Positions 1 to 64,000 of a stretch of 64,000 bases of DNA are shown in pieces; the first letter of the stretch is position 1; each line of letters starts with the position of its first letter. Below the pieces are notes generated by a model. The model had not been told where the DNA came from. It saw nothing but the letters and a program-made list of their open reading frames with translations, and ran no database searches. Position numbers and translations under genes: made by a program. The DNA lies in the NCBI GenBank assembly GCA_025617745.1, contig CM046858.1, forward strand, positions 51,033,925 to 51,097,924, in the 5' to 3' direction. This DNA is from Heliocidaris erythrogramma (lineage: Eukaryota > Echinodermata > Echinoidea > Camarodonta > Echinometridae).

Positions 1-582
1 TTTGAGTTCTTCCTTTTAATCAAATGAATGTTTGTGGCTTCTATTGTGACATCTGCTTTTGTTGGTTGATGGTTGTCCTTTACGCATCTTCAATTTCTGT
101 AATGAAAGTAGAATAACAATATTAAATGAAATATTCATGCATTAAAATCCGAAGGACCTGTTCAAGTAATGAAGATTATCTTTATACAACATGCACCAAT
201 GACAAATTGCTGTGAGTATCAGCAAGACAATTGGATATCAAGTACAATTGCCCGTCCATGTTTGGTAAATGATTAATCTACAAGACGTGGTGGTTACAAT
301 TCAGTTTAATCGAAATTAGCGAAATATATGTGAAAGAATTTGAAATCTGAGGATGTGGGAATTTTATCATATAGTTATATTGGACAAAGGTTATTGGGAG
401 AAAGGTAGAGATACAAATTTTAATTTGTCAAAATGTATTAATTTTCACAATTGATCTAGCAACGGTAAAATGTTATTTACATAGTGTTCGTGAGGGTCAT
501 GGATTTGGTTTTAAAAAACGTATTTTCTTGGTGGATCACGTTGTCTATAAGGATTAAATCAATATTTCTTTTTAATTAGCTT
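1..582. other. Noncoding flank, nothing recognised
   Basis: AT-rich sequence with no open frame of convincing composition, no repeat I can delimit and no RNA gene recognised. Confidence 0.5.
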
Positions 583-721
583 TAGTAGCGGATCCACAAT
601 CATTAACTGGGGTGGGGGGGGGGGGTAGTCTGTGACAAGCAAGAAAACAAAGTGTTTAATTCTCAAATTTGCCAGCGGTGATGGGTGAGGGGGAGATGGC
701 ACCCAAGAAGATCTGCCACTG
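583..721. mobile_element. Degenerate hAT-like non-autonomous element
   Basis: The left end reads TAGTAGCGGATCC and the right end AGATCTGCCACTG, which is an imperfect inverted repeat of the CAGTGGCGGATCC-type terminus seen several times in this window. A G-homopolymer (about 614-625) lies inside the left end, as in the better-preserved copies. No clean 8-bp target duplication is left. No transposase is encoded. The family call (hAT) rests on the terminus and on sister copies with 8-bp duplications. Confidence 0.4.
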
Positions 722-1689
722 AACTTTTTAAGAAGACGGCACAGGTCGCGGTAATCATGGTCATCATTCTGTCCGGTAGAACAAACCTGCCTTACTCCCT
801 TTACCATGTTTACTACGCTTTCTGCTCTTGTTGCTTTGAGGGATTTACAAAATGGCAGAAGGGTCCGACTTTCCCTCTTTCTTGGTCCGCCTATGCACGG
901 AGATTAATTAATTTCAGTTCAAATTTACTGGATCCATATTCCCCAATTTTGCAGTATTTCGTTATTCAGCGACCAGAATTTTACCTGGAATATCCCAACC
1001 TCCGCCCGCTTGAGATTGACAAAGTACCTGTAGCAGCACTAAAATCCCTACATAGGAATATTCTTTTAATGATAACAAGAAGGGAGGATTTAATTGCCAT
1101 GGAGTGAGGGTTGAATATGGGGATGAAATATCGCTTATCATCTGTTCTGCGAAGGAGGAACAATAATTAATCTTCAGGGAGTAAGAAAAACAACCTACTT
1201 AACCTCACCAAATTCATTAATCACCAGGTGGGGGAAAGTCACCCCTAGTTCAAAGCAAACGAAAACCTACCATAAACCTACATCAAAGAGGCGGCTATTT
1301 TTATTACCATAATTTATATAACTTCTGCAAGGATTGGTATGAATTTTGATGCGTTTGGTTAAGAGTTGAAAGCCATCCAATCGGGGCATTTGGTTTGTCA
1401 GTTTATTACAAGGATATTTGATGAATGTCCTTACGATTTGAGGACTGAGCACTACAGTGAAGAGTGGAAATAACCGCCACCACTTTAGAGAGAGATTAAT
1501 TGTGTTGCCATGGTAATGGTCGTAAATATTAATTTCAAAGGTTAATCGAAGACGTCATTAATTATACTTTTATAACCAAACACCACATGGTGTCTCCTCA
1601 TATATATGAGTCTTAGCTTTAGGGGACATTAACTGTAATATAACAAGCGTAAACAGAACGAAGTTTAATAGAAAGCATGTGGATTGAAT
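722..1689. other. Noncoding, nothing recognised
   Basis: A 140-codon open frame on + (685-1107) starts inside the transposon-like segment. It has no motif or domain I recognise, and I do not call it a gene. Confidence 0.4.
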
Positions 1690-2135
1690 GAAAACCGTTG
1701 TATAAACCAGGCAACAAATATCCCTGTAATTACAGGCTCATATGATATACATTTTATCTTCCGTTTCCAAAATGCTTGAAAGGCTTGTATCCAGCCAACT
1801 TAAACTGTACATGAAAGAAAACAATATACCCTGTGCCAAGAAGTAATCCGGTTTTATAGACAGAAGCATGCCACTATGACGTCGCTATTAAACGTAACTG
1901 ATGATTGGCTGAAAGCAGTGGATGAGGGCCTTTATACTGGATCTGTATAATATTGACCTATATAAAGAAGGCCTTCGACACTGTGGATGTTAATATGCTT
2001 GCTACTAAACTAGTCAGAATTGGTATTTCAAAGGATTTTGTTTTACCGTGGTTTGAGAGCTATTTATATAACCTTCGGATGTCCAGTATTTAAATATAGA
2101 TTATAGAATACATCAGGGATCAACTCTTGGACATT
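1690..2135 (+). pseudogene. Non-LTR retrotransposon reverse transcriptase relic, N-terminal half
   Basis: Reading across frames and stops on the + strand gives the usual order of LINE reverse transcriptase blocks. First comes RPIS-like plus SSVSKMLERLVSSQL (about 1740-1800), then a QSGFI-like block, then TDDWLKAVDEG (about 1898-1928). These are followed by KKAFDTVD (about 1963-1985), the block with the first catalytic Asp, and a degenerate G-hQGS-LG-L-FNI block (about 2105-2135). The order fits CR1/Jockey-like LINEs. The frame is broken by several stops and shifts, so it is dead. It ends where the (TA)n tract begins and resumes near 2838. The clade assignment is an inference from block spacing and wording, not from a search. 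Confidence 0.75.
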
Positions 2136-2143
2136 TGATATTT

Positions 2144-2153
2144 AATATATATT

Positions 2154-2221
<68 letters not shown>
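2144..2221. repeat. (TA)n microsatellite
   Basis: Two long TA runs, broken by a short TACATG segment, directly precede the C-rich minisatellite and interrupt the reverse transcriptase relic. Confidence 0.95.
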
Positions 2222-2222
<1 letters not shown>

Positions 2223-2228
2223 CTGCGT

Positions 2229-2832
2229 TCTAGGACGCCTAACCCCTGGACAACCACCCCCGGATAACCACCCCTAGGACAACCACCCTCTAGGACAAGT
2301 ACCCCCGGATAACTACCCCCAGACACTACCTCCTAGGACAACAACCCTCTAGGACAACTACCTCAGGACAACTACCCCCAGACAACTACCCCCTAGGACA
2401 ACCACACCCAGGACAATTACCCACTGGACCATTCTCACCGGACAACTACCCCGGATTCTGGGGTAGTTGTCCGGGGGATGATTGTCCAGGGGTAGTTGTC
2501 GGGGGTGGGCGGGGGCTAAAATTATGTTCCGGGGGTAATTTTTCGTGGGGGTAATTGTCCGGGGTAATTGTCCTAGGGGGTAGATATCTGGGCTGTACTT
2601 GTCTGGGGTGTACTTGTCCTAGAGAGTGGTAATCCTAGGGGGTAGTTGTCTGTGGGTAATTGTCCGGGGTACTTGTCCTAGAGAGTGATTGCCCTGGGGG
2701 TAGATGTCCGGGGGTCCTTGTCCTAGAGGGTGGTTGCCCTAGGGGGTAGTTGTCCTAGGGGGTAGTTGTCCTAGAGGGTGGTTATCCTAGGGACGGTTAT
2801 CGGGGGGTGGTTGTCCAGGGGTAGGTGCCGGA
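2229..2832. repeat. Inverted minisatellite, unit about 16-17 bp (GGTAGTTGTCC core)
   Basis: From 2229 to about 2452 the + strand carries the C-rich orientation (CCTAGGACAACTACCCC-like units). From 2460 to 2832 the same unit runs in the opposite, G-rich orientation. The switch is a perfect hairpin with 15-nt arms (2438-2452 and 2460-2474) and a 7-nt loop. Units vary in length and by point changes. I estimate about 14 C-rich and 22 G-rich units by eye. The G-rich half has many GGGG/GGGGG runs. The block splits the LINE relic between its G-hQGS-LG-L-FNI and YADD blocks. Confidence 0.9.
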
Positions 2833-2837
2833 TACGA

Positions 2838-3545
2838 TATTAATGATCTGCTGAAACAAGTGAAATACTGGAAAAATACATCTTTACGCCGATGACACTG
2901 TGATTTATTTTGCTGATAAAAGTGTTAATAATAGTGAGGAACAGCAACCTTTACGTAAAATACACATTTGGTTATCTCAAAATAAACTTAGTCTTAATGT
3001 TGACAATACTATATGTATGCTTTTTGGAACTGGTGCTATGTTATCAAAATATAATGATTTAAATGTAAACATATCAGCAAAAGCATATGAGCCGGAAATA
3101 ATAAAGTAGTAACAAGAGTTTAGCTCGTCTTCGACGTTGTGTAGCCGAATCCAATTTGAAACTAGTATACATTTCGATAGTTCTTCCACTTTTTCATTAT
3201 GCTAATATTGCATATGACTCAGCAAGCAAGAATTATACTGAACGTCTACAAAAACTTACAAATAAGGACATTATTTTTTAAGTTAATACTTTTAATCGTA
3301 TTTCAAATAAGGACATTCATCTTAGATTAGGATGGAAATCCCAACAGTCCAGAAGTAACACCCACTTGAATACGATGGTCTATAAATCGTTGCATGATTT
3401 GGCTCCAATTTGTAGACGAGTCATTTAGATTGTGTGAATATTCCTACTGTCTAAGATCTCAGGGATGTTACTAAAACCCAACATTGAGTGTTGCCGTAGA
3501 ATGTTTTCATACATTGGCTCACGTCAATATAATCAGATAATGACT
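2838..3545 (+). pseudogene. Non-LTR retrotransposon reverse transcriptase relic, C-terminal half
   Basis: This continues the relic that stops at about 2135. It contains INDLLKQVKYW (2840s), then the catalytic YADD box (2885-2896, followed by TVIYFADKS), and a stretch equivalent to the thumb (LSLNVDNT...). Further on come DIHLRLGWKSQQ and LNTMVYKSLHDLAPI (about 3315-3410), which match the 'LGW-p---R---H-L-mvYKsLn-laP-Y' C-terminal signature of CR1/Jockey-like elements. A last FSYIGSRQYN block (about 3505-3535) resembles the 'RSFS-iGsrLWN-LP' end. Stops and frameshifts occur throughout (for example near 3108 and 3282), so it is not functional. Confidence 0.8.
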
Positions 3546-4699
3546 TACATATAAATGTTATTTTGACTAATAACATGAATAACTTGAATACATTTTGCAA
3601 ATATTTGAATATACGAACTCAGTTTTGTTTTTATCGCTAAAGGAATATATCTGTTTTGCCAATTTAGGGAGGGGGAGGGAGTATTGACATTTTTCCTCTT
3701 CTTTATTTCGTTAATGTATTTTTCTTTCTGTATAGTTTGTTTTGGGTTTTTTATGTGTATATATGTATGTATGTGAGAACTTTGATAAGCTACGCAACCA
3801 TTATTTTCTCATTTTTCTCATAATTTCTCATAATTATATTATTTCGACGAGAGTTGCCAAAGCTGTTGTATATGTTATTTCCTTATATATATATATATAT
3901 ATATATTACTCTATTGGCAGCGTTAGGGGGAATCCTTTTATCTCAGCCTATTGTTATCATTCCCCTTAACGCACGTCGAATTTCTATTGTGACGGAATAA
4001 ACCGCATTGTTAGGATTCCCCCTATAGTAAGAAATAGGGATATACATTTATATATATATATATATTTATATTTAATATAAATATATATATATTTATAATA
4101 TATAATTTACCTGTGTATTTATCTGGACCCCATGGAAGAACAACTTTGTAACATTCCCATAGCTGAGAGGGCTATCCAGCCAATTCACATTAGCTTGATG
4201 TTATATATGATTCTGATTTGTCTGTAATGACTTTTAGTTTCTTTTTTTTTCACATCGTCGTGACTGGAAAATAAATACAATACCATAATACAAACAAGAT
4301 ATGAGTACATTTTGTGTGACTTACTTTTAAAGAAATTAATAACATGACGTTGGCGCTTTTAACAAACCTTAAAATTTTGTGACCAAATTTGCTCTTGCTA
4401 CATTTTTGACATACACGTCAAAAATATTAGGGTTACGGTTAAGATTGTTTTTTTAGGTTAGGTTTAGGGTTAGGGTTAGTTCGAACGTTTGGGTTGAGTC
4501 ACACTGAAGGTAGGAAATATGTTTAGACAAATTTGCGAATTTCGCCATAGCATGTGTCGTAGAACCGAAAATTTAACAGGCACTCCTATTGACTTCTTCA
4601 AGCCAAGACATCCTTCACAAAGTATGTGGCTGCCTGTTGCATTTAGATCACTGGAGCAAAGATAATTTAATTCCCGTACATTGCTTTTTGTAAATGCTT
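3546..4699. other. Noncoding with AT repeats, a palindrome and a telomere-like patch
   Basis: TA runs sit at about 3884-3906 and 4048-4105. Between them is a palindromic patch with GTTAGGGGGAATCC (about 3920) facing GGATTCCCCCTA (about 4013), and an inner partner ATTCCCCTTAACGC (about 3957). A short degenerate TTAGGG-like run lies at about 4448-4480. No gene seen. Confidence 0.6.
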
Positions 4700-4707
4700 A
4701 TTGAAAG

Positions 4708-4896
4708 CAGTGGCGGATCTAGGGGGGCACATCAGGCCTGTGCCCCCCCCCCCCCCCTTTGAAGAAAAGTATGCATTTTGACCATAAAGGATCCGCCCTT
4801 TTTTCGATTGTGCACCCCCCCCCCCCTTTAGCATGAAGACCTTTTTTTCGCTTGTCAGAGAATTATGGGCGGGAAATTAGACTCCAAACTCTCTAG

Positions 4897-4927
<31 letters not shown>

Positions 4928-5117
4928 ATGAGCAAATTTTGGAGGTCTGGTGAAAAAAAAATTGTCGACACCACTCCCCCTGAGCGACTTTTCTAGAGCT
5001 GGCGAGACAAAATAAATACGGGTCTCCCTTTTCAAAAATATGACAAACCTGCATTTGTGTGCCATCCCCCCCCCCCCCCCCCCCCCACCCTTATACAAAA
5101 TCCTGGATCCGCCCCTG
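4708..5117. mobile_element. Non-autonomous hAT-like transposon with 8-bp target duplication
   Basis: Ends are CAGTGGCGGATCTAGG on the left and CCTGGATCCGCCCCTG on the right, which are inverted repeats of each other with two mismatches. Both sides are flanked by ATTGAAAG (4700-4707 and 5118-5125), a perfect 8-bp duplication as expected of hAT transposition. The interior has no transposase and consists largely of C-homopolymers: about 4739-4757, 4815-4827, 4899-4927 and 5066-5086. The C- and G-runs next to the termini lengthen the inverted repeat. Open frames rich in poly-Gly or poly-Pro here are homopolymer translations, not genes. Confidence 0.85.
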
Positions 5118-5125
5118 ATTGAAAG

Positions 5126-5547
5126 TACATTGTTTTCCGGATGTCTTTAACTGTGATCAAGCATAGATGGATGAATAGCTGAGTGACGCCACTGTCCGAA
5201 CCGTGACATTCAATGACGATTGAAGCATTTAACGACACAGACAAAGGAGGCATTGGGCTGCAATCATGAACACTGGTTTCATTGTTATATATACATATAT
5301 GTAAAGACATGATGGCCTCTTAGTGGAATTCTGCCCAAACGCCCATGCTTATCAATCACAGTATGAAAGTGAAGTATGCCTCTTCATGTAAACGCATCTA
5401 GAATAGTACGAGTGAGTAGGCCTGCGTACATTCCTAGTTATTTTTACATACCGAGTTTGCTTGCTTACTCTTGAAATCTACCTGTATACATTTCTCCGAC
5501 ATTTCCATTAAACATGCCCTCCTTCCCCTGACTCTTCCCAATTTTAT

Positions 5548-5578
<31 letters not shown>

Positions 5579-6431
5579 TTTTCTATCTCTCTCTCCAATA
5601 TCTATACATCGCTTTAGTTCGGAAATCTGTATTGAGTTTGTTTCCATCCCTTACCTTTGCACATTTTATCACCTATGTTGCTTTTCACGGTACTTTGTCT
5701 TTCTGTCGCTGCTTCCCTCTCTCGTTTGCTCCCCTTTCTCCTTTATTCCTCTTTCATGTGTTTCCTCACGGAAATTTCAAAACATCCAATTTCAAAGCAT
5801 CATTCAAAAACTAAATCCTTTGAAGTCAACCTTGAAATAACGTTGCGCGTTTGCTGCTTTTAATTCCATAATTCTCTGTCTCTGGATTTCTTGGTCATTT
5901 TTCTATCCATGAATGCTATCGTCTTCCCCCCCCCCCCCCCCCCCCCTTATACCTTGTTACCTCCAGTTTTATCTCCCTGTGTATCTGCCTCTCTCTGTCT
6001 CTCTGTCGCTCTGTCTCTCTGTCTGTCTGTCTCTCTCTCTCTCTGCCTGTGTGTGTGTGTGTGTGTGTCTCTCTCTCTCTATTTATCTATCTATCCCCTC
6101 TTTTCCACTTTCTCCACCTCTTACCCATGACATTAAGTAAAGGTAGGTAATCTGCTTAACGATATTGTTTCCTTATCTCATTTACTTTTCTTGCCCTTGT
6201 CTTACTTTTCCCATTGACCCCACCCCATTTATCTGATTCTTTCTCTGCCGCTGCTTTTCTCTTTCCTCCTTCCTTTCCTCTTTCTCTACCCTCCTTCCTT
6301 TCTACTTTCTCCTGTATATCGCTACGATATTTTCTCCTATCAATACCACATCAATTACGAAACCCCACTGGTCTTGAGGAGCCATTGTTTGATTTTGCAA
6401 TTGTCACGAAATTATATTATCATCTAATTGC
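5126..6431. other. Noncoding with CT microsatellites and a C-tract
   Basis: CT repeat at about 5549-5564 followed by TA to 5577, C-homopolymer at 5926-5946, and mixed CT/TG repeat at about 5990-6090. Pyrimidine-rich sequence makes several Ser/Leu/Pro-rich open frames that I reject as coding. Confidence 0.7.
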
Positions 6432-6975
6432 ACACCATCCCTTGTCTATATATCTTTTATGCTGATCCATGCAAACACTGTAATAACTGAATAACGTCTT
6501 CCTTAATGTTCTTTTCCATCATAATTATCTTTCTCTCTCCCTCTCTCTCTCTTTCCCTATTTCTTTATATCTATATTATATCCGTGATATTCAGCTCTAC
6601 GAAATACGGAGAGACACATGCACATGAAAAGTACTGTCAATCTCCTCTCTTTTTATCTTAAGAGTTTATTTCACCATGATGATGAAAAGGAAACCTATAA
6701 CCTACACCATCCCTTGTCTATATGTATCTTTTATGCTGATCCATACAAACACTATAATAACTGAATAACGTCTTCCTTAATGTTCTTTTCCATAATAAGT
6801 TTCTCTTTCTTTTCTCTCTCTCTCTCTGTCTTACTATGTATCTATATTATATCCGTGATATTGAGCTCTACGAAATACGGAGAGACACACGTACATGTAA
6901 AGTACTGTCTATCTCCTCTCTTTTTATCTTAAGATTTTATTTAACAATGATGATGAAGAGGAAATCTATAAGGAA
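6432..6975. repeat. Tandem duplication, period 272 bp
   Basis: The segment starting ACACCATCCCTTGTCTATAT at 6432 recurs from 6704 and is followed for its whole length: TTTTATGCTGATCC, AACGTCTTCCTTAATGTTC, a CT tract, GAAATACGGAGAGACACA, and ATGATGATGAA. The copies differ by scattered substitutions and by CT-tract length, so the duplication is not recent. No gene lies within it. Confidence 0.85.
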
Positions 6976-9569
6976 AGGCAAGGCCTTTGGAACAACGGTA
7001 ATCTCAATAGCTCAAAAATCTCAACTTGGTTCGAAATGATTAACTTTTGTTTCTCATCCGATGATCTTGTTCATAGAGTCTATCATAATTAATATGACCA
7101 AGACAATCGATTTGATTAGTGCTTGTAATTACTTAATTAGCTTACGCTGAGTAATGAAAAAACTGTTCCTATATGAAGAGCGCATGTAAAGGTTAAGCGA
7201 GTCTAAAGAATGTTGACATCAGAAAAATCCAAATAAAAAGAAAGTTAATCACTTCCATGTTCAAAGACTTCTTCAATTCTTGTTTTTTTAATTATCAATA
7301 TGTTTATATTGTCTGAGATGCCAATCTGTAAAGTCATTGCAGCATAGTTTGCGTTTTTTTCCCTAGAAAAATATGATATCGATTTTGATGAGGGAAATCG
7401 ATATCTGTATTTCAACATTATTTCCATTTTCATATCTTTGATTGGATTATCTTTTCATTAGAATCAGTTGAAAAAGACACGATTGAAAAAAATAATAAAA
7501 GCGGGCTTCTGTTTTCTTATCAAACTTAAAAGATAGAGTCATAGCAAAGAGCGTTGACCCATGTTTTGTACAATAATGGTGTAAAATGAGAATATCAACG
7601 TTGTAATTAGTTGAAAAATAGTAGTCCGGGGAAAAGGCATGTAGAGTGGGAAAGGGAGAAAAAGAAAGAAAGGGAGATGAGGGCGTTATGAAGAAAAAGA
7701 AATACAATACATAAAATACGTTGAAATCTCTTATGGTGATACTCGTATAGTTACGAGAAGTCGATTCTGGAATTAAGCTTCTCGAAAAGATACTCCCTTA
7801 AGAACTGGTTGATTGCCTGCAATACATTGTCATGAGAGAGCCTAATAACTCCCTTGTTACACAAGTATATATAATAGACACGTTTATTGAACATAATCAC
7901 ATTATTTTATTACACCTTTCACTCGTCATGCTCGGAGATGCTCTGTTTGCCAATGCATCGTGCCCTGTCAATCATCCGAATCAATTTTAATCCCCTATAG
8001 CTCATTTTTGCTGGACTTGTAGCATACGACTTTTGTCATTACGTCGTCAAATGATACAAGATATAAGATTGTGTGAGTGTCAGAAGGGCCTGAACTCATA
8101 CCTTCTATAGCAGCGTTAACACCCTTGTGCTCCTCAAGAGTATTTGAACATTAATGATATTAAATGACGCACTTTTTATGCGCCCGTGAAGTGTAGTTCC
8201 CCATGATTTGCAATGGATCGAGCATAAAATTATGGTGTCAGATTGCTTTTAAGATGAAGCACAATAATTGGAAAGTCAATAATAAATAATTGGTGTGAGC
8301 GGAGAAAGGAAGGGTCAGAGTCCATGAAAGAGCTAAATTGAATAATAAATATTACATATGAGGCTTGCTCGGTGATTTAAACGATCGGCGGATAGAACAC
8401 CCATATCCATAAACTAATAATGGAAAGGATAATGAGGAAAGAGAGAGAGGGAGAGAGAGAGAGATGCCCAAGAGGGCCAGGAAATTATACAAAAACACAC
8501 AGAGGGAACGAGAAAGAAAGAAGGAGAGAGATGTAGAAAAAAAGAAAAGAAATGTGCGTCCCAAAAGTCTGTGAGTCAATGTCGATATTTTATTAATGGA
8601 AATAATTATCATGAGAGAGAGAGGGGAAGAGAAAGAGAGATTCAAGAAAGAGTAAAGAAAAAAAGATGGAAACGATCGGCTAATAAAAAAACAAAAAAAC
8701 AACAGACACTACGCCTATAAAGCATAAATGGGAAAGTACACTGTATTGAGAAGCATAGTGTTACCGTACGATCATTGTATTATGGTCAATTATCCACTCG
8801 AAACTGTTACATCTTATATCGTTTAATTACATATCGTTAAGTCCCATGAACGCTTGATTGGCGCAGTGTATTTATTCGAGTACTAGGAACTCTGTATTTT
8901 TACAGTATTCAGGATATTTGTATGGGTAGTTGTATTTACTTGATATTAAACAAGCTCGTCACAAGTTAAGCCCTATTGTATCGCCAGCTATATTACATCT
9001 ATTCTTTTTAGATTTGACATATCGTAACGATACACATCAGGATATATAGTTGCATGTGCTAAAAACTATTTATATCCCTTGGAAAATTCCAGATATTTAT
9101 ATTTTTTCTACAAATAGAAGAGTAACTGGAGTTCGATAATTTCTTTTAGTTTTCCATTTATTTTAATGAAAATTCTGCGCTAAAGATGACGTAAAACACT
9201 CTTCCTGGAGAACCTTCAGCGCAGCCATTCCCGGTTGCACTGTTCTCCCTCATTCTTTGGCATGTTTGGCTCCATTCTCAGTCAGAGTATTCAGGAAGGC
9301 CATATAGTCACTTCATGACCCTGATGCCAGGTCACCACGAATTACAGTATGTAACCTTTGAGTACCATACACAAGTCATCCTAAATGCACTTTCAGTGTG
9401 TCATTCTTCTTATTCTTGATACTATCTTTGGTACGGTGGGTACAAGCCTTGATATCACTGGGAACTATAAGCTTATACCATATTTACTGATGATGGAGCA
9501 AAGGTATGAGGGCCTACCTTCCCTTAGACAGAGTAACAATGAATGCCTCCAAGGAAGTTCTCTCCGGTA
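6976..9569. other. Noncoding, no recognised feature
   Basis: AT-rich, with purine-rich GA stretches at about 8435-8465 and 8610-8640. Open frames here are short, Ser/Phe/Leu-rich products of pyrimidine-rich strands. Nothing looks like a domain. Confidence 0.5.
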
Positions 9570-9649
9570 TTAACCCGTTGACTACTGAATTCTCTCATTC
9601 CCATTAGCTTAATACAGGGATCACCCGGTTCCCGTAGGCAACGGGTTAA
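9570..9649. mobile_element. Short TTAA-flanked MITE (piggyBac-like ends)
   Basis: TTAACCCGTTGACTAC at the left faces GTAGGCAACGGGTTAA at the right, about 80 bp end to end. TTAA at both ends and a CCC start are typical of piggyBac-type insertions. No coding capacity. Confidence 0.6.
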
Positions 9650-10164
9650 GAGTGCTTTGCTTCATCTTAGATGGAGAATTTTCAGAGATATGCTCGGTGA
9701 AATGACTGAAAATATATATATATCATAGTCCTATCATCATTAGGTCTATTCTAACCAAACCACAGGTAGACGCAAAATCTATTTTTGATCCAAGAAACCC
9801 CCTGGAAACAAGGTGAATGCATGTCTGCACAACATCCTCAAGGGGATTAAGCCATTGCAGACCAGTACTGGCCTGATATCCCAGTAGAAACTCATAGAGG
9901 TACTGTGACAGTGTACATGAATTGCTACAAGCTTTAATCACAAAGGACTGGATTCGTATTGATTGACAAAAGAAATGAATCGCCAAGGGTATGAATGATG
10001 TGGAACATCACAGAAATTTTAAAGGTCACCGGTAATGTATTGTTATGCAAATAAGGTGAAACCAAAAAAAGTATTATTATTCAAAGTTTTCATATAAACC
10101 GTCAATGTATATAAAAATAAACATACATCGAAATAAAGAAAAAATAATACTCTACAAACATCAA
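9650..10164. other. Noncoding, nothing recognised
   Basis: Contains a short TA run at about 9711-9723 and otherwise unremarkable AT-rich DNA. Confidence 0.5.
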
Positions 10165-10653
10165 TTAACTCTTACTGTGCCAAGGGGTTTAGTTCTCTTC
10201 AAAATTTTACCAAAATATTATCAATGCTTACTTTTCAAATGTATACACTTCATTAACTATCTATTATTTCACAAAATATTGTGTACAAAACTTGTAGGAA
10301 ATATATTACTTGTGATACCAAACATCATTACTTTACCCAACTTTATGCATAATAATTATTGAAAATTACATTTGAGTTTCTTTTTGTCCATTATTTTTTG
10401 TTTTCTTGTTTGTTTACTATTGTTTAATGTTGAAATAAGATATTATCTTTTTAAAGATTTGTAATTTTCTCTGAAAAATTCTATGGTAGCATATATTAAT
10501 AATAATCATATATTTAGAATGCTTGATTTATGCTCAATATTTTTATATACATTGACCACCATATATATATCTTTCCTGTGGTGGAGCTTTTGGTGAATAA
10601 AAATGACAAGTCTACCTGTCACATATAGGTGACATCGGCACTGGAAGAGTTAA
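10165..10653. mobile_element. TTAA-flanked MITE, copy 1 (489 bp)
   Basis: Begins TTAACTCTTACTGTGCC and ends GGCACTGGAAGAGTTAA, with TTAA at each end. The interior is shared with the copy at 12969-13366: the TTTACAAAACTTGTAGG-like segment, the TTGACCACCATATAT segment and the TCACATGTGACATCGGCACTG-like right end. Two copies in different contexts with the same termini show a mobile family. It encodes nothing, so it must have used a transposase in trans. TTAA target use suggests piggyBac-like. Confidence 0.75.
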
Positions 10654-11699
10654 GATTATTTTTATTTTACTTTCACGCTTGGATGGGCAGATTCCTTTAA
10701 CCGTTAGAAAGTCTGATTAAGACAATTGCAAAAATAGAACAACTAGCTATTCAAATGTTAATGAAAATGTGCATCTGTAAGACATTCTTGTTTAACAACG
10801 AAGACAAAGAATGAGAAACATTGAGGAAGATTGAGCTCTGGATTTAAACTGTAGTCTCAGGACTGCATGGTTTTGACAAGCAAATTTAAGTGTTTCTCGT
10901 CATTTTTTGTCATTGTTTTAATCCTTTTATTTTTAAATGGCTATGATATGCATGAACGGTATGATTCCAATTGCATATCATCTTAAAGGGGATTAATTTA
11001 TGGTTATTTTGATATATGACAGATTAGTTTATATCAAATTTTTAGTTGAAAAACTATAAATAGTAACCCCTTTTTTTTTCTCTCCCTTTTTTTTTCTTTT
11101 TTTTTTCTTTTTTTGTTTTCTTTTTGCTTTTGTTCAGTGTATTTCTTTCACGGCTAAACGAACTAGTCTTGGGATTCTATGTAGGCCTCCATTAATGGGA
11201 AGAGTAAGAGTTATCAGAAATCCATTCCATTTTTTTTGTGTGTGTGTGTATAGACAACTATAAAATGTAAAGCCTGTCATTAGGGTGCCTTGCTTAACCG
11301 TTTGGAAGGGGAAAGACGAATGTTGGACCAAAATTTGTCTACACACTAGATCAAATTTCTTCAAGATAGGTAAATTCCTCCCCCCCTTTTTTTTTTGTAT
11401 TTGCCGGCAAAACGTTCAAAAATTCAAAAACTTGTCTAACCGATTTTAGATTTATCGATTGAAATGTTGAACGGGGTTTCACCCCCCCCCCCCCCCCCGC
11501 CAGCAAATTCCCTCCACTTTTGAATATGTGACAGGGGTGAAACAAAGAATATGTATTGACTAGTTAGCTTATTATTGTACTGTAGGGTTTTAAAATCTTT
11601 TCAGCAGCTTACAATAAGTGCAAATTATTTATCAAATCAAATACTTATAAAGAATAGCTTCTGGGGATACTAAAACAAGATAGTTTAATTAAAGTATGT
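10654..11699. other. Noncoding with T-, C- and TG-tracts
   Basis: Poly-T stretches at about 11070-11125, TG run near 11238-11250, and a C-homopolymer at about 11480-11499. No gene or delimited element recognised. Confidence 0.5.
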
Positions 11700-11936
11700 G
11701 ACATTCCTCAGTATAATACGAGGCAGGCAGATGAAGGTTTAATTTCTGTGTCAAAGTATAAAACAAAATGTTTTAAACATAGCCCCCTCGTATCTTCAAT
11801 TATAACATGGAATCAGTTGGACAGATCATTGAAAATGGCAAGCTCTGTGAACACCTTTGAATACATGTTCAAACAATCTTGCAATATTGATTCCCAGGAA
11901 AAATTGACAAGAGGAACTTTTTTTAATGTGTCCTAA
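11700..11936 (+). pseudogene. LINE reverse transcriptase 3'-end fragment
   Basis: In the + frame ending at the stop after 11933, the peptide has a 'YNTRQADEGL' type stretch, then KTKCFKHSPLVSSIITWNQL (about 11760-11820), and then a SVNTFEYMFKQ segment. This is the usual tail of Jockey/CR1-like reverse transcriptases ('R---F-nSf-P-ti-dWN-LP---v---s-d-FK--l'). Only about 80 residues remain, with no catalytic core. It is a 5'-truncated relic, as most genomic LINE copies are. Confidence 0.55.
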
Positions 11937-12504
11937 CTAAAATTTTACTTTTAAAGAAGCTTTCCAGCACATTTCTCTTGTAAAAGTCAAACGATTGGTT
12001 AATGATGCGCTTGCAGAACAACATGATAAAGTGTGGTATTCATATCATCCTCGTTGATCGGAAAATTTCACTGGCTTTCTCCGAAAGGGTGGGTTTTGCT
12101 GAAAGGGTGCATAAATAAACTGTACATAAGCTATAAAAAATGGAGAATACGGAGCACATTAATGTCGAGACGGTGTATTTTGCAGTAACTTACATACACC
12201 GTCGTCATCAATTATTAATTCAAGCAATTCATTCGGGTACTCCTAAAATCAAAATTTTCTTCTTCAAAATAAAAGAAAATAACAGGCTCCTTAATGGATT
12301 TTTCATCAACACTATCTTCATCTTTTACACTTTTACGATCAGTTCACCCCGGTAATGTAAAACTTCGCTACCAAGTCACTAACTCGATACAATATTCTAA
12401 ATTGAGAGAAATCTTTCATGCCCTCATGGTAATAAAATTTAAACTAGACGCATGAAATAAGCATGAAGCTGCATGTAGCTTTGTAGCTTCATGGTCCAAC
12501 AAAC
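11937..12504. other. Noncoding, nothing recognised
   Basis: Sequence after the LINE fragment may include its 3' untranslated end, but no tail repeat or target duplication is evident. Confidence 0.4.
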
Positions 12505-12643
12505 CAGTGGCGAATACAAGGGGCACAGGGAGAAGCTTTTCCCCCGTTATGAACTTTAGAATTTTGTTTTGATAGCATGTCCTTGGGTTCGTTCCTGTAA
12601 CAGACCTCCACCCTCTCTCTCATAATTTATGTAAACGCCACTG
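12505..12643. mobile_element. Short hAT-like MITE (139 bp)
   Basis: CAGTGGCGAATACAAGG at the left end faces AACGCCACTG at the right. The outer 8 bases (CAGTGGCG) are a perfect inverted repeat. No convincing 8-bp duplication survives. No coding capacity. Confidence 0.5.
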
Positions 12644-12665
12644 TAAACCAAGTGTCGGTTTTCAT

Positions 12666-12972
12666 TTAAAGAGTACCAACCACCCAAAAGTATTATTCTT
12701 TATGTTAGGGGTTACACGTTGCTATACTATTATTCAAAATATGAGCTTTGATTATCACTTCTATAAATAGATATTGCAAGTTTAAGTTCAATCTGAAAAA
12801 AAACATAAAAGCGACCTGTGAGTAAACTAGTCGACGCACCCGTACGCGCTCGCATTAAATAGGACCCTTTGTTTTCTTCATACTTAACTGTTAACCGAAA
12901 GAATGTGTGTTTTTTGTGTGTCTACATTCTAGCTCTACACAAATTACGTTTTAGGTGACTGGTACTCTTTAA
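12666..12972. mobile_element. TTAA-flanked MITE sharing its target with a neighbour
   Basis: Begins TTAAAGAGTACCAACCACC and ends GGTGACTGGTACTCTTTAA, a good terminal inverted repeat. Its right TTAA (12969-12972) is also the left TTAA of the next element. No transposase. Confidence 0.65.
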
Positions 12973-13366
12973 CTCTTACTATGCCGAGGAGCTTAACTCT
13001 CTTCAAATTTTTACCAATCAATGCTTACTTTTCAAATGTCTGCATTTCATTAACCATCTATTATTTCACAAAATATTGTTTACAAAACTTGTAGGAAATT
13101 TATTACTTGTGATACCAAACATTACTTTACCCAAATTTATGCATAAGAATGATTGAAAATTACATTTGAGTTTCTTTTTTTGTTTCAATTATTTTGGTTT
13201 CTCATATGTTTACTATTGTTTGATGTTGAATCAAGTAATATCTTTTTTAAAATCTCAAAATTTTGATATACATTGACCACCATATATCTTTCCTGTGGTG
13301 GAGCAATTGGTGAATGAAAATGACAAGTCTATCTGTCACATGTGACATCGGCACTGAAAGAGTTAA
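12969..13366. mobile_element. TTAA-flanked MITE, copy 2 (398 bp)
   Basis: Begins TTAACTCTTACTATGCC and ends GGCACTGAAAGAGTTAA. It is the same family as the element at 10165-10653, shorter by about 90 bp through internal deletions. Shared segments include CACAAAATATTGT, ACAAAACTTGTAGGAAAT and TTGACCACCATATATCTTT. Noncoding. Confidence 0.75.
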
Positions 13367-13639
13367 GTGGTAAAATACGGACTTACAGATTTGACTGGGG
13401 AAAGCTGCATTTAATATATTGTGCAAATGCATTGCTCACTAACGAAACTGGTCATTATTTACTATCACGTTCGAATATAACCGTTTCGAGAAAGGATTAC
13501 TTTGCATGCCTACAAGCTTTCATACCTTGAGCCTTTTATACGTCACACCGAGGGCCCTATTTTCTGCGTTACGTAGAAGCTTAATTCACCAGCAGCAAAC
13601 AGTATAAGGGTAAAGCCCATTATACCATATACCCTATAG

Positions 13640-13858
13640 CAGGGGCGTCACTAGATCATTTTGAATGTGTGGGGGGCGGGGGTGGTTCGGACCTAATTTT
13701 CCGTAGCTGAAGGCCAAAAAAAAAAAACCGGTCACCATTTTTTAAAAAGATTTGCCAACAGTCTATAATAATAATGTGAAATTTCCTACACGATTTTTCA
13801 AATGAAAGGTGTCAATCCACCCCCCCCCCCCCCTTTCCTTCGTTTAGCGACCGCCCTG
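13640..13858. mobile_element. hAT-like MITE with internal G and C runs
   Basis: Left end CAGGGGCGTCACTAGATC, right end TAGCGACCGCCCTG. The termini align as inverted repeats with a few gaps and mismatches. A G-rich run lies inside the left end (about 13672-13683) and a C-homopolymer inside the right (about 13819-13833). No clear target duplication. Confidence 0.5.
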
Positions 13859-14577
13859 ATAGTTGAGATTTTAGGTCGATGATGTTTGCATCTCCAATTC
13901 AAGCATTTATGTTGCGTTTTATCCTTTGGCAGAAGGAGAACCTTACATTAAGAATCATGTTCTCAACACCACCTCACAGATCGAGCGTTACCATGGAAAC
14001 ATGATATTGCCTGTAAATCCAGACACTTTAGTATTCTCTTTAAAACTATTGTGAGCGGTTTAAAATGGTTTAGGCTAACTATCAAATTATTCCGTTATGC
14101 CATAAACCGTAATCTCTTATGACGTTAGAGTATCGCGAAGCTTTAGCCCCTTACAAGTCTAGCAAACTAAAAATAAAGAGTTGGAACCTGCAGATATAGC
14201 CTTAAAGGATTCGATATAAAATGAAATTGTTGGGCTCGAAACAATGAAATATTCCATATCCTGGTCGATATAAGCCTAAATCATGCTTACATTATAAAAT
14301 GTACAGCTCGGACATCTAAATGTACTCAGAAACCCCAAATCCTTGGTATTTAAAAATATATAAAAATATTGTCAAGGAAACAAAAAATTATGTTGGCCTC
14401 TACAGTCTATTATACGTTTTGTAATACATGTAAATAGTTTGTCTTGTCAAAATTTTATTCAATGAGTAATTGAGCCTACCTTTTAGTACTTGTCTTATAA
14501 TCAATGAACTGCAGAGAATAATAAATTAGATTCATGAGAAGCTATTAATTGATACACCTGTTGAACATTAAGCAGAC
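13859..14577. other. Noncoding, nothing recognised
   Basis: AT-rich DNA without repeats or open frames worth naming. Confidence 0.5.
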
Positions 14578-14579
14578 CA

Positions 14580-14662
14580 CACTCTCTTCCCATTCTCTCT
14601 CTCCCTCTCTCTCTCGCTCTCTCTATCCTCTCTTTACATATCTCATCTCTCTCTACTATCTC

Positions 14663-14693
<31 letters not shown>

Positions 14694-14701
14694 CCTCGCT
14701 G

Positions 14702-14746
<45 letters not shown>

Positions 14747-14850
14747 CTCCCCCTTCTCTCTTTCTCTCTCTATCTCTCTCCTCTATCTCTGATGCTCTGT
14801 CTTTGACCGTATGTCTCTCTCTCTCTCTCTTTCTCTCTCCTTTTCTTCCT
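14580..14850. repeat. CT microsatellite block
   Basis: Nearly continuous pyrimidine tract of CT repeats with TA and TCTT interruptions. The Ser/Leu and Arg/Glu-rich open frames on both strands are repeat translations. Confidence 0.95.
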
Positions 14851-15697
14851 TTCTTTTTGAAGATACTTCGACACCTTCTCATTAACACACCGTCGAAAGT
14901 GGTACTCGATGTACAACATACGATGAGATTTGGGAATGCATTGAAAACATGATCATGATGATGGGCTTGCATGGACCTTGACACATTACACGCGTAAACA
15001 TGGGAAACACTCTATTTTCCCCCATTCTCTAGTCATGAAGAAAACTTGAAAGATTAAAATGATTAATTTCTGGATTCGATTAGTTAGTACCATGAGAGAA
15101 TACCCCCTCAATAGTGCGATTGTCGACTCTGATACGATTGTACTGAGCCTTCAGTGAGTGCTTCTACGTTGATGAGAATATTCAATCTAATCATATTTCG
15201 TAATGCTTTGCTTTGTGCCATGTAGACCAACAATGACTTCATCCTCTCTGATTATTTAATTAATTAAATCCGTCCTGATATAGAACTTAATATCACCTGG
15301 GCTTCAGCTAAAGGTTTGATGGCGTAGCAGTGTTATGAATTATATTTGATATATTACATTAACCAGCTAGTAAAATCAACGAATTGAATATAATGACAGC
15401 ATTGATCATAAATACAAGAAACTTTATAATTATCTTATTCTTTTATTCAATACATATTGCATTTTTACTTAAATATGATTTTTCTTTTACTTTAAGAAAT
15501 GATTATTTCCATTGTATGGTTTATCGAATAACGCGACTTTTGAGAAACTTACATATATTATTGCCCATGTGAGTGTGTTACTTTTGAGTTATTGATAAGA
15601 AATTGAAAATACATATTTTTTATGTTCAATCAGGAGGAAAAAATGCCTCGAATAAATCTATTCCCCTCTTTCTCTCCACAATGTCCGTCTGTTTGTT
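14851..15697. other. Noncoding, nothing recognised
   Basis: AT-rich DNA; no domain-like frame. Confidence 0.5.
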
Positions 15698-15930
15698 TCT
15701 CTCTCTCTCTCTCCCTTTCTCTCTCTTCCAATCTCTGTCGTTCCGCTCTCTCTCTCTCTCTCTCCCTTTCTCTCTCTCTCTCTCTCCTTCTTTCTCTCAC
15801 TCTCTCTCTCTCTCATACACTCACGCACACACACCCCACCACACACTCCCTTTTCTTCCCCCTCTCAAAGTCTCCTTCAGTCTCTCCTTCTCACTCCTTC
15901 TTCTCTCTCCTCTCTTCTCTCTCCTCTGTA
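15698..15930. repeat. CT microsatellite with a CA segment
   Basis: CT repeats to about 15816, a CA-rich stretch to about 15847, then further CT-rich sequence. Overlapping Ser/Leu-rich frames are rejected as coding. Confidence 0.95.
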
Positions 15931-16504
15931 CTACTCCCATCGATTTCCATCACTCAGATAATTCGTCATGCATCACACATCTCACATTTAAGAATACATT
16001 CAACTGCATGTGCATCGAGGCAAACATAATTCACGTCAAAGTCAAAATGCACATCGCCGGGAAATAATGGCAATTGTTATGTCAAGATGATAAAACTGAC
16101 CGTAAAGCTGATTATGACATAACTAAGAGTATAAGGGAACGTAATTCAGAGGATGGGGGGGGGGGGGGGGGTAGCCAACATAAACCATGATGTGAGAATT
16201 AAAGGATATTCCTATGAACTTTAGATATCCGACTAATGTGCACCCCCCCCCCCCCTCCCCTCTTAAAGATGACTTAGCGTCCACTAATAACAGGTCCGAC
16301 AGCGCATCCGATTGCACAGATGCTACTTCACTTGTTAATTGTGCATGTTGCATTGGTAGATGAAATTCAACTATCAAACATTAGGATATCTCTATATCAT
16401 GCTCTACGCTGACAAACGGCAAGCGTAAATGTTATTTGCTTTAGCCTGTTAGCGAAGTAAATCTTGAGATATCGTATTCAACGCAGTCCACCATGATTTA
16501 TTGA
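15931..16504. other. Noncoding with a G-tract and a C-tract
   Basis: A G-homopolymer (about 16155-16171) and a C-homopolymer (about 16242-16255) lie about 70 bp apart facing each other. This is the layout of the hAT-like elements elsewhere, but no terminal repeat is recognisable. Confidence 0.4.
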
Positions 16505-16800
16505 GTTTGTGCCATAGCCGAGAGATTCCCAATAGTCAACTGACATTTGATTCGTTTCACTATTAACGTCAGAGATTCAAGTCCTAATCGTCTTCTCAAT
16601 TTGTATTTGCCTCATTATGTGGGGAGCAATATTGACTTATGACTTTAATTTCTTTGACAAGTTGAGAGTTTGAGTCACAACGCGGTGTACATGTCCTCAG
16701 GCCAGGCATTTTAGCCAAAATGGTCTCTCTCGACCCAGGAGCAACAGGTAACCCAGTCTGGAGCAGGAAGGAATTCCATGGTTAATGTCAGCTCTGCAAT
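16505..16800 (+). mobile_element. tRNA-derived SINE relic
   Basis: The + strand has an A-box-like TAGCCGAGAG (about 16516) and, about 55 nt later, a B-box-like GATTCAAGTCC (about 16573), which suggests a pol III promoter of tRNA origin. Downstream is a second GTTTGAGTCACAACGCGGTG segment, then CCTCAGGCCAGGCATTTTAG and CTCGACCCAGG, closing with GGAGCAGGAAGG. I recognise this body type from echinoderm SINE-like repeats by memory of their general wording, which needs a database check. It is decayed and has no clear tail. Confidence 0.5.
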
Positions 16801-16842
16801 GTAAGACTAGCTATATAAAGTCGCCGTACACACTATCATATT

Positions 16843-17048
16843 GGGGGGGGGCAGAACCGGCCCGTGCCCCACATCTCTTAAAACCCTTGTGGCATAACTT
16901 AAGTACACAAAAACAACAGCAAAATGTATCCCTTTTTTTCTTCCAATTTTCGATCTATTTTGGCACGAGTAAAAAGGGTCTTTGCCCTTGTCAGAAAATT
17001 TTGTGAATTGCGTCCATCCCCCTCTTTTACAAAACCATGGATAGGCCT
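16843..17048. mobile_element. Decayed relative of the 4708-5117 hAT-like element
   Basis: The interior matches that element in order: a G-run followed by GGCCCGTGCCCC, a CTTGTCAGAAAATT segment, and a right end reading TTTACAAAACCATGGATAGGCC where the better copy has TATACAAAATCCTGGATCCGCC. The left terminus is lost. No coding capacity. Confidence 0.45.
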
Positions 17049-17720
17049 CTCGTGGTACATAGAAATTGTGGTCTTGCTATGAGCGGTATGTCTCTGTCGC
17101 AGTGATAAAAACACCATGAACGAAGCAGTCACAATCATTATCTTATCATGGTTATTAGGTGGGTATGATAATGTTGGAGAGCTGTGTATAACCTACATGG
17201 TATATTGCTCCTGTATACTGCTAGGCTTAGCGCTTTTCACCGTTTATTTACAAACTTCTCATTATTATTGGAGATTTTTTTTTTTTAAATGACCGATCCA
17301 GGTCATGTTTGAGAGAGAGTATATCCACTGGGGATGGGTCATAATGACAAATTCTACCTTCCAGAGATTGGGGATATAATATAAAATGCCCAAATCACTT
17401 TCTTGATCCGGCAACTATTATCATTATTATCAGTGCTCAGGTAGCGCTTGCCTAGCAAAAAGCAGATGATCTATATTCATTTTTTTTTTCATTAAATTGA
17501 GTTATATTTTATTATTGTTCATATTTTCAGAAAAGCAGAGGATATGGAAATGGCAAAAGGGTTGAATCAAATTATGCGTCAAAATTCAGCCTTGGCGATT
17601 CACTTTTTTGATTGTGTGTTGGTATATTGATCTTTGCATATTCCAGCCAAATAATGTGAAGCATTTTAACATGTTAAATATAGTTACAATAATTTTCTCT
17701 ATTCCTGCTGTCTTTCCCCC
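17049..17720. other. Noncoding, nothing recognised
   Basis: AT-rich DNA with a T-run at about 17276-17287. Confidence 0.5.
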
Positions 17721-17723
17721 TTT

Positions 17724-17805
17724 GTCTCTTTCTCTCTCTTTTTCTCTGTCTGACTGTCTGTCTCTCTCTCTCTCTTTCTCTTTCTCCCTCTCATCCCCCT
17801 CTCTT
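17724..17805. repeat. CT microsatellite
   Basis: CT repeat with CTGT interruptions. Confidence 0.9.
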
Positions 17806-19498
17806 TGCTTTCTTCCATCCTTGTTAACGGTTACCCCTATTTTTATAATTTGATATCATTTAAGATACACGGTACTGTGATTATTCTTCCGGGAGATGTA
17901 TTCTTTACATAATCTTATTATTATAACGGAATTGGAATCTTCAAAAAATAACGTTTTATTTTTTTATTATAATTTTTTTTTTACAAATTAAAATTTACAT
18001 TCACTGGAACTTGAGCAGAAGTTTTGATGCAAAGCCAATTAGGGGAAATCTTATACACAGTTTTGAAGTGTATGAGAAGATGAAAAAGAGCCCCCCAGTC
18101 CCCCCCCCCCCCCCCCCCCCCCCCCCAAAAAAAAGGGGATACTTGCCATATACTTCTATGGCATTTATCCATTACGTTCAGTGCATAATGATAATGTTAT
18201 CTTTCTCATTGATTACGGTTAATCCTAGGAATTTTCCTGTGTATTTTCTTTGCCAAAATAATGTTATAATAAAATGAGATTTTGATATCAGTTACAAGTA
18301 TAATTAACCGTAATTGCGTGTTTTTGCTTCGCTAGGTTCTTTGATAGCGACGGAATTGTATTTTATTACTTAAGTTAATGCATGAAGCTGCATGGTTTAT
18401 GAAGTCGTAAATAGAGAACAGTCAATATTGAATACCATACACCTGATACTAAAACTACGCATTTAGATGTAGCAATAGCCTAGATGTGGACATTTTAATC
18501 GAGGTTACATTATCACCCCCCCCCCCCCCCCCTTCTTTGATAGAACCAGATAAGATAACGCCCATTGATTTTCCACCAGAAATTTGTTTACATCACATTT
18601 ATGCCTGAAAATGTGTGTTTATTTGACACCAAAAAGAATACATATCTGTACTATGAAGAATCACTTGGCTTGAAAAAGTCCGCAGGAGTAGATAAAAGCT
18701 TTTATTCTATAATTGATGGTGGTCTTGGTGGTAGGTAGCTAAACATTGAATGTTGGTACACATCTAACAATAATATTTTATGCACAAATCAATCAATATC
18801 AAACACATACAAATTATGCCGATACATAATCTCATTAATATTTTATAAAAAGTGAAAGAAATACGGAAAGAAAATTTGTTACTTTGAACTGAATGGAATT
18901 CCAATTTAATCCACAGTGGTAATAAAGGAAATTGAAACTACATGTACAGCCATGGAAAAAATTATTAGACCAAGAATGGTTACTGGTAGTGTTATTTTTG
19001 TGATAAGAATGAAATAAAATATCATAAAAGAAAGGTATGATTGCTGGAATTTGGTATTCATTCAATGAAATACAAAGACAAATAATTTTTATAATTTTGT
19101 ATTCATATTATAGTACCCTTATTACAGAAGCTTGGTCTAATAATATTTTTCCAGGGCTGTATATTTACACACTTTTTCTCGATGTGAACAAAACGAATAT
19201 CATAATTTTAATTAAACGGAGATGACAAATAAAAAAGAAAGGAAGAAAGAAAGAAATGTGATGTCTCACCTGCAACTCTTGCTAGTTTTCGAAGCATGGT
19301 CAGGTTACTTTATCACTCGAAGACTTTCACATCTTCCTCCGATAAACGTTCTGCGAGTCGACGGAGAAGCGAGCCTCAACATCCATGCAGCTCGCACTTC
19401 GCACCTTCGTAATGACTACCAAAGCAGACTGTGTTATCGTTTTAATAAAACCCACTCCAAGTCCGACAACCTATACCTTGTATGTAGGTTAGTTCACT
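17806..19498. other. Noncoding with C-tracts
   Basis: C-homopolymers at about 18100-18126 and 18516-18532. Between about 19270 and 19480 the base composition is richer in GC and more complex, with an open frame on + (19222-19551), but the product shows no domain and the frame runs into the 307-bp repeat. Possibly a remnant of an unidentified element. Confidence 0.45.
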
Positions 19499-20307
19499 GC
19501 GCAAGCGTTTCGTATTACGCGATCTACGGTCAACGCTTTAACAGATCTTGAAAACTTGAAGGGTATGTTCAAAAGGCGCTAAATCCTTATTTCATGATTT
19601 CTAATTAATCGGCGTCCTCAAATTTTACCTCTTTATTCGCGTTTTGTACCATTACTTCTACATGTTACCTAATTTAAGTTTACTGCGCACTGCGCATGCG
19701 TTTCGTATACCAGGGACCTCCATGGTATTACGCAATCTCTGGTCAATGCATTAGACCTGGGAAACTTAAAGTTTTGTTTTTAAAGGCTCTGAATCCTTTA
19801 GTTTTTCATGATTTATGAAAACTTGAAATTTAGTTTCAGAAGGCAATAAAGGTTTCCGTGATGATTTCTAGTTAACCGCTGCCCTTAGTTTTTACTTCCT
19901 TATTTGCGTTTTCCCACCAATAGTATAGGTTACCTTAGTTTACGTCACTGCGCATGCGTTTTATTTTGCGAATTTTATAATCAATGTATTACAGAACTCA
20001 GCATGCGTTTCGTATACCAGGGAACTTCATGATATTACGCAATCTCTGGTCAATGCATTAGACCTGGGAAATTTAAAGTTTTGTTTTTAAAGGCTCTGAA
20101 TCCTTTAGTTTTTCATGATTTATGAAAACTTGAAATTTAGTTTCAGAAGGCAATAAAGGTTTCCGTGATGATTTCTAGTTAACCGCTGCCCTTAGTTTTT
20201 ACTTCCTTATTTGCGTTTTCCCACCAATAGTATAGGTTACCTTAGTTTACGTCACTGCGCATGCGTTTTATTTTGCGAATTTTACAATCAATGTATTACA
20301 GAACTCA
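19499..20307. repeat. Tandem repeat, 307-bp period, plus an older diverged unit
   Basis: Units at 19694-20000 and 20001-20307 are almost identical and exactly 307 bp apart. Each contains CGTATACCAGGGA, TACGCAATCTCTGGTCAATG, AAGTTTTGTTTTTAAAGGCT and TTTCCGTGATGATTTCTAGT. A shorter, clearly diverged relative precedes them (about 19499-19693), sharing GTTTCGTAT, TACGCGATCTACGGTCAACG and ATGATTTCTAATTAA. TGCGCATGCG palindromes occur at 19691-19700, 19949-19958 and 20256-20265. No coding capacity recognised. Confidence 0.9.
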
Positions 20308-20505
20308 GCAACTGAAGGGAATATGCTTTAAGATGAGGGAAACTGCACCCTTCCCACCACCCCACCCCCTCCCCCTCCCCTCCTCCGTACTGACATTGCG
20401 CTTAAGCTTACAATGCTCAGATGTTACCTGTTAATATCATGTCAACTGCGTCTATACATAGTCACTGTATAGCTGATGTATGGATAGGAAATATATACAT
20501 CAGGC
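20308..20505. other. Noncoding with C-rich stretch
   Basis: C-rich segment at about 20347-20387; otherwise nothing. Confidence 0.4.
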
Positions 20506-20579
20506 TAGTTGCGTAGCTACTGAGAACAAGGGGGTATTTGCCCCCATTATATGCAGTTGCCAAAAAAAAAAGAAGAGAG

Positions 20580-20615
<36 letters not shown>

Positions 20616-20770
20616 AGAACACGAAAAGAAGACACCCGCCTCCCACATACATTCGGTTTTGTAATTAATTTGTATTTCATTACCGAGTAGATCTCTGCCC
20701 CACCATCTCCCCCCCCCCCCCCTCATGATGTGGTTGCCCCCAAGATGTCTGGACCTACGCTTTGCCACTG
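20506..20770. mobile_element. hAT-like element carrying a GA microsatellite
   Basis: Left end TAGTTGCGTAGCTAC and right end GACCTACGCTTTGCCACTG align as diverged inverted repeats of the CAGTGGCGTAGC type. Flanks CATCAGGC and CATCACTG share their first five bases, perhaps a decayed 8-bp duplication. Inside are a GA repeat (20585-20613) and a C-homopolymer (about 20709-20722). Confidence 0.45.
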
Positions 20771-21125
20771 CATCACTGGAATATGAGGTGTTCATGATAC
20801 ACGTTTAAGATCTTATCAATAACCGTCTCATCCTGCCACAACTTGATAATGAAGAATACCATGCTGATTGGCATCAGAATTTGAACAAATATGCACACCA
20901 TTTGATTAAAGTTCTACTCTCAAAAATAAATCACTGGCACCATCATGACCATCTCATTTAGGTAGCCACTATTGATTCTGATCGGATTCATCAGTCAGAT
21001 CATCCATGCTCATCCATTGTTTAACCCTCCAGCCGGTAACTTGTAGGTTTTCAAAGGGTGCCCCTACATGAGCAAATGTGTTGGAAGGGCTTCCTACTGG
21101 CCATGAGAACTTAATTCCTAACATC
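20771..21125. other. Noncoding, nothing recognised
   Basis: No repeat or frame of interest. Confidence 0.4.
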
Positions 21126-21258
21126 CAGGGGCGGATCCAGGATTTTGTAAAAAGGGGGCACTCAAATCTCCGAAAAGAGGGGGCACAATGTACACTTTTC
21201 TTTCAAGGGGGAGGGGGCACTGGCGAGAATTCCCCCCCCCCCCCTAAATCCGCCACTG
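21126..21258. mobile_element. hAT-like MITE (133 bp)
   Basis: Left end CAGGGGCGGATCCAGG, followed by ATTTTGTAAAAAGGGGG. Right end is a C-run then TAAATCCGCCACTG. The same terminus and adjacent TTTTGTA occur, inverted, at the right end of the 4708-5117 element, so they belong to one family. Target duplication not clear. Confidence 0.65.
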
Positions 21259-22220
21259 TCTAATGATATCTTGTCGAGGAGAGGGTTCTAGTTCATTTAG
21301 CATTTGCTATTTTCCAGGTACATAAAATCTATTGGGTCAGTTTTAACACAAATTTTCTCAATTCTTTTTCATTGTCAGTAGATGTTCTATAAGGTCTTAT
21401 TCATTCCATTGTGAAAAAATATCAAATAACAAAAAATGTTGAGGCCGACCGAAAGAAGGAAGGAGGAGGGACGAGGAATTATCTTTATTTGGCTTAATAT
21501 TGCAAAGTTCAACCTTTTCTTTCTTTTTTCCAGAAAAATTTGCTACTTCGACACAAGTATTTGATGCTTATCCAACCAAAGGCTTTTTTTCTCACCACGA
21601 CCTTCTAACCAAATTGGTTTGAATTAATATAGTGATCAGAAGCACAGGCGGATCTGGGGGGGGGGGGGGAAATGCCCCTTAAAAACTTAATAAAAAAATA
21701 TGTGGGGGGATGCTCTCCATCCTCCCGTAACCATTCCTGCTGAGCGAGTCTGGGAGGGATAAAGAACGATTACGCCGCTATTCTCTAAATGTCCTCTGAG
21801 CGGACGCATATTCCTTTACCCTCCTCCCCCTTCATTCTAAAGATTTACTTTGACACCGTCATGTTCTTCTGTTTTACAGTAGGTGAGCTATTCGGCTGGA
21901 CGAACTTTTAAGATCGAAGCGTGACCTTCCTGCAATCACCTATGAATGATGCCTTCCGTTGCCTAGCAACCAAATGGAGAACCTTACTTCTTTGTAATTG
22001 TTAGGGAAGCTAACAAGCACGCCTTAGTCGTTATTGTAGCCGATTGCCTCCCGTATTTGCACAATTAATAACCCAAAGGGATACATTGCAGGTATTGTCA
22101 TTTTATTCTAAATATAATTTCATAAATTTTTCACATTAAATGTACGGTTTTTTGCCAAATCTACGAAATTGTAACCTTAATTAGTTCCCTAAAGTACCCA
22201 TTTTTATAGCATATGCTATT
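21259..22220. other. Noncoding, with a solitary hAT-like end
   Basis: CACAGGCGGATCTGG followed by a G-run (about 21645-21672) looks like one end of a hAT-like element whose partner I cannot find. The rest is unremarkable. Confidence 0.4.
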
Positions 22221-22410
22221 ACAAAGGCCATTAAAATGCTTCGTTATTGATTTGAGTCAGAATATTATTTCTAGACGCCATTGTGATCTACCGTTTAAAA
22301 ATACGATGATTTGTAACAAAGGCCATTAAAATGCCTCGTTATTGATTTGAGTCAGAATATTATTTCTAGACGCCATTGTGATCTACCTTTTAAAAATAAG
22401 ATGATTTGTA
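22221..22410. repeat. Tandem duplication, period 95 bp
   Basis: Units 22221-22315 and 22316-22410 both begin ACAAAGGCCATTAAAATG and end ATGATTTGTA. Only a few substitutions separate them, so the event is fairly recent. Noncoding. Confidence 0.95.
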
Positions 22411-23951
22411 ACATTCTGATTAGGATAATGTCATATATTCATGTATAGCTTCAGTTTGTATTCATTGCGTTCATTTTGGGGACGTACATCAGCCTTGCCA
22501 ATCAAAAATATAAAATTGCATAAGCCTTTTTATTCCTATTTCACCAATATCATTATTTTAGATTAATATATATATAGATTCCAGTGTGGTTGAAATAATG
22601 AATGTTGTATTTTAAGAATATAAAGCAATATATCAGTGAGACAAATTATCCAGAAAGTATTAAAATTGTTGATAACTTTATTAAATGCCCATCCTAAAAC
22701 GTTTATCTTAATAAATGCTTCTTTAACAGCTTGACGACACTTTTATCAGGATACCGTTGTTTGTTGGGTTTTTTCAGAATTTGAATTAAGTAAGCTTAAT
22801 CAATTTGGAATGTGGTTCGTGCACGTGATGTCAACCAAGTCCAACCTTCCTTCAGCTGATAAAGATACAGAATACATGCATGCTGCGATCGCATGATCAG
22901 TAGCCGAGTTTGTACCAGACATGTTCAGTGAACCGACATTAATCAAGGGGACTACTTTTTTATGAAGCCTATACTGCCATTTCAAGGGTGCGAAAACAGA
23001 CAAATTAGGTAAATAGTCGTGCGAAAAATCCTCCTATCTGACGGCTGATAGCACTCATTATCCTAGACTTCATCCTAACCATCGATCTCTACCAGTGGAT
23101 AAAGCAACGCCCTGCCTGTAGGCCTACGTTTGATGCGACCGGTCGCCATGTTTGGGCTCTTAGAAAAACACCGCCGCTGTACTGTTTCATTACAATTTTA
23201 TGCATTTTTAGCAGTGGCGTAATGAGCCCAAAAATTTGAGGGGGCTGAACATGGCATACGCGACACAATTTCTGAATACTAGCAAGCAAGCGAAGCGAGC
23301 GAGCAAAAAAAAATCGACCTTTTTAATAGATCCTTATACATTCTAAAGACGATTTAATGTAACAATCAGTTTAATGTATTTTCAAGATAAAAAATCAAAT
23401 CACGTATCTTTCGCATGGGGAGTACACTGGAATCGTACACAGCACACGATGTCCCATGTATTGTATTTGAGTGTAGGGCTCCTAATTTTGGTTGCGCGGC
23501 CAGCCACATCAACTCAACTGCTCGCATAGACATGATAGAGCCGTGCGTACGATGCTGTATCCAGGTGTTAGAGATCGATGATCCTAACACATTATACCGT
23601 CTAGCCTTCAAGCATGACGACGGAATTAAGGTTATTCAGTGATTCCGTCTTCGGGTTATTCAATGATCCCGTCTTTGATAATACAGCCGATTGGCATCAC
23701 TCATGATACTTTGATAGCTGGTGAACTGGGCAACTGTGAAAAAGAAGAAGTAAAGTGTATTTCTTTGCCAAAGTACGAGATCTTACAGCCATCTTAAGTT
23801 GCGCGACTTTTTTTCATAAAAAGGGAAAACTATGCCCTCGTTCTTTCCAGCAGCTGCACTTCTGTAATGCTTTTTGTTGCAATTCAGCACTTTTTAAGGG
23901 TTTTAACCTTCTCTTCTTTTAAGAACCTCAAGAGAGTTCTCCGATAGTATG
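22411..23951. other. Noncoding, with an unassigned GC-richer patch
   Basis: CAGTGGCGTAATGAGCCC at about 23213 looks like a solitary hAT-like end, followed by the GCGAAGCGAGCGAGC wording (about 23290) often seen in marine invertebrate repeats. The patch 23400-23645 is more GC-rich and open on both strands (75 codons + at 23415-23642, 81 codons - at 23366-23611). Neither product is recognisable, so I do not call a gene. Confidence 0.35.
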
Positions 23952-24139
23952 CAAGGCCGTACGCAGAAATTTTTTCCTGGGGGGGGGGGGGGGGGCAAGA
24001 TGATCGCTTTCAAAGGAACCCATAACTTGAAGTCTAAAACCCAATTAAAAAAAAGTATGATTTTGAAATTTCTGGGGGGGGGGGGGCAACTGCCCACCCT
24101 GCCCCTCCCCCCCCCCCCCCCCCGCTGCGTACGGCCTTG
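23952..24139. mobile_element. hAT-like MITE with perfect 8-bp target duplication (188 bp)
   Basis: Left end CAAGGCCGTACGCAG and right end CTGCGTACGGCCTTG are a perfect 15-bp inverted repeat. The flanks ATAGTATG (23944-23951 and 24140-24147) are a perfect 8-bp duplication. A G-run follows the left end (about 23981-23996), a second lies at about 24074-24086, and a C-run precedes the right end (about 24107-24123). No transposase. Perfect ends and duplication mark this as one of the youngest insertions in the window. Confidence 0.9.
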
Positions 24140-24158
24140 ATAGTATGTAATGTGGTTC

Positions 24159-24691
24159 TTAAAGGGAAAGTCCACCCTGATTGCAAGTTGGTTTGAAAAG
24201 AAGAAGATAGATTAAATGAATAGAGCATTGAAGGTTTTAGCAAAATCCGATAAGAAATAGGAAATTTATGAATTTTTTTTTTTATGCAGTCAATCAAACA
24301 CAAATTGGCAACTCCGTGACGTACTTTGCGAGCTCCTCTCCCATTAGCCCTGTACCCCCAAAATCATTATTAATTTCCATTTTCTTAGTTTCTGACAAAG
24401 GAATAGATTTGTTTTTGTGTAATTAGATATGAGCAATGATTATATCTAAGGTTCATGTATGTTTGAATATTTTCTTTAGAGAAAATTGATATTAATTACT
24501 TGGGGGTCCGTGGAGAGCAGCTCGCAAAATACACCACGGAGTTGCCAATTTGTGTTTGATTGATTACAACTTCAAATATTCAGAACTATCTTATTCATTA
24601 TCGTATTTTGCTTAAACTTTCGCTCATCTGTTTCTTTAATCTTTCTGCTTTTTTGAAACCAGCTTGTAATCAGGGTGGATCTTCCCTTTAA
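24159..24691. mobile_element. TTAA-flanked fold-back element, copy A (533 bp)
   Basis: Begins TTAAAGGGAAAGTCCACCCTG and ends CAGGGTGGATCTTCCCTTTAA. The arms are long: the ATCAAACACAAATTGGCAAC and TCCGTGACGTA segments on the left recur inverted on the right as GGAGTTGCCAATTTGTGTTTG. The same family recurs at 35613-36149. No coding capacity. Confidence 0.8.
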
Positions 24692-26163
24692 CGGTATTCA
24701 CCAGCATTGATAATAACAACATAATGATCAAAAGAGTTTGAAGCCATTATTCGCATTTATTCTTATAAAATAATTAACAAAATGAAGGCTATAGCATTGC
24801 GTATATCAATTTATCATTAAACAAATTCTTCCAACCAAGATATCAAGGTACAAGAGTATTTTGGCCCCCATTTGTTTGTATAATGTATATATCTTTTTTT
24901 TTCTTTACGTAATGTGTAAAAAAGACTCCCCCCCCCCCCCCCCCACGAAAAAAAAAAAATGATGCCACCCGATACCCTTTTGAGTAGTCTAGGGTTATTT
25001 GTCCTTGCAGAACCTTACAAATCCTTCTTTATTTTTAATGTTTCTTGGAGGAGTATGATTCTTTTTAGAACAACCGCGCAGTTTCAATAACTCTATGAAG
25101 CATTTTTTCTATAATACTATGATGCCGAATATTATTTTGAGGGGTGCCAAGTATAACACCTGAAAGAAAAGTTTTACAGTCCGCTTACAGGTGTGAAGTT
25201 TTAACGTCAGGAAGACTCTTCGCTGTCTAAACGACTGTTGATGCCGATTATGGGGTGACAAGTTCAAAACATGCTATCCTGCAACATATTACAGTAGCAC
25301 CAGTCTATCTTGCAGGATGATCTAATCATATTAAGAGCAATTTCGCGACAATCGAAATCAATCTATCAGACTGATTTCGTTTAATAGAGAAGCATTGAGT
25401 TTTGGTTTTCCAGTCCCAGGCATTCCGTAGCCCATATTGATAGTTGACCCGCCGATTATTCAATATACATGTATATTAGGATTTTTAAAAATATTTATTT
25501 CTTTTATTGTACTTGTAACATTTTCCCCCCATTTTATCTTACTTATGCACATTAATTTATGGCTATTATATTAAGCACGCAAAAGAAATGGGTCACATTT
25601 AAAGAAGACATGGTTTGAATCTTGAGCGGAAGTGTGTAACACTAGCTGAAGATATTCATCTGGCAGCTATGTAGAGGAGAAAAATCTCCTTTTTAGATGG
25701 TCTGCGAATAACTCACTCAAGGGTGTAACCGGCTTAAACTGGTGCCATCTTAAACTCTCTTCGCACATTTTTTGAAGCTTTCCCTTCCCTCCAACCTTAT
25801 CTTCTATTTACTTAGTTTCAAGTATTTTTATTGGTAAACATTAACACCGATTTCATGGCCTACCGAGTTATACAAGCAAGATCGGAACGATAGATTTAGA
25901 TTATTATTTTTTTTCAAGCCGAGGAAACTTTCCTAAAGTCTATGTTTGATGCAAACTTTTTTAATGTGATATAAGTTGGTCTGGTTGTAACTTGGCAAGA
26001 GAGGGCTGTAAATGAGAGAGGGAGAGGGGGGATTGGGACAGAGACAGTGACAGGGGGGACGAAGAGACTGAGATTTGCTTAAATTTTGGAATGAAAAAGG
26101 CAAAAAATTATGGAACAAAATGTTTCATTAGATGTTCTTTGAAGGTTTGCATGGTGGAGCTTA
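24692..26163. other. Noncoding with a C-tract
   Basis: C-homopolymer at 24928-24944 followed by an A-run; otherwise nothing recognised. Confidence 0.5.
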
Positions 26164-26640
26164 TAACGTGGAGAAGGTTTACGGTTCACCATGTGTGTTG
26201 GTAGGAGGAAAGGGAAAAAAGGAAATTAGAAATGGATAGACGAGAAAGGATGACAAGAGAGAAAAGAAGAAATATTCTTTCGTGACAATGGGTGAAGTCC
26301 TGAAAAGGACTGTAAACCAGATGAGATGAGATGAGAAGACTTGGTTGATGGTCGAAGGATGAGTAGCGATGGATTGAGTAGCGAAGATTTGAGTAGTCAA
26401 GCCTCATCTACTCAAACCTTCGCTACTCAATCCATCGCTGCTCATCCTTCGATCATCAACCAAGTCTTCTCATCTCATCTCATCTGGTTTACAGTCCTTT
26501 TCAGGACTTCACCCATTGTCACGAAAGAATATTTCTTCTTTTCTCTCTTGTCATCCTTTCTCGTCTATCCATCTCTAATTTCCTTTTTTCCCTTTCCTCC
26601 TACCAACACAGATGGTGAACCGTAAACCTTCTCCACGTTA
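26164..26640. mobile_element. Near-perfect fold-back element (233-bp arms, 11-nt loop)
   Basis: Arms 26164-26396 and 26408-26640 are inverted copies with about five mismatches by my count (roughly 98% identity), around a loop at 26397-26407. Ends read TAACGTGGAGAAGG and CCTTCTCCACGTTA, so a TA target duplication is possible. AAAATGTTTCATTA occurs directly on both sides (26117-26130 and 26640-26653). Frames on the two strands translate to the same peptide because of the symmetry and are not genes. Confidence 0.9.
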
Positions 26641-26653
26641 AAATGTTTCATTA

Positions 26654-27507
26654 TGTTATATATTCTCAAAGTAAACTAGTAAGACTAAAAACATACACGT
26701 TATTATTCGAAATTTCAAATGTGCAAGCGAACGAATTGTATATAATCTTGGGTAATGATAAGAATACTTATTTCCATGTTTACTTTCACTCTTGATCAGT
26801 TGTGAGTAGAGGGAGAAAACAATTACCTTTAGCTTCTTAGCTTATCTGAGTTCCAGATCAGAATCACTGTGCTTCGATAAGTGCGAAGTCGTAGCCAGTT
26901 GAGAAGCCACGGCTATGAAAATGGTATAGCACCATCATCGGTAAAGACCTTTTCTCTCTCATTTGATCTTACAGAATATGTTTTATTTTCATAAAACCTA
27001 AATATAATTACGATTTCATCCCCACATCTTTCTAGTTGTGATTTTTACAAATTGCTCAAAATAATGATTTCATTTATTTTCATTCAGTATTTTGCTCCAG
27101 CATCAAGACCGTTTTTAGCCCGCCCCTACCCCCGCCCCCTCCCAAAAATAGAAATTACTACGAAAAATGCAAGAGGAAGATAAGAAAATATGAGAGGGGA
27201 GAAAAAATGGTAATCTGTGAGGTACGTTATGGCAATATTGTGACCCCTTACCTTACACATTACGTAGGAAATAAAGATACAAAAGAAAAGAATGCATTTT
27301 TGTTTATTCAAATACGGTTGGTACTTGAACGGATCAACGAGCAAATGACGAGGGAGTTTTAGATAAATGGAAAATAAGTGTAGGGAAAAACATGAGAATA
27401 AGATGGCATGACCCCCATTGTTCCTATACAGATACTTAATATAATATAATTTACTTACATACGTATACACATTGTCTATTTAGTGAGTCCACTGCCCCCA
27501 TCCCCCC

Positions 27508-27541
<34 letters not shown>

Positions 27542-28019
27542 CCGTTACTCCTACCCCAAATTATTGGACCTACAGTTCGCTACTTTCTGCCCCCCCCAAA
27601 AAAAAACAACAACAACAACAACAACAAACAAACAAAAACAAAAACAAACAAACAAACAAACATACAAACAAACAAAAAAATATAAGAATGAATAAATAAA
27701 TGAATAATGATACTGATATAGTGTATAAATAGATAAAGATAGAAATTAGAAAATAAATGTATAAATAATAATAGTTACAAAAAATAGAATGGTGCTTACG
27801 ACGAATCACCCATTATGCTTTAACAGAGCCTCTTAAAATCATTCAATATAAAGTCACTGACCCTTAAAGTCTGATGTTTAAGTATAGCTCTCGAGTAAAC
27901 AGTTTTCAAACTTTATCCTGATTCGATCTGGCTCCAGTGTGTAAAAAGAGAATCTGATAGATATCATGAAGTCAGCTGAATCAAACATATATAGCATATA
28001 GTCAAAAGAGGGCAGTGTT
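26654..28019. other. Noncoding with a 32-nt C-tract and CAA repeats
   Basis: C-homopolymer at 27509-27540, followed by A-rich (CAA)n/(ACAA)n at about 27598-27680. Proline- and Lys/Thr-rich frames here are repeat translations. The last few hundred bases are the upstream region of the Ig receptor gene. Confidence 0.55.
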
Positions 28020-28384
28020 TCAATTTAATATCGCCGTCATATCGCCCTCCGTCCCACGAACGCACAGAGCTTGCCCAGCGCTCGTGCACCAACAGAAGGA
28101 TTGTTCCGAGCGACTCTCGTCATTGCTGCTCTCAGCCTTGACGTGGGGAGGTACATGATTGACTCGGGGAGAGCAAAGAAACCCTCGTTACTTGATCTCT
28201 GATTGTCTGAGGATTAGTGGTATGATTCATTACCAACAGCATACAGCTGCCTTGTGGTTTGTGGAACTTGTCGAGTACCCAGAACTTTGATTATTATTAT
28301 TTACAAGGCGAACAAAGTGACTGATCTAAGCCTGAGCATCGCTGCCCTGGAATTACCGGATCTATAGGATTTATTCCTCTGACA
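28020..28384 (+). promoter_or_regulatory. Presumed 5' untranslated leader with two short upstream frames
   Basis: This stretch is richer in GC than the DNA before it. Two short upstream frames lie ahead of the main start: 28155-28202 (15 codons plus stop) and 28222-28290 (22 codons plus stop). If both are in the mature leader, they could reduce translation of the receptor. An in-frame TGA at 28322-28324 closes the receptor frame upstream. A TATA-like patch at about 27987-27998 is weak. The true transcription start and any leader intron cannot be read from sequence alone. Confidence 0.35.
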
Positions 28385-30562
28385 ATGGCGCACCTATCAG
28401 GAATTATTTTGCTGGTTGCATTGATGTTTTCTGGTGCTGTTGGTCTGTCTTTCAGGAACCAGCCAGATACAGTGACCGCTTATGCAGGAGATACAATATA
28501 CATGCGATGTGATTTGAATTTAGGTGATATAGCTGGATCGAGTGTTTCGGTAACATGGATCAAATCTGATAATAATAACCCTTCCATATACATTAGCATT
28601 CGCGGACATGTTCTACACACCTATACACGGTTCAGCATAGCAGGAGATGCGAACCTTGGAGAACATGATTTGATGATTGAAAATGTGCAGTATGAGGATG
28701 CAGGCATGTACACGTGCCAGGTCACCGGGCCCGGGCAGAGTTTCATGGAGTCTGTTGCGGGAAGGTTGACGGTTCGAGTTCCTATTCCGATCCCTACATG
28801 CTCGATGAGCACATCCACACCGCGTGTTGGTCAGCGGGTGACCTTTATCTGTTCGCAACAGATGCATCCCAGCGTGAACTATGAAGCGCTGAATTGGTGG
28901 AATGAGACATCGAGAACGAAGATCCGAACACAGGGACGGTATTCTGATGGATCCATATTCTTCACCAGAGTGTTATCGGATAGTGATCAAGGTCAGGCAT
29001 TTGTCTGCAGCCAGTCCTCTGTCTTTGTTGAGGGCGAGAGGAACTGTTCCGTAATAGCTCTTCCAGCAATTGAGGTGTCGACCATAGCAAATCCTCTTGA
29101 GACAGTAGTCATCAATCCTACAGTGAAGTACGTCACAGAAGGAAGCAGCGCAACGTTCGGTTGCCAATCAGGGGCCGGGCCGGTGGCTCGATGGGTCTTT
29201 GGCTACGGGAGCCGCTCATCGAAAATACGCGAAACCAGGGGTAGGTTTCTCCTCTCTGCTGATCGATCCGAATTCACCGTGATTCGAACAACTCTAAACG
29301 ATAACGGTACTGCAGTGAGGTGCATTGTGATTCTACCATATGGAGGTAAACTAATAGGAGAGTCCACATTGAAGGTGTTACCAACCACCACTCAACCAGC
29401 GATAGTAAATCCAAGAATACCACCTCCACCACCTCCTGCTTCAACTATCCAGCCAGTTCGTACTGAACAACCTTCCTCCACCTCTTCCAGAAAGCCTTCT
29501 ACAGATCACAGGGGGGCTTCAACAGCTCATGATCCCAGCACGAGCAAAGCAGGTAGCACTGGAACAGAGTCGCAACCGAACTTATCAGACGGGAAAACGT
29601 ACATCAATGCCCATACGACCCCCAGAGTGACGACCACGACGTCGGGGGCAACAACGAAAGCCCCAGAGACCACGACGAGACGAAATGTTGTTCAGATTGG
29701 AGCTAATACTGGGATTAATTCGGGTGTCATAGCAACGGAAGCGAATGTCAATCAGAATCATGCAGGAGCACCCAAGATACAAACGGGGGGAGGGTACAGA
29801 GTAGATGGTGGTAACACACATCAGGTATCCAACAATGAAAGACCTGGTCAAGGAAGCAACAGTTCAGGTGTTGTTGGAGCAGTCATTGGCTCACTGCTCA
29901 TCATCGTGCTGATTGTGCTTATCATATTCTTGATCAAAACCAAGCGCTATCCCAAAAGTGTCCCAACCTGGATCCCACCTCATGTTGTAGCTGCTCTCAA
30001 AAGACCAATAGACATGGTCAAGAAATCTGGCTCGGAAGGTGGCCGAGGAGGGGGTTCTGGTAAATCTTCAAAGGGAAATGCACCCATGCGCATGAAGCAA
30101 ATCGAAGTCGTTGTAAACCCTCCTCCTCCAGAATGGCAGTTCCGTCTGAAGGATGTTGAGAGTAACGGCGGTGGCCATGTTGGAAGTTACGCCGTCACTC
30201 CCCGCCAGTCGCATATGATGGACGGGCCTGTTTATGCAAACCTCACTCCAGATCTTTCCAAACCGCAAATCCAGGACGAACAGGAGCTTGACGATGACGA
30301 TGACTCGCTATTTTCATCCGATTTCGACGATGACTTAGACCTCGAAGGCGAGATCGCAGCAGAACTGGTCGCGAGGTCGTGTGAATCTGATGGAAACACT
30401 GCGGACTCTTTTGAAGAGAGAAAGAGCAAGAATGTAGAAGGGTTAGTGTATGCTCAGTTAGACATGGGTCCAGACGCAGAAAAGCGATCGACCGTTTTTA
30501 TCGAAGGAGAAAAGACTCAATATGCTCATATAAAAGTTGGGAATTCTTCCAAAAGAAAATAG
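28385..30562 (+). CDS. Single-exon Ig-superfamily type I receptor with ITIM/ITSM-like tail
   Basis: A probable plasma-membrane recognition receptor of 725 residues. Order: signal peptide (about 1-20). Ig1 (Cys42, Trp58, DAGMYTC with Cys111; RFSIAGDANLGEHDL wording typical of Kirrel/nephrin first domains). Ig2 (Cys156, Trp171/172, Cys208, plus Cys139 and Cys221, which could form an extra bridge). Ig3 (Cys260, Trp270, Cys313). Then a Ser/Thr/Pro-rich, probably O-glycosylated stalk (about 334-490), a membrane segment 495-517 with stop-transfer K518/K520/R521, and a tail of about 208 residues. N-glycosylation sequons occur at 173, 220, 307, 399 and 492. The tail has VYANL (Tyr617, also a Grb2-type YxN), an acidic run (632-656), LVYAQL (Tyr689, fits the ITIM LxYxxL) and TQYAHI (Tyr713, fits the ITSM TxYxxI). 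Phosphorylated, these would bind SH2 proteins (inference). The start has A at -3 and G at +4 and is the first ATG after an in-frame stop. No introns. Ligand unknown; orthology not established. Confidence 0.9.
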   Translation: MAHLSGIILLVALMFSGAVGLSFRNQPDTVTAYAGDTIYMRCDLNLGDIAGSSVSVTWIKSDNNNPSIYISIRGHVLHTYTRFSIAGDANLGEHDLMIENVQYEDAGMYTCQVTGPGQSFMESVAGRLTVRVPIPIPTCSMSTSTPRVGQRVTFICSQQMHPSVNYEALNWWNETSRTKIRTQGRYSDGSIFFTRVLSDSDQGQAFVCSQSSVFVEGERNCSVIALPAIEVSTIANPLETVVINPTVKYVTEGSSATFGCQSGAGPVARWVFGYGSRSSKIRETRGRFLLSADRSEFTVIRTTLNDNGTAVRCIVILPYGGKLIGESTLKVLPTTTQPAIVNPRIPPPPPPASTIQPVRTEQPSSTSSRKPSTDHRGASTAHDPSTSKAGSTGTESQPNLSDGKTYINAHTTPRVTTTTSGATTKAPETTTRRNVVQIGANTGINSGVIATEANVNQNHAGAPKIQTGGGYRVDGGNTHQVSNNERPGQGSNSSGVVGAVIGSLLIIVLIVLIIFLIKTKRYPKSVPTWIPPHVVAALKRPIDMVKKSGSEGGRGGGSGKSSKGNAPMRMKQIEVVVNPPPPEWQFRLKDVESNGGGHVGSYAVTPRQSHMMDGPVYANLTPDLSKPQIQDEQELDDDDDSLFSSDFDDDLDLEGEIAAELVARSCESDGNTADSFEERKSKNVEGLVYAQLDMGPDAEKRSTVFIEGEKTQYAHIKVGNSSKRK

Positions 30563-30600
30563 AACACAAACCATCCGCTTGAAACGTATTATCGTTATGC

Positions 30601-30606
30601 AATAAA
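30601..30606 (+). terminator. Polyadenylation signal candidate
   Basis: AATAAA begins 39 nt after the last base of the receptor stop codon. A second AATAAA occurs at about 31374. The first would give a very short 3' untranslated region; the choice cannot be settled here. Confidence 0.45.
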
Positions 30607-33600
30607 TGAACATGGCGCGCTTTTTGTGAGGGGGAACAATTTGTCTACCTGCGAACCCTAAATATCCAACTACGAGCGAGTGACCAAACTGCTTGAAACA
30701 TTTTTCGCCTTTACCTTTTCTAGAAAACAAACATATATTTAGGCGATTACTGCTGATACAATAATTTTGCAGAATATACATATGGATGACGATTACGTGA
30801 TTGATATTTCTTGTTGGAGCATCGAGTTTGGATTTTTTAAAACATATTGATAATGTGTTTGTACTGTATGTGGACGCAAAATCGAAATCTTTATCAACTT
30901 AACGAGTTATAGACATGTTGATTTTTACCTTTTGAAAGCACAAGTAAAAACGGCAATTATTTTGAGAAGAAGATTTCTTTGAAATTTTAAAGAAGGTACT
31001 TGAATTTTTTTATTCAGAGCTTTTTATTATTGTTATTATTATTATTATATGTCTGCGAATAGGGTCGCATTCTGCCACGACCAATATTTTTCTCGGAGAT
31101 TACATTAGAGGTGTACATTGTACTAAAAATATTGATTTTTATTTGCTTCTAACTAGAAAATCGATGAGGTAAATATTGTTTGACAGTGATGCATAATTAT
31201 GATTTCACTTATATTTTCTCAATAGGAAACATAATGTTGTCGTGGTTGTTGCTAATATTACGAGCATTCATCTGGTAATGAAATTAGATGAGATACCAAA
31301 ATGATATCGACGATGTGTTTTAATGAGCCAAAAATCAGAACTCCAATCCTACAAGAGCTAATTCAAACATGCAATAAAATGTATGTAAGCAATAAGAATG
31401 ATGAACAGACACATATTTTATACATTGCTGCTATTAAAGGGTGCGCTTCAACCTCTTCCCAAAGTCTTGTCACGTGATTACATTTTGTAAAGATCTCTTC
31501 TAAAATGGTTGAGAACCTTCTTTTAAAGATTTGTCGAAATACTGGTGGTAGAAATTCAATTTTTAAAAAGCTGAACATAATGATTTCCTAGAGCTATAAT
31601 TGTGAAAGGTTGATCATACAGCGAAAAGTATTACCAAGCATTTCGAATGATTTTTTATGATTTTAGGTTTTGTAGAGATCCCACTTTAGCAAATATTGCG
31701 GAATATTGCAAATACGGAAACAAATACAGAAACGAAATTGTACTAACATTTTGTTGGCATTATGGTTTCTCGAGAGCTTTTCAAGAGCAGTCCTTGTCAT
31801 GTTTTATTGATACTATGGTACGTCCTTTACAATTTTTATTTCCTTTTGTTATGAGAATGTGTTTTACACATTGTTAACTTTTTGTCTTGCTGTGTAAGCC
31901 GCACTCCAGACCGCTTTTGGGGGACTTGACCGAAGGATCTTAAAGGATATACCTTGAAAATGTTGAATTCTAACCAAATTCTGGTCTTCAACCAGGTGTA
32001 ATTTTGTACATAGAGAAAACATTTGGATTTATTGGTAGATCTTACTTACATTGACCTCATATTTTGGTCAAATCAAAAATAAAAGAGGTCTAGAATGTAT
32101 TTTCCTTGACCAGTTGAATTAATTTGTATCCAACAACGATTTAAACATTTATCCACCATGCCCACTCGTGTTGATCAAGCTTGTCAGAATTCATCGACCT
32201 ATCCATTAATGAATACTTCTAGCAGAACCTAAGCTCTAGAGTCCATACGTATTGTCGAACGTATTTAGTCATTACCTGTAGTACTTTATCCAGATGGTTT
32301 AACAAATTTCAAAGACATCTTTGGTATAGGGTCGTCCTTTGGTTCTGGAATTGTTCATACGTACATGAGGTATGATTTTTTTAAAGTTAAATCCCTGACA
32401 GTTACAAACTAGGCACGGTGATTATTATTCTAACGTTGTGTTTTGGTTTTCTTCTCTTGTGTAGTGAAGAATATATACGAACTACGAAGATTAAACATTG
32501 TGGGAGGTGGCGCAGCATAGATGTGGTGTGTCTGTTGCAAAACACAATTGTAAAATCTTGGATGCCAACATCTGTAAACATTTTTTGAATACTGATTATA
32601 TTCGGTGACTGAGGGTAGGGAATCTTACTTTTCTGGTGGCATGTTGTATAGAAATTAAATTGCCATACTTCTACGATATTATTAGAATTCATGACTTCAT
32701 GACGTTATAGAAAAAAAAAACTTTGGTAAATCAATGTATTAACTTTAAACATGTTAAGCACATCGATGGACCACGAGAAATCGTTCGTTTGACAATGATA
32801 TCCCACTTCAGCTGTGATTTATTTAAAGGGATTCGGTGAATTTGTGGAGGCTTGATTGAATTTTGATATCTGTCTTGTATAATGATGTTCAGAAGGATCA
32901 ACAAATAGCCAGGCATAGAAAGGTTTTCAAATATACAATGCTATTATTAAGATATCTATGACAGAATATTCCCATTTACGAAAGCGTATGGCCATACGCT
33001 TTAGTCTAACACTGAGTCTATGGGGGAAAATGAGTCTGACATTTCCGGTCACTTGCATATGTTTACATTAGTGAAGCACATGATGATTTTGAAGTGCTTT
33101 TTTCCCTGGGCTTCATTTTTATACCATATTACATACACTGATAGCATTGTAAGGCCAGGCAGCTCAGATTTTCAAGCCTCTGCAAAGTTACCAAATCACT
33201 TTAATAATCCTTACAATTTACAATGTATCATTTCATTATATACTTTGAAAATACATGCAGGAAGTAAGAAAGTGTTTTAATATTTCTATACCTTCATAGA
33301 TGGGTTAGTAACTTTGTCTTTCGTCTGAAAAAAATGCATAAAGTTTATGAAACGTACGAGATAGATGAGGACTGAGAAGTACACAATGTCGTAGAAACTT
33401 AGAAGTGGTTCGAAGTAAAATATGCAATAACGTAGAACCATGCCAGTTGAGTTGAAAAGCATGTATATATTCATTGAGACTATAAAGTCTGCTACTCGCA
33501 ATAAGAAGTAATCTGGTTAAGTTTATAATTTTGTTTCATGTTGTCATGATGTCTTTGCTTGAATACAATTTGAATTGTTTGAATAAAAAATGTATGTGTA

Positions 33601-34463
33601 ACATTTTACAATGAGCCGTGGTTCATGTATTTGTCGAAGTACATGATGTTTAGAATGATGTGAGAACGTTTTCTTGGGCACGCAGAAAAACGGTTTTGGT
33701 GGGAATATGTAAGTGGTTGAATTGTGCAAAAAATATATCCTACTTTGCTTTAAAAGTTACATGGAACTATATTATTTAAAAAGAGTCGGTCTACACTGAG
33801 CATCAAGTGAATTTAAAAATTTACAAGAAGGACCCTCTTTTGTATGTCATTGGTTTCCAAGTGCGCACTATAAAGTGGAATTTTACAATTCCTCCACTAG
33901 TTTCTTTATTGATACAACTATTTTACCTAGTTTTTTAGACTTGGTCTATGTTAATGCCCCAAACACCTTTTTAAGATATACTTCGTACCTTTGATATATA
34001 GGGTGTTTTTGAGGATTATCTTTTTTCCCTTCTGTTTTGGAACATACATGATATTTTAAACATCTTCGGATTCGACAAAAGGCTTTGCATGGAGAATAGC
34101 CAAAACCGAGTCCCTGTGAATTTACTCACTTGTCATTCCAATCACGTGACACGAGGAAGGGTGAGTAAACGTGCAACGATTGTCCTTCCGTAATTACCAT
34201 GGCAACAATTAATCCTCTTTTGCTGAGGGGCAATAACACCCTGTTTCCTATGATATTAAACATAAAAACAATCGAAAATCAAAATATTTTGCTATAAGAG
34301 TTTGAATCTTTAATTGGAAGCAGAACAAGCTTGGAAACGTGCGGGTTGTTTCCAAAAATATCTGAATATTTGTTCAAGTTGGGAGGTTGAAAATAATTCA
34401 AAAATTCATCTGTATAAGGACTAGGACTTTTTATTAGTATGTTAATGGAAGAAAAAATCACGA
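30607..34463. other. Noncoding, possible distant MITE relic
   Basis: Some of this may be the receptor's 3' untranslated region. An ATT run lies at about 31029-31047. The stretch 31455-31860 has wording faintly like the MITE at 35110-35500 (CACGTGATTACATTTTG; AAGAGCAGTCCTTGTCA), perhaps a decayed relative. Open frames of 60-96 codons here look random. Confidence 0.4.
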
Positions 34464-34489
34464 CCCCCCCCCCCCCCCCCCCCCCCCCC
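34464..34489. repeat. C-homopolymer
   Basis: About 26 consecutive C residues; no transposon termini found around it. Confidence 0.95.
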
Positions 34490-34770
34490 TCCTCACGGTA
34501 AAATATATATTTGTGAAAATTGGCAAGGAGTATGCATTATGTAGATAATGCGTAGGAATATTTGATAGACATTTCAGACTAAGTAGATGACTGTCACTAA
34601 ACTAATCTTTTTACTTGGCTTATTGATCAAACGTCCTTGACTTTTACAGCTATGGGATAATCTATATATGACACATAACATGTATGAACATTTACCTGTC
34701 TCTGATCACGGACTTTTTTTATACTACGAGAAGCGCATTCAACACTACCCGATTCATATTGAATAACTGA
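34490..34770. other. Noncoding, nothing recognised
   Basis: No feature seen. Confidence 0.4.
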
Positions 34771-35033
34771 CTGAATGATCGCTTGATTGATTGATTGATC
34801 GCTTGACTGATTGATGATTGATTGAGTGAAATATCGCTTGATTGATTGATCGCTTGACTGATTGATTGATTGATTGTTTGATTGATTGAATGATCGCTTG
34901 ATTGATTGATTGATCGTTTGATTGATTGAATGATCGATTGATTGTTTAATTGATTCGCTTGATTGATTCATTGATTGAATGAATGATCGCTTGATTGATT
35001 GATTGATCGATTGATTGATGGCTTGATTGACTT
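34771..35033. repeat. (GATT)n tetranucleotide repeat with GATCGCTT interruptions
   Basis: Runs of GATT are broken at intervals by GATCGCTTGATT or GATCGTTTGATT, giving a higher-order pattern. The Asn/Gln/Ser/Ile-rich reading frame on the minus strand is a translation of this repeat. Confidence 0.95.
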
Positions 35034-35109
35034 GAATTTCATTATAATCTTATTATAATTCAATCAATTTATTAAAATCAGCTTGATGACAACCCCGATT
35101 GGTCTTACA

Positions 35110-35500
35110 GATAAAGCTGAGTTCTGGTCATGCGATTACATTGCGAAAGAAACTGTCTCAAAGCAATCAGGAAATGTTGATCATGTCTACATAAGAATTG
35201 ATGTATATTGTGAGGTTTTGGGATGATCAAAATGATATGAAATTGACCAAATCTCGCTGAAAAGCACGTGCAATGCACACAGAAATGGGTATATGGGACT
35301 GCACTCATATGTGGCATAAATTTTCGGCCCTAACACCAGCTATTTCTTGTCATATTTGGAATATGAGGGCATTTGAAGAACAATCCTTTTCAGAGAACAT
35401 TTCTACATGTACTACGATGTTCTTCCACAATAACGTAAAAGGAATGAGAAAGCTCACAAATTATTTTTCACATTTCCAAGAATTCAACCTTCTCTTTAAA
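35110..35500. mobile_element. MITE family with TAAAG...GTTGAGTTC ends, copy 1
   Basis: Left end ATAAAGCTGAGTTCTGGTCATG, right end GAATTCAACCTTCTCTTTA. These are imperfect inverted repeats. The interior resembles 51288-51679 over most of its length (ATTGTGAGGT, TGAAATTGACC/AATTGACTG, ATGGGTATATGGGAC/TTGGTATATGGGAC). No protein. Confidence 0.65.
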
Positions 35501-35612
35501 GGAAATTTGAATATAAAGCGTCGTTAATCAGGCGCCATTCACTTCCCTGACATGGCACCTTGTATATCGTTTTTATACTTCTCAGTTTTTTTTCCTTTTC
35601 TACCTTCTCCTT

Positions 35613-36149
35613 CAAGGGAAAGTTCACCCTGGCATTGAGTTGATTTGAATAAAAGCAGAAAAATGAGAGAAACCGATTAGTAAAATTTAGAGCGAAATCC
35701 AATAAGAAATAAGAAAGTTATGAATCTTTGAAGTTGTAATCAATCAAACACAAATTGGCAACTCCGTGACGTATCTTGCGAGCACATCACCCATTTGCTC
35801 ATTTTGCTTAGTACAGAAAATGTCACAATTTTTCATTTGCTTAGTTTCTGATGAAGGAATATATTTGTTTCATACAGGTTTTATGCAAAAACAACAACAT
35901 ATGAGGAATTATAAGCAATGATTATAACTACGGTGCATGTATGTTTGATTATTTTCTTTAAAGATTTTTGGGGGGCGGGGTACAGGGAAAATTGGAGATA
36001 CGTCACGGAGTTGTGTTTGATTGATTACAACTTCAAAAATTCATAACTTCCTTATTTCTTATGGTATTTTGTTCAAACCTTCACTGATCTTTTTTTTTTT
36101 ATTTTTCTCCTTTTTTAAACCAACTTGTAATCATGGTGCACTTTCCCAT
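35613..36149. mobile_element. Fold-back element, copy B of the 24159-24691 family
   Basis: Left end AAGGGAAAGTTCACCCTGG, right end ATGGTGCACTTTCCCATT. The interior shares CAATCAAACACAAATTGGCA, ACTCCGTGACGTA and, inverted, GTGTTTGATTGATTACAACT with copy A. Its ends are more decayed than copy A's and the TTAA flanks are lost. Confidence 0.75.
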
Positions 36150-37250
36150 TCAGTATTTTACACTCAATAATCGTTAATTACTGCATAATAACAACATGAA
36201 TTGGCCAAAATTGAGAAGGATTTCCTGAAGTAATTTATTGCATTGCCAAAAAGGAAGAGAAAAACATGTAATTTCCCGAGCACGAGTGATGTCCCTCTTG
36301 GCAGAGAATGTATGCAAATGCACAAACAAACTATTAACAAATAATTATACGATTTCCTTAAAACAATGAATAAAGGCCAATAGTTAATGATAATGTTGGC
36401 AGGAAGATCATTCACATGAAATAATAAACTGTGCATTCTTCTTATACACAGCTAGTGGGTCAGTCATTTCGAAAGCATGTCTAGTAATCATCACATCATT
36501 GTTTTGTTCATCAACATTTTTTTTCCTTCAAATCAGTATAGTGAAGTAGCCGCATAAATATGTCATAAATTGTTATGGGTTTTTGTTTCATTATTACTAT
36601 ACTGGCTGTTTTAGCTGTTCTCCTAGCGAGTCTTTCTCTCACTCCTTCACGTTCAGTATGTATTACTGGTTGGTCATTTTGTGCAGTCTAGTTAATACCT
36701 CCAATCATATACTTATACAGTGGTTCATTATATATATGTTTGATGTACATTATACTCCTTGGCCACCAGAAGCTCTGCTCCTTTCGGAAGTGTTTCATTT
36801 TAAAAACGGAAAGCTGCAATAGGACATAATCTTTGTCTGGTCTAGTCTCGCTTCCAGACCATTCGGTGTCATCTGTTTCTCCAATATTTCCTGATTTCAA
36901 TGGCAGTGGAATATCTATAAAAATACAAAAATTGGTACTTTTACAATAAATGGCAAAAAAGTCTTCGAAGGTAATCATGCTAAATGATATAATGCACTGT
37001 ATACATGTATTTACAGTTTATCATTCTTGATAACTGATTGATTATAAGGGGACATCAGTCTGTTGACGATTGTCAAAGTTGATGAATCTAAGCGAGACTG
37101 TACAAGCATGAAATATGAAATAATTCTGCGAAAAAATGACAGCGCTTTAAAATACATGTAAACGAAGCAAAATGTTATTCTTGATATCCCTATTTTAAAA
37201 AAATAATATAGGAGAAATCTGACCTGTAATGTATATGATCTTGAAGGAAA

Positions 37251-37254
<4 letters not shown>
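36150..37254. other. Noncoding, nothing recognised
   Basis: AT-rich DNA, no repeat or domain identified. Confidence 0.5.
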
Positions 37255-37295
<41 letters not shown>

Positions 37296-37329
37296 CTCTT
37301 CAATACTTTACCTCAGTCATGTTCCCTCC

Positions 37330-37372
<43 letters not shown>
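37255..37372. repeat. Paired CT microsatellites with C-tract
   Basis: CT repeats at 37255-37299 and 37341-37372, the second preceded directly by a C-run (37327-37340). Confidence 0.95.
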
Positions 37373-37376
<4 letters not shown>

Positions 37377-37515
37377 ACATCTGTTATTCCCATCACATGA
37401 ACGATCTCCTGACTGAGTAGAGAGATGGATTATGCATTATGAATATTCTCATCCTGAACGTAACGGACCACGGAACAAAGACTATAATACCAATATTACA
37501 AATATTTAAGTCTCA

Positions 37516-38139
37516 TTAAAGACAAGGTTGAGTTCTGGGGAAGGTGAAAATTATCCCGTGAGCTTTCTCGTTCTTCTTATCTTAGTTTTAGAAGAATATC
37601 ATATTGGATAAAAGGATTGCTCTTCAAAATGCCCTCGTATTCGTAATATGACGAGAAATAGCTGAAAAGTATGCACCAAACGTTCACGCCACATTGTGCG
37701 TGTGGTCCCCAGTGGCGTATCCAGGGGGGCGCAACAGCCCCCCCCCCCCCCATTGGCCGTCGTAAAAAAAAAACTAGCAACAACAAAAAAATCCTCATAC
37801 CAATTGAAAATATTGTTCATTAAATAGGCTTCAAAATTGGTCACATATAGCACTATTTTGCATCTCAGCCCTTCTTCAGAAGCAAAAATATTCCAAAGAC
37901 CCCTCCCCCATGACGGCGATCAATAATTCCTGGCGCCCCCCCCCCCCCCTACGCCCCTGGTCCCGTATGCACATTTCTGTGTGTAGTGCATGTGACTTTC
38001 AGCAAGACTGAGACGATTTCTTCTCATTGTGATGTCGATTCCAAAGCCTCACAGAATATACCAGCCTTATACATAATCAACCTCTCTCCAGACAATATCT
38101 TTCACAGTGTGATCACATGACCAGAACTCAACTTTATCT
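37516..38139 (-). mobile_element. MITE copy 2 of the TAAAG...GTTGAGTTC family, with nested insertion
   Basis: Outer ends TTAAAGACAAGGTTGAGTTC and ACCAGAACTCAACTTTATC match the ends of 35110-35500 in inverted order. The interior shares ATTGCTCTTCAAAATGCCC-type wording with copy 1 read in reverse. It is lengthened by the hAT-like insertion at 37710-37959. Confidence 0.6.
37710..37959. mobile_element. hAT-like element nested in a MITE
   Basis: Left end CAGTGGCGTATCCAGGGGGGCG, right end a C-run then TACGCCCCTG. GGTCCC is present on both sides (37704-37709 and 37959-37964), a likely remnant or part of the target duplication. Internal C-runs at about 37738-37751 and 37936-37949. No coding capacity. 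Confidence 0.7.
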
Positions 38140-39776
38140 ATAGGGCCAGTGAGCAGTAAAACTAAAGACACGATCAGGCTATATACTCCTCATGGTCTTT
38201 TTTAGTCCATGGACACTAAAGACAGCGATAATGAGAAAACAGAGCGAAGTATTCTTGATATATTTATATACGACTTCTGAAAGTTTTTTGAACTTTAAAT
38301 TAACAAACTGCCTTACGACATGGCATGAGTTACAAGAAGAGAGCAGAATGTAATTTAGATTCTGATCTGCAGATTAAAATCATTTTGATCTGCTCATAAT
38401 AGTTTGTATACCCCTCGTGGGCTGTCGGCCTAGTGAACCTTTTTGTAAATGTCGGTCTCGTGGGCTGCTTGAACATTGCTTCATTGTGCTAACAAATAAA
38501 TAAATGAATTGCAAATATATTCAAACTGTCCAAAAATATCATGCGATGAGAAAAATATGATGAAAAGTTCAAGTTTACGGCATTGACAAGCACACAACAC
38601 CTAAGTCGACGTTTATGAAAACACTTGTCATAATGGCCTTCAATTCATAAATCAACTATTGTCTGTCACTGTCTCGCATATTGTCACGCTAACCCACCCC
38701 TATGTTTGTAATAGACAGCGACCATTCTATCTACTACACACATGTAGGGAAACTCTAGAAATAAAAACAATCAAACAAAACTTTTCGTTGTGGGAAAGAA
38801 ATGCCAATATCAGAATAGAGAAGAAGTTGAAAGTGCACCGACACAGTTTAAATTTTAAGTTTTCCTTGATCGTAAAAGCATTTGCATTAATTCGTAGAAT
38901 ATTCCAGATTGAACATTCTAATTCAAACCCCAAATTCTTAAAACATTTAAATTTCAGGCAAAATACTTCCTTTCCTTTTTAAGTTTGTTTCGTAATTTTA
39001 TTTTTTTGTTCTTTTTAATTTCATATCTCCATAATTATACGAGAAGTTAATTACTGCATAATCTTTTTTACCATTATTATTACGCAGACTTGTGGAGATA
39101 TCTACAGTATATGTCATAAAACTCCATCACTCATAAATTCCTTGGCCAAAACTCTAGACAAAAACTTCCTTTCAACTTGACGAGAGTTATTTGCTCATCC
39201 CTCGAGACCTAATCCAAAAATGAAGTTTAAAGACAATGAAGTTAGTGTCTCAATGCTTTCATGTCTGTGTACTCTATAACCTTTTAGTTTCAGGCGTCAA
39301 CCGAACAAAAAAATGCTAGTTTTGAGATTTATTTTTTGTTTACAAAATCATTTTGTTTAAAGCGACAGACAGCTTGACTGGAGATTCATCAATCTCTAAG
39401 GTCAGACGCTGGGGGACTATCTTTAGTTTCAGGTCTATTAAGGGAATCAGGACATAACATCCCCTTCATGCCGTCGTTGGTAGGTTTTGACAGGGTGTCG
39501 GAGGGGTACGGCTTTTTTTCCATCCATGGATAAAAATGGTATAGATATAAATCAATATGGCGACATGTTTACCAACTGGCTCTTGATGCAGACCACCGTA
39601 ATACCAAAAAGGATCCTTATGGGTTAAAAAAAGGCCAAATATTTCTCTAAATTAATGAGGTTTCTAGTTATTTATATCACATGTTTTATGCAAACTTGGA
39701 AATTTGATGATTGTTAAAAGAGAACAGATTCAACCTTAAAATTTCGAAGTCTTTCTGGGGTATATCTTTTTATATG
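38140..39776. other. Noncoding; possible LINE-type 3' tail
   Basis: At about 38480-38512, AACAAATAAATAAATGAATT follows a GC-richer stretch (CCTCGTGGGCTGTCGGCC...CTCGTGGGCTGCTTG). This could be the 3' end and tail of a LINE fragment. No reverse transcriptase wording precedes it. The rest is unremarkable. Confidence 0.35.
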
Positions 39777-39778
39777 TA

Positions 39779-40593
39779 CACTAAAGGAAAAAAGAAACTT
39801 ATAAAAGTTCAAGAGATCACCAAATTAAATTCTCTGCATGGAAATGTACCAAATTTGGATATAATGTTGATTCAATGCATGGCTTTAAATGACAGTCAAT
39901 AACAAAAAGTTTTCTTCAATGCCACAAAAGAAATGTGCACTGAAACAAAGGACTCTCTAATCCCAAAGTCACAAAGACAAACTGCAGCCTTGTACACCAT
40001 ATGCATGTCAATGAATGAAACAAAAGAATTTCAAAAGGGATTTGCAAGTTCATATCCAAACAGATTAATAGCCAGTATGTCCACCTCTAGCTTGCTGGCA
40101 AGCTGTACACCGTCTTCGCATGCTTCCGATCAGATTCGCGATGGTAGCCTGGGGAACATTGTTCCATTCCTCTTGCAGTGCTGCAATGAGCGTCTCCCTA
40201 TTGATGGGTTGATTGTCACGCCTTGACACACGTCGACCAAGCTCTTCCCAGAGATGTTCAATTGGGGAAAGGTCTGGTGAACGGGCGAACCATGGCAGAA
40301 CATCAATATCCTCTTGCTCGAGGGGTGCAAATCCCTTTTGAAATTCTTTTGTTTCATTCATTGACATGCATATGGTGTACAAGACTGCAGTTTATCTTTG
40401 TGACTTTGGGATTAGAGAGTCCTTTGTTTCAGTGCACATTTCTTTTGTGGCATTGAAGAAAACTTTTTGTTATTGACTGTCATTTAAAGCCATGCATTGA
40501 ATCAACATTATATCCAAATTTGGTACATTTCCATGCAGAGAATTTAATTTGGTGATCTCTTGAACTTTTATAAGTTTCTTTTTTCCTTTAGTG
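39779..40593 (-). mobile_element. Internally deleted Tc1/mariner transposon with 268-bp inverted repeats
   Basis: The element begins CACTAAAGGAAAAAAGAAAC and ends with its inverse, flanked by TA on both sides (39777-39778 and 40594-40595). Arms 39779-40046 and 40326-40593 are each 268 bp and differ at only a few positions. The 279-bp centre holds, on the minus strand, the last ~85 residues of a Tc1-type transposase. Reading in from the right arm brings the transposase tail directly behind repeat sequence, so the N-terminal DNA-binding domain and the first two catalytic Asp residues are gone. The copy cannot transpose by itself, but it keeps both ends and could be moved in trans. Confidence 0.9.
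40065..40325 (-). pseudogene. Tc1/mariner transposase C-terminal fragment
   Basis: The minus-strand frame reads IDVLPWFARSPDLSPIEHLW, then a WEELGRRVSRR segment, LIAALQEEWNNVP and a final RGGHTGY before the stop. This is the conserved end of Tc1-family transposases (DDE superfamily, cut-and-paste). The PDLSPIEHLW block carries the third catalytic acid (Glu). About 250 upstream residues are missing. The open frame continues through the right inverted repeat to an ATG at 40382, but that part is repeat sequence, not transposase. Flanked by the 268-bp arms described for the element. Confidence 0.9.
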
Positions 40594-40595
40594 TA

Positions 40596-43500
40596 TATAC
40601 AAATTCAACCTTAATGGAATAATTCTTTAAAAACTGTTCAATATACCTTACGTTTCGGTCATCACTATCGTCTGTACTTGATTTCTCTTCATGATCAATC
40701 CCTTTAAAACTATGTATCCCGATTTTTAAATAATTTCATTCAGATAATTCTCTTTATGTGTAAGAGTTTAGAAAAAAATTAACAACACAGATTGCATGAA
40801 GTATTTTATTAAATAACGGATACTTTCCCAATCCCTAACCAGTGAGCTTCGTGGGATTTAGACAAGCCATCTACTTGGTTGTAGAACCAATGGTCCATAG
40901 GCACAGATTGGACTTAGGCCTACGTTAGGCCTACTTTAGTATTCATATTCGTCCAGGCCATCATTATGTTTCTCATATTTCACCCCTCCTGTCCCGAGAT
41001 AATGGATGTTTTCTCTCCTGAGGTTACGAAAGGGGATAATTTGTCCAGACTCGTGCCCTGAATCATCCAACATCTTCACTCATCACGTGACATCATGCAT
41101 GACCTCCGTTGATTCATCGCGCTGATTGGATGACAGAGTATCACGTGACAACAAACAGAACATTCATGGCTTCATCCAGCTGGCTGCTGTACTTGTTATT
41201 TTATTTAGTACATCAGTGTTTGAAATGTTTTCCATCGACTTTTCTTGTAATGAATTCAGTTCAGTTCAATTCCATGCACAATAAAGTAAGTGAGAAATGT
41301 ACCGACAGAGCAGTATATGAGGCTTACAAAATATGGACAGAAGGGAATAAGACAAAAACATGTAGGTACATGTATACAATAGTTGACAAATCACAATATT
41401 TATGTTTTTTAGAAAACTCATGAAAACGGGCAGGAGTGGGGTTGAATGATTGAAGTTGGGTAACATTTTAGTTCCCTCAACCCTTGTAAACAAACCCCCC
41501 CCCCCCAAAAAAAAAAACAACAAAAAAACAAAAACAAAACCAAAACAAAACAAACAAACAAAACAAACGACATTCAGAATATAATGTCGTATTCATACAT
41601 ACAATATATCATTTGGCCATTAATATTAGGTCGTCGATCAGGAAAGTCTTATGAAGAAATTGGCAAAGAACAACAAAGAATTGTTCACTTCTTTAATCAC
41701 CAAGATCACATTACCGTTTGAAATGAATAAGTGAATAAATGAATGAATTAATAAATCAATAAATCGATAATAGATAAATAGTAAATGAATAAATGACAAA
41801 TGAATTCATTGATGAGTAAAGTGAATAAATGAAGAAGTAAATATGAAAGATAAAACTGAAAAACAAAATTAAATTTAAAAGAGATTATTTTCATTCACGC
41901 TTCATGGACAAAATACAAATGATAGACATATTCATGGATATTAGTAATTGTTATCATTGGTATTTAGTTACAATGCAGTTCTGCCAGATCGATCGTTGCC
42001 AAATTAAAATCAGCTATTTCATGTTTCGTAAACAATATATTGATATTATAAAGAACAATAAAGTATGCGGTTGGCACTCAAGGCCAATTTCCCGCTCGCT
42101 CTCTCTCTCTCTTGAATTATTTTGCCTCGTGACATGAGTTATTACAAACGGGGAAAGTTTAGAGGTTCAAATCTAAAACTAAGGATTGGGGTTAGTGTCA
42201 ACGTAAAGGAAAAGAAATATAATTACTTTCAACAACATCAGTTTAGAGCAAGTCTAGTCATATTAAAGGCCTACACAGCTAATGTTCTCACCATTTTAGA
42301 TGTTTCCCCTTTATGGCACAGAAGTATATATAATCATGTTAATTATATTAGTCTATTTCACTGCATTCCATGGAGGGTATATACAGACCCTGTCGTCATT
42401 CATGATGATTGAGGTCGGAGCCTGAACGGATATTACGACAAATGATTTTATTGATTGGTTAAATACCTGTGGGTCTGGGACCATTATTGTCTAGTTAGGT
42501 GAATCATTTACGTCCAGGGTACGGTAAAACCCATGACACAACTGCAGGTCATAAACCTTACTTGTACGGTTCAAACTGTTAGAACGTGATCAGACGGCTT
42601 TATGTTATTAACCTAGACATTTTCTATAAATGTAGGCTGAGCAATTTCCTGAAATTTTATAAAAAAGAAAAGTCTTTGATCAGAACCCGGAAAACATTAA
42701 TGGTTGAATACAATATGCGCTTTTGTTCAAGGCGACTGGCTGGAGTGCTTCCAAGTTGAAGGGAGAGGGTGTTTGGTATATAGATATGGAATGACAATGG
42801 AATCCTATGAATTATAAGTAAATATCTTAGATATAATAAACACTATACTAAATTTGCTGTTATTTACTATCATCATCAAAATTCATAATGTATTCATGCA
42901 TGGGATTAAAGTTAACGAGTGAAAAGGCTCAGTCTTGGACGTAAACCATCTATCTTGAATTTGAATTCTTAGAATTAAAGACAATTAGTCAACATAAACG
43001 AGGCGTATTTTCCTTGAATGATTTTTAAGGAAGCTTGCTGTTAAGAATATCAATCAATGAGTGAAACAATGATAAAAAACAGGCTATTTATGAACAACAG
43101 CAGCTCGTCAAAGACGTAAACAAAGGCCATGTATTCGTTGGTATCCTCTCAAATTGTGGAATTGACCAATGCTTGTGACCGAGCACCTTGGGCATATCGG
43201 GAAACATAACGAACAATATAATTTTTTAATCAAGAACAATATTTTCCATCGTAGGATCATTGTGATGTACCTTAAAAAGTTCTTATATATTTAATAACAA
43301 GGGTACTCATATGCAATGATGTCGATTCCCTAAAATAAGACAGGTAACAGGTTGTAGTTAGTAGGTCAACGACCTAACCTTTTGTTAATCTTAATACTTG
43401 TCAACCTAAACAACCCCTTTTTACATGTTTGATGATAATTATGAGATTAGTGTAAAACTGAGTTGTATCCAATCTGTCATGCCTATTGATAATGCTTGAA

Positions 43501-44647
43501 AATTCTACGTGTCAGTTGCAATGATTTCTCACTATAATAGAAAGCTAATCATTACATATTCATTACATATTCATTTGATTAGTAGGAATAACAGTACAAT
43601 GTCGAAAGGAAATCACAGACCAGACGATTTCCTTTCTGGTGGTAAGGAGAGAGATTATTATAACGTGGGTGTAATGATAATGAGATGCGTTGTTTTAACC
43701 ACATAATGCGATGCTAATTACTGTTCAATCAACTTAAAGGTAAAGTTCCTTCATACTTTGTTCTAGTAAATCTAATCTTAACTTTTAATGACGTTTAAAA
43801 GAAGATTTGTTTTAATAATGATAATTATCATACGTTTGTAGGTATGGATAAGTGTATCTCCCAAATGATTCTTATATATGTAACATGTGTGATTGTTGAG
43901 TAACTTTATGACTTATCATTGATTCATTATTTGCAATACGTTAACTTAATTTGATTCATTTTAAATCTAGAACATTCTGTCTAATATTAATCACATTCTA
44001 TAAATAATTCATGATCGCCATAAGCAGAATTCTAGACCACCTTTAATAACTACAATCAATTGTTTGGGTTTTTCCAGTGTCCCCACTCACCCACATCCGT
44101 GTAGGGGTTGTGGATGAAAGATGAGGTATTCCAGAATCTAGGGTAATAGCAGTATCTACCAATGACTCTAAACCTGCCCCAAGGAGAGTAATGACATTGC
44201 AAATGTCTCCAGCATGTCAAGTTTATGAGGAGGAGGAAGTAGCAGAGATCCGTCTGGAAAAGTAGTCCAGATTTAACTAGTCTATAAGGAATAAACCCTT
44301 ATTCGTCGCCCTGGTAACTCATGCTGGGGTATTGTTTAATACGAACCTGGTCCCGATTCGCGGAGTTGATTTTGTCCTTGATTTTTCTTGTTCTGATAAG
44401 TTCATCACCGGAGTATGTGTTTGAAGACTAGCCGGTTAGAATGATCGTCGCCCACCCTGACAAATATCTGTAGTTTTCACTTTATTTTTAGTTTCTATAT
44501 ACCTGAGTGTCTGTTTATCTGGCTGTCTGTCTTTGTATTTGTGTCGCTGTCTTTTATCCCCTCTCTCTTTCTTCCCCTAACTTTATCTCTCTCTCTCTCT
44601 CTCTCTCTAAACTGTTCTCAAATCTTGAGGATGAGATGGAGTCCTGA
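40596..44647. other. Noncoding with minor tracts
   Basis: C-run and A-rich CAAAA repeat at about 41495-41565, AATGAATAAAT-type repeats at about 41725-41830, and CT repeat at about 44586-44610. A 104-codon frame on + (41109-41423) has a hydrophobic stretch but no recognisable domain, and I do not call it. Confidence 0.45.
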
Positions 44648-44780
44648 GCCCTGTTTCATCAAACTTGTCATCAATGACAAGTTACAATAACTGTTATAAG
44701 CTACTGAAATCCTTGCATCTGATTGGCTGAGAGCAAATTTGTCGGTAAAAATCACCGACAAGACACTTGATGAAACGCCC
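44648..44780. mobile_element. MITE of the GGGCCCTGTTTCAT family, copy 1 (133 bp)
   Basis: Left end GCCCTGTTTCATCAAACTTG, right end ACTTGATGAAACGCCC. CCTGA lies on both sides (44643-44647 and 44781-44785), a possible 5-bp duplication. The interior shares TTATAAGCTACTGAAATCCTTG and GATTGGCTGAGAG, inverted, with copies at 44997 and 60595. Confidence 0.7.
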
Positions 44781-44996
44781 CCTGATGTACTTTGGTTATA
44801 AACTAGTTACACTATGAAATACATGTATCGCCTCGATGATATTGCCGTAATAGCCTTTGGAACCGATACGAACGAATTATTAACACGGTTACCATAGTAA
44901 ACTAACTCATACATGTCTTAGGTGTATTGTCTAAATGACAACTGAGAACAAAAATCCATTTTTCTTTTAAACGTCAAACGGGTTCGGTTGCCTTCT

Positions 44997-45328
44997 GGGC
45001 CCCGTTTCATAAAACTTGTTATCAATAACAATTGCAACAGATCTATGACAAAAATTCCCTCTCAGCCAATCAAATGCTATGATTTCAGGAGCTTTTAACA
45101 ATTATTGTGACTTGTTATTTTTTTTGTGTGTGTAATTGGGTTTTTACAGACGTTTATCAATCAGATATGATTATTTACGTCTGGGACCGACCTTTAACGT
45201 CACCATCCGAAAGACGTGACTCAGTCTTGAACCTGGGTCCGCTGAATCAGTTTATAACTTCCACTGGTAGCTGGATTACAGGCGCACGCCACAACGCCCA
45301 GTATAACAGGTTTTATGAAACAAGGTCC
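44997..45328. mobile_element. MITE of the GGGCCCTGTTTCAT family, copy 2, split by a SINE
   Basis: Left end GGGCCCCGTTTCATAAAACT, right end GTTTTATGAAACAAGGTCC. Removing the inserted block 45119-45303 leaves about 147 bp, close to the 157 bp of the uninterrupted copy at 60595-60751. The left half shares GAGCTTTTAACAATTATTGT-type wording with that copy. Confidence 0.75.
45119..45303 (-). mobile_element. SINE-like retroposon inserted in a MITE
   Basis: Read on the minus strand it starts GGGCGTTGTGGCGTGCGCCTG (A-box-like, near 45281-45299). It then has GGTTCAAGACT (B-box-like, 45223-45233), about 50 nt away, and a TCTTTCGGATGGTGACGTTA 3' domain. It ends in ACACACA followed by a run of A (45119-45126 on + as T). 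Pol III-type boxes plus an A-rich tail fit a SINE. The head GTGCGCCTGTAATCCAGCTAC resembles the 7SL/Alu head, but this is only a short match. Target duplication not evident. Confidence 0.6.
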
Positions 45329-46107
45329 TGATGTTGTTCGTGAATGATGACATAGAGAGAGAGAGAGAGAGAGAAGGAGAGAGAGAAAGGGGATGGGGAC
45401 GATGGGGAGGGGATCGTCTCTTCAAAAGATGTAATTGTCCTGCATATTGATGTCATAAATTGATGGCAACACATACCAGCTTTTAGTGTGTATTTCTATA
45501 ACCTTTCTACACATAGCATAGATCTGTAGAATTCCATTATGTAAACAGATAAATCCAACTATATGGTAACTTAAAACATCTGAATCTACCCGCTTATTTT
45601 GTTAAACTGTCAGTCCCGAAAGTAATTGTTTATTTAGATTGTCCTTTTGATATATGGTTAATGATCTCTTATCGAACGCAGACTTCACCAACAAATGAAA
45701 CATTACTAATTCCTTTCACAGTGTCGTTCAAGCATAATTATAAATACCAAGTGGCGGTTGACTGTAAATTTTTTTGGGGGGGGGGAGCACGTTGAGGGCA
45801 AGGAAAAAGGTTAAGATAAAGCGATGTCAAGAGAAGATCAAACAATGTTGAAAAAGCCTATTTATGAAATATGCAAGTTATATACAACACAATAATGTCC
45901 CGCCCCAAAAGTACACATGGATTTGGTTATTATGTAACCGTATATGTATATGGACTGGCTACAGAATACGAGACGCAAGAGCCTTCAGAAAAGTTCCCAT
46001 TTAGACTTGTCCCAAATCGAACCTCGGGTTACCTCCAGCGTCATAGGAGATGATGGTAACTTGTGAAGACTTTACAAAAATGTATTAATATCCCATGGTC
46101 TTGAAAA
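45329..46107. other. Noncoding with a GA repeat and a G-run
   Basis: GA microsatellite at 45354-45388 and a G-run at about 45777-45786. AAGTGGCGG just before the G-run may be a solitary hAT-like end. Confidence 0.45.
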
Positions 46108-46246
46108 CTCCACGCACGCAACGGAAATTCGTCTGTTGAGGGCCAGAAGGGCGTTAACTCTGTGTAAAAGTATATGGGTAAACGCCCTTCTGGCTCCAAA
46201 CAGATTATCTCCTGGAGTGGAGATGGTGGGTGCAAACTGCGTGGAG
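46108..46246. mobile_element. Palindromic MITE-like hairpin
   Basis: Outer CTCCACGCA (46108) faces TGCGTGGAG (ends 46246). The core is an inverted repeat at 46133-46158 and 46178-46203, about 26-nt arms with a few mismatches built on GCCAGAAGGGCGTT. No target duplication identified. Confidence 0.55.
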
Positions 46247-46337
46247 ACTTAGAATCTAGTGCTTAGATCCGAATACTGCCAATAATCATGTACACATTTA
46301 ACATTCATGATTCATCAGTACAATAACCCCGAACATA

Positions 46338-46620
46338 TAGCTCCTGGGCAACTACTACCCCTTAATCTAATTACCCTTCCTTATAGGTAAATTACCTGAG
46401 GCTAATTGAGTTATTTTCTTCTTCTTCTTCTTCTTCTTTTTTGTTGGGAGGGGGGTGTTGATGGAGGATAGTCCTATTTGTCCCCGGGTATAGTTGTCCA
46501 AGGAAGCAGTTGTCCTAAGGCCAGTACTGTTATCCAAGGGTACTGCTCACTGGGAGGAGTGACTCTCCTTGAAGTTGTCCCAGAAGTGGTTGTCCTGGGT
46601 GGAGATACTAAGCAAAGGGG
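46338..46620. repeat. Degenerate second locus of the GGTAGTTGTCC minisatellite
   Basis: C-rich orientation units (CTCCTGGGCAACTACTACCCC, 46340s) are followed by G-rich orientation units (ATAGTTGTCC, CAGTTGTCC, GAAGTTGTCC, GTGGTTGTCC between 46470 and 46600). This is the same motif and the same C-rich then G-rich order as at 2229-2832, but older. A TTC run (about 46421-46438) and a G-run separate the two halves. The short open frame across it is repeat translation. Confidence 0.6.
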
Positions 46621-48539
46621 TATTAGTCCTGATACAAAAAGTAATAAGTATCTTTATTGATATCCAGAGAATTAGTATGGCTTCATAAAATCAAAATTAA
46701 GATTTTGTAAAAATATCAGGCTTTTGTTATTGTTGTTGTTGTTGTAAACGTTGTACCACAATTCTTCCAGAGACGTGTGATTTCCAGTTGCTTGAATCCT
46801 TCCTTTAAATGTTAAGAAGGAATCAGTGTTGTATATACACCATCTATCATTGGATGTATCGGATTTGTATCAGACAATCCAGTCTTTCTAGTTGAGAGCT
46901 AAAGACGGCTTTAGGTGATGAGAGGCGGGATGGAGGGTGTCTTCCACAGCAGACGACTGGGTGATACTAGTCTACAGACGAAGAGCCATACATTTTGGAA
47001 GTTGAAGTTTACAGACAATTACAGGAAAGGAACGAAGAATGTTAATCTGATTTTTAAATCATAACATATAACGCGCGCGTTGAAAAGTGTTTTTATCTTA
47101 ACTTTGGTTTCAACATAGCTGTCTCGAGAAGGCGCCTTTTCTCACCCAGTAACCGTTTTCAATCACTGATCTCTCTTTTTTTTACGTATCGATAATTGTT
47201 CTCTCCATTGATAAAGGACTGTATGGCGAATTTGTATTAATGTCTCGCTAAAGGATGCACAATAATTGATGATGGAAAGTTTTAGAGATGTGTGGAAAAG
47301 ACGAGTGTTTAGAGATGTAGGACGTCATTATAACTGTCTACGCGATCTAATCTTATGTAGATTTTAGCACATACGGTAACATTTCGACATGGTTGAATCA
47401 ATTTATTTTCAGCAACATCGCAAGAACGACTGGTGTTGCAGACTACGACTGAATGTGTGAGGAAAGTTTGTTCCGCAATATTGAATAAGTTATAAACGTA
47501 ATGAATATATACTGGGTGTGATATTTGATTCCTGAACGAAGATGATATCTGTTTCATCTTTTAAGCTCTTCTTGATTGATGATATCATTAAGTTTGACAA
47601 CTAACCCTCCGATTGCGATTGCAATAGTGTTCTGCAATTCCAAATTTGTCCTCTTATTTTTAATTTGAAGTCTACGATTTTCCCCTTTCTAACGCATATG
47701 GTAGCTGAGTTAGAAGGAAAATATCAAAGACAAAGAAGAAAACAAAATAAATTATCAAAGATAAAGGTTGTGATGGAAACAAAAAAAAGTGGAAAGCTTG
47801 TTGAAAATAAATATCGAAAAGTGAATGAGAGAAGAGCAATCAAGATTTAAAAACCGAAAACAGGGGGAAATTACTGTAGATTGGCTTGATTTGATTTGAA
47901 CATTTACTGAGCACATATTTTCTTACAAGATATAACCAATGTATACCATGAAAAAATACACCGACCTTTAAACATTTCCATGTGTTTGGGGAACATCATT
48001 TCATCATGTTAACCAAATGCACCTAATAACCTTTACTTCACTATCGGCCATCCATCCGCTATAACTCTCATACTTCTATATATATAATACCAAAGCCTTG
48101 GGGTAGTATGCCAGCCCTATTATTACTCTGCTTTGATTACCATCTACCTACATGTCATCACTGATAACACATGTTGTCTATTCCTCGCCTTCTCTTCGCC
48201 CATGTAGCATATACTGGACAGGAGGACAGTCTGGTTATTTTTATACTCTACTAAACTTCCTGTTGTTCGTGGACGACGCCTATATAGGCTATCAAAACCT
48301 CTATAAATTCCTTCCCTTGGTTTCATCGACGATGTGGTCACCCAGAGAGCCAAGGAGAGGATGACATTATTTGGAGATTCAAAAGTTATCATTTAAGACG
48401 AGAATCAGAATTCGATTATGATCGTACAAGTTTTAAAAAGGCCTTCGCCCAATACTGATTTACATTTTGCAATTCATTACTTTCTCCATCCATCTCCGTT
48501 TGTTTATATAAAAGTAAATAATTGCCATGCTTGAGGGTT
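46621..48539. other. Noncoding, nothing recognised
   Basis: GTT run at about 46729-46744. A Lys-rich 61-codon frame (47665-47850) is low-complexity and not called. Confidence 0.45.
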
Positions 48540-48690
48540 CTCAGTTATCCAACTTTGTATGTATTTTTAATGTATATTTTATCACATTTTGGTGAAAAGT
48601 GCATGATCGTTATTTTATTCATTTATTACTTTGTGTCCTTATATTGGAAAGTTGGAAATAAATGTCTTGAAACTGAACTGAATTGAATAA
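48540..48690 (+). mobile_element. Possible LINE 3' end with TGAACTGAA-type tail
   Basis: TATTGGAAAGTTGGAAATAA followed by ATGTCTTGAAACTGAACTGAATTGAAT has the shape of a LINE 3' end with short tail repeats. No reverse transcriptase upstream, so this would be a severely 5'-truncated copy. Confidence 0.35.
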
Positions 48691-49000
48691 TCCATCCTCT
48701 GTGCAGAGATAAATGTAGGCTTACAATTAATATGGAAATATAGCTTTACTATTTATCATCACCTGCCAATGACATTGCATTTCAATATCGCTTTGATGGG
48801 AAAAGGACTGAATATTCAATAAAAATTTACGTAAAACATCTAAAATCAAATAAAGAGACTCATGCAAGACGCCATGCAAGCTGCCATATTCACAAGCAAA
48901 TTGCCTAAAATGGCAGTCCTTCTTCCGCTAATGATTTTATATTTGATGAATTACAATATTTTAACAATTTATCATTTCGTGTTTGTTTTTGAAATATGAT
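48691..49000. other. Noncoding, nothing recognised
   Basis: AT-rich; no feature. Confidence 0.4.
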
Positions 49001-49120
49001 TGTTACTTATACTTGTTTATTTATGATTTATTGTCAAAAAGTACTTTTGTATTTTATTTTATATATGTTACCGAAAAATATATGAATGCAGAAGAAAATA
49101 AGTCAAATCAAATCAAATCG
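49001..49120 (+). mobile_element. Possible LINE 3' end with (CAAAT)n tail
   Basis: Ends GAAAATAAGTCAAATCAAATCAAATCG, a short pentanucleotide tail after AT-rich sequence containing a TTACCGAAAAATA segment. Interpreted as a truncated LINE tail. Confidence 0.3.
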
Positions 49121-50579
49121 CAGTATACTCAACCAAAAAAGTAAGTTCCCCTCTGACATTTGTAACCCATCGCCCGCGGGAACCGGATTGTCCCTGTGTT
49201 AAGCAATAGACACCAACGTTTCATGAGAAGAACATAATCAATTGTTAGCAAATAACCAAGAAAGATGTCGATAGGAAAATTCTAAATACTTTGCATTTTG
49301 AATGAACACATTTTCATCAAATAGTTATCGAGTTATGATAAACAGTGTCGGGGGGGGGGGGGGGGGGGCTTACTCTGAAATGTATCCTAGTATTGGTAAT
49401 CTGGTCGTATAACCGGGATCGCTTTTGGATGGATTACAGTCACAGGATTTTCAGTTTCTGAGAAACCAATCTGGTGCAGGAGTTTCCTGAAAAGTGCAAT
49501 TATGTCACATTTCCTCATCGGAGGAAACACACATCCTCAAAAAACTAGAATAAAATATTTTTCGAAATGTTTTCAGGTAAAAAGGACAAACTCTAACATT
49601 CATCCGTTTCGAGTCGATGAAATTTCATATTATAATCATAATAATGGAACTTGTTTTCCAAGAAATTCTTGGAAGTTTTAAGTACAATTATATATTTTGT
49701 TTTACGGTTTGTTACATTATCTTAATAACATTTTCTTGTAGGCTATTCAGAGCATTTTTTTTTTTTGCGACAAAGACGAATCAAACCAACTGAAAAGAAG
49801 CTAAAATTATATACGTTAGAAGAGGAGGAAGATGAAAATTTATCAATCTAAAGAGTAACTGCTTAATAAATAGAAGGAGCAAACATCAGAGAGTAAGGCA
49901 ACGATTGATTTAGGTCAAAGGCTATATGAAATAATTAATAACACCAGAAGAAATCGTTTATGGCCTTAGCACCATTTTAACCCGCTGTTTAATGGGGAAA
50001 CCTTCCAGACTTCGTACGTCATGCACTAAAATTCGAATGTCATAAAAACAGGATGACATAGTTACTGGTGGGCTATTTTCAACCCCTTCCCTTGAGGGAG
50101 GGGGTTAGAGTGAGGTATGGGGGTATAAGGGGGAGGGGGAATCACACTTCGCCTCATCCGTCTCACCCCCTCGTTTCCTCAGCTTCCGACTAACCTTACG
50201 TCGCCTTCCCATCATGCATTGCAAAGTCTGCAAGTTTCAGTCAAGAGATGGAACCCTTAAAAAGTAAACAACAGCAATAGGGCTTGTCTTTCCCAAAAGT
50301 TGGGAAGGATTGTATTACTTTCAAACATATTTTTCTCGTTTTTTTAAGAAGCTTTATAAACATGATAAAGCGGATTTTGTGTTGATAATTTTGTATTGGT
50401 ATAGTTAACATGTACCATTATTAAAAGCGTTATCTTGTTACAATTTCATGAGTTTGAGTTTCTGTAGATATTTCTCGTCAAACTAATGTCAGAAACAGAA
50501 AACAAAAGTGTGAACACATTTTATGGTATTATATGTGTTCATAAGATCAAAGTGAGGATTAGTGTGTTTGATAACCAGA
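49121..50579. other. Noncoding with a 19-nt G-tract
   Basis: G-homopolymer at 49350-49368. The GGGAGGGGGTTAG / GGGGGAGGGGGAA stretch near 50095-50145 is G-rich. No gene. Confidence 0.5.
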
Positions 50580-50860
50580 ATTATATACCGCATGTCTAGA
50601 TTCTAGGCCTCTGATTGGTCAAATCTCGGCATGAAATTCACTACGGACTGCGGGGCGGTATGGTGAAAACTATTGACCGGGCATGGTTCTGCTCGCGCGT
50701 AGCAGCTATGGCAATTTAAATACGCGGGCGCGCGGCCGACACCATACAATGTACACCGAACGAAATTTCGAAAGAGCGATCAATGAGAATTACGTTACGG
50801 TACGAATTTCATCTGTCTTTGAAATGAATTTCTGAGCTAACGAAGGATGCGGTATATAAT
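50580..50860. mobile_element. GC-rich MITE with ATTATATACCGCAT ends (281 bp)
   Basis: ATTATATACCGCATG at the left faces GATGCGGTATATAAT at the right, a perfect 14-bp inverted repeat. The centre is unusually GC-rich for this window, with ACGCGGGCGCGCGGCCG near 50722-50738. It overlaps the hairpin that follows. No coding capacity. Confidence 0.65.
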
Positions 50861-50988
50861 ACAAATGTTGACTTCTTCTTTTTCGGTTAAAACCATGGCC
50901 CTCGGTGATCTTGCAACTGTGCTAGCTCACCTCGGGCCATAGTTTTAACCGTGCCCCTCAAAGCAGTCAACATTTGTATACAATGTAC
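50852..50988. repeat. Large imperfect hairpin (GGTTAAAACCATGGCCC core)
   Basis: GGTTAAAACCATGGCCC (50885-50901) faces GGGCCATAGTTTTAACC (50934-50950). Outer arms GTATATAATACAAATGTTGAC and GTCAACATTTGTATACAATG extend the symmetry. Likely another fold-back element abutting the previous one. Confidence 0.65.
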
Positions 50989-51287
50989 TATTATGATCAT
51001 AATATACATCTTGTAATTAGAGCCTATAACTCCAAAATTTTAATCATATCAGTGTCAATCATGGCAGTTAGTATCTTAAATAAATCCGACATATTTAGGT
51101 GGTTTCATCCCTACCACGTCATGTTTATTGAGCAGTCGCTTTGATTTTCTTTAAAATCTGATCATCTTTTTATTTCGGAAATTTCATATGAACTTTATAC
51201 TCTAAACTTTTACGAAATACTGTACTCTTTGATAAGTTAATAAAAGATAAGGTAATTCAGGATATCATGCAGTTGAGTGATATCGAC
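50989..51287. other. Noncoding, nothing recognised
   Basis: No feature seen. Confidence 0.4.
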
Positions 51288-51679
51288 CTTAGAGCTGAGT
51301 CTGGTCATGTGATAGAATTGTGAAAGAAATCATATAGAAGTTATTGCAAGTTTGATTATGAAGTAAATAAGAATAGTTTCGTATTGTGAGGTATTTGTAA
51401 TCATTGAAATGATAATAAATTGACTGAATCTTTGCTGAAAATCAAAATGAGTGAAAAACACTGCACACAGATATTGGTATATGGGACCACACATAATGTG
51501 AGATCAAACTTTGGTCAAGATTTTAAATTTTCATTAGTTATTATTGAGAGAACGAAGCATTTCAAGAGTAAACCTTCCCAAACGACATTTCTACCATCAT
51601 ATTCTTCCCTATGGAATAAATAAAAACGAGAAAAATCACAAATTAATTATTTACCGGAAAACTCAACCTTCTCTTTAAC
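51288..51679. mobile_element. MITE copy 3 of the TAAAG...GTTGAGTTC family
   Basis: Left TTAGAGCTGAGTCTGGTCATG, right ACTCAACCTTCTCTTTAA. Co-linear with 35110-35500 throughout (392 versus 391 bp), with many substitutions. The 67-codon frame inside is chance. Confidence 0.65.
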
Positions 51680-54064
51680 TTTTGTAATATAGCCATCATC
51701 AGACCACTTGACGTTGGCGTTATATCATGACCCCCAGTCAGATCTTAACCGTTATACCATACCCCAGTATGAGTGAGAAGGGGTCTGCCAAATCAATTGA
51801 TGTGACGATATTAGCTCCTAAAAGTAGAAATAGGTAATTACCCCCCTACGTGCATGCAGTCATGACCGTGCATGCTGGTTGTAGGGGAATACAATTTCAA
51901 AACACCATGTGCCTATAGCGTTGAATAGCGTAGAGTAGGCTTTGTTTACATAAAAGTATGTTTTTCCATTTAGACCTTTCGTCTTTCTTTGTCTTATTAA
52001 GAAATTGATACATTATGCACGGATACGGCCACATGAACTAGGCCCATAATCGTCCTTAATTCTGCCATGTTTTGAGCCTCGAATGATAATAGGTAATCAA
52101 TACAAGTTTCAAGTATATTTTAACTTACAGAACACGATCTAACTTGGGACATCTTGAGTCTAGGCATAGTAGAAAAACATTCTGCCTACTAGTATCTATC
52201 AAGAAAGATCAGACATATAATGGAGTCCTAACAACAATTTTATAACTTAAATCATAATGATAAACATTGAATGCTAAAGCTCTAGTGAATATAACATTTA
52301 AAAAAAAAAAACATGGATGATGAAACAAAAACTAAAAACTCCACTCAACATGAATGAATTACAAGCTTTGTCTTTGTTTGTATTGTAACGATTGAGAGTA
52401 TCATGCAGAGATCGACTGACAATATTACCTTGTTGATCATGATCACATTTGTTGTTGGCTATTATTATTTTGATACTATGTTTTCATTAGGAAGTTCCAC
52501 AAACAAAACAAAAAGAAAAAGAAAGAAGGAAGAAAAGTTAAGAAAAAGATAATGAAAGGGTTGGCAAATAAGCTCCAAGCGAAACTGATGAAGATGACTA
52601 CTTGATTTTTTTTATGATGATATAAATTAACGGCGGAGAGTACTTCTATTGTTTTTAATGTTAGTTACACGTAAATGTATATGCTTACCTTACCTCATTT
52701 GTTTTATGTGTGCACCAGCCCATGTGGAGAGCCTCTCAACAGAATTTTAAAATTCTTTTAGGTGATCCCCAGGCATTGGCTGGTGCTAAATCTTTATACT
52801 GTGATTATGTTCTGTTATCTTTGTGATGTTCTTATCTTTGTTATCATCTCGCCTGGAAATACAATAAAGAAATAAATAAATGTAGTATATAGAATGCAAT
52901 TCACGCACAATATCAGTCAAAAGCTCTACGATGGTAAGTAGGGGATGAGGAGGGAGAAGAGATTGAGGAGAAGGAGGTGAAACGTATAATCCAGTCACTA
53001 TGAATCAAATATAATTCAATCATTCAATGTCCATATAGCTTGTCCTTTGTGACTGGATCGGATATACCCCCTTGATGAATGAATAACTGCATTGTGATAT
53101 GATGATTCATTCATGCTCCAAATATCATCGAAATAAAATTATGGGAGTGAACCACAAAGAACAAATGTACTTTTCTGAAAATACCGCACATTGCCCACCA
53201 CAAAGCTCAAAATCTAGCCACTATTCGTCCCTGATTCGACCAACATCGCTCTCATTCTCTATTGCATGACCAGATGACATCATCGTAGAGATGAAACACA
53301 ATAGCAAACGTTTAAATTGTTTGTGCCCGGCTGACAGGTTTCTTTAAAATCATAAGAAAGTTATGTAAAATTTTCCCATACACTAGTGGCTATTAAGCTG
53401 AGGGAGATAATTACGTGGACGGTGTGATTTAGTATGTATTTAAAAACAAACTTCTTAAACTTTGTAATAAAATGTTGATTTGCAAAAAAGTAAAACAAAC
53501 AAAGTAGATTCCCGCAAAGCTGTTATTTGATTAAACAATTCGTCAACTGGAACATTTAAAAGTAATAAAATCGGGTGTCATCTGACTAATTTGATGCTTC
53601 AGGTTCTCTTTATATAGATTACATGTGTCCGACAGTTTTTCATTAACGAATATGAAGTGCTTTTGATTAACGTTACATGAAGAGAGTGTATTGAGTTTTA
53701 TGGTTTTCAAACATTTTCCAAAGGTCTGGATCACATTAGAATCAATGTTGGGTGATCTTTTATTCATATTTGAGTATTAATACCTATGATGTAACACCAG
53801 GTTGATTGATGGGGTTTCTTTCACTGTTTGACATCTCACCCAACCTTCAACTTCCAATCCGTACCATCGAACTCGACCCATCTAAATGATCAAAACGACG
53901 CGGACAGCTTTTGAAATGACGAAGCCGCAATCCTCGTGCATATTATTAAACACTTCGTTGATATGCATACCATTCATGTCAGGTTGAATATGCAGACATA
54001 TTACTATGGTATTGCTTCGTATCATACTATGGTGTTACTGCAATAAATATTGCTAACAAGTTTG
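51680..54064. other. Noncoding; possible LINE 3' tail
   Basis: At about 52700-52882 a GCACCAGCCCATGTGGAGAG...CTGGTGCTAAATC stretch ends in AATAAAGAAATAAATAAATG, again like a LINE 3' end. A-rich and CTT/GAA-rich patches occur at about 52295-52310 and 52505-52560. No gene recognised. Confidence 0.4.
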
Positions 54065-54066
54065 TA

Positions 54067-54279
54067 CACTCTAAAAAAAAAGCCGTCTAGTTATACATTG
54101 ACCAGATCGCCTGGTCACATTTTCTTAATCAAATTCTAGTCATTTTGATTAGGATTCTGTTCACTTCAAATCCGAAGCTGGTAGTTTTGACTAGAATAGT
54201 GCAGGTGCCCGGGGAAATAGTTATTCTTGTGAAATCTGACTAGATTCTAGTCATGTTTGACTAAATTGTGTTTACAGTG
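54067..54279. mobile_element. TA-flanked MITE with CACT(C/G)TAAA ends (213 bp)
   Basis: CACTCTAAAA on the left faces TTTACAGTG on the right, with TA on both sides (54065-54066 and 54280-54281). The interior repeats the motif TTCTAGTCA/TTTGACTA in both orientations. TA target use fits a mariner-like mover. No transposase. Confidence 0.6.
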
Positions 54280-54281
54280 TA

Positions 54282-55394
54282 GAAAAATAGAAATGACTGA
54301 CATAACTTAAGTTGATAATCCAGCCTTTAGGAACAATCGTATTACATCAACAAATGATAAAACAATAAACTCATCACTGAGGTGTACCGTGTAATTACTG
54401 TCCTTTACAAGACTGCCATAAAAAGCAAAGACACAAAGTTCATGGTGAAAAATGTACAGTTCAAATCGAAAATCAAAGGATTATGGCATTTTGAGGCCAT
54501 GTGATTTGGCACAAAAGCATTGCTTGATAAATATTTACCCTCAATATTAACTAAATTATGAAAACTGGAATTTAAATCATTTCATCAGAAATGTATGGCC
54601 TTTTTTACGAAAAGACCTCTAAGAACCTACTGGGAAGAAAAATTATGAAAACATAGAATAGACTCAGCCTGGAAGAGTGTACAAGAGTGGTAAACTTAAG
54701 AACAGGGTGCAGTTTTATAATCAACGTAGATCCAGGAAAAGACATCATAAAAGAGATGAAAGATAGCATACTGTAGCCAGTAAACACATTTCTCTGTTGT
54801 GCATTAAGCAAAAAATATAAACAGGGGCGGCGGGGCGGAATCCCCTCTAGACAGGCAGGCGGAACTTACCTGGAAAGCCCCCCTAATCACGATTGTTTTC
54901 TGGGTTTTGAAACGAGGGAGGGGGCATACGCCAGCTCTATCCTTTACTAGATACATCGGTGTTCAATGCATATGTGCCCCCCCCCCCCCCGGAAAAAAGG
55001 GACTTCCATGATCCCAGTATATGAAATGCTTTCATTAGCCACCGCTTCATTAGAGACAGTTTAGGAGAAACATTTTGAGTATAAAATTCTAAAAATTGCT
55101 TGCGCGTGCCAAACTAAGGTTGTCATCACTGCAGTGTGGTGTGGTAATTTTAGACCGTAACAAGAGAAAACCGCTGAAAACATAATGAATAGACAAAAGG
55201 GAATGCATTTCATACTCATAACGCAAACATATACACTATGCAGAGTGCCACAGACTGCGGTCAAGCCATGAAGACAGTATGCTCGATACTAAGTACATAA
55301 TATTCCTCTCCGTTTAACAGTAATGACAAAAATGCCCCCCCCCCCCGAAAAAAGGGGGGACAGCTTGAGGGTCAAGGAGTTAACATTTACATTT
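54282..55394. other. Noncoding with C-tracts
   Basis: CAGGGGCGGCGGGG at about 54823 may be one hAT-like end without a partner. C-runs at about 54977-54990 and 55336-55346. Confidence 0.4.
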
Positions 55395-55398
55395 TCTC

Positions 55399-55440
<42 letters not shown>
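55395..55440. repeat. CT microsatellite
   Basis: CT repeat with one CG interruption. Confidence 0.95.
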
Positions 55441-55442
<2 letters not shown>

Positions 55443-55743
55443 TCCATTTCTACTTCTCTAATCTCCACCTTCCACCTTATTCTTACCTTCTTCTTTCATT
55501 TAGACATAGCTATTATTTTTCCTTTCCTAATCTCTCACTATTTTTTGTTTAAATACTACATTTCTCTTCATTGCGATCTTCACATTCACTGCATAAGACA
55601 GGCTACGCGTTTTATAACCCCGTAATTAGAGGGGACAAGGACAAAGCTATATAAACAACGGTGCAGTGAGGGGGTGAAGATACCCCCCCCCCCCCATCCA
55701 CGCCCCTATTAGAATTTTGCAGGCTCTCTACATTCTTCATCTT

Positions 55744-55744
<1 letters not shown>
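55441..55744. other. Noncoding with a C-tract
   Basis: C-homopolymer at about 55682-55695 next to ATCCACGCCCCTATTAG, possibly one decayed hAT-like end. Confidence 0.35.

Positions 55745-55797
<53 letters not shown>
55745..55797. repeat. CT then CA microsatellite
   Basis: CT repeat (to about 55774) passing directly into CA repeat. Confidence 0.95.
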
Positions 55798-56028
55798 TTT
55801 CTGTCGATCTCCATCGCCCTTTCTGCTTTTGAATATCATATTCTACCAGTCTCTTCCATCTCTCTCACCAATCTTTCCCCTCCATTTACCCCCAACGCTA
55901 TTCTTTTTTTCATTTTAATTGTCTAAACCCTGTTTTATTTCGATCCGCACGGCGGGTTCTCATGGATGAGGGGCGTTCCGTTATTTACCATGGGCACTCA
56001 TCACTCCTTACGCTAAATAGATTGGAAC

Positions 56029-56318
56029 CAGTGGCATAGCCTGGATTCAGCCATCGAGGGGGTATTGGAATCATGGGGGGCGCCAGTCTTACTGAGTGAA
56101 TAAATGCGAATTTACAATGCCAGTGGTTAGTATAGGAAGGTATGTTTTGTGTGTGTGTGGGAAGAGGATCTTATCACTTTTATTTACGTTCCATTCCCTT
56201 CCTCTTCCTTTCCTTTCCTTCCTTTTCTTTGTCCTCTTTTTCACATTTCCCACTGTCTTATTTTCACGATTCGATAGGGGCAGACGTGTCCTATGTGCCC
56301 CCTGTCGCTACGCCATTG
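56029..56318. mobile_element. hAT-like element (290 bp)
   Basis: Left end CAGTGGCATAGCCTGGATT, right end GTCGCTACGCCATTG. Inverted-repeat wording CA(G/A)TGGC(A/G)TAGC is shared. ATTGGAA occurs on both sides (56021-56027 and 56315-56321). Internal TTCC-rich stretch. The two Phe/Ser/Pro-rich frames across it are not genes. Confidence 0.55.
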
Positions 56319-57336
56319 GAAGGTTCCACTTCAAGCGATTCCAGAAATGTGGTAGAACAAGACTGAGTCATAAAGCCATAGGGGCGAATGTGAGATAAAT
56401 AATGTTCTTATTGTGGTGTGAATTATAACCACATTCTAGCCTTGGATCTGAGGTTATAAATCATTATTCTTCCATCTTGTTTGATATTAACATGACTCAT
56501 GTTGGATCAGGCGGCAAAGACCTCAGGTATATCATATCATCATTTCATCGACCCTACAGACCGAATTGAAGGAAAAAAATGACAGAACTTTAATTTTTTT
56601 TTTTTCTTAAAGAAAATCTCGTACTGGAAAACCAATGATATAAACAACACTTTCTCAACTGAAGACTTATTACATGCAGACGTATTGCATAACACTTTTT
56701 AATCAACAAACTTATCCAAACTATTCTTTTCTCGAGAATTTACTCACGACGCAACGTAACATACTTGAAAGGACTTCAGTCGTTCACTTCCCTATAAATA
56801 GTGTAGAGTCGTTAACATTTTCCGTGTTTACACACAGGTGATTGAGGAGGAGTTCACACATGTTTACTGTCTCATGCTTTACTATCTCTCCGTTTTCTTG
56901 ATGCGTGATCAAGACCAAATCGAGCTGTATTGGAAGAGGTTTATTGTTCTGAATACGATTTCTGTAGAAGTAAAAGCTGTAGCAATTACATCTTTTATGA
57001 ACTTTCACATTGAGTCGTTTGCACTGCTGGTATTTATATAATTACTGTGGCAATTTATAAAAATGATTGTAGTCGATTGATAATTTATAATGATTGTTCG
57101 ATCTAGAACATCAGTCTATGAAATATTATGGTACCTAATAAATCTTCACATGTAATGATCTAGATGAAGAAATGCCTTTTTACAATGAACGTATTTTGTC
57201 AGTGTGCCTCCCTTTTTTTAAATCTGCTCCGCATTTACTGTTTGGACGTTAACATTATATCATGACAACTTTGTTTATTCAATCGTGTTGATTATTTTAC
57301 ATAGTTTATCTAACTTAAGTGTACAGAATGTAGGGA
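56319..57336. other. Noncoding, nothing recognised
   Basis: AT-rich DNA with a T-run at about 56594-56605. Confidence 0.5.
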
Positions 57337-59419
57337 ACATATGGGCAATTCCATGAAAAATGTTCACTTTAGTAAAAAAATGAAGTTTGCAATTGCACTT
57401 AAACTCTCAAATATTCTTGAAAAGTAATGTATAAATGTTCATTTTCCAATAGACAAATCATTAAACTGACAAATTTTCGTATTTTTTTCCACCAGTGAAA
57501 ATCTAATATGATGTATCGCAATAACACAAAAATGTGGCTATTTTTGAAGAGTTTATTCTTCCTGTCTCTAATGAAGGCCTAAAATCTACTGGAGGTCTCC
57601 TTCAACTTTTAAACAGTAGTTCAGTGTACATATCAACAGAAAATCACAATGAATGTTTATATCATTCATCAATTTTCGAGGCATTGATCCTCAAAATTGT
57701 GTGATTTCTTTATCATTAGAAGTGTCATGTCCGTTACGTTTTTCACTTAAAGTTTTCATAGCCAACAGGAAATTTGTATTTGGTTACTGTAAATTCAGTT
57801 TCTATGTTAGAACTAAATCCCCTTACATGTGTAGCAACCATTTTTCCTTACCACTGTCAGTTTTCAAGCAAATGGCGTAACGGACATGACACTTTGCGTA
57901 ACGGACATGACACTTTATATACGACAAGTGGCAGAAACCACATTGTGGGCTCCATTTAATAGATTGATTATTATTTTCAATTGCTTGAGGATAGTGGGAT
58001 GTTTCTAGATACTAGTGACTCATAAATATAAATCTGCTTGTTATATTTAAGACACAACAACAAGCAGATTTTCCAGTTTACCCATGGAAGTCTGTAGATT
58101 TCAGATGATCTTGCTAGCCCTGTTATGTAATCCCATTCCAACATCTTGATCATGATTGATGACCAACATGCAGCAGCAGGTATGTCCCTGTTTATTTACA
58201 TAGTGGATTACTGAAGCCAAGACAATGCAGTTCCACTATTGGCCATCTCCCTAGCACTTTTCCATGATAACTTAGACCTCATTTCATAATGACACTGGTT
58301 TTGTGGAACTGCTTTAGTGCATGTTGCAGATACATGTAGTTAACTTTCTTTCTTTAAAACTGATGTGAATCATTCAGGACATTTTCATGATATGTTCAAA
58401 CTTTTGATCAGGTCTGGTTCATTAAGTTTTCTTTGCCTCAAAGCTTGAGACGTGCTCTACTTTGTTGTATGTTGTTGTGGTACTCTAAGCATTATATTCC
58501 ATGCATTGTAGTATAGTTGTTAGATCACTCAAACCTGCAAAAAAGAACTTAGATGTGTTACTATTTAACATTTGGTAGTAGTACTGAGCTGTTAGTTTTG
58601 TCTTTTTTATGCCAAATGTTTTTTTGAAAGAAAGAAGTGAAGATATGGTTCACTTCACAAGGGTGTCATGTCCGTTACGCTAGCATATTAATACTATCTG
58701 AGAAATATTAGCCTATAAAGGAGAAAACACCATAGCATCAACTAATAATTTGTTCTGTTTTGGTATGGAGGGTAGTATTATAAACTAAAATGTATCATAA
58801 ATTGTAGCTAGCTGGTGCAGAAGCAAGTTTGCTTTATTTTTTATATCTTGTGTAAACATTGAAAACCAACCCTTCTAAAATTACAGAAATATATGAGATA
58901 GTACAGAATACCAGTTATGATGTGTGTCCCTATCTTTCAACCTTACTATATGAACAATAAAATATCTGCCATATCTCGTAATAAAACAAATATGTCCGCT
59001 CACAAAAAGTGGACAAAACTGTCATGTCCGTTACGCTACATTCTGAGCTATAAAAAAAGAATGCAATGTAAAACTAATCTCAAACATGAATTTATGATTA
59101 CAGCATGACTTTAAGTTTTAATTAATACCCAAACCAGGTTCATTCTATCCCAAAACTCACAGGAATTTTCATAATAAAAAGTAGGTTAAAAAGCCTTGTC
59201 CATTTTGTGTCATGTCCGTTACGCTCACAACGAGTGCATTTTCTCCACAACCGTTCAATAAAATGATGTGAAATTTCATGAGTATATCCCTGATAGTCAA
59301 ATGTGTGTGATAAACTCAATAAAAATTGTTTGGAGACTGCCAATTCTATTGTGTGATGTTTTGAATTACAAAAAAACTGTCTGAATGTCATGTCCGTTAC
59401 GCTGGAATTGACCATATGT
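57337..59419. mobile_element. Unclassified 2.1-kb element with seven copies of a 17-bp motif
   Basis: Ends are ACATATGGGCAATTCCA (57337-57353) and its inverse with one mismatch (59403-59419). Inside, TGTCATGTCCGTTACGC or its reverse complement occurs at 57724 (last base differs), 57875 (-), 57896 (-, a 21-bp tandem with the previous one), 58664, 59020, 59208 and 59386. The last copy abuts the right terminal repeat. Motif repetition next to a terminus resembles sub-terminal transposase-binding repeats. No transposase or other protein domain is seen in any frame. A TA (CA-TA-TGG) or other duplication cannot be settled. Confidence 0.65.
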
Positions 59420-59581
59420 GAACCACCCTTTTGAATAACATACAGGTGTAGGGTTCACCAGCAAGGTGTAATTAGCAATTTAACTGGTCAAGATAAACCA
59501 ACCATTTCCTGAATTAGTATACACCGGTAATTGTTTATATAACTTAACCTACACCTTGGTTACTAGGCCTATATTTATACT
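59420..59581. other. Noncoding spacer
   Basis: Short AT-rich spacer between two elements. Confidence 0.4.

Positions 59582-64000: not shown

Follow-up and report, generated by a model that had tools for sequence, protein, structure and literature searches.

A young non-autonomous DNA transposon carrying seven copies of a 17-bp motif in the genome of Heliocidaris erythrogramma

The window analysed here is a stretch of 64,000 nucleotides from Heliocidaris erythrogramma (C6:51033925-51097924); the genome searched comprises 1.06 Gb in 26 contigs. The window contains a non-autonomous element of 2,071 bp on the plus strand (57343..59413), whose boundaries were taken from its genomic copies. It is enclosed by a 4-bp target-site duplication (TSD) with the sequence ATAT (57339..57342 on the left, 59414..59417 on the right). 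The left terminal inverted repeat (TIR) GGGCAATTCC (57343..57352, plus strand) marks the boundary in 22 parsed copies, is the same in relatives, and opens a longer left terminal box GGGCAATTCCATGAAAAATGTTCACT (57343..57368, plus strand). The right TIR (59404..59413, minus strand) reads GGAATTGACC on the plus strand and GGTCAATTCC in the inward direction. The original prediction had assigned to the block a terminal inverted repeat of 17 bp with one mismatch. This inverted match (57337-57353 / 59403-59419) is real, but the true TIR is imperfect and only 10 bp long (GGGCAATTCC / GGTCAATTCC). The match is composed of the 10-bp TIR, the 4-bp duplication, two chance-matching flanking bases and one inner base; it reaches 17 bp because ATAT is self-reverse-complementary, is flanked by AC...GT and is accompanied by an extra inner match. 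Taken alone it is unremarkable, since further 16-of-17 inverted pairs at distances of 300-3000 bp exist in the same window (for example at 10100, 30970, 43789, 46406 and 58873). A Pfam scan of three of the six frames of the 2.1-kb element, with stops given as X, yielded nothing above cut-off.

Several other features were observed in the window. At 2229-2823, another word (GGGGTAGTTGTCCTAG / CTAGGACAACTACCCC) forms inverted and tandem arrays, possibly belonging to another element with internal sites. Two-copy tandem duplications are located at 19694-20310 (307 bp, 98%), 6432-6971 (271 bp, 89%) and 22221-22413 (95 bp, 96%). A stop-to-stop frame of 745 codons at 28325-30559 matches Ig V-set and I-set domains and probably encodes a membrane receptor. 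A near-perfect inverted repeat with 278-bp arms (98.6%) occupies 39769-40603. An insertion in one genomic copy of the element, L059, has the end sequence of this hairpin and lies between two TA; the repeat at 39769-40603 is therefore probably mobile. Beside the element, TTTAAACC-rich inverted repeats at 59474-59820 may represent a separate small transposon.

Within the element, the 17-bp motif occurs seven times. Copy 1 (57723..57739, plus strand) contains one mismatch. Copies 2 (57875..57891) and 3 (57896..57912), both on the minus strand, are the units of an exact 21-bp tandem. The remaining copies 4 (58664..58680), 5 (59020..59036), 6 (59208..59224) and 7 (59386..59402) are all on the plus strand, and copy 7 is separated from the right TIR by 1 bp, a layout that is also found in diverged relatives. 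The coordinates thus agree with the predicted arrangement of two reverse copies as a tandem on the left and four copies of common orientation on the right. The claim that seven occurrences exceed chance was likewise borne out: in 100 dinucleotide shuffles the motif was found 0.13 times on average and at most twice. The prediction of sub-terminal repeats is to be corrected in that the copies are distributed over the element, with one flush with the right TIR and none with the left TIR. The element has 23 CpGs, 14 of which lie inside motifs. A CpG deficit caused by decay was considered and rejected, as the majority sequence of the family itself has only 26 CpGs, 14 of them in motifs. A text search of the literature retrieved no entry for the motif strings, and the combination of GGGCAATTCC with "transpos" gave one match only, on Agrobacterium AmpC. 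A reading of the motif as a bacterial or viral site was also discarded: the 16-mer occurs once each in 36 stretches of genome_contigs and in 3 of viral_contigs, which was taken as chance.

The proposal that many genomic copies with common boundaries exist was examined by motif and end searches. Allowing for up to two mismatches, the motif has 2,472 matches in the genome (1,206 + 1,266), compared to 89 (39 + 50) for the reversed control. Among the matches listed for contig 1, 17 groups of motif places repeat one and the same order, and a single place stands alone. Typically, the 21-bp tandem is followed by further copies at distances of about 770, 355, 190-210 and 170-180 bp; in some groups on contig 1 a copy is missing or insertions widen the spacing, and an additional motif at a spacing of 23 bp marks a subfamily. 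Nineteen regions were fetched; the element is present in 18 of them, which align at 95-99.7% per piece with gaps counted, and these alignments end at window positions 57337-57343 and 59413-59425, the left end of L050 being outside the fetched stretch. L050, L051, L059 and L061 carry insertions, and the 19th region, L064, is a diverged relative. A search with the left 380 bp gave 262 first-look candidates; among the best 40, which were scored, 19 (window included) match all 380 bases with the top score. The right 191 bp gave 385 first-look candidates, of which again the best 40 were scored. The predicted family of copies with common boundaries was therefore recovered. On contig 1, which makes up 7.4% of the genome, 17 right ends conform exactly to the family type; extrapolation therefore suggests a copy number of roughly 230 genome-wide. 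For the 17 parsed copies of less than 2,250 bp, substitutions relative to the majority sequence amount to 0.1-1.5%, with indels additional, and the window copy differs by 2 substitutions in 2,067 positions. The amplification burst is therefore young.

The ends were parsed at 24 loci including the window; this was successful for 22 of them, the exceptions being L050 and L077. All 22 copies start with GGGCAATTCC, in L065 and L078 with variant bases, and end with GGAATTGACC. The target duplication sought for this family is 4 bp long: it is exact in 21 of the 22 copies, and in L051 it differs at one base. The exact duplications are AT-rich, with A in first position in 16/21 and T in last position in 18/21 cases. 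The preceding base is a C in 11/21 and the following base a G in 11/21. The L071 copy is located at the 3' end of a reverse-transcriptase frame. When its flanks were joined and used as a query, all 253 bases were matched at each of the 40 places scored (the best 40 of 275), 16 of them with the top score. These matches are empty paralogous sites.

A longer relative with a transposase, as anticipated by the original prediction, was identified by manual pairing of left and right ends on contigs 1 to 6 among the matches listed. This element, L081 (C2:52593700-52598600, minus strand), is 4,653 bp long, has the same TIRs and the TSD TTAT on both sides, and contains damaged remnants of a transposase gene. 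Its first 874 bp are 95% and its last 1,147 bp 96% identical to the window element; the first 45 bases are shared exactly, as are nearly all of the last 45, and the motif arrays are common to both. L081 matches 57343-58260 and 58282-59413, such that the interval 58260..58282 marks the point where the window element has no counterpart to about 2.6 kb of L081. Apart from an inverted 57-bp copy of the motif-bearing stretch 59021-59077, nothing in this middle part corresponds to the window element. Three reading frames of the middle part each hold a protein-coding remnant (165, 399 and 176 residues); the 399-residue frame ends in a stop, after which the continuation still resembles relatives. No fewer than two frame changes and an in-frame stop were counted in its coding region, and L081 is probably inactive; introns could account for some of the frame changes. 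The window element would most simply be an internal-deletion derivative of an L081-like parent, a direction of change that is based on one longer copy with flanks of 95-96% identity. Other candidates for longer or autonomous forms were dismissed. The extra DNA in L051, L059 and L061 looks like other inserted elements; L077, L078, L079 and L080 are either unremarkable copies or carry a deletion or additional insertions, L080 (6.7 kb) being a 2.1-kb element interrupted by other DNA. In the 5 kb of L082 up to another right end, neither a left TIR nor a long frame was found.

The 399-residue piece of L081 has 103 matches in the genome, itself included. Some belong to a duplicated region on contigs 4 and 17 with 48-86% identity, in pieces and with stops. 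These copies possess the left TIR and box as in L081; a right TIR was not found in the DNA fetched. The direct transposase was not found in intact form, L081 being split over three frames and the copies on contigs 4 and 17 containing stops. Other relatives have about 27-60% identity, and several of them have open frames of 652-898 residues. Across nine protein pieces, two Asp residues, one Glu and an HxKGxxD block are invariant. Judged by these conserved acidic residues, the enzyme may be a transposase of the DDD/E, RNase-H type. Pfam and NCBIfam gave no match above cut-off; PF07592, a DDE transposase domain, matched one relative below cut-off with an E-value of 0.014. PDB searches including a profile yielded nothing meaningful, PHROGs gave three weak matches only, and a single-protein query of viral contigs found no transposase. 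L091, L092 and L093 are about 99% alike and represent another transposase relative with a frame of 764 residues (652 in L093); large direct repeats follow downstream of these frames, and the family has perhaps been active recently. A TIR with a 4-bp TSD was not detected around L086, L098, L099 and L100 in the DNA fetched, which was short on some sides.

Among the diverged relatives, L064 (825 bp, TSD TAAT), L075 (979 bp, TSD ATCT) and an element of about 1 kb across L069/L070 (TSD TCAT), which contains an array of 23-bp motif units, share a common plan. On the left, they have the box GGGCAATTCC....AAAATGTTC (AGAATGTTC in L070); on the right, the motif is followed by one base and a TIR ending in TGCCC, the last motif being much decayed in L069. 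L081, L085, L073, L064, L074, L075, L076 and L070 all carry a discernible box GGGCAATTCCATGAAAAATGTTCACT at their left ends, and L087 carries a weaker one. For the left ends L073, L074 and L076, no matching right TIR was found at the stringency used. The motif-N-TIR pattern with at most one mismatch has 285 matches in the genome and none in the control; the 100 matches listed belong mostly to the 2.1-kb family, and 12 exact ones are of other types. The motif is probably a transposase-binding site, because it lies flush with the right TIR and has been retained in diverged families. Its conservation after insertion cannot be cited as proof of selection: among inserted copies, 5 of 1,812 motif cells are changed versus 146 of 32,946 cells elsewhere, which shows no clear excess of conservation in the motif.

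With respect to its kind the element is ordinary: it is a non-autonomous DNA transposon for which a longer relative exists. PIF/Harbinger elements generate a 3-bp TWA duplication; the GGGCA terminus found here resembles theirs, and they are ruled out by the 4-bp duplications. hAT elements are characterized by duplications of 5-8 bp and hAT domains; the TSD is 4 bp here, and Pfam gave no hAT match in 11 protein pieces. In CACTA (En/Spm) and hAT (Ac) elements, a transposon-encoded protein binds several short sites in both orientations, and the mode of action of the present motif array may be analogous to that of such subterminal repeats. In contrast to CACTA elements, however, the family has no CACTA termini and a 4-bp TSD, and the 11 pieces gave no Pfam CACTA match. 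Sola3 duplicates TTAA. The same target duplication is given for Kolobok and piggyBac (PMC9587614); TTAA does not occur among the 21 exact TSDs, and all three groups were rejected. For Ginger an integrase-like rve transposase is expected, and no rve match was obtained in the 11 protein pieces; families with TA or 8-bp duplications do not fit a 4-bp TSD.

Lists of DNA-transposon superfamilies served for comparison (PMC10294476, PMC9587614), and Repbase places non-autonomous elements by TSD length and terminal positions 1-11 (PMC4455052). Among published groups, Sola2 comes nearest with respect to TSD and protein size and is a candidate affiliation. Sola2 has AT-rich 4-bp duplications of the form AWWT (ATAT, AAAT, ATTT) and short TIRs, which in amoeba families measure 12, 13 or 21 bp, and a transposase of 888 residues (PMC3627910). 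Compared to this description, the present family is similar in its AT-rich 4-bp TSD (AWWT in 9/21, T as fourth base in 18/21) and in its open frames of up to 898 residues, but differs in that the TIR is 10 bp long and 12/21 TSDs are not AWWT. None of the Pfam matches among the 11 protein pieces scanned bears the name Sola. The 399-residue piece of L081 resembles DUF7869 (PF25273) over the second conserved Asp (E-value 0.0017), although the 18.4 bits of this match are under the cut-off of 26 bits. Eight other relatives scanned, L091 and L093 being left out, had no DUF7869 match, and a text search found no mention of DUF7869 in the literature. Above cut-off, DUF7869 occurs at 54 places in the genome, among them C15:22825105, and in none of 14 control genomes; none of the 54 coincides with the places listed for the L081-type transposase. 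We consider it doubtful that the family constitutes a DDD-type lineage outside the catalogued superfamilies, distinguished by a transposase that uses a 17-bp site repeated at fixed positions over the whole element, and by asymmetric ends, of which the right one alone has the site flush with the TIR and the left one has another, conserved box.

The block at 57343..59413 is best explained as a young non-autonomous cut-and-paste DNA transposon, a reading to which we assign a probability of about 0.9 and in which the deletion origin and the binding of the motif are the parts that we infer. The element is mobile, has fixed ends and generates a 4-bp duplication. The window element would have arisen by an internal deletion in an L081-like parent, and its transposase would be supplied in trans. 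This enzyme would recognise the TIRs along with the 17-bp motif, and the motif array may serve to bring the element ends together; the element would then be cut out and inserted at AT-rich sites opened with a 4-bp stagger. Considering the window sequence alone, one could also think of a cluster of host regulatory sites, since homotypic clusters of enhancer sites exist, or of an ordinary repeat remnant, in both cases without mobility. This explanation is refuted by copies that share their ends but not their flanks, by the 4-bp duplications and by the empty paralogous sites, and we attach practically no weight to it.

Two further alternatives accept mobility. The motif could be the site of a host factor, Myb-like (TAACGG) or other, that mediates transcription control or silencing. 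TAACGG, which we take to be the Myb consensus, is present in every motif copy, for six of the seven the distance to either end exceeds 180 bp, and the accumulation of CpGs in the motifs would also suit a host-factor site. This assignment is nevertheless improbable, given that the motif at 1 bp from the right TIR recurs in the diverged L064, L075 and L082, and that another relative carries its array of 23-bp motif units between matching ends. Alternatively, the 2.1-kb element could be moved by an intact transposase of a different family, with L081 being merely an old relative. The L081-type copies are broken whereas the 2.1-kb copies are very young, and relatives with long open frames do exist in the genome; yet it is L081 that shares the terminal 45-base stretches and the motif arrays with the element, and L086 and L091-L093, which have long open frames, lack such a TIR within the DNA fetched. 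We thus regard a different enzyme source as unlikely.

In the reading as a non-autonomous cut-and-paste transposon, the locus belongs to a clean and very young family whose ends and TSD are defined and for which empty sites as well as a longer relative have been found. Its recent burst, with the direct enzyme source apparently broken in the only assembly searched, raises the question of who supplies the transposase in trans. The 17-bp word makes this unnamed transposase family testable, namely by its binding to one defined site.
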